Assembly (NCBI GenBank): GCA_002724635.1 | Contig: PBPM01000051.1 | Coordinates: 1 to 62,325, forward strand | Source of the DNA: Rhodospirillaceae bacterium | GTDB taxonomy: Bacteria > Pseudomonadota > Alphaproteobacteria > UBA6615 | Length of the DNA: 62,325 bases | Direction: 5' to 3' | Shown here: in pieces, positions 1 through 62,325 of the stretch | How positions within the stretch are numbered: position 1 is the first letter of the stretch | Layout of the letters: the number at the start of each line of letters is the position of its first letter | Notes under the pieces: generated by a model | What the model saw: only the letters and a program-made list of their open reading frames with translations | Told to the model about the DNA's origin: nothing | The model's database searches: none | Program-made: the position numbers and the translations under genes

Positions 1-181
1 CCGGCCACTGCCGGCCAGCGGTCATCACAATCGTCATGAACATCAGAGACCAGACAAAACGATGTGCCGTGATTTCCGTCGCTGGCAAGGAACCCAGCGC
101 CTTGAAGTACAGTGGTGTTAGGCCCCAGATCAGGAACGAGCATACTCCGAATGTCAGGCCCGCGGTTTATTCCGGGGTGAA
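1..181 (-). pseudogene. rarD: RarD-like EamA transporter, N-terminal fragment with a nonsense codon
   Basis: Read leftwards from about 181, the sequence gives the start of a RarD-type permease: the motifs FLIWGLTPLYFKAL and EITAHRFVWSL match the first membrane helix and loop of that family. The frame is open from 166 to the window edge (55 codons) but is preceded by TAA at 167-169, where relatives would carry a sense codon (CAA to TAA is one step). No ATG lies between the stop and the first helix. It is probably a pseudogene, although an unusual start just after the stop cannot be excluded. The rest of the gene lies outside the window. Confidence 0.55.
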
Positions 182-253
182 ACGCCGGCGTTCGGTAGTG
201 TCGGGGGATAGGGGCAGGGTCTGCTCCTGGTGCGTTTGGAGGCCTCGAAATGA

Positions 254-282
254 GAACGGGCCGCGATGCTCGCGGCCCGTTC
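254..282 (-). terminator. Hairpin terminator after grxD
   Basis: A perfect 13-bp inverted repeat with a 3-nt loop lies just downstream of the glutaredoxin stop codon on the minus strand. The following T-rich stretch is short, so termination strength is uncertain. It probably ends the purC-grxD transcript. Confidence 0.55.
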
Positions 283-303
283 ATACTAGTGAAGGATCTG
301 ATA

Positions 304-642
304 TTAGACCGCTTCGCGGGCGATGCCCTTTTCCTCGAACATCTGTTCCAGTTCGCCCGTCTCGAACATCTCGCGGACGATATCGCATCCGCCGACGAAC
401 TCGCCCTTCACATAGAGCTGGGGCACGGTCGGCCAGTTGGTGAACTCCTTGATACCGTCGCGCACAGCCGGGTCGATTAGCACGTCCGCGCTGCCAAACT
501 TCACGCCCATATGGTTCAGGATCTGCACCACGGCTGCGGAGAAACCGCATTGCGGGAACACCGGTGTCCCCTTCATGAAGAGCATGACCTCATTCTGGTC
601 AATGTCGGCCTTGATCTGCTCGTGGACGGGATTTTCGGTCAT
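304..642 (-). CDS. grxD: Monothiol glutaredoxin, Grx4/GrxD family
   Basis: Small cytoplasmic protein (112 aa) that binds and hands on [2Fe-2S] clusters with glutathione. The single-cysteine active site CGFS is at residues 32-35, preceded by the conserved Lys24 of the KGTP segment; the [16 protein letters not shown] region forms the glutathione pocket. Length matches the family. It follows bolA by 21 bp on the same strand. Grx4-type glutaredoxins and BolA proteins form heterodimers, so the pair is a functional unit as well as a genomic one. It is the last gene of the purine block. Confidence 0.96.
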
Positions 643-663
643 GTCGGACTCCGATCGATTTGA

Positions 664-903
664 TTAGCTACCCTCGGGGACCGCGGTCTGAAGCGCAAGC
701 GCGTGCAACTCGCCACCCATGCGGCCCTGGAGGGCATCGTAAACCATCTGATGTTGCTGGATCCGTGACTTTCCGGCGAATACCGAGGAAACGACATACG
801 CCAAGTAGTGGTCACCGTCACCGCGCAGATCATCGATTCGGACGTGCGCGTCGGGTAACGCTTCCTTGATCAGGGTCTCGATCTCACTGGCGGCCATGGG
901 CAT
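664..903 (-). CDS. bolA: BolA family protein
   Basis: A 79-aa protein with the BolA fold: IETLIKEALPDAHVRI at the N-terminus, then a central GDHYLAYVVS strand and the helix containing QQHQMVYDAL, where the conserved histidine would serve as cluster ligand in a BolA-glutaredoxin complex. It is the short form (IbaG-like) typical of alphaproteobacteria. It lies between purL and grxD, the usual order in this class. Probable role: iron-sulfur trafficking together with the adjacent glutaredoxin. Confidence 0.93.
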   Translation of the reverse strand: MPMAASEIETLIKEALPDAHVRIDDLRGDGDHYLAYVVSSVFAGKSRIQQHQMVYDALQGRMGGELHALALQTAVPEGS

Positions 904-941
904 GTGGTGTATCCCCCGGATGTTCCCGCCGTCACGCGACC

Positions 942-3134
942 TCAGGCTTCACGTGACGCCATATACGCCGGCAGCCAGCGTAAGTGTGCTTCGCTGAGCG
1001 CCGCGACGGATATAGGCTCCGCTTCGAAGAGTGTCAACGCGGCCCCTCCGACCGTGCCGATATGTGTCACGTGAACTTCTGCCTCCGTCGCTGCCGTAAT
1101 AAAGGCGTTGGTGTCCGTGCAGGTGACGATATACCGGCTCTGGTCCTCGCCGAAGGCCCAAGCATGGGCGGGCATATCTGGTGTTGCGGTGATTTCGGCG
1201 CCGATGCCACCCGCGATCGCCATCTCGGCGAGCGCGACCGCGAGGCCGCCGTCGCTGACGTCGTGGCAGGCGGTGACCCGCCCGTCCAGAATGGCTGCAC
1301 GCACGAAATCCCCGTGCCGGCGTTCGATCTCGAGATCCACGGGCGGCGGTGCGCCGGCCGTTCCGCCTGCCTGATCGCGCTGGTAGATTGAGCAGCCGAG
1401 CCACCCGGCGGTCTCGCCAACGATGAAAACGGCCTCCCCCTCGTTAATGAAAGCACTGCCGACGGCGTTGGTGAGGTCGTCGATGAGGCCGACGCAGCCG
1501 ATGACCGGCGTGGGCAGGATCGCCTCGCCGTTGGTCTCGTTATAAAGCGAGACATTGCCGGAGACGATCGGGGCCTCGAGCGCTAGGCAGGCGGCTCCCA
1601 TTCCCTGTACAGCGCCTACTAGCTGGCCCATGATCTCGGGCCGCTCGGGGTTGCCGAAGTTCAGGTTGTTCGTCATCGCCAGCGGGGTCGCGCCCACCGC
1701 CGTCACGTTGCGCCACGCCTCGGCGACGGCCTGCTTGCCGCCCTCGACCGGGTTTGCCAGCACGTAGCGTGGCGTGCAGTCCGTGCTGATCGCCAGCGCC
1801 TTTTTGGTGCCGTGGACCCGCACCAACGCGGCGTCGCCGCCTGGGCGGCCCACCGTGTCGGCCATGACCATGTGGTCATACTGTTCCCAGACCCAACGCC
1901 GCGAGCATAAATCCGGGCTGCCGACGAGCGCCAGCAGGGCCTCGGCGATATCGACGGGTGCCGCGACCTCCGCGGCGCAGATCACTGCGCGCGGCGGGGT
2001 CGCGATCCATGGGCGCTCATATTCGGGCGCCGCCGCGACAAGCGGCGGGACCGGGATGTCGGCGGCCGTCTCGCCCTGCCACTCGAGTACAAGACGCTGA
2101 CTGTCATTGGTCTTGCCGATGACGGCTAGGTCGAGTTCCCACTTGTCGAAGATGGCCCGCGCTTCGTCCTCGCGGCCGGGCTTCAGTACCATTAGCATCC
2201 GCTCCTGGCTCTCCGACAGCATCATCTCGTAGGGGGTCATGGCGGTTTCGCGCTTTGGCACATGGTCGAGGTTGAGGGTAATCCCCACCTTACCCTTGTC
2301 GGCCATCTCCACCGATGAAGAGGTCAGCCCTGCCGCACCCATGTCCTGGATTGCGATGATCGCGTCGGTGGCCATTAGTTCGAGGCAGGCCTCGAGCAGC
2401 AGTTTCTCTGTGAACGGGTCGCCCACCTGCACCGTTGGGCGTTTCTCCGCGGAATCGTCGTCGAACGCGGCCGATGCCATGGTCGCGCCGTGGATGCCGT
2501 CACTCCCGGTCTTGGCGCCGACATAGACGACCGGCAGGCCGACGCCGGCGGCTGCGGAATAGAAAATCTTGTCGGTGCTAGCGATGCCCACGGTCATCGC
2601 GTTGACCAAAATATTGCCATTGTAGGCCGGGTCGAAGTTTACCTCACCGCCTACCGTTGGCACGCCCATGCAGTTGCCGTAGCCGCCGATGCCGGAGACG
2701 ACCCCGTCCATCAGGTGTCGCGTCTTGGGGTGTTCGGGTGCGCCAAAGCGCAGAGCGTTCATGTTAGCTACGGGGCGTGCGCCCATGGTGAACACGTCGC
2801 GCATGATGCCGCCGACCCCGGTCGCGGCGCCTTGGTAGGGCTCGATGAAGCTCGGATGGTTGTGGCTCTCGATCTTGAAGATAGCGGCTAGGCCGTCACC
2901 GATATCGATGACGCCCGCATTCTCGCCCGGGCCCTGGATCACCTGCGGGCCCTCGGTTGGCAGGGTCTTGAGCCAGAACTTCGACGACTTATACGAGCAG
3001 TGCTCCGACCACATCACTGAGAAGATGCCAAGTTCGGTGAGTTTCGGAGTGCGGCCTAGGATGTTGAGGATCGTGTCGTATTCCTCGTCCGAGAGCCCCA
3101 TCAGGTCTTCGGGGCGTTCTGCCGTGTCGCTCAT
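942..3134 (-). CDS. purL: Phosphoribosylformylglycinamidine synthase, large subunit
   Basis: ATP-dependent FGAM synthetase subunit of purine synthesis (730 aa, the short PurL type that works with separate PurQ and PurS). The [20 protein letters not shown] segment near residues 90-110 carries the catalytic histidine and nucleotide contacts; [18 protein letters not shown] marks the second AIRS-like half. Its start overlaps the purQ stop in an ATGA tetranucleotide, so translation is probably coupled. No lesions are visible. Confidence 0.98.
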
Positions 3135-3826
3135 GCGGCAATTGCCTCCGCCAAGGCTTGGAACATGGGCAAGCCGTCGGTCCCACCGAGCAGTGGGTCG
3201 GCGAGGCGCTCTGGGTGGGGCATCATGCCCAGCACATTGCCGGCCTCGTTGAAGATGCCGGCGATGTTGGCTATCGAGCCGTTGGGGTTGGCCAAGTCAG
3301 AGATGGTGCCGTCGGGCGCGCAGTACCGGAAGGCCACGCGGTCGCCGTCCTCCAGCGCCTTGAGAGTGTCGGGGTCAGCAAAATAGTTGCCGTCGTGATG
3401 CGCCATGGGCACCCGGATGACTTGGCCCGCGGTATAGCCGCTGGTGAAGATCGAATCGGCACGTTCGACCCGCAGGTCGACATCACGGCAGATGAACTTG
3501 AGGCTCGCGTTGCGCATCAGAACGCCGGGCAGGAGCCCACATTCAGTCAGCACCTGAAAGCCGTTGCAAATGCCTAGCACCGGTGTACCGCGTGAGGCCG
3601 CCGCCGCCACCTCGCGCATGATCGGGCTGTTCGCCGCCATGGCGCCTGAACGCAGGTAATCGCCATAGGAAAAGCCGCCGGGCACCGCGACCAGATCGAC
3701 TTTCGGCAACGCCCTGTTGCCGTGCCAGACCATCTGCGGCGCATGCCCGAACGCTGCTTCGAGCGCGACTGCCATGTCGCGGTCACAATTCGATCCGGGA
3801 AATACGATAACGGCGGCTGTTGACAT
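3131..3826 (-). CDS. purQ: Phosphoribosylformylglycinamidine synthase, glutaminase subunit
   Basis: Class I glutamine amidotransferase (231 aa) that supplies ammonia to PurL. The nucleophile is Cys87 in [11 protein letters not shown], and the MMPHPER motif near the C-terminus provides the His and Glu of the triad. The N-terminal FPGSNCDRD segment is typical of PurQ. The upstream gene is not purS, as usual, but a sulfotransferase gene 79 bp away. Confidence 0.97.
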
Positions 3827-3905
3827 GCGAGTGCTCCGTCTTCAGCTATAGGTTTTGACGGGCGAGTCGCAATCGCAGCTGGGGAAAACCCGTGCGACCA
3901 TAGCG

Positions 3906-5951
3906 CTACTCGTCATATCCGAAGGCCTCGATGAAGGGTTCGAGCAGTGGTATGACCGGTTCGAGCTGGCCGGCATACCCTCGCCAGCGTCCCACCGCAC
4001 GGGTGTTCACTCTCTCGGTTACGCCAGTGTAGCTGGGGGTGGTGACGTAGTGGCCGACATTCCGGTCGGCGGATTCGAGTAGCGCGTCGTGCCAGTCCAA
4101 GCCGAAGAAGTCTACAATTCGACCGAGTTCCTCGCGCGGGTTCCGCGCCAGATCCTCGTAGCGGTAAGTGTGGAATTCGAGCGGCAGGATGTCGCGATAG
4201 CGCATCCATAGGCGCATGGTCGCCGCATAAGCGCGCGCTGTCTCGGCGAGGCTGTGAAAACGGATTGTCACGTTGTTGGGGAAGAAGTCCGTCGTAAAGC
4301 AGCTGACGCAGACGTCGCGCGGGTCGCGCAGTGCGACAAGCACCTTCGCGCCGGTGAAGGTGCGGGCGATTAGGCCTAGATGGTCCAGATTTAGCGGGTG
4401 CTTATCGACTACTTGGCGATCTCCGACCTCTTCGATATGCGTATCGTGCAGCAGTCCCCAGTAGAGTGCGCGCATCTTGCGGATTTCCTCGGTGCCGATC
4501 CGCGCTAGAGATTGCGGATAGGCGACGCCGCCGGGCGCGGCAGCGTCGAGCGCATTCCGCATGGCGTTAACCATGGGTAGTTCCGGCGTCGCGGTCACGC
4601 CTTCATGGGCATCCAGCAGCCGCTCGACCAGGGTTGTACCCGAGCGGGGATAGCCGACTAAGAAGCTCGGCGTCGCGAGCCCGTCCGCCGGGACGTCAGT
4701 GGCCCAGGCGGCAATCATCTGTCGCACATCTTTGGCCTTAAATATATCCAGGAGCGCCTGCTGGGTCGCGGCATGTGACTCCGCGTCACGCCTGCGTGCC
4801 TCGTACGTTTTGGCGCGCGTGGCATGCGCGGCCTCAAATGTAGCGAAGGCCGCGTCGTGGCGCTCCAGTGCCTCTTCCGTCTGACCGCGCTCGAACAGGA
4901 TATTCGCCGCTAGCCAGTCGCTCTCGGCGGCTGTATCGATCTGCTCCAGCAGCGCCAGCGCACTGCCCGTGTCCCCCGAACGTCGGGCGATGCGTGCCGC
5001 CGTGACTCGCGCGAGTGCGTTCGCCGGTTCGAGATCGAGCGCGCGGTCGATCCAGTCGCTTGCCTCTTCGAGTTTCGACATGCGTTCGAGAATATGGGCG
5101 AGTCGGGCGGCTGCGTGGGCGCTGTCGGGCGTCAGCTCCGCCGCCCTGCGGGTCTGTTCCAGCGCCAGGTCGCCGTCGCCCATCCGGCTCGCGATGTCGC
5201 TGAGCATGTTGATGGCCACGATGTTCTCGGGCTCAATCTCGAGAATGCGTTCGACCGCCGGCTTTGCGCGCGTGTACTGACCACTCGCGCTCAGGGCGAG
5301 CGCGGCGAGCTGCAGGAGTTCGACCGAGCGCGGCTTGGCGTTGACCAGCGGACGCAGTATTTCGAGGGCCTGCTCGAACGCCTCAAGCTCGATGAGCGCC
5401 GACGCCAAGTTGCGCTTTGCCAGTACATGGTCGGGCGCCAAGCGTAAGGCGCGCTCGAGATGGTCGCGGGCCTCGGCCGGTCGGTCCATGTCTAGGAGTG
5501 CGGCGCCGAGCTGGGTGAGCAGAAGCGGGTGATCGAACGCATGCGTCAGTGCCGCGCGGGCCACGTCCGCCGCACTGCTGGCATCGCCGGCTTCCATGAG
5601 CAGCCCGGACAGGCCGATCGCGGCCTCCGTATGTGCTGGATGTGCTGCGAGGGCGGCCCGATAAGCGTGTGTTGCGGCGGATACATCGCCGAGTCGAAAC
5701 AGGCACTCGGCCAAATTATACTGTGCGTCGGCATTTTCGGGGGCGAGCGCGGTTGCACGCAGCAGGGTGTCACGCGCGTCGTTTAGGCGTTCGCTTTGGC
5801 CCAACAAGGTGCCCAGAAGCTGCAGGATTTCGGCTGCGTCCGGCCGGGCTTCGAGGATGGCGCGGTATCCCGCTTCGGCCGCGTCCAGACGACCTGCGCG
5901 ATGAAGATTAAATGCGGCTGAGGCGGCTGCGTGATACTCGGCCTCTTTCAC
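3906..5951 (-). CDS. TPR-repeat sulfotransferase inside the purine operon
   Basis: A 681-aa protein of two parts. Residues about 1-380 form a run of tetratricopeptide-like helix pairs rich in Ala, Leu and Arg (for example ADAEILQLLGTLLGQSERLN). From about residue 420 it has a PAPS-dependent sulfotransferase domain: the 5'-phosphosulfate loop is FLVGYPRSGTTLVERL and the 3'-phosphate motif is ALRDPRDVCVSCF. No signal peptide is seen. Its ATG overlaps the purS stop by four bases (ATGA), so it is translationally coupled to a purine gene. The acceptor substrate is unknown; TPR-sulfotransferases often modify protein tyrosines or cell-surface compounds (family knowledge). Its placement suggests an insertion rather than a purine role. 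Confidence 0.9.
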   Translation of the reverse strand: MKEAEYHAAASAAFNLHRAGRLDAAEAGYRAILEARPDAAEILQLLGTLLGQSERLNDARDTLLRATALAPENADAQYNLAECLFRLGDVSAATHAYRAALAAHPAHTEAAIGLSGLLMEAGDASSAADVARAALTHAFDHPLLLTQLGAALLDMDRPAEARDHLERALRLAPDHVLAKRNLASALIELEAFEQALEILRPLVNAKPRSVELLQLAALALSASGQYTRAKPAVERILEIEPENIVAINMLSDIASRMGDGDLALEQTRRAAELTPDSAHAAARLAHILERMSKLEEASDWIDRALDLEPANALARVTAARIARRSGDTGSALALLEQIDTAAESDWLAANILFERGQTEEALERHDAAFATFEAAHATRAKTYEARRRDAESHAATQQALLDIFKAKDVRQMIAAWATDVPADGLATPSFLVGYPRSGTTLVERLLDAHEGVTATPELPMVNAMRNALDAAAPGGVAYPQSLARIGTEEIRKMRALYWGLLHDTHIEEVGDRQVVDKHPLNLDHLGLIARTFTGAKVLVALRDPRDVCVSCFTTDFFPNNVTIRFHSLAETARAYAATMRLWMRYRDILPLEFHTYRYEDLARNPREELGRIVDFFGLDWHDALLESADRNVGHYVTTPSYTGVTERVNTRAVGRWRGYAGQLEPVIPLLEPFIEAFGYDE

Positions 5952-6193
5952 GAGTCGCCGATCTCGACGCTGTAATTTTCAATCACAGTGTTCGCGAGCA
6001 GCTTCTCACACATCTGCGCGACCTTGGCCTTGGCCGGTTCGGGGTCGTCGTCCGCGAGCTCGATCTCGATGAATTTACCTTGTCGGACGTCTTCGATGCC
6101 GCCGAACCCGAGTCCCTCGAGGGAGTTGTGGATCGCCTTGCCCTGAGGGTCCAAGACCCCATTCTTAAGAGTTATGTGGACGCGTGCTTTCAA
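5948..6193 (-). CDS. purS: Phosphoribosylformylglycinamidine synthase subunit PurS
   Basis: The 81-aa structural subunit that bridges PurL and PurQ. Its N-terminus KARVHITLKNGVLDPQGKAI and the central IHNSLEGLGF are characteristic. It lies 21 bp after purC. It is separated from purQ by the sulfotransferase gene, so the PurS-Q-L subunits are not contiguous here. Confidence 0.95.
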   Translation of the reverse strand: MKARVHITLKNGVLDPQGKAIHNSLEGLGFGGIEDVRQGKFIEIELADDDPEPAKAKVAQMCEKLLANTVIENYSVEIGDS

Positions 6194-6214
6194 CGGAACC
6201 GCCGTCAGGTTGGA

Positions 6215-6982
6215 TTACTGGATGGTCTTGGGACCCTTGATATCCTGCTGCCCTGATTCGGGGGTGATCCCGAGTCGCCGCGCGACCTCCTGATAGGCCT
6301 CCGCGACCCCGCCCATGTCGCGGCGGAAGCGGTCCTTGTCCATTTTCTCGTTGGTCTCGATGTCCCACAAGCGGCAGCCGTCCGGCGTGATCTCGTCAGC
6401 CAGTACTATCCGCATCTGGTCGTTCTCGTCGTACAGCCGGCCATATTCCAACTTGAAGTCGATGAGACGCAGGCCGATGCCTAGGAACAGTCCCGAGAGG
6501 AAATCGTTGATCCGCAGGCTGAGCGACAGCATGTCATCGATCTCTGGCGGCCCGGCCCAGCCGAAGGCGGTGATATGCTCCTCCGAGATCAGTGGGTCGC
6601 CGAGTTCATCATTCTTATAATAATACTCGACAATCGAGCGCGGCAGTGGGGTGCCTTCCTCGATGTTGAAGCGCTTGCAGATCGAGCCCGCTGCGATGTT
6701 GCGGACGACCACCTCGACCGGGACGATCTCGACTTCCTTGACCAGCTGCTCGCGCATGTTGAGGCGGCGCACGAAATGGGTCGGGATGCCGGCCTCCGCG
6801 AGACGCAGCATCAGATATTCGGAGATCCGGTTATTAAGCACGCCCTTTCCGGTTATGACGCCCTTCTTCTCGTTGTTGAAGGCAGTGGCATCGTCCTTGA
6901 AATACTGCACGAGCGTTCCGGGCTCCGGACCTTTGAAAAGGACCTTTGCCTTGCCCTCGTAGATCTTTCTGCGTCGCGTCAT
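6215..6982 (-). CDS. purC: Phosphoribosylaminoimidazole-succinocarboxamide synthase
   Basis: SAICAR synthetase (255 aa), which joins aspartate to CAIR with ATP. The [13 protein letters not shown] start, the [11 protein letters not shown] segment and the [10 protein letters not shown] / [16 protein letters not shown] signature are all present. It is the first gene of the operon on the minus strand; a candidate sigma70 promoter lies 56-84 bp upstream of the start. Confidence 0.97.
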
Positions 6983-7037
6983 GGTTGTTGAATTCCGCGG
7001 TGGATCGGCGCTTCAAACGGTGGTTGCGCGTGCGCGA

Positions 7038-7066
7038 GGTATAGCAAGCGCGCGATACGCAAACAA
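7038..7066 (-). promoter_or_regulatory. Candidate sigma70 promoter of the purC operon
   Basis: On the minus strand, TTGTTT (7066-7061) and TATACC (7043-7038) are separated by 17 bases. Each hexamer matches the consensus at four of six positions. The position upstream of purC fits, but the call rests only on pattern. Confidence 0.35.
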
Positions 7067-7114
7067 TCGCGTCGCATACCGCATGGTGGATATTTCGCCG
7101 GGTGCTGCGTCGGC

Positions 7115-7867
7115 TCAGTAGTCGGCGCGGCCGCCGGAGATATCGAACACGAAACCGGTCGTGGCGGCGCAATCTTGCGATGCGGCCCACACCGCGAGGG
7201 CCGCTACCTCGTCGGGCTCGATCAGACGCGCGATAGGCATAGCGGAGGTGATCTGGTTTCGGTATTCGTCCGACAGGTCGTCGAACAGCTCGGTGTTCGT
7301 GCCGCCCGGCGCAACCGCGTTCACGATGACACCCGACCCTGCGCATTCCTTGGCTAGGGTCTTGGTCAGGCTTATCACACCGGCCTTGGCTGCTGCGTAG
7401 GGCCCGTTGTTGGGGGTCCCCATCTTGCCGGCGTTCGACGCCATGTTGACGATTCGGCCATAGCCGTTCGCCATCATGTGCGGCGCGACAGTGCGGCAGC
7501 ACAGGAACGCGCTTGTCAGGTTGAGGGTCAGCATGCGCTGCCAGTTTTCCACCGGCTGCTCCCAGGTCATCGCCAGCGTGCCGACGGCGCCGGCATTGTT
7601 GACAAGGATGTCCACATTACCGAATGCGTCGACGGCGTCCGCGAGGCCTTGCGTTATCGCTTTTGGGCTTGTTACGTCGACAGCGTCGCTGCGCACGCAA
7701 TCACAGGCCTTCAGCTCGCCTATCGTCTGTGCAGTGCGTTCGGCGTCGATATCCCAGATGGAAACGCGTGCACCCGAGGCCAGTGCTCGGGCGGCGATGG
7801 AGCGGCCGATGCCCTTGGCGCCACCGGTGACGATGGCATGGCGGTCGTTGAGATCGATCTTGTTCAT
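7115..7867 (-). CDS. Short-chain dehydrogenase/reductase
   Basis: Classical SDR of 250 aa starting at the ATG at 7867, which follows a GGGAAAG ribosome site. The NAD(P)-binding TGGAKGIGRSIA motif is near the N-terminus, NNAG is in the middle, and the catalytic Ser, Tyr and Lys occur in MASNAGKMG and PYAAAKAG. The reading frame stays open another 34 codons upstream, but that part is the tail of a decayed quinone oxidoreductase, so the longer start should not be used. Substrate unknown; 3-oxoacyl-ACP reductase-like enzymes share this sequence pattern. Confidence 0.88.
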   Translation of the reverse strand: MNKIDLNDRHAIVTGGAKGIGRSIAARALASGARVSIWDIDAERTAQTIGELKACDCVRSDAVDVTSPKAITQGLADAVDAFGNVDILVNNAGAVGTLAMTWEQPVENWQRMLTLNLTSAFLCCRTVAPHMMANGYGRIVNMASNAGKMGTPNNGPYAAAKAGVISLTKTLAKECAGSGVIVNAVAPGGTNTELFDDLSDEYRNQITSAMPIARLIEPDEVAALAVWAASQDCAATTGFVFDISGGRADY

Positions 7868-8194
7868 GACGCTTTCCCGTTGTTTGTCTTTCGGGGTCAA
7901 CAACAGTTTGCCGGTTACTGTCCCGCTCCCCAGAAGCCGGTGCGCCTCGACGGCGTCCTCAAGCTTCATGGTGACACGAATGCTCGGCGAAATCTCGCCT
8001 GCCGCCGAAAAGGCGATTATCTAGTCCATCGCCGCACCGCGGCGACTGGCTTCTTGGCGCAATAGTGGATGCTGAAGGCCTGAAATGTCACGTTCCGGGT
8101 AAATGCCTACGCCAAGGGCATTTGGATGTTAGGGTCGAAGATGGGCCCGCAGGACTTCGACGCCGCCATATTTTCGTAATCCGACGATTTTTAT
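7868..8194 (-). pseudogene. Quinone oxidoreductase remnant with both ends kept and the core lost
   Basis: On the minus strand from 8194, codons read K-I-V-G-L-R-K-Y-G-G-V-E-V-L-R, the start of a quinone oxidoreductase, but the expected ATG is ATA (8194-8192). Soon after, the sequence jumps to the family's C-terminal part: FDPNIQMPLA, then FSIHY, QEASRRGAAMD, AAGEISPSIRVTMKLEDAVEAH and VTGKLLLTP, spread over shifted frames with TAG and TAA stops. The order matches the C-terminus of the intact gene just upstream (8231-9223). The last part runs in frame into the SDR gene. About 250 codons are missing from the middle. Confidence 0.75.
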
Positions 8195-8230
8195 TGAGTT
8201 GCCTCTTCGCGTGTTCGGGCGGGTGGCATG

Positions 8231-9223
8231 TCACGGCGTGAGAATGATCTTTCCCGTCACGTCGCCGGTTTCGAGCAGCCGGATCGCGTCGGCGGCCTGT
8301 TCGAGTTTCAGGGTTGCGTGAATACACGGGGCGGCGATGCCTTGAGCCATCGCCTCGATCGCCTGTTTCATGGCATGGCGGCGCAATTCGGGCTGGTCAT
8401 CGTAGACGTGGATACTGAACAGGCGCATGGCGAGGCTGTTGCCGAAGTGCTTGCGCATGGCGCTATAGATGTTCGGGTCAGGATGACCGCCGAGGTAGCC
8501 GAACAGGACGACGGTGCCCATTGGCGCGAGCATGTCGAAGTCGCGCTGGAAATCGGGGCCGCCGACGGAATCGTAGATTACGTCTGCCCCCGTGCCGCCG
8601 GTGAGTGCGTCGACGCGTGCGGCAATATCTTCCGTTTTCCGATCGATCACTCCATCCGCGCCCAGTTTGGTCACATAGCGGGCCTTCTCGGCACCACCGG
8701 TGATCCCGAAAACCTTAAGTCCCATGCCCTTGCCGAGCTGGACGAGTGCATTGCCGACGCCGCCCGCCGCCGCGTGCACAAGGATTGCTTGGCCGGATCC
8801 CGGCGATGTAGCTCGGTTTAACAGCAGCCATGCGAGCTGGTAGTTGCCCAGCGTAACGGCCTTTTCGGCGGAAACATCGTCCGGCAGCGCGAATGGGACG
8901 TTGGCGGGTACGATGGTAGCCTCGGCGTAGCCGCCTCCGCGCTCCGGCAGCTCGCGCGAGTTCACATAGACCCGGTCGCCGACCGTGTGGCGCGTCACGC
9001 CATCGCCTACGGCGTCGATGGTCCCTGCCATTTCGTTGCCCGGGATAACCGGCAGGGGTGGGCACCAAGGATAGTTTCCGTTCAACATCAGCTTGTCAGG
9101 CACGCCAACGCCGATGGCTTCAGCGCGCACCCGTACCTCCCCGGGGCCGGGCACGAGCTCGGGGACATTCTCGACCCGAAGCGCCTCGGGCCCACCGAAT
9201 TCGTGGAACCGAATGATCTTCAT
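8231..9223 (-). CDS. NADPH:quinone oxidoreductase family protein (zinc-free MDR)
   Basis: Medium-chain dehydrogenase/reductase of 330 aa. It has the N-terminal MKIIRFHEFGGPEAL, a GroES-like domain with PVIPGNEMAGTI, and a Rossmann motif AILVHAAAGGVGNALVQ in the second half. The structural-zinc cysteines of alcohol dehydrogenases are absent. It ends in DVTGKIILTP, closely like the tail of the neighbouring pseudogene, so the two are probably ancient duplicates. Likely NADPH-dependent reduction of quinones or enones; substrate unknown. Confidence 0.88.
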   Translation of the reverse strand: MKIIRFHEFGGPEALRVENVPELVPGPGEVRVRAEAIGVGVPDKLMLNGNYPWCPPLPVIPGNEMAGTIDAVGDGVTRHTVGDRVYVNSRELPERGGGYAEATIVPANVPFALPDDVSAEKAVTLGNYQLAWLLLNRATSPGSGQAILVHAAAGGVGNALVQLGKGMGLKVFGITGGAEKARYVTKLGADGVIDRKTEDIAARVDALTGGTGADVIYDSVGGPDFQRDFDMLAPMGTVVLFGYLGGHPDPNIYSAMRKHFGNSLAMRLFSIHVYDDQPELRRHAMKQAIEAMAQGIAAPCIHATLKLEQAADAIRLLETGDVTGKIILTP

Positions 9224-9229
9224 GTCCGG

Positions 9230-9670
9230 CTAGTCTTCGAGGGCGGCGTCGACCTTGAAGCCGATGTCCTTGAGCCGGTTGAGATTATCGATGCCGAAGT
9301 CCTCCTCGACCTCGTCGGCAACCGACGGAGCGCAAGCGACCCGATCGTTGCTCGTGGCGTCCTGAGCCTCGATAACCACGAAGAGACGGCCAAGATCGTC
9401 GGAGATGTATCGGAATGCGCGGCTCACGGCCGGCGGGCACTCGGCGATCGCGACCACGATATGCTCGCCGGCCTTCACCGGTACCATCGAGCTGCGGTCC
9501 GTATAGGCCTCGGGCACTATGACCGGATAGACGTTGTGCGCGTTTAGCTTTTCGACTACCGCCGTCGGAATCCAATTGGAATCGTAATGCTGTGTCTTGA
9601 AGGGAACAACGTCCTCAAACTTCGCCGCCCGATTGTTCATCGCCTTCGAGCTGATTTCAATTGATGCCAT
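9230..9670 (-). CDS. Cupin-like protein lacking the metal-binding core
   Basis: 146 aa from the ATG at 9670, preceded by GAGGAA. I recognise the N-terminal and C-terminal parts of a cupin-family protein (GEHIVVAIAECPP, then VSRAFRYISDDLGRLFVVIE and NRLKDIGFKVDA), but the stretch that should carry the HxH...E...H metal ligands is missing between AECPP and VSRAF. The two cupins at 48153 and 58760 show what is expected there. The join is in frame, so a protein can still be made, but it is unlikely to bind metal. Alternatively it is an unknown short family. It is divergent from the hydrolase gene at 9744, sharing a 73-bp spacer. Confidence 0.5.
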   Translation of the reverse strand: MASIEISSKAMNNRAAKFEDVVPFKTQHYDSNWIPTAVVEKLNAHNVYPVIVPEAYTDRSSMVPVKAGEHIVVAIAECPPAVSRAFRYISDDLGRLFVVIEAQDATSNDRVACAPSVADEVEEDFGIDNLNRLKDIGFKVDAALED

Positions 9671-9743
9671 CGTGGGTTCCTCGGTTTGCCGTTTTATTGT
9701 CTGTTTGCCAAACTTGTTCCGCAACATAGCAGTGGAGGACAGC

Positions 9744-10652
9744 ATGATAGAGCGCGAAAAAGGCTGGGACGAGATCACCTACTTCAGTGACGGAATCGAA
9801 ATCGCCGCGCATCTTTACACGCCGGTCGACTGGAAACCCGGCGATCCCGCGCGCCCGGCTATCGTCTGCTTGCATGGCTATTCGGGTATGAAAGAGGTCT
9901 ACGGCATGGATGTGCCGCAACGCCTTTGGGAAGAGGGATACTTCGTGCTAGCCCCCGACCATCGCGGCTTCGGCGAAAGCGGTGGTAATCGCGGTCGGCA
10001 CCGACCGCTGGAACAGGTTCAGGACGTTTATGACGCCTTCACGTATATGGAAACCGTCGACGGGGTCGATCGCGACCGCATGGGCTGCTACGGCACCAGC
10101 TGGGGCGGGGCATCGGTCATTTGGTGCGCAGCGTTCGACGAACGCATCAAGGTCATCGTGAATTCTGTCGGTGTTTCCGACGGTGAGCGTTGGATGAAGC
10201 AGGCGCGGCGGCCCCACGAGTGGCTAGATTTCAAGGAGCAGGTCGCCCAGGCGGCGCGTAAGCGGGTTACTACCGGTGAGCATACTTACTGGCCGCTCCT
10301 CGACATCATGCTTACCGATCCGCACACGCTCGACGTAATCCAGCAGCACCACCAGAAGCATGGTCACTATGTTGCAGATTACGACTTGGAAAGCGCAGAG
10401 AGCTGTATGCGCTTCAAGCCCGAGGCGGTGGCGCATCTGATTTCGCCGCGCCCGGTACTTGTGATCTATGCGGAGGACGACTGCACAGTGCCGCCCGAGG
10501 AGCAGTTCGGCTGCTACGAACAGCTCGGTGAGCCCAAGAAGCTGGTCAAGCTGCCGGGTGCGCAACACTACGAAAGCTACTACTTTTGCAATCCGGACAT
10601 GCACGAGATCGGCATGACGGAAGCGGTCGCGTGGTTCAGCAAGTATCTCTAA
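9744..10652 (+). CDS. Alpha/beta hydrolase (dienelactone hydrolase / peptidase S15-like)
   Basis: 302 aa from the ATG at 9744 with a GGAGG site. An HGYSG oxyanion region, the nucleophile elbow GTSWGG, the acidic residue in YAEDDCTVP and the histidine in GAQHYES give a full triad. No signal peptide is present, so it is probably cytoplasmic. It is followed within 14 bp by an enoyl-CoA hydratase-like gene, suggesting a joint degradative step. Substrate unknown. Confidence 0.85.
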   Translation: MIEREKGWDEITYFSDGIEIAAHLYTPVDWKPGDPARPAIVCLHGYSGMKEVYGMDVPQRLWEEGYFVLAPDHRGFGESGGNRGRHRPLEQVQDVYDAFTYMETVDGVDRDRMGCYGTSWGGASVIWCAAFDERIKVIVNSVGVSDGERWMKQARRPHEWLDFKEQVAQAARKRVTTGEHTYWPLLDIMLTDPHTLDVIQQHHQKHGHYVADYDLESAESCMRFKPEAVAHLISPRPVLVIYAEDDCTVPPEEQFGCYEQLGEPKKLVKLPGAQHYESYYFCNPDMHEIGMTEAVAWFSKYL

Positions 10653-10666
10653 GGGAGAATGGAAGA

Positions 10667-11491
10667 ATGGCATACAACGAATACGGAACACTGCATATCG
10701 AGCGAGACGGCAGCGTCGCGACCGTTCACATGTACAATTTGACCGACGGCATTGTGGCGGGACGCAAGCTCGACTTCCATTGGGAGATCGCGATGGCGCT
10801 GGGCGAGCTGCGTGACGATCAGGATGTGCGCGTCGTCATTCTGACCGGCGTCAAGGACGGCGAGTTCATGGTCTCGCCGCGCACACCTCACTACGAGGAT
10901 CCGGGTGCTCTGGCGGGGCACAATGAGCCCAAGGGGTCATGGAAGATCTTCAATGGCATTATTCGGGCCCACAACACACTGACCGAGATGGAGAAGCCGG
11001 TCATCGCAAGGGTGAACGGCGATGCGGCGGGGTTCGGGCAGAGCCTGATGTTCGGCTGCGACATGATCATCGCGCGCGAGGATGCTCGAATTGCCGATAT
11101 CCATATGGGCATGGGCGATGTGGCGCCCTATGGCCCTCCGTTCGCGTTGGTGCCCGGCGATGGTGGCGCTTCGTTGATCCCGCTTTATATGTCGCCGGCG
11201 CTGGCCAAGGAGTATCTGATGCTGGCCAAGGAATATTCTGCGCGTGAGATGGCGGATATGCACATCATCAACTATGCCGTCCCCATGGCCGAGCTTGACG
11301 CCAAGATCGAGGGGATCGTCGCCAAGCTGCTAGAGAAACCGCCGCTGACTTTGGCTTGGACCAAGCGTTCGGTGAACCGCTATATCGCCGCCCAGCACAA
11401 CCAGACGCTGGATGCGGCGGCGGCCTACGAGATGGTCAACTTCCTGCAGTGGGAGCGAGGCGGATACACTCAGGATATGGCCTTCGAATAG
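10667..11491 (+). CDS. Enoyl-CoA hydratase/isomerase family protein
   Basis: 274 aa starting at 10667 behind a GGGAGAATGGAAG leader. It has the crotonase fold pattern: RVVILTGVKDGEF and KPVIARVNGDAAGFGQSLMF, with the oxyanion-hole backbone segment of the family, then DMIIAREDARIADIHMGMG. The usual catalytic Glu positions are not clearly conserved, so the reaction (hydration, isomerisation or hydrolysis) is open. It forms an operon with the preceding hydrolase and is convergent with the selenoprotein candidate. Confidence 0.86.
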   Translation: MAYNEYGTLHIERDGSVATVHMYNLTDGIVAGRKLDFHWEIAMALGELRDDQDVRVVILTGVKDGEFMVSPRTPHYEDPGALAGHNEPKGSWKIFNGIIRAHNTLTEMEKPVIARVNGDAAGFGQSLMFGCDMIIAREDARIADIHMGMGDVAPYGPPFALVPGDGGASLIPLYMSPALAKEYLMLAKEYSAREMADMHIINYAVPMAELDAKIEGIVAKLLEKPPLTLAWTKRSVNRYIAAQHNQTLDAAAAYEMVNFLQWERGGYTQDMAFE

Positions 11492-11498
11492 AGGCCCG

Positions 11499-12179
11499 TT
11501 ATTCCAACGGCGCGCTCGGGAACTCGTCTGGCCAGTTGTCCAGCAGGTGCTGCAGATAGGCTCTCAGTGCGTCCGAGCTCACCTGCGAGCCGGCACCGAC
11601 CGCGTTCGCGCCGGCCGTCGGGTCCGGGTCGAGGTGCAGCGAGTCATGCATCCGGTTGCGCATGTTGCGGAACGCGCACACTGTCGTCAGCTCGACGATC
11701 TCCGCCTCGCTAAAGACCTTAGATCCCTGCCGGAAGACGTCCTCGCGGTTCTTCGCCGTGTTCAGCGTTACGTGCTCCGTCCACAACAGCGTCATCTTCT
11801 CGCGATAGCTCAGCAGGTCGGAATTCATATAATCGTCTCCCTGAATGACCTCGAGCTCTTCGTCCGATACCCCCGCCACTCGACCGAGCGACACGTTATG
11901 ATGGGTTCAGTAAAAGCAGTCGTTGATGGTGCTCGTCTTGATGTCGACGAGGGTCTTGAGCTTGGCGGGCAGGATGCTGCCGGCACCGTTGCGCTGCATG
12001 GCTGCAATCAGGGGCGCCAGCCAGCGCCCGACCAGTGGTACATGGGCTATCAGCTTGAGCGAGTTGATCGTCGACGCCTTCTCGCCAAACAGGATGTCAT
12101 TCGCGGTATAATTGGTCTCAATATCGGCTTTCAGGTGATCGGGTGCGTTGGTCGCGTCGATTAGGTTGACCCGGGCCAT
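11499..12179 (-). CDS. Carboxymuconolactone decarboxylase/AhpD-like protein, probable selenoprotein (CxxU)
   Basis: One frame runs from the ATG at 12179 (AAGGAAC site) to 11499, 227 codons, broken only by TGA at 11909-11907 (codon 91). The paralogue at 22360-23043 has the same length and reads INGCAYCYAHN where this gene reads INDCFY-TGA-THHN, so TGA replaces the second active-site cysteine; Cys88 and the following histidine are kept. Thirteen bases after TGA an 8-bp stem (GUGUCGCUC side) closes a GGUC loop, fitting bacterial SECIS features. Downstream codons keep the family sequence to the LLDNWPDEF end. If selenocysteine is inserted, a CxxU thiol/selenol peroxidase or reductase is likely. 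The alternative is a plain nonsense mutation, which cannot be excluded because other genes here are decayed. Confidence 0.68.
11871..11909 (-). promoter_or_regulatory. Candidate bacterial SECIS element after the in-frame TGA
   Basis: In the mRNA sense (minus strand), bases 11893-11886 pair with 11881-11874 (five Watson-Crick and three G-U pairs) around the four-base loop GGUC at 11885-11882. The loop begins with GG, and lies 21 bases after the TGA; the stem starts 13 bases after it. Spacing and loop resemble the E. coli fdhF element (family knowledge). No energy calculation was made. Confidence 0.55.
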
Positions 12180-12207
12180 GTGTTGTTCCTTTTCGGCGTT
12201 TGGTACG

Positions 12208-12942
12208 TCAGGTTTTTGGCCAGGCGCGGCGGCCCGCATGGGGGCTGCCAGGGGCGTGGGTTACATAGTCCAAAACATGTGGGCCCGCCCAGCCTTCGCC
12301 GCGATCGGCCTCGACGAAACGCGTTTCGAACGAATAGTCGTCCGCGCCCAGCTCGACGCCCTCCCACAGCACGCCGTGCTTTGCCCAGCCGATGACCGAA
12401 AGCATCTTCCGGCCACGGATGATGCCGCGGGAGACCGCGATGCGCGGGAAGCGCTCGGCGCGGTACCAGCGCGCCAGCATTTCATTGTGCTGGGTCGTGT
12501 TCGCGTTAAACGAGCCAATCTGCATCGCCGGCGGCGGACCCACGCCATAGGGCATGGCGCGCTCCTCGGGGCCGTTGACCCGCTTCTCCTCGATAAAGAC
12601 GCACAAGCGGTGATTGCACCACGCGCCGAGCCCTGCCGCGTTCGCCGAGTGCAGGGCATTGACCTCGTTGTCCGGGCCAAGGAAGACGTCGGTCGACAGG
12701 CTGGCTGTGAGGACGACGTTCTGCCAGCCAGTTGGTACGTCGGGATCACTCGTTTCCCGCCTCGTCGGGGCACCCTCAATATAGGGCCGATCTGGATGCG
12801 GGATGATGTCGTAGTGGCCCACCCAGGTGACCCCTTGAGTGGCCATCAGTGCCGGCAGAAACTCGCTGTGCAGCCACACCCGATGTGAATCGCGTTTGTT
12901 GTCGGCTAAATCGAACCAGTCGGCACGCAGAACTTCATTCAT
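12208..12942 (-). CDS. Hypothetical protein, possibly EthD-like ferredoxin fold
   Basis: 244 aa, not firmly recognised. It contains no signal peptide or membrane segment. Two halves show patterns reminiscent of dimeric alpha-beta barrel (EthD-like) proteins: HSEFLPALMATQGVTWVGHY in the first half and RWYRAERFPRIAVSRG in the second. It is 28 bp upstream of the selenoprotein candidate and probably shares its transcript with the SDR and VOC genes above. EthD-like proteins assist or carry out steps in small-molecule degradation, but the assignment is tentative. Confidence 0.6.
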   Translation of the reverse strand: MNEVLRADWFDLADNKRDSHRVWLHSEFLPALMATQGVTWVGHYDIIPHPDRPYIEGAPTRRETSDPDVPTGWQNVVLTASLSTDVFLGPDNEVNALHSANAAGLGAWCNHRLCVFIEEKRVNGPEERAMPYGVGPPPAMQIGSFNANTTQHNEMLARWYRAERFPRIAVSRGIIRGRKMLSVIGWAKHGVLWEGVELGADDYSFETRFVEADRGEGWAGPHVLDYVTHAPGSPHAGRRAWPKT

Positions 12943-12975
12943 GGTGTAACAATTCCGTTTTGGTGTTGATCTCCC

Positions 12976-13746
12976 CTATATCATCACCTCGCCGCCGCAC
13001 ACGGCAAGGGTCTGGCCGGAAATGAAAGAGATCGCGGGCGATGCTAGGAATATCGCCATCCCGATCAGGTCGTCGGGTGTGCCAGCGCGCTTGACCAGCC
13101 GCTTGTTCTGAATGAAATCGTGCAGATTGTCATTCATACTCGCATGTTTGACCTCGGTCGTCGTGTAGCCGGGCATAACTGTGTTCACGTTGATATTGTC
13201 GTCGCTGAGCTCGCGGGCCATCACCCGTGTCATGCCGATGATCGCGGATTTTGACGTCACGTAATGCATGAAGCCGGGTACGCCCTGAGGGACGGTGCCC
13301 GACGAGATGTTGATGATCCGGCCTTGGCCGGCGGCCTTCATTGGGTGCGTGACCGCGCTGGCACAGAGATAGGAACCGGTGATGTTGACGTGGATCACCC
13401 TGTTCCACTCCTCGAAGGGAATCTCGAAGAACGGCCGCTGGGGCAGGGCGGCAAAGATCGCCGCATTGTTGATTAGCACGTCGATCCGGCCGTAGGCGGT
13501 CACTGCGGCATCGACCATAGCGTTGACGGAATCCGGGTCGCCCACGTCGGTTTCGACCGCGAGAGACCGGCCGCCCAAGGCCTCGATCTCGGCGGCGACG
13601 CTCTTGAGATTGTCGCCGTTGATCTCGGCGAGCACAGGCGTCGCGCCCTCCCTGGCGAAGGCTAGCGCGTATTCGCGGCCCAGACCCTGGCCCGCGCCCG
13701 TGATGATAACGACGCGGTTGCTGACGTCGAACCGATTCTCTTCCAT
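12976..13746 (-). CDS. Short-chain dehydrogenase/reductase
   Basis: 256-aa classical SDR with TGAGQGLGREYA for NAD(P) binding, NNAA, and the catalytic Ser and Tyr/Lys in ISSGTVPQG and HYVTSKSA. Complete at both ends. Located between a frameshifted VOC gene and the hypothetical gene at 12208 in a same-strand run, so it probably takes part in the same degradative unit. Specific substrate unknown. Confidence 0.88.
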   Translation of the reverse strand: MEENRFDVSNRVVIITGAGQGLGREYALAFAREGATPVLAEINGDNLKSVAAEIEALGGRSLAVETDVGDPDSVNAMVDAAVTAYGRIDVLINNAAIFAALPQRPFFEIPFEEWNRVIHVNITGSYLCASAVTHPMKAAGQGRIINISSGTVPQGVPGFMHYVTSKSAIIGMTRVMARELSDDNINVNTVMPGYTTTEVKHASMNDNLHDFIQNKRLVKRAGTPDDLIGMAIFLASPAISFISGQTLAVCGGEVMI

Positions 13747-13748
13747 GC

Positions 13749-14159
13749 CATGTCCATTCTGTGTTGGGGGCTTGTTTCGCGCGGGTGTTGGCGACTTCGA
13801 TCAGGTTGCGGTCGGGATCGCAAAAATACACGGAAATGAGCGGGTCTGTCGCCCCGGTGCGTGGGACGGGCACCTGAATGATGGCGATGCCGCGCGCCTC
13901 GAGATGCCCGATGACGGCGTCGATGGGGATGTTTGTCAGGAAACAGAGATCGCTGCTCCCGGGGATGGGATGCAGTGCCTTCGGCTCGAAATCGCGCCCT
14001 CGCGGCGTGCAGGTTGATCTTCTGGTCGCCGAACCGCAGTGCGAAGCGTCCGTCCGCGAATGTCTCGACCGTCATGCCCAGCACGTCGGTACAGAAGGCG
14101 CAGGTTTCCTCGATCGACGTGACAGTCAGCACCAGATGGCCCAGAGACCGGATCGTCAC
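13749..14159 (-). pseudogene. VOC (glyoxalase-fold) protein with a frameshift
   Basis: From the ATG at 14159 the sequence reads SLGHLVLTVTSIEETCAF and FALRFGDQKINLH, a typical VOC N-terminus. Near 13996-14000 the family sequence moves to another frame: RDFEPKALHPIPGSSD, then DAVIGHLEARGIAI and YFCDPDRNLIEVANTR. The second frame has no stop before the SDR start, so the C-terminus is also damaged. Either a decaying gene or sequencing indels. Its ATG overlaps the NRDE gene stop (ATGA). Confidence 0.72.
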
Positions 14160-14920
14160 TGGGCCGCCAGTGACAGGATCACATGCTCGAAGGGGGTATT
14201 GTCTGGGCGTCCCGGTGCAAACCGCCAGACCACATCCTCATCCGTGTGATCGACGGAGGGGAGGGCAACCAGCGTACTTGAGACGGTGCCGTATCCCCGG
14301 TCCGTCACGATGCACATGGTCTCACGCGGGTCCTCGTCGCTCGAATGCAGACGGGTCGCGAGCAGCGTTTCCCATGCCGACCAGTCGCCGGCGGCAACAT
14401 CGGGCTCAGCGGCGATGCGGAACTGCGGCAGGAAACGCCCGATCCGCGCGCTGTTCGTATCGTCGAGCTCGCGCGAGGTGATCATGTGCAGGCCCGGCGG
14501 TATCTCGAACGTCTCGACGACCGGCTGCTCGGTGCCTCGCACCCAGTAGGCGTCCCGGTTGTCGGCGATGATCAGGTTGAACGATCGATAGGCGTTGCCG
14601 TCGAGGTCGCCGATCGCCGCCGCTGCGGCGGCGGCATCCGAATGGTCCACCGCCTCGAGGACCAGTTCGCCGCGAGACCGTTTGTCGACCGTGGGGCCGA
14701 GCGATCCCTCGCGGTTCAGGATTGCGGCCGCCACCCCGTGATCGTTGACGGCGAGCCAGGTGCCGCCCGCCAGTTCGTCGAGCCCGCCGACCACATCGGG
14801 GCGGTCAGGCCAGTGGCGCGCAGGGGGGTGCCAGCCGCGGTCGGTCATCTCGTCGCGGTTGGCCGCGATCAGCAACGGCCAGCGATGTCCGGGACGACGA
14901 AGAATGACGAGCGTGCACAT
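14156..14920 (-). CDS. NRDE (TANGO2-like) family protein
   Basis: 254 aa beginning MCTLVIL and containing the family's AANRDE motif near residue 20 and GGTWLAVNDHGV at about residue 52. The second-position cysteine resembles an N-terminal nucleophile arrangement. Family function is not well established; the eukaryotic homologue TANGO2 is linked to heme and lipid handling. Complete, no lesions. It is divergent from the zeta-subunit gene at 15008. Confidence 0.88.
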   Translation of the reverse strand: MCTLVILRRPGHRWPLLIAANRDEMTDRGWHPPARHWPDRPDVVGGLDELAGGTWLAVNDHGVAAAILNREGSLGPTVDKRSRGELVLEAVDHSDAAAAAAAIGDLDGNAYRSFNLIIADNRDAYWVRGTEQPVVETFEIPPGLHMITSRELDDTNSARIGRFLPQFRIAAEPDVAAGDWSAWETLLATRLHSSDEDPRETMCIVTDRGYGTVSSTLVALPSVDHTDEDVVWRFAPGRPDNTPFEHVILSLAAQ

Positions 14921-15007
14921 GAGATTTCAATTCAAACGAGGGCGATGGACCACTATATCTATCTTCTAAGAACGTACGCCACGAATGCAACGGAGAGTGG
15001 GTTAGAT

Positions 15008-15331
15008 ATGTCGAGTTTTGATGAGCGCGAACAGGCCTTCGAGAACAAGTTCAAGCGCGACGAAGAGTTCAAGTTCAAGGCGACGGCCCGCCGCAACAAG
15101 CTACTCGGCCTCTGGGCGGCGGAACTGCTGGGCTTGGGCGGCGCCGAGGCGCAGGCCTATGCGAAGGAGGTCGTGAAATCAGACTTCGAGCGCCCGGGCG
15201 ACGATGACGTGCTGGAGAAGGTCTTCGGGGATCTTCAGGCCAAGGGTGTCGAGACGTCCGAACAACTCGTGCGCAAGCATATGGATGAGTTGATGGGTGT
15301 CGCCATGCAGCAGGTCCACGACGGCGAATAG
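15008..15331 (+). CDS. F1-ATPase inhibitor subunit zeta (DUF1476)
   Basis: 107-aa charged, helical protein starting MSSFDEREQAFENKFKRDEE after a GGAGAG site, the hallmark of the alphaproteobacterial DUF1476 family. In Paracoccus its N-terminal helix inhibits the hydrolytic turnover of F1-ATPase. AARRNKLLGLWAAELLG-like helices and EQLVRKHMDELM follow. In many relatives this gene lies next to purC; here 7 kb of accessory genes intervene. Confidence 0.92.
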   Translation: MSSFDEREQAFENKFKRDEEFKFKATARRNKLLGLWAAELLGLGGAEAQAYAKEVVKSDFERPGDDDVLEKVFGDLQAKGVETSEQLVRKHMDELMGVAMQQVHDGE

Positions 15332-15386
15332 CCGTTCGCGCTGGCGCTCCTGCACGCCGGAAAAACGACGCTTATGAGGGTCTAAG

Positions 15387-15986
15387 ATGGATGATGGGGC
15401 ACAGGTCGCCGGACATTCCTGTCTGGTGCCGCCTGTCGACGTTGCGGACTTCTCGCCGCCGTTCCGCAATTCCGCCGAGCGGGTGTCGGGCCGCGTCGGT
15501 ATGGTCGCCAACAATGTGCACGCCATGGCCAACTCGCCGGAACTCGGCGCCACCATGCGGCAGTTCCTCGACGATGTGTGGGATCAGGGCGATCTGCCCA
15601 AGCCTCTCAAGGCGCTGATCCGCAATAAAGTCTCCAACATTAATGCCTGTCTCTACTGCTCGGCCCACCAGATGCGCGTCATGCGCAGCCAAGGTGTCGA
15701 ACAGAAGAAGATCGACAACATTTACGACTTCCGTACACACCCGGCCTTCTCCGACAAGGAGCGTGCTATCCTGACCTACAGCGAGGCGCTGACGGTCGAT
15801 GTGGGTGCCATATCGGAAGACGTCATCGCGGACTTTATGGCGCACACCACCGCCCAGGAGCGCACGGAAGTCACAATCGTCGCGGCGTCTATGGGGCTGA
15901 TCAATCGCCTGAATGACGGGCTACGGGTCCCCCTCGAGGAATCGATGCTCGAGATCGCGCCGGATATTTCCTTCCAAGAGCGCTGA
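15387..15986 (+). CDS. Carboxymuconolactone decarboxylase/AhpD-like protein (CxxC)
   Basis: 199 aa with the redox motif CLYC (Cys88 and Cys91) and the following His94 in NINACLYCSAHQ, as in AhpD-like peroxidase-related proteins. The C-terminal half has the helical pattern RAILTYSEALTVD and TIVAASMGLINRLNDGL shared with the two other members in this window. It forms a tight run with an alpha/beta hydrolase (9 bp downstream) and a DUF1330 gene. Likely a disulfide reductase or peroxidase, or a lyase on a muconolactone-like compound. Confidence 0.85.
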   Translation: MDDGAQVAGHSCLVPPVDVADFSPPFRNSAERVSGRVGMVANNVHAMANSPELGATMRQFLDDVWDQGDLPKPLKALIRNKVSNINACLYCSAHQMRVMRSQGVEQKKIDNIYDFRTHPAFSDKERAILTYSEALTVDVGAISEDVIADFMAHTTAQERTEVTIVAASMGLINRLNDGLRVPLEESMLEIAPDISFQER

Positions 15987-15995
15987 GGCCGGTCC

Positions 15996-16805
15996 ATGAA
16001 ACGCATCGATACCGGGCGCATTACGCTCAACTGCGCGGATATGGGCGAGGGCCCGGCCTTCGTCTTCATTCCCGGCCTCGTCGGACTGTACGATGCCTGG
16101 TCGTTCCAGCTGGAGCATTTCTCTAAGCAGTATCGCTGCGTGACTTTCGATCACCGCGGCACCGGCGAGAGCGACAAGCCGACGGGCGCGAGCGCCTATT
16201 CCACACAGGCCATTGCCGACGACGTAATCGCACTGATGGACACGCTCGGCATAAAAACAGCGCATATCGCCGGCACCTCGACCGGCGGCTGCATCCTGCA
16301 GAATCTGGCGCTCGACCATCCTGAACGGGTGCGGGCATGCATCTTCAACAATACCTGGGTCACGGCGGACGAGTTCATCACCCGCGTGGCGATCACCCGC
16401 AAGCGAATCGCGGAATCCTACGGCCCCGAGGAGTATGTGAAGGTCTCGTCGATGTTCACCTCGGGCGCCGACCAGTTCCGGCACAACCTCGACGCCGTCA
16501 TGGAGCTCGAGCGCCGCGCGCTTGAAACCGTCGGCCCCGTGGAGATTCTGACCGCACGGCTAGACATGACGCTGGCCCATGACCGCACCGATGAGATCGG
16601 TCGGATTGACAAGCCGTCGCTTGTCATCGGTACTGTCGACGACGCGACGATCCCTTACTACTTCGCCGAAGACCTGAGCGCGGCGATTTCAGGCGCACAG
16701 ATGACGCTGTTCGACGATGGGGGCCATTATTCCTATCGTCGGCACCCGGAGAAATGGAACGAACTGGTGGCCCGCTTCCTTATCGAGGCCGAGAAGACCG
16801 TCTGA
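15996..16805 (+). CDS. Alpha/beta hydrolase
   Basis: 269 aa with the oxyanion segment FIPGLVGLYDAWS, the RGTGESDKP strand end, nucleophile elbow GTSTGG, the acidic residue in VDDATIP and the histidine in GGHYSYRRHPE. No signal sequence. Resembles 3-oxoadipate enol-lactonase or RutD-type hydrolases, but the substrate cannot be fixed from sequence. Pairing with an AhpD/carboxymuconolactone decarboxylase-like gene recalls lactone degradation units. Confidence 0.85.
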   Translation: MKRIDTGRITLNCADMGEGPAFVFIPGLVGLYDAWSFQLEHFSKQYRCVTFDHRGTGESDKPTGASAYSTQAIADDVIALMDTLGIKTAHIAGTSTGGCILQNLALDHPERVRACIFNNTWVTADEFITRVAITRKRIAESYGPEEYVKVSSMFTSGADQFRHNLDAVMELERRALETVGPVEILTARLDMTLAHDRTDEIGRIDKPSLVIGTVDDATIPYYFAEDLSAAISGAQMTLFDDGGHYSYRRHPEKWNELVARFLIEAEKTV

Positions 16806-16830
16806 CCCAAAACGATAGAGGAAACGCGCC

Positions 16831-17124
16831 ATGGCCAAGGCCTACTGGATCGCAGCGTACCGCGAAATTCACGACCCGGATAAGCTCGCCGCCTATCTCG
16901 AGCTCGCGGGCCCGGCGATTGCCGCGGGCGGCGGCACCTTTCTCGCGCGCGGCCCGGCGGCGAAGGTGTACGAGGCGGGAATCCCCGAGCGCACGACGCT
17001 TATCGTGTTCGACTCCCTCGAGGCCGCCATCGCGACCCATGACAGCCCTGCCTATCAGGAGGCCCTGAAGTTGCTGGACAACGGCGTGACCCGGGACCTA
17101 CGGTTCGCCGAAGGGCTCGCATAG
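16831..17124 (+). CDS. DUF1330 family protein
   Basis: 97-aa small alpha-beta protein with GAGGAAA before its start. YWIAAYREIHDPDKLAAY, GTFLARG and the LIVFDSLEAAIATHDSPAYQ segment match the DUF1330 ferredoxin-like family. Biochemical role unknown. Third gene of the CMD-hydrolase run. Confidence 0.85.
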   Translation: MAKAYWIAAYREIHDPDKLAAYLELAGPAIAAGGGTFLARGPAAKVYEAGIPERTTLIVFDSLEAAIATHDSPAYQEALKLLDNGVTRDLRFAEGLA

Positions 17125-17138
17125 GGCGCCCGACGCCG

Positions 17139-17474
17139 TCAGAAAACATCCTCATAGGGGTGCCACCCCTCGCGGTGCTCGATCTCGATGACCCAGATGT
17201 CGGGATCGCGGTCGATCGCGCGCGCGACATAGGCGTCGGCATCGGCCTCCGGGATGGCGGCGCCGTCGAGCGCAGGGAACCATGCGAGCCGCCCGTCGAT
17301 ATCACGGGCTTGGGTCAGGATGCGGCAGCCGCGGTCGAGCTGGTTGAGCTTCAGGATCACCGTTCCGGACTGGCGTTCGCCCCGGCGCACGACCGCGGTG
17401 GGGATGCTCTCGTCGGACGCGCGGCGCAGCCCGGCGCTGACCCAGAGATCCGTGGGGAGCCTGTTGTCGCTCAT
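17139..17474 (-). CDS. DUF1491 family protein
   Basis: 111 aa beginning RLPTDLWVSAGLRRAS, with the family's GTVILKLNQLDRGCRILTQ and DIWVIEIEHREGW. A conserved alphaproteobacterial protein of unknown function. It lies 19 bp downstream of purB on the same strand and is probably co-transcribed with it. Confidence 0.85.
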   Translation of the reverse strand: MSDNRLPTDLWVSAGLRRASDESIPTAVVRRGERQSGTVILKLNQLDRGCRILTQARDIDGRLAWFPALDGAAIPEADADAYVARAIDRDPDIWVIEIEHREGWHPYEDVF

Positions 17475-17493
17475 CGACTATCCCGGGGTATCC

Positions 17494-18807
<1,314 letters not shown>

Positions 18808-18989
18808 GCGGGTCGGCCTTCGGGTATTTGGTAGGTTTTCGAATACGAGTTTACATGGGGCTTTTTCGGTTAACCGGAGCCCGTGCATCGTGATACCCCG
18901 GCGAGGCGAGTCGCGGGTTGTGGACGACCCGCGGGCAGACGGCGACCATTTCTTCGCACATGAGTATTGTTAAGAAATGTTAACCGGCC

Positions 18990-19172
18990 TCTATTAGCCG
19001 GGGGCTTACTGTCGCGACGGGGTATGGCACTCAACAGGATGAGCTCAGGAAGCTGGTAGTCGGGCATAGCCGTCCCGTTATAGCCGGCCAATTGTTCGCG
19101 TATTCGGGTACGATGTTCGCAATGGTCGGGCCGTCCTCGGGACACGGCTATGATGTCCGCGGGCTCCGTGCT
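18990..19172 (-). pseudogene. radC: radC remnant
   Basis: Directly after the map stop, minus-strand codons read HRTRIREQLAGYNGTAMPDY followed by QLPELILLSAIPRRDSKPPA, the conserved N-terminal region of RadC proteins. The rest of RadC (including the JAMM-type HxH domain) is absent; the space up to purB (18808-18989) shows no recognisable continuation. radC next to map is a common alphaproteobacterial order, which supports the identification. No ribosome site or complete domain remains. Confidence 0.7.
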
Positions 19173-19175
19173 CGT

Positions 19176-19994
19176 TCAGTCGTAAGGCGGTTTGTCCCAC
19201 CCCTTGGGGGAGTGGGTGAACACCTCGAATCCGTCGTTGGTGACCGCGATCGAGTGCTCGAACTGGGCGGACAGGGAGCGATCCTTGGTCACGGCGGTCC
19301 AGCCGTCGCCGAGGATCTTCACGTCGAACCGGCCGACATTGACCATGGGCTCGATAGTGAAAAACATCCCCTCGCGCAGCTCTGGCCCAGTCCTGGGTTG
19401 TCCGAAGTGCAGAACTGAGGGCGCATCGTGGAACACCTGCCCGAGCCCGTGGCCGCAGAAGTCGCGGACGACGGAGAAGCGTTCGCTCTCCACATAAGTC
19501 TGGATCGCGTGGCCAACATCACCCAGTGTCGCGCCGGGCCGGACGGCGTTGATGCCCTCCCACAGTGCCCGGTGCGTGACTTCGACCAGGCGCTCGGCCC
19601 GCCGCTTGACCTTGCCAACATTGAACATCCGGCTCGTGTCGCCGTGCCATCCGTCGAGGATGACGGTAACGTCGATGTTGACGATGTCGCCGTTGGTCAG
19701 ACGTTTTTCGCCCGGGATGCCATGGCAGACCACGTGGTTAACAGACGTGCAGATCGACTTAGGAAACCCACGATAGCCCAGCGGCGCGGGGATGGCGCTA
19801 TGGTCGAGAATGAATTCGTGACAGATCCGGTCGAGTTCTTCGGTCGTTACGCCAGGCTGTACATGCGGGGTAACATGATCGAGCGTTTCGGCTGCGAGCT
19901 TCCCGGCGCGGCGCATGCCATCGAAGGCATCAGCATCATGAATGCGGATGCGGCTCGCTTCGGGGCCGGGTTTGGCAGACTGTGTGTCGGTCAT
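19176..19994 (-). CDS. map: Methionine aminopeptidase, type I
   Basis: 272 aa. It removes the initiator methionine from nascent proteins with two divalent metals. The metal ligands are visible in order: NIDVTVILDGWHGDTSRMF (two Asp), CGHGLGQVFH (His), FFTIEPMV (Glu) and SAQFEHSIAV (Glu). The CHGIP segment is typical of MAP-1. It follows sfsA by 7 bp; the radC remnant lies immediately downstream. Confidence 0.96.
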   Translation of the reverse strand: MTDTQSAKPGPEASRIRIHDADAFDGMRRAGKLAAETLDHVTPHVQPGVTTEELDRICHEFILDHSAIPAPLGYRGFPKSICTSVNHVVCHGIPGEKRLTNGDIVNIDVTVILDGWHGDTSRMFNVGKVKRRAERLVEVTHRALWEGINAVRPGATLGDVGHAIQTYVESERFSVVRDFCGHGLGQVFHDAPSVLHFGQPRTGPELREGMFFTIEPMVNVGRFDVKILGDGWTAVTKDRSLSAQFEHSIAVTNDGFEVFTHSPKGWDKPPYD

Positions 19995-20001
19995 GTCGGT
20001 G

Positions 20002-20727
20002 TCAGGGTCTGATCGGCAGTGGATGGGTAATATCTATGCGTTCGGGCGAAACGTCGCATGCATAGCAGATTGCCTCAACCCCTCGACGCCGGGCGTCTGC
20101 GAAGGCCTCGTCATAGGCCGGATTAATGTCGTCGGCGAGATGGAAATGGTCGCAATCGGCGCGTTGCACGATATAGAGCATCACGGCGCGGGCCCCGCTT
20201 TCTGCGACATTCGCGAGCTCTCGCAGATGCTTCGCACCCCGGGCCGTAACACTGTCGGGAAACTCTGCGCTGCCCCCGGTGTCGCTGGGATCGCGCTTGA
20301 GGTGGACATTTTTGATCTCTACATAGCAAGTCGGGCGGCCCGGGTCCTCGAGCAGGAAATCAATCCTTGAATTCGCGCCGTATTTCATCTCACGCCGCCG
20401 ATTTGCATAGCCAGTGAGCTCCGCAATACGGCCCGCTGCGAGGGCCTCGTCGACCAGCCTATTGGGTAAGTAGGTGTTGATGCCAACATGGTGGCGGCCG
20501 ACCCGGATGACCTCCCATGTGTATTGGAGTTTCTGCTTTGGATTGTATGCCGGCGAAACCCATACTTTGGAGCCAGGTGCTGTCAGGTCGGGCATCGTGC
20601 CGGGATTGGCGCAGTGGGCCGTGATTACATCGGGCGCGCCGTCTGCGCCGGAAATCTCGATTTTGGGCAGAAAGCGCTTGTATCGCTTGATCAGCATGCC
20701 GGGAATCAGGGGATCGGGAAATTTCAT
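20002..20727 (-). CDS. sfsA: SfsA family protein (DNA/RNA nuclease SfsA)
   Basis: 241 aa with MLIKRYKRFLPKIEI, the AHCANPGTM motif and the C-terminal nuclease-like core SRIDFLLED and TCYVEIKNVHL, followed by SVTARGAKHLREL. It matches the sugar fermentation stimulation protein family, now regarded as a nuclease-fold family. Located just upstream of map, a common order in this class. Confidence 0.92.
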   Translation of the reverse strand: MKFPDPLIPGMLIKRYKRFLPKIEISGADGAPDVITAHCANPGTMPDLTAPGSKVWVSPAYNPKQKLQYTWEVIRVGRHHVGINTYLPNRLVDEALAAGRIAELTGYANRRREMKYGANSRIDFLLEDPGRPTCYVEIKNVHLKRDPSDTGGSAEFPDSVTARGAKHLRELANVAESGARAVMLYIVQRADCDHFHLADDINPAYDEAFADARRRGVEAICYACDVSPERIDITHPLPIRP

Positions 20728-20853
20728 TTTCGGGGAAACCTATGAAGCTGGCTTGCGTTGATCAACCGCGTATCGCAATACCGTCAGGCGCGTTTTGACT
20801 GTCTTCTGGCTCCATGATAGTTCGACAAGCCGGTAAAGTTGGGAGGTACGTCC

Positions 20854-21165
20854 ATGAAGTCCGTTTTGCCGCTGAGCTTAGTCCTCGCCCTTGCAGCGTG
20901 CGGCGGTAAGAGTGCGGTCTGGGTCAAGGAAGATGCCGGCGAGGCGCAGGTCCGTGCCGATCAGGCAGCCTGTCGGGCGCAGGTTGAGCGCGCGTTGGGC
21001 CGCACCGAGAGCTTCACCCGAGATATCCGCGGTTCGACCCGCGGCGGACTCGAGGAGACGCGGACGATCGTTTCGGCGTCCCGCGACCGGAAGGTCGCGC
21101 GGTCCCTTAACCAGATGTTCGGACGCTGCATGGCGGCGCGCGGCTATGTGCGTCCTGAGACCTGA
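20854..21165 (+). CDS. Small lipoprotein
   Basis: 103 aa from the ATG at 20854 (GGGAGG site). A short signal peptide ends in the lipobox LALAAC, so the mature chain begins at that cysteine (residue 16) and is anchored to a membrane. The mature part is rich in Arg and Ala with two further cysteines (QAACRAQ and FGRCMAARGYV), spaced as in small outer-membrane lipoproteins. No named family recognised. Confidence 0.75.
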   Translation: MKSVLPLSLVLALAACGGKSAVWVKEDAGEAQVRADQAACRAQVERALGRTESFTRDIRGSTRGGLEETRTIVSASRDRKVARSLNQMFGRCMAARGYVRPET

Positions 21166-21201
21166 TCCGCATTTCAACAAGAACACAGGCAAGCGAACAG
21201 C

Positions 21202-21984
21202 ATGAGTGATACCAAACGCGTGACCGCCGCAGTCCCGATCATCGGCAACGAGATCCTGTCGGGTCGGACCCATGACGCCAATCTTCCCTATCTCGGGGCT
21301 GAGCTGAACAAGCTGGGCATCCAGATGCGCGAGGCACGGGTGGTGGCGGACATCGAGGAGGAGATCATTGGCACTGTGAATACGCTGCGCGCAAAATACG
21401 ACTATGTCTTCACGACCGGTGGCATCGGGCCGACCCATGACGACATCACCTCGGCATGCGTTGCCAAAGCGTTTGGGCAGAAGCTGATCCGTCACCCCGA
21501 CGCCGAGCGAATTCTGCGCGAACGCATGGCCCAGATGGACGTCGAGGTCACCGAGGCGCGTCTGAAAATGGCGGAGACCCCGGAATTTGCCGAATTGGTT
21601 GACAACTCGATCAGCGGCGCGCCGGGCTTCCGGGTCGAGAATGTTTATGTGATGGCCGGGATTCCGAGGGTCATGCAGGCCATGTTTGAGGGGCTCAAGG
21701 ACCAGCTCGAGGGCGGCGTGACCCTGTTGTCCGTCACCGTCGGTAGCTACGTGCCTGAGGGCACCATCGCCACTGAGCTTGGCCTAATGCAGGACGCCTA
21801 TCCCGACATGGATATTGGTAGCTACCCTTTCTTCTTTGATGGCAAGCCCGGCACTAATCTGGTGTTACGCGGGCCCGATCAGGCGCGGCTCGACGAGGCA
21901 GCGACGAAGCTCGGCGAACTGATCCGTAACCTCGGCGGACAGCCGGTTGCGGGCGGGCTCGAGGTGCCCAAGTCCAAGGATTAG
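21202..21984 (+). CDS. Molybdopterin-binding-like protein (MoaB/CinA N-terminal family)
   Basis: 260 aa with the MoCF-biosynthesis fold: IIGNEILSGRTHDAN at the start and the FTTGGIGPTHDDITS motif at about residues 73-87. This is the CinA N-terminal domain as a stand-alone protein; a separate CinA C-terminal-like gene is at 25325. Family members include pterin-binding and ADP-ribose/NMN-related hydrolases, so the reaction is open. Confidence 0.88.
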   Translation: MSDTKRVTAAVPIIGNEILSGRTHDANLPYLGAELNKLGIQMREARVVADIEEEIIGTVNTLRAKYDYVFTTGGIGPTHDDITSACVAKAFGQKLIRHPDAERILRERMAQMDVEVTEARLKMAETPEFAELVDNSISGAPGFRVENVYVMAGIPRVMQAMFEGLKDQLEGGVTLLSVTVGSYVPEGTIATELGLMQDAYPDMDIGSYPFFFDGKPGTNLVLRGPDQARLDEAATKLGELIRNLGGQPVAGGLEVPKSKD

Positions 21985-21991
21985 ATGCCGG

Positions 21992-22165
21992 TTAGGGCTG
22001 CCAGATGGCGGTCCAGAGCAGGACAGCGGCGCCGGACAGCGCGATCCAGATCACCGCATTCTGCACCGCGGCGTTGCGGTCGCGTACGATGAATACGATT
22101 GTCGGGGCGAGGATCAGCAGCGCGCCGAACAGCGCAATCAGCCTTGCGATATCGAAACCGTCCAT
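21992..22165 (-). CDS. Small two-helix membrane protein
   Basis: 57 aa from the ATG at 22165 (MDGFDIARLIALFGALLIL). It has two predicted membrane helices: about residues 7-25 and 37-54, joined by a short basic loop (RDRNAAVQNA). No family function known to me. Longer starts are possible but would include non-conserved sequence. Confidence 0.6.
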   Translation of the reverse strand: MDGFDIARLIALFGALLILAPTIVFIVRDRNAAVQNAVIWIALSGAAVLLWTAIWQP

Positions 22166-22238
22166 GAAGCGGGTCCTGTTGGCGTTTGTCGAAGCCGCGC
22201 GTCGTCCGTTACAAGTATAAAGCAGCTGTTTGCCTGAT

Positions 22239-22325
22239 GCGGGCGTGGTGAAATTGGTAAACACAAGGGACTTAAAATCCCTCGGCCTTATGGCCTTGCC
22301 GGTTCAAGTCCGGCCGCCCGCACCA
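22239..22325 (+). tRNA. tRNA-Leu (anticodon UAA)
   Basis: An 87-base class II tRNA with acceptor stem GCGGGCG/CGCCCGC and encoded CCA end (22323-22325). The anticodon stem AGGGA/TCCCT encloses the loop CTTAAAA with anticodon TAA. A variable arm (TCGGCCTTATGGCC region) and the T loop GGTTCAAGTCC follow. It decodes UUA leucine codons. Confidence 0.95.
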
Positions 22326-22359
22326 ACTTCCTATGTTTGGCTCGCTCTAAGGTGAGGTC

Positions 22360-23043
22360 TTACGCCGCATCCGCCGCGGCTTCGGCGCGCGCATTCAGGT
22401 CGTCGAAATCTTCGGGCCAGTTGTCCACGAGCCAGCGCAGATAGGTCTTGATGTTCGCAGGGTCGATACGGACTGATCCACGGATCTTGTCTACCTCGGG
22501 TTGCGCCTCGATGGGCAGCTTCAGGGAATCGTTGAAGCGGTTGATCATATTGAACATAGAACAGATCAGCGTCAGTTCAATTATCTCGGCGGAACTGAAC
22601 TGCGCTTCCACGCGCTCAAATACGTCGTCTCGGGCCGCTGCCGTGTTCTTAGTCATGTGTTCGGCCCACTCGATCGCGGCGCGCTCGCGTGCATCGAATA
22701 GGTCCGAGATCAGGTAGTCGTCGGACGAAATCGCGATCACTTGGTCTTGGGTGATGCCCGCCGCCTCGCCGAGCGCGGTGTTATGGGCGTAGCAATACGC
22801 GCAGCCGTTTATGTGGCTAGTCTTGATAATGACCATCTCCTTCAGCTTGGACGACAGGTGCACGCCGGCCCATTCGCGCTGGTTCGCGGCCTGGAATGGC
22901 AGGTAGAGCATCGCCAGATGAGGGGCGTGGGCCATCGTACGATAGGCATTCGGGACCCGGCCAACTAGCCCGCTGACGGCATCATAAAAGTGCTTGAGTT
23001 CGTCCGGCGCATTCTCCGGATTGATGTTCGGTACCCGTGACAT
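22360..23043 (-). CDS. Carboxymuconolactone decarboxylase/AhpD-like protein (CxxC)
   Basis: 227 aa from the ATG at 23043, with GGGAG six bases before it. The redox pair is CAYC (Cys81 and Cys84) with His87 in INGCAYCYAHN. The length and layout match the TGA-containing paralogue at 11499-12179 almost exactly, ending in LVDNWPEDF. It therefore serves as the cysteine counterpart of that gene. Possible peroxidase-type or thiol-disulfide activity. Confidence 0.86.
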   Translation of the reverse strand: MSRVPNINPENAPDELKHFYDAVSGLVGRVPNAYRTMAHAPHLAMLYLPFQAANQREWAGVHLSSKLKEMVIIKTSHINGCAYCYAHNTALGEAAGITQDQVIAISSDDYLISDLFDARERAAIEWAEHMTKNTAAARDDVFERVEAQFSSAEIIELTLICSMFNMINRFNDSLKLPIEAQPEVDKIRGSVRIDPANIKTYLRWLVDNWPEDFDDLNARAEAAADAA

Positions 23044-23462
23044 CGTTTGTACTCCCTGTTTGTTCCCCGCCACAGTGTACCCATGGCAGTAGCCAATGCA
23101 CCATGGATCGATCACACAGCCTATCAAAGCCGGTATGAACATCTATTTTCACGGCCTCGTCACGCCCAGCCAGAATCGGAGTATCCCAGCATGGTCACGA
23201 TCGACATCGACTTCCAGATGTTCGGCAGCGGCTGGCCCGCAATGATCAAGAAGCATGGCGCACCAGTCGATGTGTTTGAGGCGAAACTCTGAAACTCTAG
23301 AGTACCGACCTCTTCATCTGCACGCTGGTACGTGTGCTCTTACGCGACGCCCGCGCGAACGCGGGGCGACCTACAAGTGGGCCCCAAGGTTCCGCAGGAA
23401 TAGACGCGATCGGCGCCGCATCCTAGACTGCCGGCGTTCCCTCCGGATATGAGGTGCGATCC
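23044..23462 (+). other. Intergenic region without a recognised gene
   Basis: About 420 bases between two genes transcribed away from each other. An open frame ends at 23292 on the plus strand (VTIDIDFQMFGSGWPAM at its end), but it lacks a ribosome site and known motifs. It may be a gene fragment. Promoters for both flanking genes must lie here, but no clear -35/-10 pair is evident. Confidence 0.4.
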
Positions 23463-23873
23463 GTGACCGATCTGAAAACCGAAGTTTGTTATCTTGCTCC
23501 CGAGGGAGCGATCAAGCCGACCGGAACCTGGTCACTGGCCAGCCGTGCGGGCGACTATTTGTTCGTCGCCGGCATGCGCGGTATCGATCCGGCCACCAAT
23601 GCACTGGTTGAGGGTGATGAGAATCGCATCCGCCAGGCTTTCGTGAACATGGCGCATATTGTGGCGTCGGAAGGTGCGCCGCTGTCTAGTGCCGTCCGCC
23701 TGACCGCCTATGTCACCAATATGGATCGCTACCGGCCGATCGTGAACAAAGTTCAGCAAGAGATTTGGACTGGCGGGCCCTATCCGCCGCGCACGATCCT
23801 CGAGGGGTCCGCACTCAACCAGGACGATATATTTGAGGTCGAGGGCACGTTTTATGCTCCGGTCGAAGGATAG
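23463..23873 (+). CDS. RidA/YjgF/UK114 family protein
   Basis: 136 aa starting at the GTG at 23463, eight bases after GAGG. RidA proteins hydrolyse reactive enamine/imine intermediates. The family pattern is present: YLFVAGMRGIDPATN, the mid-section QAFVNMAHIVASEG and PPRTILEGSALNQDDIFEVE with the arginine that binds the substrate carboxylate. Its end overlaps the convergent MFS gene by 22 bases. Confidence 0.88.
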   Translation: MTDLKTEVCYLAPEGAIKPTGTWSLASRAGDYLFVAGMRGIDPATNALVEGDENRIRQAFVNMAHIVASEGAPLSSAVRLTAYVTNMDRYRPIVNKVQQEIWTGGPYPPRTILEGSALNQDDIFEVEGTFYAPVEG

Positions 23874-25072
23874 CGCCTAAAAACGAAGACGAGCAGAAGC
23901 GCCGTCATCAGGCTTAATCCGGTTGTGGTCATCTGCGCGACGCCCAGGGGCAGCGATGTCTCATGGGCGACGGTGGCGACCGCGAAGGTTAGGATAAATG
24001 CCCAGCCCATGTGGATGAAACCGCTGAGCGCTGAGGCTGCGCCGGCGTAGGACGGCGTAACCGTATTGAGCGCTTGGGCGTAGCAACAGGCCAGCATCAG
24101 CCCGGTTCCTAGATTGGAAATGGCGAAGGCGCCGAGAACATGCGCCGGTGCCGCGTCGATGCCGCCGATCCCGAGGCCGAAGGCCAGTTGCATCAGCCCA
24201 CCGCTGGCGCTTACGAAACCACCCGCCAAGACGATCCGGTCGATCGGGGCCCACAGCGTGAGCCAACTGGCGAAGAAGCTGCCGACCATATAGACCACCG
24301 GCATGGCCATGACGCAGATGCCGTAGGTGGCGGGCGGCATTTCCATGCGCAGTATCAGTACGATCGGCGACGCGGTCAGGAAGGCCTGCATGGCGCCGCT
24401 GGCGAAGGCGACGGTGAGGCTGTAGCCGACGAAGACAGGGTTCACGAACAGGCGGAGATACGTCACGATCTGTTCGCTCACGCGTGCGCTGCGCCGCTGC
24501 TCTGGCGGCAACGTCTCCTCTAGATGGCGGATCACCGCAACCGCCGTGACGGCGCTGATGAGGCAGGTGAAGTAGAAGGTCGCACGCCAGTCGAACCAGG
24601 TGACGAGCTGGCCACCGATGAGCGGTGCGGCGGATGGGCCCACTGCCATGGCGATGGCCAGGGCGCTCATTGCCCGCGCGGCAGCCACGCCGTGGGCGGT
24701 GTCGCGAATGATCGCCCGGGCAACGACCATAGTCGCGCAGGCCCCGCTGGCCTGCACTGCGCGTGCTGCCAGAAGTAGCTCGATACTGGGAGCTAGCGCT
24801 GCCGCGAGGCTGGCCAGGCTGAACAAGCCCAGTCCGCCAATGATGACCCGGCGTCGACCGAAACCGTCGGATAGCGGGCCGACGAAGAGCTGTGCGATGG
24901 CGAAGCTGCCGAGATAGGCCGGGAGCATCATCTGGGCGGCCGTGAGGCTGCTGGCGAGGTCGTGCGCGATTCCCGGCAGTCCCGGCAAAAAGATCGTCGT
25001 GGCGAGCTGGCTCGCGAACATCATCGCGAACAAAAGGGGCATCGATGTTGCGCGAACTACGGCGTTGCTCAT
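23852..25072 (-). CDS. MFS transporter, Bcr/CflA drug-efflux family
   Basis: 406 aa with about twelve membrane helices. The loop GPLSDGFGRRRVIIGG between helices 2 and 3 is the MFS motif A; the ARAVQASGACATMVVARAII segment is typical of the Bcr/CflA (multidrug, DHA1) group. Inner-membrane proton-driven exporter. Convergent overlap with the RidA gene. Confidence 0.88.
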   Translation of the reverse strand: MSNAVVRATSMPLLFAMMFASQLATTIFLPGLPGIAHDLASSLTAAQMMLPAYLGSFAIAQLFVGPLSDGFGRRRVIIGGLGLFSLASLAAALAPSIELLLAARAVQASGACATMVVARAIIRDTAHGVAAARAMSALAIAMAVGPSAAPLIGGQLVTWFDWRATFYFTCLISAVTAVAVIRHLEETLPPEQRRSARVSEQIVTYLRLFVNPVFVGYSLTVAFASGAMQAFLTASPIVLILRMEMPPATYGICVMAMPVVYMVGSFFASWLTLWAPIDRIVLAGGFVSASGGLMQLAFGLGIGGIDAAPAHVLGAFAISNLGTGLMLACCYAQALNTVTPSYAGAASALSGFIHMGWAFILTFAVATVAHETSLPLGVAQMTTTGLSLMTALLLVFVFRRYPSTGA

Positions 25073-25324
25073 GACGCTGTCATCGAATTTGCTATGCCTA
25101 TCCCGTTGGTTACGACCCTGTCATGCCCGGATAGCGAAAGCACGTCGGCCGGAGCCGACGCCCTGTCTGTTTGGGATATAGAACCTACTTATGGGGCGAC
25201 CGAAATCTCCAAGCGGTGGTCGGCGGCTTCCGCGAAACCCTCGGGGAAGGGCTTGGCGAGGAGCTCCTCACCGAAGTCAAAGTGGGAGAATTTAGTCCAT
25301 CCCACAGCTATCAAGATATTCGCA

Positions 25325-25819
25325 TTAATTTTCTTGCGATTCCCGAAGGCATTGCATGAACAAATCCAGTGCTTCGGCAGAGAATCGCCACATATTCGCG
25401 CTTCGATCATTACTCGCGGTTTCCAGCGTCTTGACGTCCGAGAACGGCCCGGAGACCGCGACGCAGGTGTGTCCCGCATCGTCGCCATAGCGGTTACCTG
25501 TCGGCCCGGCGGCGCCTGTTTCGGCAAGACCCCATGTGGCCCCGAGGCGTCTGCGCAGGGTTTCTGCCAGAAGCCGGGCGAAGGGCTCGCTGCTCGAACG
25601 GATGCCGGCCATGTCCGCGTCCGTGATGCCGGCGAGTTTTTCCCGCGCTTCGCCGGTGTAGAGCACGCCGCCGCCGACAAAATAGGCGGAGGCCCCGCTG
25701 ACCGCGAGGAGTTGGGCCGAGACGAGGCCGCCGGCGGAGGTCTCGGCCACGGCCACGGTTTCGCCGCGTACTTTGAGAATTTCCGCGATGGCTATCGTTT
25801 GTTTTAGCAGGTCGGTCAC
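25325..25819 (-). CDS. CinA C-terminal family protein (PncC-like amidohydrolase)
   Basis: 164 aa from the GTG at 25819. The family pattern ETVAVAETSAGGLVSAQLL, with the conserved Ser/Gly-rich stretch, and GLAETGAAGPTGNRYG are present. PncC enzymes deamidate nicotinamide mononucleotide. The GTG overlaps the stop of the EamA gene (GTGA), so the two are translationally coupled. The N-terminal CinA domain is encoded separately at 21202. Confidence 0.82.
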   Translation of the reverse strand: MTDLLKQTIAIAEILKVRGETVAVAETSAGGLVSAQLLAVSGASAYFVGGGVLYTGEAREKLAGITDADMAGIRSSSEPFARLLAETLRRRLGATWGLAETGAAGPTGNRYGDDAGHTCVAVSGPFSDVKTLETASNDRSANMWRFSAEALDLFMQCLRESQEN

Positions 25820-26715
25820 GTTGGATCGCCCTTGTTGGATCCTGGGATGCGCATGTAGTTTAAGCGTAGCGACAATACGGCCGCGATGACCAGCGCTGCG
25901 CCAAAAATTTGTATGCCGTTGAGAGCTTGGCCCAGCAGCAGAAAGCCGAATGCCAGGCTCGCAACCGGCTCGATGTTCATCGACATGGCGGCAGGTGCTG
26001 GGCCGGCAAGCGAAATGGCTACGAAGACGGTCACGATGGCCCCAGCATAGGCGCTTGGACCGATTAGGAAGCCGGCCCAGGCGGAGGCTGTCTGGGGCAG
26101 CTCGTAGTCGCCGGTAATCCAAGTGACGACCGCGAACACGACCGATGCGGACAACATCATGTGAAAGGTGATCGGCTGTGAATCTCCGTCGCCAACGAGC
26201 CTGTTGTTGAGGATGATAACGATGGTCAACCCGACCGCTGCCATCGCCGCGAGCCCGACCCCGGCGAGATTGAGTGCGTTGCCGCTGACATCGAGGGCGA
26301 GGATTAGGCCGAAGAACGCCACTAGCAGGGCGCCGATGGATTTGACCGAGGGGCGTTCCTCGCCGCCGATCCAAGCGTAGACGCTTGTGAGTAGGGGGAA
26401 GGTGTAGAGAATCAGGATCGCGAGCGCGACCGGGATGAACTGAATTGATCCGAGGGTGCCATAGGAGTAGATCGCGAGGATGACGCCGATTGCTAGGGCA
26501 GCCATCCGACGCCCAAGCGGCATGTGCAGGCTGCGCCGGTTTGCGAGGATGATCACCAAGACGAGGATGGCGGCGAGCGTAGAGCGCAGGGTCAGAAATG
26601 TGAGCGGGTTCGTGCCGCCCTCATAGGCGAGCTTGGCGGCCGTCGAGTTCGCGGCAAAGCCGACCCCAGCCGCGGCTGCTAGGCTGCACCCGAGTAATAT
26701 ATTGGGACGTGACAT
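25816..26715 (-). CDS. EamA/DMT family transporter
   Basis: 299 aa from the ATG at 26715 with ten predicted membrane helices in two EamA repeats (AAGVGFAANSTAAKLAYEGG in the first; IEPVASLAFGFLLLGQ in the second). Inner-membrane exporter of small metabolites, exact substrate unknown. No strong ribosome site is seen. It is divergent from the amidase at 26813. Confidence 0.85.
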   Translation of the reverse strand: MSRPNILLGCSLAAAAGVGFAANSTAAKLAYEGGTNPLTFLTLRSTLAAILVLVIILANRRSLHMPLGRRMAALAIGVILAIYSYGTLGSIQFIPVALAILILYTFPLLTSVYAWIGGEERPSVKSIGALLVAFFGLILALDVSGNALNLAGVGLAAMAAVGLTIVIILNNRLVGDGDSQPITFHMMLSASVVFAVVTWITGDYELPQTASAWAGFLIGPSAYAGAIVTVFVAISLAGPAPAAMSMNIEPVASLAFGFLLLGQALNGIQIFGAALVIAAVLSLRLNYMRIPGSNKGDPT

Positions 26716-26812
26716 CGCGAACCATTTTAGTGAACCATGAAGCGGGACATTGGACAAAACGGTCGCGGCGATCAACTTGTGGCGGACGACCAAATCAGAC
26801 CGGGAGACGATC

Positions 26813-28249
26813 GTGGCAGCATTTGACACATACGAGGATCATGACGCGGTGGGCCTCGCGGCCCTGATCCGCGCCGGCGAGGTGACGGCCAGCGAGGTGA
26901 TGGAGGCGGCGATCGCTCGCAGTACTGCCCGCAATCCTGCGCTCAATGCCATCGTCATGGAACTCTACGACCATGGCCGAGCGGCGGCCAATGCCGAGTT
27001 GCCCGACAGACCGCTCGCCGGCGTGCCATATCTGCTCAAGGACCTCGGCGCGACCCTGACGGGTACGCCGACCACCGGCGGCAGTAAGTTCATGGCCGAC
27101 GTGGTGGCGGACTCGAATAGCGAGACGGTCGTCCGGCTGAAGGCTGCGGGCATGGCCATCTTTGGTAAGACCAACACCTGCGAGTTCGGGATGTCGATCA
27201 CCTGTGAACCGCAGTTGTACGGGCCGACCCGCAACCCCTGGGACGATGCTGTCACGCCCGGCGGTTCCTCGGGCGGGGCGGCATCCGCCGTGGCGGCGCG
27301 GATTCTCCCAGCAGCGCACGCCAGCGACGGGTTTGGCTCGATCCGGGTGCCGGCGTCCTGCTGCGGGCTGGTGGGGATGAAACCCACCCGCGGGCGAAAC
27401 TCGTTCGCGCCGGGACTGGGAGAGCGTATGGGCGGCATCGTCGCGGAACACACAGTATCCGTCACTGTACGTGATCACGCGGCGATTCTGGACGCGACAG
27501 CCGGCCCCGCGCTCGGTGACCCCTATTTCGCACCGCCGTCGACGCGGCCCTGGCTGGAGGAGGTCGACGTGGACCCGGGCAGGCTGCGGATCGGCTTTAG
27601 CCATGGCGGGATCACAGGCGCGCGCACCGACGGGGAGCATGCGCGCGTCCTCGACGAGACCTTGTCGGTGCTGGAGGGGCTGGGACATGAGGTCACCGAG
27701 GCCGACCCGCCACTCGATAATGATGAGATGCAGGACATCTTCCGCACACTCATGGCGTCGAACGCAGCCCAGATCATTCGAATGCATCCCACTAAGGGGC
27801 GACTCCCGGAGCCGGGTGAGGTTGAGAATGTGGTCGCGGCAACTGCGGAGAAAGGCGAAGGCGTGACGGGGTATGACGTATTCTTAGTCCAGGCTCGGAT
27901 GCATCAGGCTGCGCGCCGCATGGCCGCGTATCACGAGCAACACGACGTTCTCCTGACGCCGGGCCTTGGCCACATGCCGCCGAAGCTGGGCTGGCTCGAC
28001 ATGATGATGGACAACGCGGACGAATACTGGGATCGGGTGGCGGCCTTCTCGCCTTTCACGGTTTGGTTCAACCTGACCGGCCAGCCGGCGATCAGCCTGC
28101 CGGTCGGCACGACGGAAGAAGGTTTCCCGGTGTCGGTTCAGGCCGTCGGTCGGTTCGCCGACGAGGCGACGCTGTTCCGGCTCTCTGGCCAGCTCGAGGC
28201 GGCTATGCCCTGGCGGAAGCGCAAGCCCGCGGGGCTGCCGGCCGTCTAA
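26813..28249 (+). CDS. Amidase (amidase-signature family)
   Basis: 478 aa starting at the GTG at 26813 behind GGGAG. Ser-cisSer-Lys hydrolase: the lysine in PYLLKDLGA, the signature TPGGSSGGAASAVAARI and GFGSIRVPASCCGLVG. Cytoplasmic. Probably cleaves small amides or carbamoyl compounds. Its stop is 3 bp from that of the second, convergent amidase. Confidence 0.92.
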   Translation: MAAFDTYEDHDAVGLAALIRAGEVTASEVMEAAIARSTARNPALNAIVMELYDHGRAAANAELPDRPLAGVPYLLKDLGATLTGTPTTGGSKFMADVVADSNSETVVRLKAAGMAIFGKTNTCEFGMSITCEPQLYGPTRNPWDDAVTPGGSSGGAASAVAARILPAAHASDGFGSIRVPASCCGLVGMKPTRGRNSFAPGLGERMGGIVAEHTVSVTVRDHAAILDATAGPALGDPYFAPPSTRPWLEEVDVDPGRLRIGFSHGGITGARTDGEHARVLDETLSVLEGLGHEVTEADPPLDNDEMQDIFRTLMASNAAQIIRMHPTKGRLPEPGEVENVVAATAEKGEGVTGYDVFLVQARMHQAARRMAAYHEQHDVLLTPGLGHMPPKLGWLDMMMDNADEYWDRVAAFSPFTVWFNLTGQPAISLPVGTTEEGFPVSVQAVGRFADEATLFRLSGQLEAAMPWRKRKPAGLPAV

Positions 28250-28252
28250 CGG

Positions 28253-29665
28253 CTAGACATAGCCTGACGCCGTTGCGAACGGGTGCGCCTTCTCGTAGGC
28301 ACGCGCGGCGCGCAGCACTAGAGCGTCTTCCCAGTGCCGCCCGACCAGCTGGAATGCGATGGGCAGCCGCTCGTCGCCCAGTCCGCAAGGCACCGAGCAG
28401 GCGGGCTGCATGGTCAGGTTGAACGCATAAGTGAAGGGGCACCAGTCGACCCATTGGCCCATGTCGCGCCCGTCGGGGACATTCTTTCCGGCCTCAATCG
28501 CCTCGAGTGGCATCTGCGGTGTCAGCAGCAAGTCGTAATCCTCGTGGAAGCGCGCCATGCGGTTGCCGAGCTCAACCCGCATGGCGTGGGCGTTGACGAG
28601 ATCGGTCACGCTCAGTTTCCGCCCCACTTCCGCGATGGCTAAAAGACCCGGGTCCATGAGTTCGCGCTTCTCGGCCGGAATCTGATCGACCAGCCAGGCG
28701 TCTGCCGCGGCCCAGATGACCTCGATGATCGGCTGGACGGGCGGGATATCCGGGTCGACCTCTTCGACGATCGCGCCGAGGTCACCAAGCGTCTTTGCGG
28801 CGCGTGCCACGCCCGCGGCGACATCGTCGTCAGCCCAGCCGTTTTCGCCAAGTGTTGGGCTGAAGGCGATGCGCACACCCTCGATGCCCGCGTCGAGCGC
28901 GTTCAGGTAATTCTTGTTCTGGGCCGTGGCGGGAGCGGCCATGGAATCGCGCGAGTCCGGCCTCGCCAGAACGTTCAGCATCAACGCTGCGTCGGTCACC
29001 GTTCGGGTCATCGGGCCCATGTTCGCCAGGTTCCCGATATGGCCGGGTAGGGGGTAGTTTGGGACCAGTCCAAAGGTGGGCTTGTGGCCGAAGATGCCGG
29101 CGAAGGCTGAGGGAATACGGATCGAGCCAGCTGCGTCCGAGCCTTGGTGCAGTGGACCCATGAAAGCGGCACAGGCTGACGAGGCGCCGCCGGACGAGCC
29201 GCCGGGGGTGCGCTCGGGATTCCAGGGATTTCGCGTGATGCCCGTCAGCGGGTTGTCGGTGACGCCTTTCCAGCCGAACTCCGGCGTGGTTGTCTTGCCG
29301 GTTAAGACCGCGCCGGCCTCGCGCAGCCGAGCCGTCGCCGGCGCATCTTCGTCCCAGGGGCCGTCAGGGTCGCTGGTGCGTGAGCCGCGCAGGGTCGGCC
29401 AGCCCTTGGTCAGGGTCAGGTCCTTGATCGAGACGGGTACGCCGTCGATAGCGGATAGTGGCTCGCCTTTCTGCCAGCGCGCCTCGGCCTCCCCGGCGCT
29501 CGCGAGGGCCGAGTCGGCGTCGACCAGGCAGAAACAGTTGAGCGTGGGGTTGTGCGCCTCGATCTGGTTGAGCACGGCCCTGGTTACATCGACCGGCGAG
29601 GCCTCGCCGCTGTCATAAAGGTCGCTGAGTTGAGTGGCGGTAAGTGCCGCGAGATTGTCCGACAT
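28253..29665 (-). CDS. Amidase (amidase-signature family)
   Basis: 470 aa, paralogous to the previous amidase. Lysine in PVSIKDLTL, signature TPGGSSGGASSACAAFM, serine-rich loop GSDAAGSIRIPSAFAG. It belongs to a same-strand series with an aminotransferase, an amidohydrolase and a beta-hydroxyacid-type dehydrogenase (28.2-33.5 kb), which together suggest degradation of a nitrogen-containing compound (inference). Confidence 0.92.
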   Translation of the reverse strand: MSDNLAALTATQLSDLYDSGEASPVDVTRAVLNQIEAHNPTLNCFCLVDADSALASAGEAEARWQKGEPLSAIDGVPVSIKDLTLTKGWPTLRGSRTSDPDGPWDEDAPATARLREAGAVLTGKTTTPEFGWKGVTDNPLTGITRNPWNPERTPGGSSGGASSACAAFMGPLHQGSDAAGSIRIPSAFAGIFGHKPTFGLVPNYPLPGHIGNLANMGPMTRTVTDAALMLNVLARPDSRDSMAAPATAQNKNYLNALDAGIEGVRIAFSPTLGENGWADDDVAAGVARAAKTLGDLGAIVEEVDPDIPPVQPIIEVIWAAADAWLVDQIPAEKRELMDPGLLAIAEVGRKLSVTDLVNAHAMRVELGNRMARFHEDYDLLLTPQMPLEAIEAGKNVPDGRDMGQWVDWCPFTYAFNLTMQPACSVPCGLGDERLPIAFQLVGRHWEDALVLRAARAYEKAHPFATASGYV

Positions 29666-29709
29666 GTCTGGTTCCTTATTGGCGTGCGGTCGGGCCGATA
29701 ATAGATGGC

Positions 29710-31110
29710 TTATTCCGCGGCGATCTGTCCTTCCGTTCGCAGCATCTCATGTGTGTCGTCGAGTGCCCTGCGGAAACGGACGATCATCTCCGCGATCTCG
29801 TCCTTGTTGATGATCAGTGGCGGGCAGAAGGAGATTGTATCACCGATCGCCCGCACGATGAGGCCGTGATCCTCTGCCCGTTGGTTGCAGTAGGGGCCGA
29901 CGCCAAGTGCCGGACCGAAGGCTTCTCCCGTGGCCTTGTCGCGCACCAGTTCGACACCCGCGACCAGCCCCTTTCCCCTTACCTCGCCCACAAGGGGGTG
30001 ATCCAGCAGCGCCTCGAGGCCGCCTATGAAGTGGGGCTCCATCACCCGCACATGGCCGACGATGTCCTCGTCGGCATAGATGCGCAGCGCCTCGCGGGCG
30101 ACGGCGGCCGATACCGGGTGGCCCGAGTATGTGAAGCTCAGCCCGAACACCCCGACGCGGTCGCTCTCCTCGGCGATCGCGTCGAATACTCGGGCGTTCA
30201 CCATCAGAGCGGAGATTGGGATATAGGCGCTCGACAGTCCCTTGGCGCAGACCAGCATGTCGGGCTCAAGGCCCATGGTCGTGGAACCGAACATGTTGCC
30301 GGTGCGCCCAAAGGCTGTGATCACCTCGTCGGCGACCAGCAGCATGTCATGCTTGCGGATCACCGCCTGAATCTTCTCGTAATAGGTCGGCGGCGGCACG
30401 ATGACGCCGCCCGAGCCCATGATCGGTTCGGTGAAGAAGGCGCCCACTGTCTCGGAACCCTCGGCCTCGATCAGGGCGTCGAGTTCATCGGCCAGCCGGG
30501 TCGCGAAATCCTCTTCACTCTCGCCGGGCTGTGCATAGCGATAATGATGCGGCGGGGTCACATGCAGGAAGCCGTCGAGGGGCAGCCCGAAGGAGGCGTG
30601 GTTGTAATGCATGCCCGACAGGCTGGCCGATGCGATCGTGTTCCCGTGATAGGCACGCTGGTGGGCAATGATCTTGCGCTTCTCTGGCTTGCCCATCGCA
30701 TTCCAGTAGTACCAGACGATGCGCGCGGCGCTGTCGTTGCCCTCGGATCCAGAGTTGGCGAACCAGATCTTCGACATCGGCACGGGCGCGATTTGGAGCA
30801 GCATCTCGGCCAGGTCGATTACCGGCGAATGGCTCTTGTGGTTGGTCAGGTGATAGTAGGGTAGGCGCGCCATCTGGTCGGCGGCGGCCTGCACCAGCCG
30901 GTCTTGGCCATAGCCCAGCGAGATGCACCAAAGGCCGGCCATCCCCTCGATATATTCCTTGCCGTGATTGTCGGTCACCCAGACGCCTTTGCCCTCCTCG
31001 ATGACGACCGGACCCTTGTCCAGATGTGTCTTGAGGTTGGTGAGTGGGTGAATGATCGATGCGGTGTCGCGTGCTTCGGGCGAGTTCGGGCGAGGTGAGT
31101 CGTCGGTCAT
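29710..31110 (-). CDS. Class III pyridoxal-phosphate aminotransferase
   Basis: 466 aa. Fold type I class III: the KEYIEGMAGLWC start region, NSGSEGNDSAARIVWYYW for the phosphate-binding area, LLVADEVITAFGRTG for the aspartate that contacts the pyridine nitrogen, and the Schiff-base lysine in VCAKGLSSAYIP. Related to omega-amino acid/putrescine-pyruvate aminotransferases; substrate not fixed. Confidence 0.93.
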   Translation of the reverse strand: MTDDSPRPNSPEARDTASIIHPLTNLKTHLDKGPVVIEEGKGVWVTDNHGKEYIEGMAGLWCISLGYGQDRLVQAAADQMARLPYYHLTNHKSHSPVIDLAEMLLQIAPVPMSKIWFANSGSEGNDSAARIVWYYWNAMGKPEKRKIIAHQRAYHGNTIASASLSGMHYNHASFGLPLDGFLHVTPPHHYRYAQPGESEEDFATRLADELDALIEAEGSETVGAFFTEPIMGSGGVIVPPPTYYEKIQAVIRKHDMLLVADEVITAFGRTGNMFGSTTMGLEPDMLVCAKGLSSAYIPISALMVNARVFDAIAEESDRVGVFGLSFTYSGHPVSAAVAREALRIYADEDIVGHVRVMEPHFIGGLEALLDHPLVGEVRGKGLVAGVELVRDKATGEAFGPALGVGPYCNQRAEDHGLIVRAIGDTISFCPPLIINKDEIAEMIVRFRRALDDTHEMLRTEGQIAAE

Positions 31111-31172
31111 GTCGGTCTCCAGTCTGGGCGCGGCGATGATACAACACCGGGGCCCGGCACGATATTGGCGTG

Positions 31173-32528
31173 CTAGGCGGCGAGCTTCACGCCTTTGAGG
31201 ATTCGCCGGCCGGATCTGGCGAGTTGATCCATCTTGCCGCGCAGACCAAGATATCTGAGCTTACCATTCTGCTTCCGGATCTTGCCCGCGATCATGACGG
31301 TGTCCACGTTCCCGCCATGGGCGTGGAAGACCACACTCTCGATTGGGTTGTGAACCGGGAACAGGTTGAGGTCGTTCCTGTTGATCATGATGATGTCGGC
31401 CTGTTTCCCAGCTTTTAGGGAGCCGGTCTTTCGATCTAGACCCATCGCCCGCGCGGCGTTGATGGTTGCCCATTCGAGTGCTTCGCGCGGCTTGATCGAA
31501 AGGCTGTCCACCACGGCATTGGTCATATTGTACGTCGCCTGATTATCGAACAGGCGTTGCGGCTGCATGGCCATGCGCATCACCGTGAACATGTCTCCAG
31601 AGATGTTGCTCTCGATATCGATGCCGATGCTCGGTGCGCCGCCTAGTGCGCGCACCCGACCGATCAGGGGTTTGCCGTGGCCCATCTGGATTTCGACTTC
31701 GGGTGTGATGGTCGTCGAGGCGCCGCTGTCGATAACCACCTTGAGCTCGTCGTCCGACAGGTAGTTTCCGTGGACCATGTTGTGTCGCCTGTTGAGCAGC
31801 TTGAGCTTCGCCAGCTTCCTGTAACCATCCGGGTTTAGGCGATTGGGCGCCCCCCAAACATGGGTGCTGATGATCAGGTCTAGTTCCTTGGCCAGTCGGA
31901 AGTCGTGCTCGACGACCTCCCAGATGGCGAAATCGACGCCGAGAGCTGACATGGCGAGTGTGACCAGCGCGTCGTCGTCGGAGAGGACGCCGTTGCGCAG
32001 ACGCTCAAGCTCGCTGCGGGGATGCGGTATCTCGCTGAAATGCTTGGTGCCCTTCTTGGGGTCGGGTTTCGGCGAGCCGTGGCCGAACAAGGCGCGGATG
32101 CCGGATTCCCGGAGTCCCCGGATGGCAGCGTCGGAATGCGCGGGTGTCGCGTTGTTGTGGCACCAGTCGAATATGGTGGTAGCCCCTAGATTGATCTGGT
32201 TCAGGGCCCCCACGAGATTACCGAGATAGGTATCGTTGGCAGTGTAGCGCGGCGCGATCGTGGCGTGCATTTGGTGCAGATACTCGGGAATAGACCAATT
32301 GCCGGCGACACCGCGAATCCCGGTCTGCCAAGTGTGAAGGTGGGCGTTCACGAAGCCCGGCATGACGATCATGCCGGTCGCATCGATGACCTTAGCGCTC
32401 GGCGCACGGATCGTCTTGCCGATCTTCTCTATCTCGCTGCCATTGACGAGAATATCGCCCTTTGCAAAGTCACCGGTCTGGGGATCCATCGAAATGATGG
32501 CGCCGCCCTTGATCAGGGTTTTGCTCAT
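31173..32528 (-). CDS. Metal-dependent amidohydrolase (cytosine deaminase/AtzA-like)
   Basis: 451 aa. The metal-binding HxH is in GFVNAHLHTWQTGIRG; further ligands are the histidines in STHVWGAP and MVHGNYLSDDEL, with the late part ATINAARAMGLDRKTGSL closing the composite domain. The group deaminates or hydrolyses heterocyclic amines. It sits between aminotransferase and dehydrogenase genes in the same orientation. Confidence 0.88.
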   Translation of the reverse strand: MSKTLIKGGAIISMDPQTGDFAKGDILVNGSEIEKIGKTIRAPSAKVIDATGMIVMPGFVNAHLHTWQTGIRGVAGNWSIPEYLHQMHATIAPRYTANDTYLGNLVGALNQINLGATTIFDWCHNNATPAHSDAAIRGLRESGIRALFGHGSPKPDPKKGTKHFSEIPHPRSELERLRNGVLSDDDALVTLAMSALGVDFAIWEVVEHDFRLAKELDLIISTHVWGAPNRLNPDGYRKLAKLKLLNRRHNMVHGNYLSDDELKVVIDSGASTTITPEVEIQMGHGKPLIGRVRALGGAPSIGIDIESNISGDMFTVMRMAMQPQRLFDNQATYNMTNAVVDSLSIKPREALEWATINAARAMGLDRKTGSLKAGKQADIIMINRNDLNLFPVHNPIESVVFHAHGGNVDTVMIAGKIRKQNGKLRYLGLRGKMDQLARSGRRILKGVKLAA

Positions 32529-32548
32529 TTTTTCGGACCGTGCGTGTG

Positions 32549-33487
32549 TTATTCGGCGGCGTCTTTGAGGCCGTCGGAGACGTCGACATTCTCCGGCTTG
32601 ATGTCGTAGCCGGCGGCCTTCGCTTGCATCTTGATCAGCGCGGCAAAATCGTCCTCGCCATGCCCGGAACCGATCAGCGCCTGAACAAGCTCGCGCGTGA
32701 GGTTCGTAACCGGCATCGGGACCTCGAGGTTGCGCGCCTCAGCCAGCGCGAGGTCGAGATCCTTGCGCAGCATCTTCGAGGTGTGCGTGGCCGTGTAGTC
32801 GAGATTCACCAGCGCGGGCGCTTTGTAGTTGGTGAAGATCGAGGACATGGCGCTGTTGTTGAAATAGTTGAGGAACGCGTGGCGCTCGATTCCGCCCTTC
32901 TCGCAAAGCACCGTGATCTCGGCCATGCACTGAGCGACGACCCCGAGCATGACGTTGTGGGCGAGCTTGGCGAGGCGCGAGGAATCGCCCTCGCCGATAT
33001 AAGTCTCGGCCCGGCCGAGCGCGGCGATGTAGGGACGCGCGATGTCATAGGCCTCGCGCGGGCCCGATACGCCGAGCGTCGCCTTGCCGGCCGCGACCGC
33101 ATGGCCGTTGCCGCTGATCGGCGTCGCTAGGAATTGGACGCCCTTGGCCTCGCAGGCCGCGCGTATGTCCTGCGAAGTCTCGATCGAGATGGTCGAGCTG
33201 TCGCTGATGATCTTCGGCAGCGAAGAACCGGAAAGCATACCGTCCGGGCCGGTGATCATCTCGCGGATCGCCGCGTCGTCGGTCACGATCGTGAAGACGA
33301 TATCCCGATCGGCGAGGTCGGCGGGTTTTGCGACCACCTCGACGCCGAGCGGCTCGGCCTTCGCCGCGGTCCGATTGTAGACCTTGACATCTGCGCCGGC
33401 GGCGATGAGCAGCTCGGCCATCGGGTAGCCCATCTTGCCGGTGCCGATCCAACCGACGGTGTGTGACTTGAGATTGTCGCCTGACAT
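32549..33487 (-). CDS. NAD(P)-dependent beta-hydroxyacid dehydrogenase family protein
   Basis: 312 aa with the Rossmann motif GWIGTGKMGYPMAELLI at the N-terminus and the catalytic lysine in KLAHNVMLGVVAQ, as in 3-hydroxyisobutyrate and tartronate-semialdehyde reductases. Starts the 33.5-28.2 kb minus-strand series. Substrate unknown. Confidence 0.9.
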   Translation of the reverse strand: MSGDNLKSHTVGWIGTGKMGYPMAELLIAAGADVKVYNRTAAKAEPLGVEVVAKPADLADRDIVFTIVTDDAAIREMITGPDGMLSGSSLPKIISDSSTISIETSQDIRAACEAKGVQFLATPISGNGHAVAAGKATLGVSGPREAYDIARPYIAALGRAETYIGEGDSSRLAKLAHNVMLGVVAQCMAEITVLCEKGGIERHAFLNYFNNSAMSSIFTNYKAPALVNLDYTATHTSKMLRKDLDLALAEARNLEVPMPVTNLTRELVQALIGSGHGEDDFAALIKMQAKAAGYDIKPENVDVSDGLKDAAE

Positions 33488-33593
33488 TTCTTCTCTCTTC
33501 GTGGGAAATATTGTTTGGGTGGAAGAATAACAGGCCCCGCGCTATACCGCCTCGAATTTCTATCGAGCGGTTCGCACCGCGTACGGATTTGCT

Positions 33594-34229
33594 ATGCCCG
33601 AAGAACCGATCAATCCGCCGCCAACATCCTTTGTCGAATGGTGCGACACTCGGCGCGAGTCTAATCGCCGGGAGACGCTCGCTGCGTCGCCCGATCCGGA
33701 TGCTCTGTGGGTTTTCTGCGCGGGATCCCTGATCTGGGATCCGCGCTTCGAACCTGATGAAACCCGCGCGGCGACGCTGACGGCATATCGCCGGGCCTTC
33801 ACCTTCTGGACCATCCGCGCGCGCGGCTCGTTCGAGCGGCCGGGCCTTGGGCTTGCGCTCGAGCCCGGCGGCACCTGCGCGGGTGTCGCGTTCCGTGTTC
33901 CCGTGCGTGGCCGGGACGAAATTCTGGATGCCCTGTGGCGGCGCGAGATGAGCGGTGGCGTCTATGTGCCGACCTGGGTTGAGGCCGAGACCGACGCCGG
34001 ATCCATCCGGGCGCTGGGCTTCGTCGCCAATCGTGATCACCGGAACTATACCGGCAAACTGCCGCGCGATCTTTCGGCCCGCATCATCGCGACGGCTCAG
34101 GGATCCCGCGGCCCCTGCCATGAATATCTCTCGCTGCTGATCGAGGCTCTGGATCACCACGACCTGCCAGACGCGGAAATGCGCGCATTGCATAATGCGG
34201 TGCAGCGCGAGCTGGGCGCCGTTGCGTGA
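33594..34229 (+). CDS. ChaC-like gamma-glutamylcyclotransferase
   Basis: 211 aa. Members degrade glutathione to oxoproline and Cys-Gly. The family's YGSL signature is here CAGSLIWDP, with alanine in place of the tyrosine. The rest is well conserved: FTFWTIRARGSFERPGLGLA, the catalytic-glutamate region LDALWRREMSGG and the GPCHEYL end. Probably functional but atypical. Its stop overlaps the next gene's GTG. Confidence 0.85.
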   Translation: MPEEPINPPPTSFVEWCDTRRESNRRETLAASPDPDALWVFCAGSLIWDPRFEPDETRAATLTAYRRAFTFWTIRARGSFERPGLGLALEPGGTCAGVAFRVPVRGRDEILDALWRREMSGGVYVPTWVEAETDAGSIRALGFVANRDHRNYTGKLPRDLSARIIATAQGSRGPCHEYLSLLIEALDHHDLPDAEMRALHNAVQRELGAVA

Positions 34230-34849
34230 CCCGAAAGGCCCGGGGCGGCGCTGCGGCGGACCGCAATCGCGATGATATTCATACTGTGCTGGCGGAGTTC
34301 ATTCCGGACGGCGGGAGTATCCTCGAGATCGCAAGCGGCGATGGGCAGCACGCGGCGCATTTCGCGACTACATTCGCCCCGACGGTCTGGCAGCCGAGTG
34401 AACGCGACCCGGCCCGGCGGGAAGCCATGCGCGCGCGGTTCGCGAAGCTTGACCTGCCGAACCTGCGCGATCCGATTGCGCTCGACGTGACCGCGGACCG
34501 CTGGCCGGTCGAGATCGACTGGTCCGGCGCGCCGATCCGCATGATCTACAACGTAAACATGATCCACATCGCGCCTTGGTCCGCATGCCTCGGCCTGATG
34601 GCCGGTGCCGCGCGGGTCCTGCCGGCGGAAGGCGTGCTATTTCTCTATGGGCCGTTCAACCGCGACGGCAGGTTCACATCTGTTGGGAACAAGGCATTCG
34701 ACATCTCACTGCGTGCACGGAATTCCGAATGGGGTTTGCGGGATCTATCGGATGTGTGCGAGGCATCCTCAACGGCTGGCCTGGCCCTGGACCGGGTGAT
34801 CGAAATGCCCGTGAATAATTTGTCGGTGGTGTTTCGCGTCACGAAATAG
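34226..34849 (+). CDS. DUF938 SAM-dependent methyltransferase-like protein
   Basis: 207 aa with GTG start in a GTGA overlap. SILEIASGDGQHAAHFA is the SAM-binding motif I; WQPSERDPARR and NMIHIAPWSAC match the DUF938 family (METTL26-like). Substrate unknown. Translationally coupled to the ChaC-like gene. Confidence 0.88.
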   Translation: MTRKARGGAAADRNRDDIHTVLAEFIPDGGSILEIASGDGQHAAHFATTFAPTVWQPSERDPARREAMRARFAKLDLPNLRDPIALDVTADRWPVEIDWSGAPIRMIYNVNMIHIAPWSACLGLMAGAARVLPAEGVLFLYGPFNRDGRFTSVGNKAFDISLRARNSEWGLRDLSDVCEASSTAGLALDRVIEMPVNNLSVVFRVTK

Positions 34850-34874
34850 AAATATGCGGATTCCAAAGGAGTCA

Positions 34875-35228
34875 ATGATGACTGTCGAGAAGCTACAGAA
34901 TGCCTACTACGTCACGGGCGACATGGATCGTGCGATCGCGTTTTACCGTGAAACGCTGGGGCTGGACCTGATGTTTCAGGACGGTGGTAAATGGGCCCAG
35001 CTCAAGGCTGGCGGCGTTAATTTCGCTCTGAGTTCCGCGGACGAGGCCCCCGATGGTGCGGTGGGCGCGACGGTCGTATTCGAGGTGCCGGATGCGGCGG
35101 CGGCGGCGGCGATCGCAGCGGCGGGCGGCGAGGTTCTCGGTGAACGCGACATGGGCGACCACGGCAAGACGCTGACCTTCCGCGACCCCGACGGCAATCT
35201 CGTTCAGCTGTTCGAGCGTGCGTGCTGA
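34875..35228 (+). CDS. VOC family protein (glyoxalase fold)
   Basis: 117 aa from the ATG at 34875 behind AAGGAG. One glyoxalase/bleomycin-resistance unit: NAYYVTGDMDRAIAFYRETL and the C-terminal LTFRDPDGNLVQLFE with its glutamate metal ligand. An alanine-rich loop (PDAAAAAAIAAAGG) lies between. Followed by a quinone oxidoreductase gene. Confidence 0.86.
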   Translation: MMTVEKLQNAYYVTGDMDRAIAFYRETLGLDLMFQDGGKWAQLKAGGVNFALSSADEAPDGAVGATVVFEVPDAAAAAAIAAAGGEVLGERDMGDHGKTLTFRDPDGNLVQLFERAC

Positions 35229-35266
35229 CATCAACCAATTCAATCAAGAGTTTCGAGGAGACAGTG

Positions 35267-36253
35267 ATGGAGACCAAGGCATTCCGTATTTACAAGTTTG
35301 GTGGCACTGAGCAGATGAAGTGGGAAACTGTGGAGGTTCCTAAGCCGGGCCGCGGCGAGGTCCTGTTGCGGCATACGGTGGTCGGACTCAATCTGGCCGA
35401 TACCTATCGCCGGACCGGGCTTTACCCGATGCCGTTGCCCAACGGCATGGGCAATGAGGCCGTTGGCGTGGTCGAGGCGGGGGGCCCGGGCGTGCGCGCC
35501 CTCAAGGTTGGCGACCGCGTTGGCTATATCGGTGGCGAGACATTCGATGCCTACTCTAAGTGCCGGGTGGCGAACGTCGCGAGCCTGATTCCGCTGCCCA
35601 AATTCATTAATGACCGCACGGCTGCCGCGGCCCTGCTTAAGGGCATCACCGCACAATATCTACTGCGTGATGCCTACAAGGTGAAGCGTGGCGATACGAT
35701 ATTGGTGCACGCCGCCGCCGGCGGTGTCGGGCTGATCATGTGCCAATGGGCCAAGGCTATCGGGGCGACGGTAATCGGCACCGTCAGCACTGAGGAAAAG
35801 GCGAGGATCGCGAAGCGCAACGGCTGCCACCATCCCATTGTGGTCAAACGCAAGGGACCGAAGTTCGCCAAGAAAGTCCGCGAACTGACCGACGGCAAGG
35901 GCGTGCATTGCGTCTATGACTCGGTGGGCAAGGAAACCTGGGAAGAATCTCTGGCCAGCGTGCGTCTGCGCGGGTCGGTTATCAATTTCGGTAGCGCATC
36001 GGGCAACCCACCGCTCACCAACCTTGCCGCGACAGGGCCGATGGGCTCGCCCTACATCGCGCGCTGCGCGCTGGTGAACTATACGACCAGCCGCAAGGAA
36101 ACGATGTCGCGCGCGGACGACCTGTTTAAGGCGATCAAGAAAGGCCATGTTAAAATCCGGGTGAACCAGCGCTATCCCCTGAGGGATGCGGCCAAGGCGC
36201 ACCGGGATATTGAGGGTCGCCGGACCACCGGACAGTCGATCCTGATTCCATAA
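35267..36253 (+). CDS. Quinone oxidoreductase family protein
   Basis: 328 aa from the ATG at 35267 (GAGGAG site). MDR fold without zinc cysteines: VVGLNLADTYRRTGLY near the N-terminus, ILVHAAAGGVGLIMCQWAKA for NADPH and HRDIEGRRTTGQSIL at the end. Distinct from the copy at 8231. Directly followed by haloalkane dehalogenase. Confidence 0.9.
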   Translation: METKAFRIYKFGGTEQMKWETVEVPKPGRGEVLLRHTVVGLNLADTYRRTGLYPMPLPNGMGNEAVGVVEAGGPGVRALKVGDRVGYIGGETFDAYSKCRVANVASLIPLPKFINDRTAAAALLKGITAQYLLRDAYKVKRGDTILVHAAAGGVGLIMCQWAKAIGATVIGTVSTEEKARIAKRNGCHHPIVVKRKGPKFAKKVRELTDGKGVHCVYDSVGKETWEESLASVRLRGSVINFGSASGNPPLTNLAATGPMGSPYIARCALVNYTTSRKETMSRADDLFKAIKKGHVKIRVNQRYPLRDAAKAHRDIEGRRTTGQSILIP

Positions 36254-36277
36254 CCAAGATCACGCGAAGGAAGCCAG

Positions 36278-37156
36278 ATGAGTTGGACGGAGAAGAAGTT
36301 TGCGGACGTCAATGGCCACCGCATGGCTTATGTGGAGACCGGAGACCTTGAGGGCGATCCGATCGTGTTTCTGCACGGCAACCCGACCTCCAGCTATCTC
36401 TGGCGCAATATCATCCCGCAAGTGGAGAGCCTCGGCCGTTGCATCGCGCCAGACCTGATCGGCATGGGTGATTCCGACAAGTTACCTGACAGCGGTGCCG
36501 ACCGTTACCGCTTCGTCGAGCATCGCGACTATCTCCACGCTCTACTTGACCAGCTTGGGGTAAACGCGAATGTGACTTTGGTGATCCATGACTGGGGTAG
36601 TGCTCTCGGGTTCGACTGGGCAAATCAGAACCGCGCGGCGGTCAAGGGGATCGCCTACATGGAGGCGATGGTGAAGTCGCGCAGCTGGAGCGACTTTCCG
36701 GAGCGCGCGCGCCCGGCCTTCGAGGGCTTCCGCTCGCCGGCAGGCGAGAAGATGGTGCTGGAAGACAATTTCTTCGTCGAACGGATGTTGCCGGGCTCGA
36801 TCCTGCGTGATCTGACGGAGGAAGAGATGTCGGAGTATCGCCGCCCCTTCACGGCGCCCGGGGAATCCCGCCGTCCGACATTGACTTGGCCGCGCCAGAT
36901 CCCCATCGACGGTGAGCCCGCAGATGTCACAGCCATTGTTGATAATTTTGCGGCCTGGATCGCCACCGCGCCCTTCCCCAAGCTGTTTATCAACGCCGAG
37001 CCCGGGGCAATCCTGAGCGAAGGGGAGAGCCGGGACTTCTGCCGGACTTGGGCCAACCAGACCGAAATCACGGTTAAGGGCTCGCACTTCATACAGGAAG
37101 ATTCGCCCAACGAGATCGGCGCGGCGCTCAGGGATTGGCTCGGAAGGATCGGCTAG
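36278..37156 (+). CDS. dhaA: Haloalkane dehalogenase
   Basis: 292 aa alpha/beta hydrolase that replaces halide with hydroxyl. All diagnostic residues are seen: halide-binding Asn35 in [12 protein letters not shown], nucleophile Asp105 followed by Trp106 in [11 protein letters not shown], the acid Glu129 in AYMEAMV and the base His270 in [10 protein letters not shown]. This set (Asp, Glu, His with Asn and Trp) defines the HLD-II (DhaA/LinB) subgroup. No signal peptide. Confidence 0.92.
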
Positions 37157-37165
37157 GCCGATCAC

Positions 37166-37912
37166 GTGGAATTTGGTGTCCTCGGTCTAGCGCTCGTCGC
37201 CGTAGTATTCGTCGTTGCGGGCGTGGTCAAGGGCGTCATCGGGTTCGGGCTGCCGACTATCTCAATGGGCATCCTTGGGGCCCTCATCGCGCCGGACGTC
37301 GCCGCCGCCATTCTGATTGTGCCGACTTTCCTAACCAATATCTGGCAAGCCTTCGCGGGGCCGCACGCGCTAGCGCTGTTGCTGCGACTCTGGCCCATGT
37401 TCGCCGGTGTTTTCTTCGGTACCTTGGCAACGGCCGGAATCATCACGGGCGCCGATCCGTCGATCGCCGCCGGCCTGATCGGCGCGATGCTTTTGATTTA
37501 TGCCTTCCTGGGCCTTTCCGGGATTCGCTTCCGAGTGTCGCGGCAGGCGGGGGTTGTGGCCGGACCGTTGGCGGGGCTGGCGACGGGGCTGATCAACGGC
37601 GCCACGGCGATCTTCGTCCTGCCCGGCGCGCCCTATCTGCAGGCCTCGCAGTTTGACAAGGATGAGCTCATTCAGGCGCTCGGCTTCGTGGGGCTGGTAG
37701 CCCCGGTCGCACTTGCGTTGGGCTTCAGCTTCAACCGCGAGGTGGATGTTGCGCTGTGGCCGACGGTAGCGGTCGCGCTGGCCGCAGCCATCGTGGGCAT
37801 GACACTCGGCCGGGGTGTGCGCGGAAAACTCTCCGTCGCCGCGTTTCAGCGTTGCGTGTTCCTTGGTCTCGCGGGGATCGGCTGCGTGATGGTGTTGCGA
37901 GCGTTAAGCTAG
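37166..37912 (+). CDS. TSUP family permease (sulfite exporter TauE/SafE)
   Basis: 248 aa with a GTG start at 37166 and about eight membrane helices. The repeats VVKGVIGFGLPTISMGIL and ATGLINGATAIFVLPGAPYL are typical of the TauE/SafE family, which moves sulfoacetate, sulfite or other organic anions across the inner membrane. Convergent with the gloB-like gene, stops 1 bp apart. Confidence 0.9.
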   Translation: MEFGVLGLALVAVVFVVAGVVKGVIGFGLPTISMGILGALIAPDVAAAILIVPTFLTNIWQAFAGPHALALLLRLWPMFAGVFFGTLATAGIITGADPSIAAGLIGAMLLIYAFLGLSGIRFRVSRQAGVVAGPLAGLATGLINGATAIFVLPGAPYLQASQFDKDELIQALGFVGLVAPVALALGFSFNREVDVALWPTVAVALAAAIVGMTLGRGVRGKLSVAAFQRCVFLGLAGIGCVMVLRALS

Positions 37913-37913
37913 A

Positions 37914-38702
37914 TCACCAGTCGTTGCGCAGCAGCCGCAGGCTCAGGAAAACGTCCTCCTCGCTGGGCGTGTCACCGAGATCGGGAAACTTCTCCTTCAC
38001 GCCTGCGATCACACCTGGGCTGCCGAGGCGCATGAAGGTGTTGACCTTGCGTTCCTGGCCGAGGGTGGTGACCAACGCATTGTTGGGGTCCTGACCCTCG
38101 ACGTCGGCAAGCAGCGCCTTGGCGGCGGCGTTGTCCTGCTCTCGGTCGAGGGTGAACCGCAGGTTGTTGGAAATGTAGTCGTGACCGGGATAGATGCGTG
38201 TCGCATCTGGCAGCTTCGAGATCTTGTCCCGGAAGGTTGCGAAGAGTACATTGGGGTTGCCCGAATGGCAGTGCCCGACGCCGGCATTGAATACTGTATC
38301 GCCGCACAGTAGATGCGGTTCGTCGTGTTCGCCGAGCAGTGAGATGTGGATCGGCGTGTGGCCCGGGGTCTCTATCACCTCAAGATCCACCGTCTTCCCG
38401 ATCGTCAAATGGTCACCTTCACGCACGCCCTCGTCGATGCCGGGAATCCGGCTGCCGGCATTGTAGGGGCCGATCAGCTTCGCCCCCGTCGCGGCGATCA
38501 CATCGTCGTTGCCAGCGATATGGTCGGCATGTTCGTGGGTATTCAAGACCCGGGTGATGTCCCAGCCAAGGTCCTTGGCGACCGCCAGACATTTGGGGGG
38601 CTCGATCGGATCGATCGCCACGGCCTCGCCCGTCTCGGAGCAGGCGACCATATAGAAGAAGTTGCGGGCCGAATTGCCGGTCCAGATCTGTTCGACGATC
38701 AT
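37914..38702 (-). CDS. Hydroxyacylglutathione hydrolase-like MBL-fold protein
   Basis: 262 aa from the ATG at 38702 (GGGAAAGAG upstream). Metallo-beta-lactamase motif THEHADHIAGND, with further ligands in TPGHTPIHI, CGDTVFNAG and YPGHDY. The layout and C-terminal region match glyoxalase II proteins. It hydrolyses S-lactoylglutathione-type thioesters if it is a true GloB; persulfide dioxygenase-type relatives are an alternative. Confidence 0.88.
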   Translation of the reverse strand: MIVEQIWTGNSARNFFYMVACSETGEAVAIDPIEPPKCLAVAKDLGWDITRVLNTHEHADHIAGNDDVIAATGAKLIGPYNAGSRIPGIDEGVREGDHLTIGKTVDLEVIETPGHTPIHISLLGEHDEPHLLCGDTVFNAGVGHCHSGNPNVLFATFRDKISKLPDATRIYPGHDYISNNLRFTLDREQDNAAAKALLADVEGQDPNNALVTTLGQERKVNTFMRLGSPGVIAGVKEKFPDLGDTPSEEDVFLSLRLLRNDW

Positions 38703-38780
38703 GTCTCTTTCCCGTGAAACCTCGTATGGCCACAAACATACGCGGCCCATAGCTCATTCGCCAGTTTCCGATGTATCGGG

Positions 38781-39872
38781 TTAGTCGATCAGGCCGCGCC
38801 TGCGCATGATTTTGAAAAGGAACGGAACAATCATTACCACCACGGTGATGCGGACGATATGATGGGTCGCGACGAACGCTGTGTCGACGTTGAGGGCTAG
38901 GGCGACCAGGCTCATCTCCGTCAGGCCGCCGGGCGAGAAAGCCAGCACGATGGATTCGAAAGGGATCCCCGTGATCGCGTGTAGCGCGACCGCGAAGATA
39001 CCAGTGACCGTCAGCAGGATCAGCGTCGCAATCCCGCCCAGCCGCAGCACGCGGCCTAAGTCGCGGTATGTCAGCCCGGCGAAGCGGGCGCCGACCGAGG
39101 CGCCTAGCAGGATTTGCGCCACGGCGACGACGATGACCGGCGGCGACGCATGGGTCAGGCCAAGCAGATGAACCGCCGCACTTGCGACCATGGGTCCAGT
39201 GAGGTGTGGTGCGGGCAGGCTTAGCAGGCGTGCCGCGTAAAGTCCGACGATCGCGCTGCCGGCTAGAAGCACGATATCGGCGAGGTCGAGGGGTGACCCG
39301 TCCGCCGAGAAGGTGCGCAGCGTTGGGTCGAAATCCTCGATGATCCGGAAAAGGAAGGGCAGTATCATTACCACTAGGAAGATCCGCGTGGTATGCGCGA
39401 CGGAGACCTGCCGTTCGTCGCCGCCCATCGCGCCCGTCAGAGTGACCATCTCGTTGAGCCCGCCAGGCACGCCGGAGAAGAAGGCGGTCTTCGGCTCAAA
39501 CCCGGCTAGCCGAAAATATACATAGCCTGAGACGGTCGAGAGCAGCACATAGCCTGCCAGTGAGACGAGGGTGATCGGCCAGAGCGCCGCGCGTTCGAGA
39601 ATCTCGGGTGAGAAGGCGCTGCCGAGCAGCACGCCCAGAACGATGATCATGATGGTGCGCAGCCGCACGTCCATGATGGTCTCGATACGCATGAGGGTGA
39701 CCGAACCAGTCGCCATCATGGCCCCGAGCATCCAAGGCAGCGGTAGATTGAGCGCATTGAAGATGGCGCCTCCGACGAAGGCGATCGCAACCGTGCGCGC
39801 GAAGACCGGCAGATCCACGGTCCGCAGTCGCCGGACCGGACTATGCTGCTCGGGCGTGCCGGACTCAGACAT
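38781..39872 (-). CDS. AbrB family membrane protein (ammonia monooxygenase-related)
   Basis: 363 aa from the ATG at 39872. Two repeats with GGAIFNALNLPLPWMLGAMM and LLSLPAPHLTGPMVASAAVH, about ten helices and the SGVPGGLNEMVTL and FSPGGLTEMSLVAL signatures of the AbrB/'putative ammonia monooxygenase' family. Transport function unproven. Its start overlaps the end of the aspartoacylase-like remnant, so the two were once neighbours in an operon. Confidence 0.86.
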   Translation of the reverse strand: MSESGTPEQHSPVRRLRTVDLPVFARTVAIAFVGGAIFNALNLPLPWMLGAMMATGSVTLMRIETIMDVRLRTIMIIVLGVLLGSAFSPEILERAALWPITLVSLAGYVLLSTVSGYVYFRLAGFEPKTAFFSGVPGGLNEMVTLTGAMGGDERQVSVAHTTRIFLVVMILPFLFRIIEDFDPTLRTFSADGSPLDLADIVLLAGSAIVGLYAARLLSLPAPHLTGPMVASAAVHLLGLTHASPPVIVVAVAQILLGASVGARFAGLTYRDLGRVLRLGGIATLILLTVTGIFAVALHAITGIPFESIVLAFSPGGLTEMSLVALALNVDTAFVATHHIVRITVVVMIVPFLFKIMRRRGLID

Positions 39873-40104
39873 TGGCCGGGTCGGAAAAGGAATGGCTGTG
39901 TTCCAAGTAAACCGAAGTCTGCTCAGCGACAAGATGGCAGGACGGCATCATCAGCACGCAGTCGTAATGCGGGCCGGGGCGGCCGCTTTCAATCTTCGTC
40001 ACGAAGGGAATGCCCGTGTTGTCCGCTCGGCAGGCCGAGATGTTGGATGGTTTGAGTTCGACTCTGGTGGCAGCGGCGGTGACGCGGAAGCGCAGCTGGT
40101 CCAC
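39865..40104 (-). pseudogene. Aspartoacylase/succinylglutamate desuccinylase remnant with the core lost
   Basis: The minus-strand frame reads LRFRVTAAATRVELKPSNIS, then ACRADNTGIPFVTKIESGRP and GPH, the family N-terminus, and then without frame change YDCVLMMPSCHLVAEQTSVY, which fits the family C-terminus. The 200 or more residues between, with the zinc-binding HGNE and later histidine, are absent. The frame is open (stop at 39865), so an 80-residue peptide is possible, but the enzyme cannot be functional. Confidence 0.62.
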
Positions 40105-40105
40105 G

Positions 40106-40945
40106 TCACGGCGCGAACTGTTCCTTGAGGATGCGCTCCTCGAGGTTGGTCTCGGGGTCAAACAGAATTTCGAAGCTGCGTGTACGGTCTTCCCGGATAC
40201 TTACCTCGGTCACGTTTCGGACCTCGAAGTCGTCCGCCGTTGCGCTCACCGGCCGCTTCTGGGCCTCGAGAATCCGGAAGACCACGTCGGCGTCGTGGGG
40301 CAAAAGCGCACCGCGCCAGCGTCGCGGGCGGAATGCACTGATCGGGGTCAGTGCAAGGATTTCCGCGCTCAGGGGGATGATTGGCCCGTGCGCCGAGAGG
40401 TTATAGGCCGTACTGCCGGCCGGCGTCGCCACAAGTGCCCCGTCGCAGATGAGCTCGGGCATGCGCGCGACGCCGTCGACCAGTATCTCAAGTTTCGCCG
40501 CCTGGTAGGTCTCGCGCAGTAGCGATACCTCGTTGATTGCCACGGATTCCTGGCTGCTGCCGTCGGTTGTTCGCGCGGTCATCAGCAGCGGATAGAGGGT
40601 CACCGCCTGCGCCCGTTTCAGGCGCTTTGGTAGTTCTTCCGGTTTATACTCGTTCATCAGGAAGCCCACCGAGCCGCGGTTCAGCCCGAAGACTGGGACG
40701 TCAGTATCGATAAATCGGCGCAGGGTCTGCAGCATGAAGCCGTCGCCCCCTAGCGCCACGACGACGTCGGCTTCGTCGGGGGCGACGCTTCGATAGGCGG
40801 CAGTTAGTTCCTGCAGCGCCGCCTGCGCGCCTTCGAACCCAGCCGCGACGAAAGCGATGCGGTCGGTGGCAATCTTGCCGGACTTGTCGGGTGATGTCTG
40901 GGACACGGTCTCGCACGCATAAACAGGGCTGGGCCGTTGGGCCAC
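40106..40945 (-). CDS. nadK: NAD kinase
   Basis: 279 aa. It makes NADP from NAD. The GGDG motif lies in [17 protein letters not shown], the NE/K region in [11 protein letters not shown] and the conserved [21 protein letters not shown] follows. The alphaproteobacterial C-terminus is normal. It reads into the remnant of an aspartoacylase-like gene. The length is slightly greater than usual owing to the N-terminus. Confidence 0.95.
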
Positions 40946-41046
40946 GGGAATCGCATTATATCTTAGCCATATGGTGACAAACCAGCCGTTGTCGCGGGTT
41001 CGGCGCGTCGCAGAATCATTTGCCCCGCCCGTTCCGAAGGACGACC

Positions 41047-41247
41047 CTATACGAGATTCATATATTTGCCGGTGCTGAGCCTTGCCGACGCAGTCGTCTC
41101 GATGCGGGCCAGCGAGGTGCCGCTGGAAAACTTGCCTCGGAACTGGCTACTTTCCCCGTAGGTAATGAAGTCACAGGCCGCCCCGCGGCCGAACTGGTCT
41201 CCGAAGGCGAGTTCCGCAGTCAGCAACGCGACTAGGGATGCGGCCAC
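41047..41247 (-). CDS. Possible small exported protein
   Basis: A 66-codon frame from the GTG at 41247. Its first residues ([16 protein letters not shown]) look like a signal peptide, and one cysteine lies in the mature part. No family is recognised, codon use is unremarkable, and no clear ribosome site is seen. It lies in the 363-bp space between nadK and moaA, which otherwise shows nothing. Confidence 0.3.
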
Positions 41248-41308
41248 GACCGCGAATTGGATAATGCTGGAAATCCTCGGCGAGAAATAAATGTAGGGGC
41301 CGTTCGGT

Positions 41309-42358
41309 TTACCCGCCCGTCACGCTCATGTGCCGGCCGACCGCCGGCGCATTGCTGCGCCGGTCGATGACGAAGTCATGGCCCTTGGGTTTACGTCCGA
41401 TCGCCTCGTGAATGGCCTCGGCCAGCAGCGCGTCGTCCTCGCCGGCGCGCAGGGGCGCACGCAGGTCGGCGGCGTCGTCTTGGCCCAGGCACATGAAGAG
41501 CGTGCCGGTACAGGTGAGCCGGACGCGATTGCAGGATTCGCAGAAATTGTGGGTCAGTGGGGTGATGAAGCCGAGCCGCTGTCCGGTTTCCTCTAGGTCG
41601 AAATAGCGCGCTGGGCCGCCGGTCGAATGATCGGATTCAGTCAGGGTCCAGCGTTTCAGTAGGTCCGCACGGACCATTGAGAGCGGCAGATACTGGTCGA
41701 GCCGCTGCTCGCCGATCTCACCCATGGGCATGACCTCGATGAATGTCAGGTCGAAGTCGCACTCGCCGCACCAGGCGATGAGGCGGTCGATTTCGTCGTC
41801 GTTGACGCCCCGTAGCGCCACTGTGTTGATCTTGATGGCGAGCCCGGCCTTGCGCGCCGCGGCAATGCCGTCGAGCACTTGGTCGAGGTCACCCCAGCGG
41901 GTGATCGCCCGGAATTTGTTGGGGTCGAGCGTGTCGAGGGAGATATTGATTCGTCGCACGCCCGCGTCGGCCAACGCGTCCGCGTAGCGCGCAAGCTGGG
42001 TTCCGTTCGACGTCAGTGTCAGTTCGTCCAGCGCGCCCGTGTCGAGGTGCCGACCGAGGCGCCTGATCAGCCACATGATGTTCTTGCGCACCAAGGGTTC
42101 GCCGCCGGTCAGTCGCAGTTTCCGCACGCCCAGATCGACGAACGCACTGCATAGGCGATCAAGCTCCTCGAGCGATAGGATATCGGCTTTGGGCAGGAAG
42201 GTCATGTCCTCGGCCATGCAATAGACACAGCGTAGATCGCAGCGGTCGGTCACCGATACGCGTAGGTAGCTGATCGGCCGGGCAAACGGGTCTACCAGCG
42301 ACCGCTGATCCGCGTTCGTGCCCGGATTGTTCGCATTTTTCGACAGTTCAGTGTTCAT
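41309..42358 (-). CDS. moaA: GTP 3',8-cyclase
   Basis: 349 aa radical-SAM enzyme of molybdenum-cofactor synthesis. The first cluster is held by Cys40, Cys44 and Cys47 ([12 protein letters not shown]); the second by the C-terminal cysteines of [19 protein letters not shown]. The chain ends in the Gly-Gly needed for activity. It opens the Mo/W region (41-54 kb). Confidence 0.95.
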
Positions 42359-42545
42359 AACCGTTTATGTAGTGCATTTAGTGAACGGAATGTAGGGTGC
42401 GAAGCGGGTCTGTTTAGTCGCGTCGGCGAAGAATCCCGGTATTCCGGCGTTTTCCGTTAGCCCTATGGCTGCGTTTATCCTGAAACGGAGTAGCTTTTGT
42501 GCCACACTGGGGAGCCATGCAGTTGGTGAACTGAAACGTCCCGCG

Positions 42546-43667
42546 TCAGTCTGGCGGCGGGGACGGTTTGGCCCGCGGCGTCGGCGTCTCGATTCCGCGC
42601 GCGATGCCCAGCGGCGGAGGCGGGATCGGGGCGCTTGGCTTTATCCGGGGCATAGGCCCAGTGATCTCAGCCCATTCGAGCACCGTGCGGTGCATGCGCG
42701 TCACCTCCTGTTCGAGTGCCGCGACATCTAACTTGGCCCGCGCATCCCCGTTGATGACGAGATGCGCAGCCCGCGCGCGCTCGAATGGCGCGCGTATCGT
42801 GGTCGGTTCGTCGAGTATACGCGCCACGAGATCGCCCAGCTGAACCCCGACCCCGAACGGCTCGACGACCATCGCCGCAAGCGCACCGCGGATCACGCTA
42901 TCTTCGTCGGTCGCGAACAGCAGCAGGCCCCGCTGCTCCGCCGCCGCCGCCAGCGTCTCGACCGGGGCGGAAGGTAGGAGGCCACGGTCCAGTAGGATAG
43001 CGCTGGTCGTCGGCGCGAGTTCGGAGATCCTGTTGTTGACCGCGTTATGCAAGACTGAGACCGGCAGCGCCATGATGTCCATGTTCTGATGTTGGGCTAT
43101 GGCACGCAGTTCTTGCAGGCGGGCCTGGATTTGGCTGTCGGCGGGGTCGATTGGGATGGCTACCGTCCGGACTTCTGGTAGAATCTCGCGGATCAGCATA
43201 AACTGTTCGTTGTGGGTCACACCGGAGACGATGCCGGTGACGTTGTGCCGCCGGTGCACACGCTTGTAGCCGTCAGCAATTTCCAGCGAGACGCCCGCGA
43301 CCACCAGGTGGACCTGATTGTCAGCCGCGACTGCCGCCTCGATCGAGGGGACGTTGATCGCCACCAAGACGTCGGCCCCGTCGCGTACAAAGGCGCGGAC
43401 CTGATTCACCGCGTGCGACGGATCGGCGCCCGTGTTGGCCACCTCGATGCGGATCGTGTCCTTCGTCCAATATCCGCGGACGGCCAGCTGGTCTTGCATG
43501 CCGTCGATGATGGCCTGTATCTCCGCGCTGTTGGTGGTCAAGGTTATCGCGACGAAGGGTAGTTCGGCGTCGTTGCTCTGGGCGATTGCGTTGTGAGGCA
43601 TGGCCATGGCCCAAGCCATGGCGAGCGTGGCGATCACGCGAAGAAATCTTGGTGCCGGTCGGGCCAT
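42546..43667 (-). CDS. ABC-type substrate-binding protein, proline-rich C-terminus
   Basis: 373 aa from the ATG at 43667, with a signal peptide ending near NAIAQSNDAE. The fold matches the periplasmic binding proteins of the tryptophan/nucleoside type (TNSAEIQAIIDGMQDQLAVR and DGADVLVAI are typical). A basic, proline-rich tail follows after residue 340. No membrane or ATPase partners are next to it. A GTG 30 bases upstream is an alternative start. Confidence 0.72.
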   Translation of the reverse strand: MARPAPRFLRVIATLAMAWAMAMPHNAIAQSNDAELPFVAITLTTNSAEIQAIIDGMQDQLAVRGYWTKDTIRIEVANTGADPSHAVNQVRAFVRDGADVLVAINVPSIEAAVAADNQVHLVVAGVSLEIADGYKRVHRRHNVTGIVSGVTHNEQFMLIREILPEVRTVAIPIDPADSQIQARLQELRAIAQHQNMDIMALPVSVLHNAVNNRISELAPTTSAILLDRGLLPSAPVETLAAAAEQRGLLLFATDEDSVIRGALAAMVVEPFGVGVQLGDLVARILDEPTTIRAPFERARAAHLVINGDARAKLDVAALEQEVTRMHRTVLEWAEITGPMPRIKPSAPIPPPPLGIARGIETPTPRAKPSPPPD

Positions 43668-43720
43668 GGCCGCAGGGTGGCGACCCGGTCCGGGCACGTC
43701 AATCGGGGTTTTGGGGCTTT

Positions 43721-44569
43721 TTAGCGGGCGGGTGACCGGCGCGGTGCACGAACTGGGGCGAAGGGGTATGCGCCATCCACCCGGAAATCGGCGATGAAGG
43801 CCTGTCCGACGGGTCCGGTCAGCCAGTTGACTAGGCTCTGCGCAGAATCTGCCGCCACATGAGGGTGGCGGTCAGGGGCGATCGGGATGATCGCGTAGGG
43901 ATTGGACAGTTGCGGGCCGCCCTCGAACAGGATCGCTAGATCGCCGCGGTTGGCGAAATTGGTCCACGATCCACTCTCGGTGAAGGTATATGCTGACAGG
44001 ACGCTGGCCATGTTCAGGGTCGCGCCCATGCCCGCGCCGGTCTCCCGGTACCAGTCACCGCGCGTCGTCCAAGGTGCTAGACCCGCACGAGTCCAAAGGC
44101 CGCGCTCGGCGGCGTTGGTGCCGCTCTGGTCGCCGCGGGAGATAAATTCGAACGGGCCGGCCGCGATCCGGGCTAGCGCCGCCTTTGAGTCGGGCGCTTT
44201 GCTGATATTGGCGGGATCGGACTCGGGGCCGACGATAAGGAACCGGCTGGTCATCACAGGGTGGCGGGCGATGCCGTTGCCGCCTGCGACGAATGCTGTC
44301 TCGGCGTCAGGGTGGTGGACGAGGACCACATCGCAGTCGCCGCTGCGGCCAAGTTGCAGGATTGCGCCGGTGCCTCGGACGACGGTCCGCACCGCGATGC
44401 CGGTCTCCGCGCGGAACGCAGCGAGCAGCGGGCCCAGCAGGCCGGAATTGTCGACCGAGGTGGTCGTGCCGAGCAGCAGTGGCCGGTCGGTGTCCGCCGC
44501 GGTCGCTGGCAGCGCGGTCACGACCAGCATGGTTAGGACCAAGAACAGCCGTGCAAGCTGCCTCACCAC
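43721..44569 (-). CDS. tupA: Tungstate ABC transporter, substrate-binding protein
   Basis: 282 aa with a signal peptide ending at ATAAD. TTTSVDNSGLL and FISRGDQSGTNAAERGLW are the anion-binding motifs of TupA; the Thr/Ser set binds tungstate or molybdate. It overlaps the tupC stop; GTG at 44569 or 44566 are both possible. Periplasmic. It feeds cofactor synthesis for formate dehydrogenase. Confidence 0.92.
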   Translation of the reverse strand: MVRQLARLFLVLTMLVVTALPATAADTDRPLLLGTTTSVDNSGLLGPLLAAFRAETGIAVRTVVRGTGAILQLGRSGDCDVVLVHHPDAETAFVAGGNGIARHPVMTSRFLIVGPESDPANISKAPDSKAALARIAAGPFEFISRGDQSGTNAAERGLWTRAGLAPWTTRGDWYRETGAGMGATLNMASVLSAYTFTESGSWTNFANRGDLAILFEGGPQLSNPYAIIPIAPDRHPHVAADSAQSLVNWLTGPVGQAFIADFRVDGAYPFAPVRAPRRSPAR

Positions 44570-45285
44570 AGCAGTTTTCCGGCGACGAAGGCGCGGGCTT
44601 CTGCGGTTTGCGGCGCGGCGAAGAAGGCCTCCGTGTCACCGGCTTCGAGCAGGCGCCCCTTGTGGATGAATAGGATATCGTCGGCGATTCTGCGTGCCTG
44701 CATCAGGTCGTGGGTAGCCATGACGATCTTGGTGCCCGCGGTGTGGAACCCCTCGACCAGCGCCTCGACGGACCGGGTGGCCGCCGGATCGAGGCTGGCG
44801 CAGGGCTCGTCGAGGAACAGGATTTCTGGCTCCGTTGCCCAGGCTCGGGCGAGCGCGAGCCGCTGTTGTTGGCCGCCGGAGAGGAGCCGCGCCGGGCGTC
44901 GGGCCAGCGAGGACAAGCCGGCGAGCGCCAGCGCCGCATCTGCGCGGGCCGTCCGCTCGGCGCGTGCCACGCCATGTGCCGCCAGCGCGTGAGTGATATT
45001 GGCGATCGCCGAGCGCCGTAGCATGACCGGGCGCTGGAAGACCATTGCTTGTCGCCGGGCATTACGTCGCCCGTCGCGGGCCCAGCGAATCCCGCCGGAC
45101 GTAGGTTGTAGGAGTCCGTGACACAGGCGGAGCAGCAGGCTCTTGCCTGCGCCGTTGGGCCCAAGGACCACGGTGCGTCGGCCGGCCTGAAGGGTGAAAC
45201 CCACGTCATCGAGCAGGCGCGTGCCGCCTGCCTCGAAGACCAGATGTTCCGCCGTGAGGGGCAGGATGGAGGCGGGGCTGCTCAT
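44563..45285 (-). CDS. tupC: Tungstate ABC transporter, ATP-binding protein
   Basis: 240 aa from the ATG at 45285. Walker A is VLGPNGAGKSLLLRLCHG, signature LLSGGQQQRLALARAW and Walker B ILFLDEPCASLD, followed by the H-loop ATHDLMQARR. The ATG overlaps the tupB stop (ATGA). Confidence 0.92.
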   Translation of the reverse strand: MSSPASILPLTAEHLVFEAGGTRLLDDVGFTLQAGRRTVVLGPNGAGKSLLLRLCHGLLQPTSGGIRWARDGRRNARRQAMVFQRPVMLRRSAIANITHALAAHGVARAERTARADAALALAGLSSLARRPARLLSGGQQQRLALARAWATEPEILFLDEPCASLDPAATRSVEALVEGFHTAGTKIVMATHDLMQARRIADDILFIHKGRLLEAGDTEAFFAAPQTAEARAFVAGKLLW

Positions 45286-45992
45286 GCTAAGGAGGACTGT
45301 TTTCTGGTGCCGGTTTTGATCATCTGCACCGCGGCGTTCGCGGCGAGCGCCAAGGTCAGCAGTACGATCCCGAGCCCGAGCGCCGTAGAGAGATTGCCTT
45401 TGCTGGTTTCTAGCGCGATGGCGGTTGTCATCACCCGCGTGGCGTGATCGATGTTGCCGCCGACGATCATCACCGCGCCGACCTCGGCGATAGCGCGCCC
45501 GAACCCGGCTAGGACGACAGTAGCGAGGGAGTAACGCGCATCCGTGATTAGGGTCGCTACGCTGGTCAGCGGGCTGGCGTCGAGGGAACGCAGATGTTCG
45601 CCATATTCTAGCCATAGATCCGCAACTATCTGGCGGGTGAGCGCTGCGATGATGGGCGTCACCAGGATTGTCTGGGCGATGATCATCGCCGCGGGCGTGA
45701 ACAGCAGCCCGAGGACACCCAGCGGACCCGCCCGGGACAAGGCCAGGAATACGATCAGGCCGACCACCACTGGCGGTAGCCCCATGAATGTGTTGAGTAG
45801 CAGGATGACGGCGCCGCGCCCGGGGAAGCGCGCGAGCGCCACCAGCGCACCGAGGGGAAAGCCGATCAGGCACGCCAGCGCGACCGCGGTCAGACTGACG
45901 CGCAGCGACAGGCCGACGATCGACAGGAAGTCGGGATCGAAGCTGACCAGCAGGGCGCCGGCTTCCGTGAAGGCCGTGACAAAGATATCCAT
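45282..45992 (-). CDS. tupB: Tungstate ABC transporter, permease
   Basis: 236 aa with about five membrane helices and the EAA loop GRAIAEVGAVMIVGGNI, which contacts the ATPase. The N-terminal segment LRVSLTAVALACLIGFPLGA is typical of molybdate/tungstate permeases. First gene of tupBCA; divergent from fdhD, 232 bp apart. Confidence 0.92.
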   Translation of the reverse strand: MDIFVTAFTEAGALLVSFDPDFLSIVGLSLRVSLTAVALACLIGFPLGALVALARFPGRGAVILLLNTFMGLPPVVVGLIVFLALSRAGPLGVLGLLFTPAAMIIAQTILVTPIIAALTRQIVADLWLEYGEHLRSLDASPLTSVATLITDARYSLATVVLAGFGRAIAEVGAVMIVGGNIDHATRVMTTAIALETSKGNLSTALGLGIVLLTLALAANAAVQMIKTGTRKQSSLA

Positions 45993-46190
45993 GTCTCTAG
46001 CGGTATAAATTCATGAGAAAATATCGAAATGCCAGTCACTATTCGAATTCAAATATTATCTAGGGCGGCGGGTTCCAGCCTGTCCACTTCCCTTTGTGTC
46101 ATGGCCGGCATTGTTCCGGCTATCCACGTGGGGTGTAGCGCAACCGGATGACGTGATACCCGCGAGTGGTGCGGGCATGGCCAAAACTCT

Positions 46191-46218
46191 TTGTCACTCT
46201 CGCGGGTTGTTCTAGATT
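46191..46218 (+). promoter_or_regulatory. Candidate promoter giving a leaderless fdhD mRNA
   Basis: TTGTCA (46191-46196) and TAGATT (46213-46218) are 16 bases apart. Transcription would begin about seven bases on, at 46225, the A of the fdhD ATG. No Shine-Dalgarno sequence precedes that ATG, which fits a leaderless message. Confidence 0.35.
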
Positions 46219-46224
46219 CGGATC

Positions 46225-47091
46225 ATGCGTTCCAACGATCCCATCCGGCCCAACCCCGACGATCCAAGCCTGACCGAGCCGGTCTGCGGTATCGATCAGG
46301 ATGGTAACCCGATCAGCGCGCGGGTGGTCGTCGAGCGGCCGCTGACCCTGTTTCTGAACGGGCAGGAGATCGTCACCATGATGACTATCGGCGACTATCC
46401 AGACTATCTCGCCGTCGGCTACCTGGCAAACCAGAACATGCTACTGCCCGACGACGAGATTACCGGCATCGACCATGACGACGACCTCGGCGTGGTGGTG
46501 GTGCGGACCGACCGGGAGACCGACTACGAGGCGCGGCTGAAGAAGAAGACTCTGACCAGCGGCTGCGCTCAGGGGACAGTCTTCGGCGATCTGATAGAGA
46601 GCCTCGAGGGTATGGTCCTGAATCCCGATGCGGAGCTACGCACGTCGTGGCTCTATGCACTTACGAAGGCCATTAACACCATGCCTAGTTTGTATCTCGC
46701 CGCCGGGGCCATACATGGCTGCGTCTTATGTGCGCGGGATACGCCGCTGATCTACATGGATGATGTCGGCCGCCACAACGCGGTAGACAAGATCGCCGGC
46801 TATATCCGGCTCAACGGCGTCCCGGCCGACGACAAGATCTTATACACAACCGGGCGTCTCACCTCCGAGATGGTGATCAAGACGGTACACATGGGCATCC
46901 CGATTCTGGTATCGCGCTCGGGCTTCACCGCCTGGGGAGTCGAACTCGCCCGCGAGGCGAACCTTACCCTGATCGGCCGCGCGCGCGGCAGGCGCTTCAT
47001 GGCGCTGGCGGGGGAAGGGCGGATCACCTTCGACGCGGATGCGGGGGATGATCCGCAGGATGAAGGCGTATCCCGGCGAGGTGCCGCATGA
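46225..47091 (+). CDS. fdhD: Formate dehydrogenase sulfurtransferase FdhD
   Basis: 288 aa accessory protein that transfers sulfur to the bis-MGD cofactor of formate dehydrogenase. The family regions are visible: NGQEIVTMMTIGDYPDYLAVGY, a single cysteine in TSGCAQGTVFGD where many members have two, GAIHGCVLCARDTPLIYMDDVGRHNAVDKIAGY and LTSEMVIKTVHMGIPILVSR. Downstream, its stop overlaps a short coupled frame. Confidence 0.93.
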   Translation: MRSNDPIRPNPDDPSLTEPVCGIDQDGNPISARVVVERPLTLFLNGQEIVTMMTIGDYPDYLAVGYLANQNMLLPDDEITGIDHDDDLGVVVVRTDRETDYEARLKKKTLTSGCAQGTVFGDLIESLEGMVLNPDAELRTSWLYALTKAINTMPSLYLAAGAIHGCVLCARDTPLIYMDDVGRHNAVDKIAGYIRLNGVPADDKILYTTGRLTSEMVIKTVHMGIPILVSRSGFTAWGVELAREANLTLIGRARGRRFMALAGEGRITFDADAGDDPQDEGVSRRGAA

Positions 47092-47186
47092 CCAGAAATG
47101 CGACCTTGCGGCCCGAAGACGAGTGGGCGTTCCGTTGGCCACTTGCGCTCTGGGTCGCGCCCTGTTCGATCTCCAGTGCGGAATGA
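47088..47186 (+). CDS. Small coupled reading frame between fdhD and mobA
   Basis: 32 residues (MTRNATLRPEDEWAFRW and then a short hydrophobic run). Its ATG overlaps the fdhD stop in ATGA, and its TGA overlaps the mobA ATG in another ATGA. This two-sided coupling suggests it is translated at least as a relay for mobA. A short membrane protein often sits here in relatives (recollection), so it may be a truncated version. Confidence 0.4.
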   Translation: MTRNATLRPEDEWAFRWPLALWVAPCSISSAE

Positions 47187-47794
47187 CCGTCCTCGGCGTC
47201 GTCTTGGCTGGCGGGCGGGCGCGGCGCCTCGGAGGCGGCGACAAGGCGCTGGTCGAGATCGACGGGCGACCGCTGTTGGCTCACGCGATTGATCGGCTCG
47301 CCCCGCAGGTTTCGCAGATAGCGATCAACGCCAACGGCGACCCGTCCCGCTTCGATTCGTTCGGCCTGCCGGTCGTGGCGGACAGCGTCGATGGATTCGC
47401 GGGCCCGCTCGCGGGAGTGCTCGCGGGGCTGGATTGGGCGGCGGATAATACGGCTGCATGCGGCCGCATCGTGACCGTGGCCACCGACGCGCCCTTTTTT
47501 CCTAAGGATCTGGTCGCGTGCCTGATTGCGGCCGCCGATTCGGCGGATGCTAAGCTCGCCTGCGCCAAATCCGCCGACCGGCATCACCCGGTCTTCGGGC
47601 TCTGGCCGGTCGGTCTGCGCGAGGACTTGCGTCACGCGCTTGTAGAGGAAGGTATTCGCAAAGTGGACCTCTGGACCGTGCGCCATACGCTGGCCGTGGC
47701 CTCATTTCCCGCGTCGGTGGTGGATCCGTTCTTCAACATCAACCGGCCCGAAGACGTTGTCGCGGCGCGAGAAAATTTCAACAGTCTGAAATGA
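47183..47794 (+). CDS. mobA: Molybdenum cofactor guanylyltransferase
   Basis: 203 aa from the ATG at 47183. It attaches GMP to molybdopterin to make the bis-MGD used by formate dehydrogenase. The nucleotidyltransferase motif VVLAGGRARRLGGGDKAL is at the N-terminus and VTVATDAPFFP in the middle; DPFFNINRPEDV ends the fold. Confidence 0.93.
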   Translation: MTVLGVVLAGGRARRLGGGDKALVEIDGRPLLAHAIDRLAPQVSQIAINANGDPSRFDSFGLPVVADSVDGFAGPLAGVLAGLDWAADNTAACGRIVTVATDAPFFPKDLVACLIAAADSADAKLACAKSADRHHPVFGLWPVGLREDLRHALVEEGIRKVDLWTVRHTLAVASFPASVVDPFFNINRPEDVVAARENFNSLK

Positions 47795-47817
47795 CGGCCG
47801 CGCGGCCGAGACGCTAA

Positions 47818-47846
47818 TTGACTCTTGCGGCCGGACTCACTTAAAT
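47818..47846 (+). promoter_or_regulatory. Sigma70-like promoter with no gene behind it
   Basis: TTGACT (47818-47823) and TTAAAT (47841-47846) with an exact 17-base spacer. It matches the consensus at five and four positions and points into a region without a gene, towards the terminator at 48046. Confidence 0.5.
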
Positions 47847-47852
47847 CGTGTC

Positions 47853-48078
47853 CAAACAACAAAGGTTCTCGGGGAAAAACCCGGGTGCCGCGCACCGTAC
47901 GGCACATAATCCTGGCGGTGAGCAATACGGCCCGAGGAAGGGGAGGGGAGTAGAACACAGACGAGACGGCGCCTGGCGTCCGATCAGCGGGAAATGGGGG
48001 AAAAGAAGACCTGCCCGTGGAAAGTGTTCTATAATATTTTTGAGGGGTCCGGTGCCGATACGCGCCGGGCCTTTTTCT
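47853..48078 (+). ncRNA. Candidate small RNA
   Basis: The roughly 225-base interval between the promoter and the terminator at 48046-48081 has no convincing protein frame. It can form stems such as CTCGGG with CCCGAG, GTGCCG with CGGCAC, and TAGAACAC with GTGTTCTA, and contains several GGA elements. I do not recognise tmRNA, RNase P, SRP or 6S consensus elements. The region lies between convergent mobA and the cupin gene. Confidence 0.4.
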
Positions 48079-48081
48079 TTT
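48046..48081 (+). terminator. Rho-independent terminator
   Basis: A 10-bp stem (48046-48055 with 48062-48071, two G-T pairs), a six-base loop and TTTTTCTTTT. The T-rich tail points to termination of plus-strand transcripts. Confidence 0.8.
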
Positions 48082-48152
48082 GACGGATGGTCTTAAAGTC
48101 CGTCTCCACACAAATCGGCTGGAATGCAGGGGCGGGTCTGCGACCCGTCCGG

Positions 48153-48707
48153 CTAATCCGCTGGGACCTCTTTGAGGTTGCCCTCGTCGTCGACCTTAAG
48201 CCCGGTCTCGCGTGCGCGGTCGATGACGGAAGGGTGCCATGATATCTTGCCGGCGTTGGGGCCGCCAACGATGGCAAGCATCAGCGCATCGTCCTCACCC
48301 GAGACGCAGCGGAAGCCGCGATAGACGCCAGTCGGCACGCTGACAACGTCGAGGGGTTCGAGCGCGATCGCGCGCGCTTCGTCGCCCTCGAGCCAGACCA
48401 CCTCCCAAGTCCCCTTCATGGGCACGAAAATCTCTTCGGTCTGGTGTACATGGAAGGCCGGCCCGGAGCCGGAGCCCGGATGTGCCTTGTTGTACACCAG
48501 CGAGAAGCCGTGGGCGTTACCAAGCTTCGGCACGAGGTCGGGGTCGTCCATGTTCTCGGTGACGTTCATCCCGATGACGTTTACGATCTCGCGCTCGTGA
48601 CCGGGAATGCGCTGATCAAGATAGGCGAGGTCCGAGCCGTTGCAGTCGGCGTAGCGGACCACATGCTTCGATTCCATCTCGCTGACGGAGACCTTCGGCG
48701 TATCCAT
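48153..48707 (-). CDS. Cupin-domain protein
   Basis: 184 aa single-domain cupin. The metal ligands are in AFHVHQTEEIFVPMKGTW (HxH and Glu) and the histidine equivalent in the second motif is replaced by VVSVPTGVYRGFR. The C-terminus HPSVIDRARETGLKVDDEGN is shared with the paralogue at 58760. It follows the formate dehydrogenase gene by 55 bp, possibly in its transcript. Substrate unknown. Confidence 0.85.
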   Translation of the reverse strand: MDTPKVSVSEMESKHVVRYADCNGSDLAYLDQRIPGHEREIVNVIGMNVTENMDDPDLVPKLGNAHGFSLVYNKAHPGSGSGPAFHVHQTEEIFVPMKGTWEVVWLEGDEARAIALEPLDVVSVPTGVYRGFRCVSGEDDALMLAIVGGPNAGKISWHPSVIDRARETGLKVDDEGNLKEVPAD

Positions 48708-48762
48708 AGGGTTTACTCCCGGATGCGGTGGGCAACGTGTCGGGTGATGGGGCGCGGTCGCT

Positions 48763-51534
48763 CTACTCCGCCGCCCGTTTCTGGCTCGCTTCCACCTTTG
48801 CGGCGCAGAACTTGAACTCGGGAATTTTTCCGTACGGGTCGAGCTGCGGGTTGGTCAGCAGGTTGGCGGCGGCCTCGGCGAAGCAGAAGGGGATAAAGAC
48901 CATGCCCTCGGGCACGTCGCGGTCCGATCGCGCGGCGATCTCGATGGCACCGCGCCGGGTTGAGACCATGATCAGCTCGCCGGGCCACACGCCGAGGCGC
49001 TTCATCTCAAGCGGATGCAGAGATGCCACCGCCTCGGGCTCGAGTGCGTCGAGCACCGTCGCTCGGCGCGTGATCGCGCCCGTGTGCCAGTGCTCAAGCA
49101 GTCGCCCGGTCGACAGCACCATAGGGTAGTCGGGGTCGGGCAGCTCGTCGGGCGGTAGCACCTCGGTCGGCACAAACCTGCCGCGCCCGGATGCGGTTGG
49201 GAAGCCCTCGCCGAACATGACCTCCGTCCCCGCGCAGTCCTCGCTGTCGCAGGGGTAGGTGACCGCGCCCTCGCGCTCTAGCCGTTCCCAGGAGATGCCA
49301 TCGATCGAGTTCATCGCCTGGCGTAGCTCACCATAAACGTCGCGTGGGCCGTCATAGGTCCAGTCGAGCCCGACGCGCCGCGCAATCTCCTGGATGATCC
49401 ACCAGTCCTGACACGCGATGCCCGGCGGGTCCAGGGCCGGGCGGCCGAGCTGCACCTGGCGGTTGGTATTTGTGACGGTGCCGGACTTCTCGGGCCAGGC
49501 CGAGGCCGGAAGTATCACGTCGGCGTGGAACGCCGTCTCGGTCAGGAAAATTTCTTGTCCCACCAGGTGATCAAGCGCCGCGAGCCCCTGGCGGGCATGG
49601 TGCTGGTCGGGATCCGACATGGCGGGGTTCTCGCCCATTACGTACATGGCGCGGATGTCATGCGCGCGCGCGGCGTCCATGATCTCGACAACGGTGAGTC
49701 CGGGCTCGGGGTTCAGCGGCTCGATGCCCCAAAGCCGCTCGAACTTCGCCTTCGCGCCGGGGTCGGAGACCGACTGATAGTCCGGATAGACCATGGGGAT
49801 CAGGCCCGCGTCGGATGCGCCCTGAACGTTGTTCTGGCCGCGAAGCGGATGCAGTCCCGTCCCCGGGCGTCCGACATGACCGGTCATTAGCGCCAGCGAG
49901 ATCAGGCAGCGAGCATTGTCGGTGCCGTGGACATGCTGGGAGATCCCCATACCCCAGAAGATCATTGCGCGATTGGCGGTGGCGTAGGTACGCGCGATGG
50001 TCCTGATCATCTCGGCGTCGATGCCGCAGACATCCGCCATGGCCTCGGGCGTGAAAGCAGTCAACGATGCCTTCAGCACCGCGTAATCCTCGGTGTGGCC
50101 AGCGATATACTTCTCGTTGGTCAGCCCCTCGGAGACGATCGTGTGCATGATCGCGTTGAGTAGCGCGACGTCGGTGCCCGGCCTAAACTGCAGGAAATGG
50201 TCGGCGTGACGTGTCAGCGCATAGCCGCGCGGGTCAATCAGGATCAGCTTCGCGCCGCGTCGAGCGGCTTCTTTGATGTAGGTCGCTGCGACTGGGTGGT
50301 TCTCGGTCGGGCGCGCGCCGATGACGATGATGCAGTCTGTGTCTTCCGCGGCGGTAAACGGCGCGGTGACTGCGCCCGAGCCGATGGTCTCCATCAGTGC
50401 CGCGACCGAGCTCGCGTGGCACAGCCGAGTGCAGTGATCGACGTTGTTGGTCCGGAAACCGGCGCGGATCAGTTTCTGGAACAGGTAGGCCTCCTCGTTG
50501 GAGCCCTTGGCCGACCCGAAGCCGGCGATGCTGTCGCCGCCATGTTCTTCGAGGACGCGCACCAGCCCGGCGGCCGCTGCGTCGAGCGCCTCGTCCCAGC
50601 TAGCGGTTCGGAAATGGGTCGAGGGATCGGCCGGATCCACCTGGTCATCCCAGCGCTTGCCGACGCCGTCCTTTCGGATCAGGGGCGTGGTCAACCGGTG
50701 GGGGTGGTGCACATAGTCGAGCCCGAAGCGGCCCTTCACACAAAGGCGCTGTTCGTTCGCCGGGCCGTTGCGGCCCTCGACCTTCTGAATCTGCCCGTCC
50801 TTAAGGTGATAGGTGACTTGACAGCCGACGCCGCAGAAAGGACACACGCTGTCTACGGTTTCATCGGCCTTGGCGACGCCGATCCCGATTTCATCGACCA
50901 TAGTCGAAGGAAGAAGCGCCCCCGTCGGGCAGGCTTGGACGCATTCGCCGCACGCCACGCAGGTGGATTGGCCCATTGGGTCATTGAAGTCGAAGACGAT
51001 CTTTGAGTCCGCGCCGCGCATGGCCATGCCGATCACGTCGTTCGTCTGCACCTCGCGGCAGGCCCGAACGCACAGGTTGCAGTGGATGCAGGCGTCGAGG
51101 TTAACCGCCATCGCCGGGTGGCTGGAATCGGCCTCGGGTGAGGATTCCCTCGCGGGGAACCGGCTGTCGGCGATGTCCAGCCGGTCTGCCCACTGCCAGA
51201 ATTTGGAATCGCCGTCATGGGCTTTCGCCCGGTCCGGCTGGTCGGCCGCGAGCATCTCGAGCACCATGGCGCGGGCCTTGGCCGCCCGCTCAGCCTCGGT
51301 GTCGACCACCATACCCTCGGTCGGCTTGCGTAGGCATGATGCGGCGAGCACCCTTTCGCCCTCGATATGGACCATGCAGGCGCGACAGTTTCCGTCGGCC
51401 CGGTAGCCCGGCTCAGGCGTATAGCAGAGATGGGGAATCTCCGTCCCCTCGCGTGCCGAGACCTGCCAGATGGTCTCGCCCGACGCGGCCGTGACCTCGC
51501 GACCGTCGAGGATGAAACGGATCGTGTCACTCAT
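48763..51534 (-). CDS. fdsA: NAD-dependent formate dehydrogenase, catalytic subunit
   Basis: 923 aa molybdo/tungsto-enzyme oxidising formate to CO2. Clusters in order: N-terminal [2Fe-2S] (HLCYTPEPGYRADGNCRAC), [4Fe-4S] pair (CIHCNLCVRAC and CVACGECVQACPTGAL), then CPFCGVGCQ before the bis-MGD domain. The metal-binding residue is a cysteine with adjacent histidine (TRLCHASSV, near residue 380), not selenocysteine. Ends with the molybdopterin dinucleotide domain. No signal peptide, so cytoplasmic. Confidence 0.95.
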   Translation of the reverse strand: MSDTIRFILDGREVTAASGETIWQVSAREGTEIPHLCYTPEPGYRADGNCRACMVHIEGERVLAASCLRKPTEGMVVDTEAERAAKARAMVLEMLAADQPDRAKAHDGDSKFWQWADRLDIADSRFPARESSPEADSSHPAMAVNLDACIHCNLCVRACREVQTNDVIGMAMRGADSKIVFDFNDPMGQSTCVACGECVQACPTGALLPSTMVDEIGIGVAKADETVDSVCPFCGVGCQVTYHLKDGQIQKVEGRNGPANEQRLCVKGRFGLDYVHHPHRLTTPLIRKDGVGKRWDDQVDPADPSTHFRTASWDEALDAAAAGLVRVLEEHGGDSIAGFGSAKGSNEEAYLFQKLIRAGFRTNNVDHCTRLCHASSVAALMETIGSGAVTAPFTAAEDTDCIIVIGARPTENHPVAATYIKEAARRGAKLILIDPRGYALTRHADHFLQFRPGTDVALLNAIMHTIVSEGLTNEKYIAGHTEDYAVLKASLTAFTPEAMADVCGIDAEMIRTIARTYATANRAMIFWGMGISQHVHGTDNARCLISLALMTGHVGRPGTGLHPLRGQNNVQGASDAGLIPMVYPDYQSVSDPGAKAKFERLWGIEPLNPEPGLTVVEIMDAARAHDIRAMYVMGENPAMSDPDQHHARQGLAALDHLVGQEIFLTETAFHADVILPASAWPEKSGTVTNTNRQVQLGRPALDPPGIACQDWWIIQEIARRVGLDWTYDGPRDVYGELRQAMNSIDGISWERLEREGAVTYPCDSEDCAGTEVMFGEGFPTASGRGRFVPTEVLPPDELPDPDYPMVLSTGRLLEHWHTGAITRRATVLDALEPEAVASLHPLEMKRLGVWPGELIMVSTRRGAIEIAARSDRDVPEGMVFIPFCFAEAAANLLTNPQLDPYGKIPEFKFCAAKVEASQKRAAE

Positions 51535-51574
51535 GACCTGATCATATCACGCGGATGGCGCGGCGAATGCCGGA

Positions 51575-52021
51575 CTAGCGAATTTCCAGAAGTTCGACGT
51601 CGAACATCAGGGTTGCGTTCGGCTGTATGACGCCGCCGGCGCCGCGCGCGCCATAGCCCAAAGCGGGCGGAATGATTAGGGTGCGCTTGCCACCGGGGCG
51701 CATGCCCGCGACGCCCTCGTCCCAGCCGCTTATGACGCGGCCGGCGCCGAGCGGGAAGTTGAAGGGCTGCCCGCGGTCGACGGAGCTGTCGAACCTGTTA
51801 CCCTTTTCTCCGTCGACATAAAGCCAGCCGGTGTAGTGCACGACCACATTGTCCCCGGCCTTGGCCTTCTCGCCGGCGCCGGCCTCATGCTCGATATAGC
51901 GCAGGCCGCTGGAAGTAGTGATTGTATCTTGGGCTTCGGAATCATGGGGCATTAGAAAAACCATCGCCGCGACCAAAAGAACCGCGATCAGCAGGGGGTG
52001 AACTCGAAAAAGGGACGCCAT
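51575..52021 (-). CDS. FKBP-type peptidyl-prolyl isomerase
   Basis: 148 aa from the ATG at 52021 (GGAGG). A signal peptide is followed by a single FKBP domain: VVVHYTGWLYVDGEKGNRFD, PFNFPLGAGRVISGWDEGV and IPPALGYGARGAG. Periplasmic folding factor. It lies between the two formate dehydrogenase genes, an unusual place. Confidence 0.92.
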   Translation of the reverse strand: MASLFRVHPLLIAVLLVAAMVFLMPHDSEAQDTITTSSGLRYIEHEAGAGEKAKAGDNVVVHYTGWLYVDGEKGNRFDSSVDRGQPFNFPLGAGRVISGWDEGVAGMRPGGKRTLIIPPALGYGARGAGGVIQPNATLMFDVELLEIR

Positions 52022-52149
52022 GGGATACCTCCGGGGCGAAAAGTGCAAGGCAAGGCCGAGATATGGCCAATTCTCTTACTCGGTCGAAATGGACTGCGCG
52101 TGATCGGATCACGCACTCTCCTTAAGGATACCGCGCTGCACCGCACTGG

Positions 52150-52400
52150 TCAGCACCGATCCCTCATAAAGTCCCATGGCATCTGTTTACTTTGGGAACC
52201 GGACTTCGCGCGGAACTCGTCCTTGGTAATTATCGACGTAACGAAGATGCGCTCGAAAGGCAGCTTCGCGAGTAACCTCTCCATCAGCATCCGTCCAGCG
52301 CTGCGCCCTATATGCTCCGGGGCGATCACCGCATCGAAGACGTTCGCATAGTAGCCACCGTCCGAGTTGGCGTGTGCTGCGCAACGGAGGCCCCTGCGCC
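52150..52400 (-). pseudogene. GNAT acetyltransferase remnant
   Basis: The minus-strand frame reads GYYANVFDAVIAPEHIGRSA and MLMERLLAKLPFERIFVTSI, recognisable as the second half of a GNAT domain (acetyl-CoA loop degenerate). The N-terminal half is missing, with only unrelated sequence before it. Probably a decayed gene. Confidence 0.55.
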
Positions 52401-52401
52401 G

Positions 52402-52777
52402 AACGACCCGCGGGCGAAAGCGGGTCTCTACTAGCGAGCCGATGACCACGCTGGCCGACCACCTTTATCACGCGCCAAGCGAACTCCACCGGTAGGGGCG
52501 AGCAGTAATTTATTTATTTCGGCTAGAAGATTACGGACGCGGCACCCTTCATCGAGCATCATTTCTAGTTGTATTAGGTTTTTTTTCAAGGTCTGTAAGA
52601 CCTCTTCATCGGTCGCAGTTCCCTGCGCTCAACAGATGGGACTGAGAATGTCGGTTCAGCACTGATGATCGAGCTGCCGAAGCGCACCGCAGCGGAAGGT
52701 TTCTGGATGCTTGACCCGTTCTCGGTGAACGGCGGCTTCTAGAACTATTTCAGGATCTATTTCTGGGTGTTCGGGGG
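52402..52777 (-). other. Spacer without a recognised gene
   Basis: On the minus strand, a short open frame between about 52444 and 52630 gives a helical sequence (LQTLKKNLIQLEMMLDEG) without a usual start. It may be a fragment of a coiled-coil protein. No FdsD-like gene is visible here. The rest shows nothing recognisable. Confidence 0.35.
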
Positions 52778-54481
52778 CTAGCACGCCGCTTTGCCATCCG
52801 GGAAATGCTTCAGCACGCTCTCCATAGGATTGGGGGCGGCTTGGCCAAGGCCACAGATTGAGGCGTCGCGCATAGTTTGTGCCAGCTCCGTTAGGAGCTC
52901 GCCATCCCAGTTGCCGGCCTGCATCAGCTTTACTGCCTTTTCGCAACCGACCCGGCACGGTGTGCACTGGCCGCAGCTTTCGTCCTCGAAGAACCGCGTT
53001 AGGTTCAGCGCTGCGCCGCGTATGTCGTCCTCCCGGGACAGCACGACCACCGCACCCGAACCGACGAACGCGCCATGCTCCTCGAGCGTGCCGAAGGCAA
53101 GCGGCAGGTCGGCCATCGATGCTGGCAGGATACCGCCGGAGGCGCCACCCGGCAGGTAGGCGGCCAACTGATGTCCGTCGGCCATACCGTCGCAATATTC
53201 CGCCACCAGTTCGTTCAGGGTGATGCCGTTTGGCGCTATCTTGACACCCGGTGTCCTGACCCTGCCGGAGACCGAAAAGGCTCGCACGCCGGCGTGGCCT
53301 CGGCGCCCCTGTTCCCGGTACCAGTCGGCGCCAGATTCCATGATCTCACGCACCCAAAAGACGGTTTCCACATTGTGCACCAGGGTTGGCTGTCCAAAGA
53401 TGCCGTGCTGCGCGACATAGGGCGGCCGATGGCGCGGCAGCCCGCGCTTACCCTCTATAGATTCGATTAGCGCGCTTTCCTCGCCGCAGATGTAGGCGCC
53501 GGCGCCCCTGCGCAGCCGGATAAAACCCGGCCCGATGATGCCGGCCGCCTCGATGGCGGCGGTCTCGCGTTGCAGGATCTCGCGCGCGACCGGATACTCG
53601 TCACGCAGGTAGATCCAGAGAGCTTCCGCATCGACGGCCCAAGCAGCGATCAGTGCGCCCTCTAGGACCGAATGGGGTGAACGCTCCAGCAAATAGCGAT
53701 CCTTGAACGTGCCGGGCTCACCCTCGTCGGCATTGATCACCACTGCCCGTGCGCCGTCTTCGGCGCGTACTAATTCCCATTTCCTTGCGACCGGGAAACC
53801 GGCGCCACCCATGCCGCGCAGCTCAGCGCGGGTCAGCGTTTCATGCACCATCTCGTAGGTCCGGTGCTCGGCCACGCATGACCGGAACATCGCATACGCG
53901 CCGCGCTTCTGCGCAACGTCGAGATTCTGATATGGCTGCAAGTCTGGCGTCGTGTCGCCGGTGGCCAGCGTTGCGGCGATGGATACGGCGGTCGCACGAT
54001 CCACATGCCGGCGCCCCACTGCGGCGACCGGCGCATGATCGCATCGCCCCATGCACGGCGCGCGAATCACGCGCACATCGGCCGCGCTGTCTTCCGCGAC
54101 CACGGCCTGTAGCTTTGTGGCGCCGGCCTGCATGCAGGGCAGGCTGTCGCAAACGCGGATTGTGACCGCCGGTATTTCCGCGTCATCGTCTGTAGCGACG
54201 TCGAAGTGCGCATAGAAGGTCGCGACCTCGTAGACCTCGACAAGGGACAGGCGCATAAGGTCGGCCAGCGCGGTGAGGTGCCGGGGGGTCAGGCCTCGAT
54301 AATTATCCTGAAGCTGGTGCAAATACTCGATCAGGAGGTCGCGGTCGAGAGAGGCTGCGCCCAGCACAGCCCGCACCTCTGCAACGGCGTTAGGGTCCAC
54401 CTGCCGTCCCTTCGGTGCCTGCACGGACTTGCGCCGGCCACTACCCGGATGATGAAAGGATTGCGGCCTAGGGTCGCTCAT
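52778..54481 (-). CDS. fdsB: NAD-dependent formate dehydrogenase, fused FdsG-FdsB (diaphorase) subunit
   Basis: 567 aa. Residues 1-165 are a NuoE/FdsG-like thioredoxin fold with [2Fe-2S] cysteines (CDSLPCMQAGA and CMGRCDHAP). The rest is NuoF/FdsB-like: the FMN/NAD region GMGGAGFPVARKW, GRGAGAY-type glycine loop in RRGAGAYICGEESALIESIEG and the [4Fe-4S] motif CGQCTPCRVGC. The two subunits are usually separate in FdsGBA systems. It passes electrons from FdsA to NAD. First gene of the group. Confidence 0.93.
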   Translation of the reverse strand: MSDPRPQSFHHPGSGRRKSVQAPKGRQVDPNAVAEVRAVLGAASLDRDLLIEYLHQLQDNYRGLTPRHLTALADLMRLSLVEVYEVATFYAHFDVATDDDAEIPAVTIRVCDSLPCMQAGATKLQAVVAEDSAADVRVIRAPCMGRCDHAPVAAVGRRHVDRATAVSIAATLATGDTTPDLQPYQNLDVAQKRGAYAMFRSCVAEHRTYEMVHETLTRAELRGMGGAGFPVARKWELVRAEDGARAVVINADEGEPGTFKDRYLLERSPHSVLEGALIAAWAVDAEALWIYLRDEYPVAREILQRETAAIEAAGIIGPGFIRLRRGAGAYICGEESALIESIEGKRGLPRHRPPYVAQHGIFGQPTLVHNVETVFWVREIMESGADWYREQGRRGHAGVRAFSVSGRVRTPGVKIAPNGITLNELVAEYCDGMADGHQLAAYLPGGASGGILPASMADLPLAFGTLEEHGAFVGSGAVVVLSREDDIRGAALNLTRFFEDESCGQCTPCRVGCEKAVKLMQAGNWDGELLTELAQTMRDASICGLGQAAPNPMESVLKHFPDGKAAC

Positions 54482-54598
54482 GATCGCTCGGTCGATTGAT
54501 ATGGATTAGCGGGAAGGCTAGCGGACGAACCGTATTAGATTGACCGGCATGGCTGCGGTCAACCTGTTGGGTGCCGCGTCCGTGCAGAAGGGAAATCG

Positions 54599-54997
54599 AT
54601 GGGACCGTCAATAGAATTGCCTATCGCGGACCCCCGCATGTCGCGTGTGTGCCACGACCTGATAAGTCCCGTAGGCGCGGTCAACAGCGGGATCGAGCTG
54701 CGTTCGGAGCTTGTCGCCGCTGGGCAGCGAGAGCCTGTCGCGCGTGGCGGAACCCTGCAGGTGTATGTGGACCCCGACATGGCGACAGAGATTACTGTCG
54801 CCGGCGAGGGCGCGCAGATCGGCGCCGGGGAGCGTACGGCGCCGGAGGGAAGTCTTGCGAATGGCAGCCCCGCTGCGAAAACCGTCCACGCCTAATTCAT
54901 AAAATGCGTCGCCCGCCACCTCACGGTAGACGTCGGCCTCGCGGTCGGCGACGGCGTCGTCACCTTCACAGCGCGGCTTCTTGAGTCTGATTTATGA
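54599..54997 (+). pseudogene. chpT: chpT remnant (histidine phosphotransferase)
   Basis: The frame begins with SRVCHDLISPVGAVNSGIEL, which is the phosphorylated-His helix of ChpT (His19), then, after a gap of about 70 expected residues, gives the C-terminal part: GGTLQVYVDPD, EITVAGEGAQ and AAKTVHA. TAA at 54893-54895 breaks the frame, which continues as FIKCVARHLTVDVGLAVGDG and VVTFTARL to 54997. So the core is deleted and the end is cut by a nonsense codon. Confidence 0.68.
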
Positions 54998-55015
54998 GGC
55001 GGGCCTCGGCGCTCC

Positions 55016-55510
55016 TCAGCCCGTCGGGGTCTTGTCGTTCCAATTTTCTGGCCGCAGTGCGAGCTGTGCGAGGCCTTCCATGTCGGCGGCTTCCTCGGCC
55101 GGGAAGTTGAGCTCGACCGTAATCCCATTCGGGTCGCGTACGAAGACCTGATAGAGGTCCTCCTTGCTCGCTTGCTGCTCGAGATAGGTGATACCGCGCG
55201 CCTTGAACCGGTCGGTCATCTCCACACGGTTCGCGGCGCGGAACGCGATGTGGTGGATGGGTCGGCTGCCTTGCGCGATATCTTCTGGTGTCGCGTTCGG
55301 GTCCGCGGCGGGACGCACCTCGTCGTCGGGGCGCGGCGGGACCACATGGATGACATCGCGATCGCCCAGATAGAGCCAGGTTACCTCCACGTCCGGACCA
55401 AAATCTGGGTGCGGGCCTTTTTCGAATCCCAGATTTTCTACGTACCAATGGACCGTGGCCTCGTAGTCTTGGGCGACGACGAGAAAATGTTCGAGGTGTG
55501 AGATGGTCAT
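55016..55510 (-). CDS. VOC family protein (glyoxalase/dioxygenase fold)
   Basis: 164 aa with one VOC unit: SHLEHFLVVAQDYEATVHWY, a histidine in RPIHHIAFRA and the glutamate in RDPNGITVELNFPAEE as metal ligands. Typical of glyoxalase-type lyases and extradiol dioxygenases. Divergent from dksA; a terminator lies upstream. Confidence 0.85.
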   Translation of the reverse strand: MTISHLEHFLVVAQDYEATVHWYVENLGFEKGPHPDFGPDVEVTWLYLGDRDVIHVVPPRPDDEVRPAADPNATPEDIAQGSRPIHHIAFRAANRVEMTDRFKARGITYLEQQASKEDLYQVFVRDPNGITVELNFPAEEAADMEGLAQLALRPENWNDKTPTG

Positions 55511-55591
55511 GCCAGAAGTCTCCGGGTCGATATCGGCGAAAAGTTAGCGGAAATTTATCATTCTTTGAAACTGTGGCACGGCGACGCGCCC

Positions 55592-55621
55592 AAAAGAAAC
55601 GGCCGGCGAGGGGCCGGCCGT
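55592..55621 (-). terminator. Rho-independent terminator pointing to the minus strand
   Basis: A GC-rich stem (55599-55607 with 55613-55621) followed, read leftwards, by TTTCTTTT. It lies upstream of the VOC gene. No minus-strand gene ends here, so it may belong to a lost gene or to an antisense transcript. Confidence 0.65.
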
Positions 55622-55822
55622 GCGACTGATTAGCATCGCTCGCATCGGCAGTCCGGAACGGTTCTAATCGCCCGTTTAAATGATCTTGAAGTGCCCGATC
55701 CGCGCCGGTTTGCCTCACAATCTCAACACGCTCGGACACTTGCCGCCGCGGGGTCCGCCGCATATATTCCGCGCCCGGAACAGCTTTATGTTGCGTTTGA
55801 GTTTTTGAGGGAGTTGCCCGTC

Positions 55823-56242
55823 ATGTCGTCCAATATGCTTTCTCCGGATTACGAGCCGGCTGACAAAGAAGATTTCATGAATCCGATGATGCAGGAGTTT
55901 TTCCGGCAACGCCTTGTGGCCTGGAAGGAGGAGCTGCTGCGTGAGTCCGGAATGACGCTCCAGAACATGCAGACTACGAGTATGCAAGAGCCCGACGTGG
56001 CCGACCGTGCCTCGCTCGAGAGCGAGCGTGCACTCGAGCTGCGGACCCGCGACCGCGAGCGCAAGCTGATCTCCAAGATCGACGCTGCGCTGCGGCGGAT
56101 CGAGACGGGTGAGTACGGCTATTGCGAGGACACCGGCGAGCCGATCGGCGTGAAGCGCTTGATCGCGCGGCCAATCGCGACCTTGAGCATCGAGGCGCAG
56201 GAGCGTCACGAGCGCATGGAAAAGACCCACCGCGACGAATAG
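55823..56242 (+). CDS. dksA: RNA polymerase-binding transcription factor DksA
   Basis: 139 aa from the ATG at 55823. The coiled-coil arm (ERALELRTRDRERKLISKID) is followed by the globular part ETGEYGYCEDTGEPIGVKRL and ARPIATLSIEAQERHE. Only one of the four usual zinc cysteines remains (C-T-S-A pattern), as known for alphaproteobacterial DksA. Acts with ppGpp at RNA polymerase. Confidence 0.94.
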   Translation: MSSNMLSPDYEPADKEDFMNPMMQEFFRQRLVAWKEELLRESGMTLQNMQTTSMQEPDVADRASLESERALELRTRDRERKLISKIDAALRRIETGEYGYCEDTGEPIGVKRLIARPIATLSIEAQERHERMEKTHRDE

Positions 56243-56421
56243 CCGGCTTTGCGGAGTTCCGTCTCGCGACCAGCCGTTTGACCCATCTGAAAGCCGCCTC
56301 ACGCACAGACATTCCGCTGCGGATGGTTCTTGTGCGCGGGCCTTCAAAACCTGCTAGCGTTTGGATAAGCGTGCTCATCCAGAGGTGTGCGTGACGAATG
56401 ATGCAGGCGGGAGAAGGTGCG

Positions 56422-57450
56422 ATGCGTGCGATGGTCGTCAAAAAGTGGGGTGAGCCCTTTGCCCTCGAGGAGCGCCCGGATCCCGATCCGGGACCGGGCG
56501 AAGCGGTGCTTAAGGTCCGCGCGGCGGGTGTCGGCCTGACCCTTGTAACGATGCGCACTGGCGTATTCGGCGGCGAAGCGCCGAGGGTCATGGGCCATGA
56601 ACTTGGTGGCGACATCGTCGCGGTCGGTGAAGGTGTCACCAACGTCAAGCCGGGGGACCGCTGTGCGGTCTATTTCTATCTGAATTGCGGCCATTGCCGC
56701 TGGTGTCATGGCGGCAGGGAGACCCTGTGCGAGAACCACGGCGGTTATGTTGGAGTGCACGTAGATGGTGGCTACGCCGACTATGTAGTCCTACCGGCCG
56801 GCAATTTCCTGCCGATCCCCGATGCGCTCGACTATGAGAGCGCGGCAATCGCAGCCGATGCCGTAAACACCAACTGGCACTGCATGCGAGAGCGTGCACA
56901 GATCACGCCGCATGACGACGTACTTCTGATCGGTGCCGGTGGCGGCGTCGGCGTCCATGGCATCCAAGTCGCCAAGGCGTTCGGTGCCCGTGTGATTGCC
57001 GCCGATATCTCGGACGAGAAGCTTGACTATGCGAAACAGTGGGGAGCGGACGAGGTAATCAATGTTCGCGCGGTGGACGATATTGCCGAAGCGGCCCGGA
57101 AATTGACCGATGGCAAGGGCGTTGAGGCGTCCGTTGATTATGTCGGCGCGCCCGAGACGTTCGGCGCTGCAATAACCGCGCTGACTAAGGCAGGTTGTGC
57201 GGTGGTGATCGGCGCGAAGCCGGGCAATGTTGAGGTCAACCCGATCGATTTGCTAATCGGCGAGAAGATTGTGACCGGCTCGCGGCACTCCACGCGCACC
57301 GAACTCATGGAGACCATGGAGATGATGGCAAAGGGTGCGATCAGATCCGCGATCGGCAAGCGGGTGCATTTTACCGAAGTTGAGACCCTGTTCGAAGATC
57401 TCCAGGCCGAGACGCTACTCGGGCGCGGCGGGCTCACCTACGACGACTAG
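56422..57450 (+). CDS. Zinc-dependent alcohol dehydrogenase-like protein
   Basis: 342 aa from the ATG at 56422 (GGAG, AAGG before it). MDR fold with structural-zinc cysteines in NCGHCRWCHGGRETLC, MGHELGGDI and the Rossmann LLIGAGGGVGVHGIQ. The usual catalytic cysteine near residue 40 is absent. Followed by an acyl-CoA dehydrogenase gene 30 bp on, so the two probably work in one catabolic route. Confidence 0.88.
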   Translation: MRAMVVKKWGEPFALEERPDPDPGPGEAVLKVRAAGVGLTLVTMRTGVFGGEAPRVMGHELGGDIVAVGEGVTNVKPGDRCAVYFYLNCGHCRWCHGGRETLCENHGGYVGVHVDGGYADYVVLPAGNFLPIPDALDYESAAIAADAVNTNWHCMRERAQITPHDDVLLIGAGGGVGVHGIQVAKAFGARVIAADISDEKLDYAKQWGADEVINVRAVDDIAEAARKLTDGKGVEASVDYVGAPETFGAAITALTKAGCAVVIGAKPGNVEVNPIDLLIGEKIVTGSRHSTRTELMETMEMMAKGAIRSAIGKRVHFTEVETLFEDLQAETLLGRGGLTYDD

Positions 57451-57480
57451 CCAACGGGAAAAAGAAGAGGGAAGAAACAG

Positions 57481-58725
57481 ATGGTCGAATTTGCCCTGAC
57501 TAAACGCCAGATCGCGCTCCGCGATAAGGCCCGAAAATTCGCGATCGAGGAGATCATCCCCGTCGCTGAGGCGGGCGATCGGGAGCCGGACCCGGCCAAG
57601 TCCTTCAACTGGGAAATCATTCGCAAGGCCGACAAGCTGGGCCTGCGTACCCTTTCGGTGCCCAAGGAGTTTGGTGGCGGCGGTGCCGATGTGATGACGC
57701 TGTCTATGATCGGCGAGAATTTGGCCTATGGTGATCTCGGCATTGCGGTGGCGTTCGATCAGACTTGGAAGATCATGACCATGATCAGCCACTTGACGAC
57801 AGCGCGGCAGCGCAAGAAGTGGTTGCCGCGGGTCATGGATGATCCGACCTGCCTGCTCGCGGCGGCCGCGACGGAACCCCTGTCGGGTAGCGATTCGATC
57901 CTGCCCTACAACAAGCCCGACGGCGGCGCGCGCATGATCGCCAAGAAGCGCGGCGACAAGTGGATACTCAATGGCGAGAAGCGATACATCTCGAACGGCG
58001 GGCTTGCGGACGTGATCTACGTGATGGCGCGCACTGACATGCGCAAGCCGCCGCTCAAGAGCATGACTGGCTTCCTGCTGACATCGGACACGCCAGGATA
58101 CTCGGTCACCGAGATCTGGGACAAGCTCGGCCAGCGCAATGTCGCCAACGGCACGATGATCTTCGACGATGTCGAGATTCCGCAGGCTGATGTCCTAGGC
58201 ACCCCCAACGGGGCGCTCGGGGAGTTGGGTGCTTTGCTGACGCGTTTCGGGTCCAATATTCAGGCGGGGGCCACGGTGCTTGGCGTCGCACAGCGCGCCT
58301 TTGACGTCACCCTCCAGTATGCCCGCCAGCGCGTGCAGGGGGGCAAGCCTATTATCGAGCACCAAATTCAGGCCCAACGCCTAGCGCGCATGCGAATGCT
58401 GATCGAATCTGCGCGCTTCTATCTCTGGTACTCGGGCTGGACCGCGGGTGAGGGCAACCCAGACGCGGTCGCAGCCTCGCTTTGCAAGGTCAACGCCTCG
58501 GAAAACTCGTTGAAGGTCCTGATGGAGGCCTTCGAATTGTGGGCCGCCACGGGCTACATGAAGAAGAACCCGATCGAGAAATTGTTGCGTGACGGCTTGA
58601 GCTTCGTGCATTCCGATGGCACCAACGACGTGCTCCTACTCAAGGCGTCAAACCTGCTCGGCGAGATCAAGCGAGGCGATCCCCGTTACAGCCGGCGCGT
58701 GGAGCTTGCTGCGAAGGGCCGTTAG
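57481..58725 (+). CDS. Acyl-CoA dehydrogenase
   Basis: 414 aa FAD enzyme that forms a double bond next to the thioester. FELTKRQ-type N-terminus (MVEFALTKRQIALRDKAR), LLAAAATEPLSGSD for FAD binding and GEKRYISNGGLADV follow; the C-terminal helical part has QLEAATGYMKKNPI-like helices near KLLRDGLSFVHSDGTNDVLL. Catalytic Glu not fixed. Operon with the alcohol dehydrogenase and cupin. Confidence 0.9.
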   Translation: MVEFALTKRQIALRDKARKFAIEEIIPVAEAGDREPDPAKSFNWEIIRKADKLGLRTLSVPKEFGGGGADVMTLSMIGENLAYGDLGIAVAFDQTWKIMTMISHLTTARQRKKWLPRVMDDPTCLLAAAATEPLSGSDSILPYNKPDGGARMIAKKRGDKWILNGEKRYISNGGLADVIYVMARTDMRKPPLKSMTGFLLTSDTPGYSVTEIWDKLGQRNVANGTMIFDDVEIPQADVLGTPNGALGELGALLTRFGSNIQAGATVLGVAQRAFDVTLQYARQRVQGGKPIIEHQIQAQRLARMRMLIESARFYLWYSGWTAGEGNPDAVAASLCKVNASENSLKVLMEAFELWAATGYMKKNPIEKLLRDGLSFVHSDGTNDVLLLKASNLLGEIKRGDPRYSRRVELAAKGR

Positions 58726-58759
58726 CGGTAGGGCGCGAATGAAACAGAGAAGAACGGAA

Positions 58760-59305
58760 ATGGACGTACCGGTCGTAACCCGCGAGCGGATGCTGGCGGA
58801 GAATGTGTCGCGGGCATCCGAGATGAGGGGGTCCTCTCTGGCGTTCCTCGACATGCGCATGCCGGCTCATGAGCGTGAGAACATCAACATTATCGGGCTG
58901 AACGTAACCGAGAATCTAGCTGATCCGGCGCTCGCTCCGATTATCAAGGCGCCGGCCCACGGCTTCAGCATCGGCTATATCCGTGCCAAGGATGGCCGCG
59001 GCGCCGCGCTTCACGCCCACGAGACGGAGGAGGTCTTTGTTCCGATCCGCGGAAAGTGGGAGATTTACTGGTTGGCTGGGGAAGAGGAAGAGGCGGTGAC
59101 CCTCGATGTCGGCGATGTCGTCAATGTTCCAATTGGCATCTACCGGGGTTTTCGCTGCGCATGCGACGATCCCGACGCGTTGTTGTTCGCGGTGGTCGGC
59201 GGCCCCGATCCCGGCAAGCCGACCTGGCACCCCTCGGTCCTTGAGGCCGCGCGCGCGACCGGCCTCTCGGTCGACGACGAGGGGAACCTGCGCGAAGACG
59301 CATAG
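58760..59305 (+). CDS. Cupin-domain protein
   Basis: 181 aa from the ATG at 58760, chosen to match its paralogue at 48153 (an ATG at 58739 is also in frame). Metal motif ALHAHETEEVFVPIRGKW and VVNVPIGIYRGFR, ending HPSVLEAARATGLSVDDEGN. It closes the operon with alcohol dehydrogenase and acyl-CoA dehydrogenase, which suggests a role in the same pathway. Confidence 0.86.
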   Translation: MDVPVVTRERMLAENVSRASEMRGSSLAFLDMRMPAHERENINIIGLNVTENLADPALAPIIKAPAHGFSIGYIRAKDGRGAALHAHETEEVFVPIRGKWEIYWLAGEEEEAVTLDVGDVVNVPIGIYRGFRCACDDPDALLFAVVGGPDPGKPTWHPSVLEAARATGLSVDDEGNLREDA

Positions 59306-59311
59306 ACCCGC

Positions 59312-60163
59312 TTAGGCACGTGCCGACAGCAAGGTCGGTAGCAGGGCATTGAATGCGTCGGCGGCCTCATATTGGACCCAGTGGCCCGTATCCGCGAAAA
59401 CGCGGAACGGTGCGTCAGGCTGGATTTCCGAGGCCGCGGCGCGCACCGCGTCCAGATCGGGGTCGAGCGTCACGTCGCCGTCGCCGTAGACGAATCCGAG
59501 GGGACAGGTAAGCCCGCGCATGCTGTCGGCCGCGATTGTACGGCGTGCGATGCCGCGCGAACGCAGGCGATTCTTCGCCATGTTCGCCATATGCAGGGTC
59601 ATGGCGAGTTCGTCGACCGCACCGGGGTCGTGCACCATCAACTTCTCAAGGTTTCGGCGATAGATCGGCGCGGCATCTTCGGGTGCAAAGCCCGCCGGCA
59701 CGGGCTGCAGGGCGTTCGCCGGGCCGGTGGTGGTCAAGCCTAGGATCGGCGTGCCGACAATGGTCACGCTGCGCGCGCGGAGCATCTGCGCGCGGGCGAT
59801 GGGCCCAGCCAGCAACCCGCCGAACGAAAATCCCACCAGGTCGAAGGGGGCGTCATCGGGGATGATCCGATCTAGACCGTCCGATAGGATTTTTGCTAGG
59901 CACTCGGCATCTGGGGTGCCCGGCGGGTCATCGGAATCGCCACAGCCCGGCAGGTCTGGGGCGAAGACATGGTGGTCCGCCGCTAGGGCGTTGATGTTTC
60001 GCACCCAGTGGTTCCACGCACCGAAGCCCCCATGCAACAGGACTATGGCGGATGCATCGGGATTCCCCCAGGCCCGCCATATCATCTCGCCTTCGCCGCA
60101 CGGTGTGAGGTGCACGCGGGCTACGTCGCGTAGCTTGTCGAGAAACTCTTTTGTCGTATTCAT
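59312..60163 (-). CDS. Alpha/beta hydrolase
   Basis: 283 aa from the ATG at 60163. The oxyanion region is VLLHGGFGAWNHW, the nucleophile elbow GFSFGG, the acid in YGDGDVTLDPD and the base in DTGHWVQYE. Similar to the 2-hydroxymuconate semialdehyde hydrolase and haloperoxidase-like group. Substrate unknown. It is convergent with the cupin. Confidence 0.88.
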   Translation of the reverse strand: MNTTKEFLDKLRDVARVHLTPCGEGEMIWRAWGNPDASAIVLLHGGFGAWNHWVRNINALAADHHVFAPDLPGCGDSDDPPGTPDAECLAKILSDGLDRIIPDDAPFDLVGFSFGGLLAGPIARAQMLRARSVTIVGTPILGLTTTGPANALQPVPAGFAPEDAAPIYRRNLEKLMVHDPGAVDELAMTLHMANMAKNRLRSRGIARRTIAADSMRGLTCPLGFVYGDGDVTLDPDLDAVRAAASEIQPDAPFRVFADTGHWVQYEAADAFNALLPTLLSARA

Positions 60164-60589
60164 CTGCAAAGGATACCGGAAGGTCACTGCGGCTGCTAAG
60201 TCGTTTGCCTCGCCGGCAAGAAGAAGGGGCCCGCTCCTGCCCGGAACCGACCCTTTCGCTTGCGTCTCCTGGGTGCCTGTCTCGGAGCGGTATACCTAGC
60301 CAGTTTTCCGTTACTAAGGATGCCGCCTAGAACAAGAAAAGGTCTACGAATTTCGGTCATTTCGGCGGGCGCAAGCGCACTAAAATGCGGGCGCCGGCTG
60401 GATGGTCGACAGCGACAAAGTCTCTAGGCTTTTGGCCCGAATGGGGGAAAATATAACAAATGTGCGGGCCCTTAGTTACATATTGAGACGGCATTCTGCA
60501 GTCCGCAAGGAAGGTCGCGGATTATTCTAAAGAGGCTGCTACGGAAATTTAAGGCTCAAAATTCTGGCGGCTCATTCGGCGCGCGGATC
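60164..60589 (-). other. Intergenic region without a recognised gene
   Basis: About 425 bases with lower GC than the neighbours and no frame with family motifs on either strand. It contains only short open frames. Could hold a remnant too degraded to identify. Confidence 0.4.
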
Positions 60590-60805
60590 TTACTTTTCGC
60601 CTGCGGTTATGCCCGGGACGTCGTCGATCACCTCGCCGGCCTTTTCCGCCTGGATCCGCTCATAAACCTCGTGTCGGTAGACGGAGACGTTCTCTGGGAA
60701 GGTCAGGCCGAGTTTTATCGATTTGCCGCGTACGTCGACGACGGTCACCTCGATGTTGTCGTTGATGATGATCGAGTCACCGATTTTACGCGTCAGATAA
60801 AGCAT
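60590..60805 (-). CDS. csrA: Carbon storage regulator
   Basis: 71 aa RNA-binding dimer, starting MLYLTRKIGDSIII, with VRGKSIKLGLTFPENVSVYR and the RNA-contacting Arg in VYRHEVYERI. CsrA blocks translation at GGA sites. In alphaproteobacteria it is usually near flagellar genes, none of which are visible in this window. Confidence 0.95.
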   Translation of the reverse strand: MLYLTRKIGDSIIINDNIEVTVVDVRGKSIKLGLTFPENVSVYRHEVYERIQAEKAGEVIDDVPGITAGEK

Positions 60806-60983
60806 GGCCCCATCGACGGCCCTTTGCGCCTAGTACTTTATTGTCGACGCGGGTTCGCCGCACCTCCCTGCGATTTGATAAAGCTTATACCGCTTTACCG
60901 TTTGTTAACAGTGCCCTGTGATAATGGACGGAATAGATAAAGTTATGGGAAAAATTAATTCTTTTGAGTCTTCGGGACTATCG

Positions 60984-61142
60984 ACCCTGATCAAGAATGT
61001 CCGCGACTAGAAGCCGGAGATGCCAGTAATATGCATCTCGGGCTAAGCGGTGGAGATCTGCCGATACCGCCTCGTTGAGGATAAGGACACCTACGTCCGA
61101 GCCAAGCTATTTCCGCTGATCCAGCTCGCGGGCAATGTGTAA
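60984..61142 (+). pseudogene. cckA: cckA remnant (receiver-domain C-terminus)
   Basis: One frame reads TLIKNVRD, then a stop (61008-61010), KPEMPVICISG, a stop (61044-61046), and AVEICRYRLVEDKDTYVRAK and LFPLIQLAGNV before TAA at 61140-61142. This is the receiver-domain end of CckA (relatives read VIxISGYAEDxFR...KPFSLKQLAGKV). Two internal nonsense codons show decay. The N-terminal sensor and kinase parts are absent. Confidence 0.72.
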
Positions 61143-61270
61143 AGAGTTGATGGAGCGGGCCTACGCCTGATAGACCGGCCGAATCAGCGGTCCGCGCTAT
61201 AATCCGTCGCCATGTTCGCTGGGTTCGAAAATTCTCACCGACAAGGCGGAAATCAGGACTTTCGAGATAA

Positions 61271-61285
61271 GAACAAAAAAAGAAC
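61271..61285 (+). promoter_or_regulatory. LexA (SOS) box of recA
   Basis: GAAC, seven A residues, GAAC: a perfect match to the alphaproteobacterial SOS box GAAC-N7-GAAC. It lies about 96 bases before the recA ATG and directly upstream of the promoter elements. A further GAAC follows at 61296. LexA repression and damage induction of recA follow from this. Confidence 0.85.
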
Positions 61286-61313
61286 TTTACAGAAAGAACA
61301 AAGCGCGTACATT
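61286..61313 (+). promoter_or_regulatory. Candidate recA promoter
   Basis: TTTACA (61286-61291) and TACATT (61308-61313) with a 16-base spacer, adjacent to the LexA box, so LexA binding would cover the -35 region. Pattern only. Confidence 0.45.
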
Positions 61314-61380
61314 GATGCTCTCCACCGTCGCCCTTTGGCATTCAGTCGGCCGCGGGGGCTAGAGAGAGAAGGAGCGATCA

Positions 61381-62325
61381 ATGAGCAGCACACAGCTTCG
61401 CGTTGTCGAGGACAGCATGAACACCGAAGACCGCAACAAGGCCCTGGACGCCGCGTTGAGCCAGATCGAGAAGGCCTATGGCAAGGGCTCAATTATGCGG
61501 CTCGGCGACGACAATGCCGTTGAAATTGCCTCTATTTCGACTGGCTCTCTAGGGCTCGACATCGCGCTCGGCATCGGCGGCCTGCCGCGCGGCCGGGTGG
61601 TTGAAATTTATGGTCCTGAGAGCTCGGGCAAGACTACGCTCGCCCTACATGTCATTGCGGAGGCCCAGAAGGCCGGGGGTACCTGTGCCTTCGTCGACGC
61701 CGAGCATGCGCTCGACCCGACCTATGCGCGCAAGCTCGGGGTCAACCTCGACGACCTCCTGATCTCCCAGCCGGACGCGGGCGAACAGGCGCTCGAGATC
61801 GCCGACACGCTGGTCCGTTCTGGCGCCATCGATGTGCTGGTGGTCGACAGCGTCGCGGCGCTGGTGCCGCGCGCCGAGCTCGAGGGCGACATGGGTGATT
61901 CCTTGCCCGGCCTGCATGCTCGGCTGATGAGCCAGGCGCTGCGTAAGCTTACTGGCTCGATCGCGCGTTCTGACACGACGGTCATCTTCATCAACCAGAT
62001 TCGTCACAAGATCGGCGTAATGTTCAGTAGCCCTGAGACTACAACGGGCGGCAATGCATTGAAATTCTACGCGTCAGTCCGTCTTGATATCCGACGCATC
62101 GGCTCGCTCAAGGATCGTGACGAAGTGGTCGGCAACCAGACCCGCGTGAAGGTGGTCAAGAACAAGCTGGCGCCACCGTTTAAGCTGGTCGAATTCGATA
62201 TCATGTATGGCGAGGGCGTCTCGAAGATGGGTGAATTGCTCGATCTGGGTGTGCAAGCGGGGGTCGTCGACAAATCTGGCGCATGGTTTTCCTATGGTGA
62301 CGAACGCGTTGGCCAAGGTCGGGAG
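61381..62325 (+). CDS. recA: Recombinase RecA, N-terminal part (window edge)
   Basis: The first 315 codons from the ATG at 61381 (AAGGAG site) without a stop before the window edge. RecA pairs DNA strands and triggers LexA cleavage. Walker A is GPESSGKTT, Walker [10 protein letters not shown], and [15 protein letters not shown] and [15 protein letters not shown] follow. Continues beyond 62325. Confidence 0.97.

Follow-up and report, generated by a model that had tools for sequence, protein, structure and literature searches.

Our results suggest that a minus-strand gene at the centre of this study, at 12179..11499 of the window (the whole 62,325-nucleotide stretch of DNA analysed, contig C38 of the genome G000), encodes an AhpD-fold selenoprotein read via a SECIS element; this is the best explanation of the data as a whole, and we hold it to be very probable, the evidence in the sequence being unusually strong. 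The insertion of selenocysteine (Sec) at residue 91 is itself almost certain, as judged from the gene, the shared TGA, the hairpin, the Sec machinery and the selection. As the original prediction claimed, the frame is complete save for one TGA at the second cysteine of the CxxC motif: it runs from an ATG at 12179 to a TAA at 11501-11499, specifies 226 residues plus the stop, and its only in-frame TGA is codon 91, within NDC-F-Y-U-THHN (redox region ...IKTSTINDCFYUTHHNVSLGRVAG...). The other features seen from the sequence also held. Upstream of the ATG, AAAAGGAACAACAC includes a plausible ribosome site (Table 1); Cys88 and the histidine, H94, show no variation among 24 chosen relatives when these are aligned; the protein scores 28.8 bits against the Pfam CMD family PF02627 (gathering cut-off 23); and the two Cys paralogues of the window, with CLYC and CAYC, are both real and open, both likewise above the PF02627 cut-off. 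The Cys clade of the paralogue at 22360 adjoins the Sec clade containing the window gene in a tree of 77 rows.

Table 1. Features of the window that bear on the Sec gene.
Feature	Position	Strand	Remarks
Sec gene, 226 aa, CMD/AhpD fold	11499..12179	minus	starts MARVNLIDATNAPDHLK
In-frame TGA, codon 91	11907..11909	minus	second redox position of C88-F-Y-U91
Putative SECIS hairpin, bacterial type	11874..11893	minus	8-bp stem, 4-nt loop GGUC, -12.7 kcal/mol
Ribosome-binding site AAGGA	12187..12191	minus	7 nt 5' of the ATG; read from sequence
Operon partner, 244 aa	12208..12942	minus	28 bp upstream of the Sec gene
Short-chain dehydrogenase/reductase (SDR)	12976..13746	minus	PF13561, 195.8 bits; 33 bp upstream of the partner
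Cys paralogue, CLYC	15387..15986	plus	open frame; more distant; tree row L064
Cys paralogue, CAYC	22360..23142	minus	open frame; tree row L004

Note that an open frame by itself is weak evidence, because 25 of the 180 TGAs in the window that have 40 or more open codons to each side, that of the Sec gene included, are flanked on both sides by coding-like GC by codon position. One of the 25, the TGA at 15984, is the stop of the gene at 15387. It is the TGA shared with relatives, together with the hairpin and the selection, that carries the case for Sec. A gene finder that treats TGA as a stop splits the window gene into two pieces, and one blind to Sec could call in its place a 250-aa antisense open frame (11412-12164, plus strand), which covers most of the gene.

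When the 42 nt after the UGA were folded, the GGUC loop lay at nt 22-25, a UGA-to-loop spacing of 21 nt. The rules for bacterial SECIS elements set out in PMC13188914 are a loop of 3-9 nt, a stem of 4-16 bp, a G in the first two loop places, a spacing of 16-37 nt and an MFE of -7.5 or below, and the window hairpin, with G first in its loop, lies within all of these limits. It would recruit SelB and Sec-tRNA-Sec, which would in turn put selenocysteine at residue 91. Synonymous codon draws would yield 0.60 folded GGUC hairpins among the 28 Sec genes, where 27 were observed, and 0.79 among the 49 Cys homologues, where there were 3; here, as in all the Sec/Cys hairpin and codon counts that follow, the rows are related and are not independent events, and the draws applied codon counts from 16 window genes to rows from every genome. 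Among the 27, L027 reaches only -6.5, short of the -7.5 limit, and the 28th Sec gene, L072, has a hairpin of another type. The first set, an earlier and smaller collection of 63 CMD genes, had GGT at the loop place in 27/28 Sec and 5/35 Cys genes, and an uninterrupted stem of at least four pairs around it in 14 Sec genes and no Cys gene; the 14 of 28 Sec rows below four uninterrupted pairs mostly have three pairs and then a mismatch.

Moreover, the codons around the loop vary together in the Sec genes. In all 18 genes with Arg CGA or CGG next after Gly99, Leu98 is CTC; in all nine with Gln CAA there, it is CTT. The loop-closing pair is C-G or U-A in 27/27 Sec genes, and the same place holds a standard pair in 5 of the 33 Cys genes sharing Leu-Gly. 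The peptide SLGQA is encoded by one DNA sequence in seven Sec genes, a sequence used by none of the 14 Cys genes with this peptide. Since Sec and Cys genes differ here although matched for peptide, protein constraint cannot be the cause of the difference. In three of the four places that Sec occupies in the tree, the SECIS loop falls on one and the same codon, that of the conserved Gly in the LG motif. A genome-wide scan for TGA-N18-CTYGGTCRRG returned four places, and none with the reversed pattern as control; only in the window gene is there a long open frame on both sides, the next best place, on C103, running 33 codons past its TGA.

A TGA common to homologues and purifying selection beyond it had been proposed as checks of the Sec reading, and both were found. 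In a scan of public genomes with the protein, 27 stretches carried the pattern and eight of these, from MAGs, encoded a relative; all eight have TGA at exactly the position of codon 91, in proteins with 64-89% (L022-L026) or 41-47% (L027-L029) identity to that of the window. The family of the window was covered by 24 genomes, and the order-level search consisted of the same 24. Seven of these are of its genus, and the window clade is present in G000, G019, G020, G021 and G023, five of the seven, with one TGA each; the window-type gene was not found in G018 and G022. L022, L023 and L024 appear to be the loci of G020, G019 and G021 and are not to be counted twice. Across the class, a search of 385 genomes gave relatives at E <= 1e-30 in only five, all from the window's family.

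Purifying selection acts downstream of the TGA. In the 21 pairs of seven full-length members, dN/dS (Nei-Gojobori) was 0.034-0.261 after the TGA compared to 0.025-0.399 before it, values that are rough for the wider pairs because dS is near 1 (up to about 1.1). Among the five genus members, synonymous change was lowest of 15 blocks (0.21) in the 15 codons after the UGA, and this block was second lowest with seven members, as expected if an RNA element sits there.

The genome also carries the machinery for Sec, another of the checks proposed: selA, selB, tRNA-Sec (selC) and selD are all present in G000, a draft of 137 contigs totalling 2.95 Mb, for which 100% completeness and 6.15% contamination are listed. 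The original prediction of a probable selenoprotein is thus supported by the sel genes, the shared TGA and the selection after it, and nothing that refutes it was found. The tRNA-Sec scores 71.2 bits (cut-off 47), and ARAGORN agrees; matches lie at one end of C103 and one end of C64, in an orientation that points to a single gene split at a break between these contigs. On C103, selA adjoins selB. On C64, selD lies beside tRNA-Sec, contains Cys and is part of a 772-aa frame (L089 2964-5282, minus), whose first half, by eye, looks like a NADH dehydrogenase, making the frame a candidate Ndh-SelD fusion; fusions of this kind are noted in PMC2398784. On C88 there is another selD (L090 2016-3062, minus), which is itself TGA-bearing (GGGUGCK), and this contig, with its GC of 0.597 in a bin of that contamination, may be foreign. 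At 6.15% contamination a foreign source is conceivable for sel genes on the other contigs too; against it stand the wide occurrence of selB in the family and the GC of the stretches examined on C103 and C64 (0.618 and 0.639), which is like that of the window (0.623). In the family, selB is over the cut-off in 20 of the 24 genomes: in 12 of the 13 with at least one Sec AhpD-like gene, and in 8 of the 11 without such a match. G019, which is 87% complete, has the window-type gene and no selB over the cut-off.

The wider CMD family has undergone three to four or more Sec/Cys switches. The 81 CMD rows comprised 28 Sec and 53 Cys rows, and dropping the four Cys rows whose profile score was below 90 left 77, of which 49 are Cys. 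In the tree of these 77, built with the redox column masked, Sec occupies four places, and well-supported branches force at least four Sec/Cys changes. With three long-branch rows left out, one of them Sec, the 74-row tree gives three changes. These counts carry no direction, gain and loss being indistinguishable in them. On these counts a single origin of all Sec forms was rejected, as was a tree holding together the two large Sec clades (25 rows; AU p 9e-73), a group that was named after the tree had been seen.

PF02627 identifies 15 CMD places in G000. At four of them TGA stands in place of the second redox Cys, in the window gene and in genes on C15, C78 and C103. The gene on C15 (L071, G000:C15:198-326), with its TGA in CFYU-T, scores 165.3 of the 175 bits required for NF041238, its N-terminus not being included; that on C78 (L073, G000:C78:36990-37124), with the same motif, has by eye the look of NF041238. 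The gene on C103 (L088, G000:C103:80560-100559; match at G000:C103:89101-89325, minus) has CSYU-GNVR without the usual His, and lies about 3.4 kb from selA. Upstream of this CSYU gene is a thioredoxin-like gene (L088 8960-9448, minus), and the hairpin of the CSYU gene is unlike the GGUC type. A further Sec clade, CNNU, was seen in L077 (G020:C42) and L081 (G021:C49), two contigs that also carry the window-type gene, and has CHNC proteins as its nearest Cys relatives.

The gene upstream of the Sec gene, its operon partner, is without a match in Pfam or NCBIfam (E <= 0.001), and its profile found no solved chain (E <= 1); its fold is predicted to be tandem ferredoxin-like, of the dimeric alpha+beta barrel type. 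In G022 the partner gene is cut by the contig end, and G018 has a 39-residue piece of it. The SDR also adjoins the partner in L022, L023, L024 and L033. Further upstream, a gene for a TANGO2-like protein (PF05742, 94 bits; 14156-14920, minus, in the window) precedes the SDR in the window, L022 and L024. Other arrangements were observed. L025 (2853-5355) and L026 (2855-5358) have an operon-like row of the partner, a PcaC-like CMD protein (its identity checked in L025), a Sec AhpD with CAYU and a second with CNHU, that is, two selenoproteins in tandem. In L029 (1943-4636), the partner gene has a Sec AhpD gene to each side, the two lying on opposite strands, CAYU directly after it and CKYU on its other side.

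As to function, the AhpD fold and the active site C88-x-x-U91 put the selenol at the place of Cys133 in the CxxC pair of AhpD. By analogy, C88 would be expected to form a selenenylsulfide with it, which a thioredoxin-type donor would reduce. Its most likely role would be to reduce a peroxide, or some other electrophilic small molecule, in concert with the barrel partner and the SDR, and a selenol/thiol reductase of this general type is the assignment towards which we lean. In AhpD, a Glu and a His serve in the proton relay, at -15 and +4 counted from the second redox residue (PMC3141380). The window protein has Thr76 and Asn95 at these places and its conserved His94 at +3, in contrast to the +4 His of AhpD. 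A low selenol pKa could make relay activation less needed in the window clade, which has neither the Glu nor the +4 His; we can only infer this, since the presence of the relay Glu does not follow that of Cys or Sec. A link between Glu loss and Sec was considered and rejected, the Glu being kept in 11/28 Sec and 29/49 Cys rows.

With the relay Glu and His out of their usual places, a plain peroxidase role is not assured. A selenoprotein that is no peroxidase, in which the AhpD-fold selenol enzyme acts with the barrel partner and the SDR on an organic substrate, is accordingly a real, though lesser, possibility; examples would be a reductive dehalogenase like Bmp8, or a step in ring or lactone catabolism. 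Bmp8 is an AhpD-fold debrominase that carries out the reductive debromination of bromopyrroles. More tentatively, and in our opinion unlikely, the Sec AhpD-fold enzyme and the new ferredoxin-like-barrel protein could form a two-gene module, specific to this lineage, for selenol chemistry on an organic, perhaps halogenated, substrate and not for peroxide detoxification, with the CMD fold as a hot spot of Cys/Sec switching. The fold would be such a hot spot because the DNA of the conserved Leu-Gly-Arg/Gln motif, which lies seven to nine codons past the redox site, becomes a SECIS almost by synonymous changes alone.

Whichever its substrate, we return to the reading of the gene as that of a selenoprotein. 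A UGA read generally as another amino acid (e.g. Trp, table 4), or leaky read-through, either of them selenium-free, would also leave the frame open on both sides of the UGA. This is highly improbable here, since TGA ends 9 of the 17 neighbouring window genes examined, UGA thus being a normal stop in an unchanged code; moreover, the TGA replaces a redox Cys and not a Trp, and both Sec machinery and a SECIS are present. Even less probable is a pseudogene or a sequencing error, with a Cys codon mutated or misread as TGA, which the draft state of the assembly and a G006 homologue that looks like such a case might favour, but against which stand the same TGA in independent assemblies (L022-L026 as well as L027-L029), the purifying selection past it and a hairpin beyond what synonymous drift explains. 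The G006 homologue (L086, G006:C73:1-2300; AhpD-like gene 848-1318, minus) keeps CAYC and has its TGA at a Trp site; it is a decayed copy or a sequence error, with no Sec site.

These results assign CxxU AhpD-like selenoproteins to a defined lineage of alphaproteobacteria that has Sec machinery and many Cys paralogues. With matched Sec and Cys enzymes in one genome, it can be asked what selenium buys in the AhpD fold, and the same peptide, with a hairpin in the Sec genes and none in the Cys genes, is a clean natural test of SECIS writing. New here are a subfamily far below the NCBIfam cut-offs tested, four Sec CMD proteins in one genome, repeated Sec/Cys switching, a SECIS written into synonymous sites, and a partner without a name, predicted to be of the barrel type. 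Literature searches, whose coverage left subscription journals mostly outside, found no title naming the subfamily and no paper on selenoproteins in Rhodospirillales metagenome-assembled genomes.

Finally, the window protein can be set beside the known systems. The CxxU AhpD-like selenoprotein is a kind known since 2005, when 27 such sequences and four CMD-domain selenoproteins were reported from the Sargasso Sea (PMC1088965); the GOS account of 2008 gives 299 AhpD-like 1 and 70 AhpD-like 2 sequences (PMC2398784), so the original prediction was right about marine metagenomic cases. As described there, these AhpD-like proteins (COG2128/TIGR01926) have CxxU, a marine origin and a SECIS just past the UGA, as here. 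The change from Cys to Sec in thiol oxidoreductases was described in 2006 (PMC1794560). A 2026 review lists AhpD-like (TIGR01926), CMD-like (PF02627), AhpD-related (NF041238) and distant AhpD (NF041047) forms, and equates NF041238, AhpD_rel_CFYUT, with 'hypothetical protein 1' of the Sargasso Sea (PMC13188914). By its profile scores, the window protein falls far below the NCBIfam cut-offs tested: 37.6 bits against 81.8 for TIGR01926; 23 against 175 for NF041238, with which it shares the C-F-Y-U-T motif; and 59 against 310 for its best match, NF053654 GroundWater_YciW (YciW-related (seleno)protein). These scores set it apart as a distinct subfamily. Its His is at +3, compared to +4 in the NF041238-like genes on C15 and C78. 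Bmp8 (6OHI/6OHJ), with 13-14% identity to the window protein in structural alignment, is a cysteine enzyme (a C82A mutant stands in the PDB title), unlike the Sec protein of the window. AhpD of M. tuberculosis and PA0269 (2O4D) are alike to it in fold and in the CxxC-type pair, whose second Cys is Sec in the window protein.
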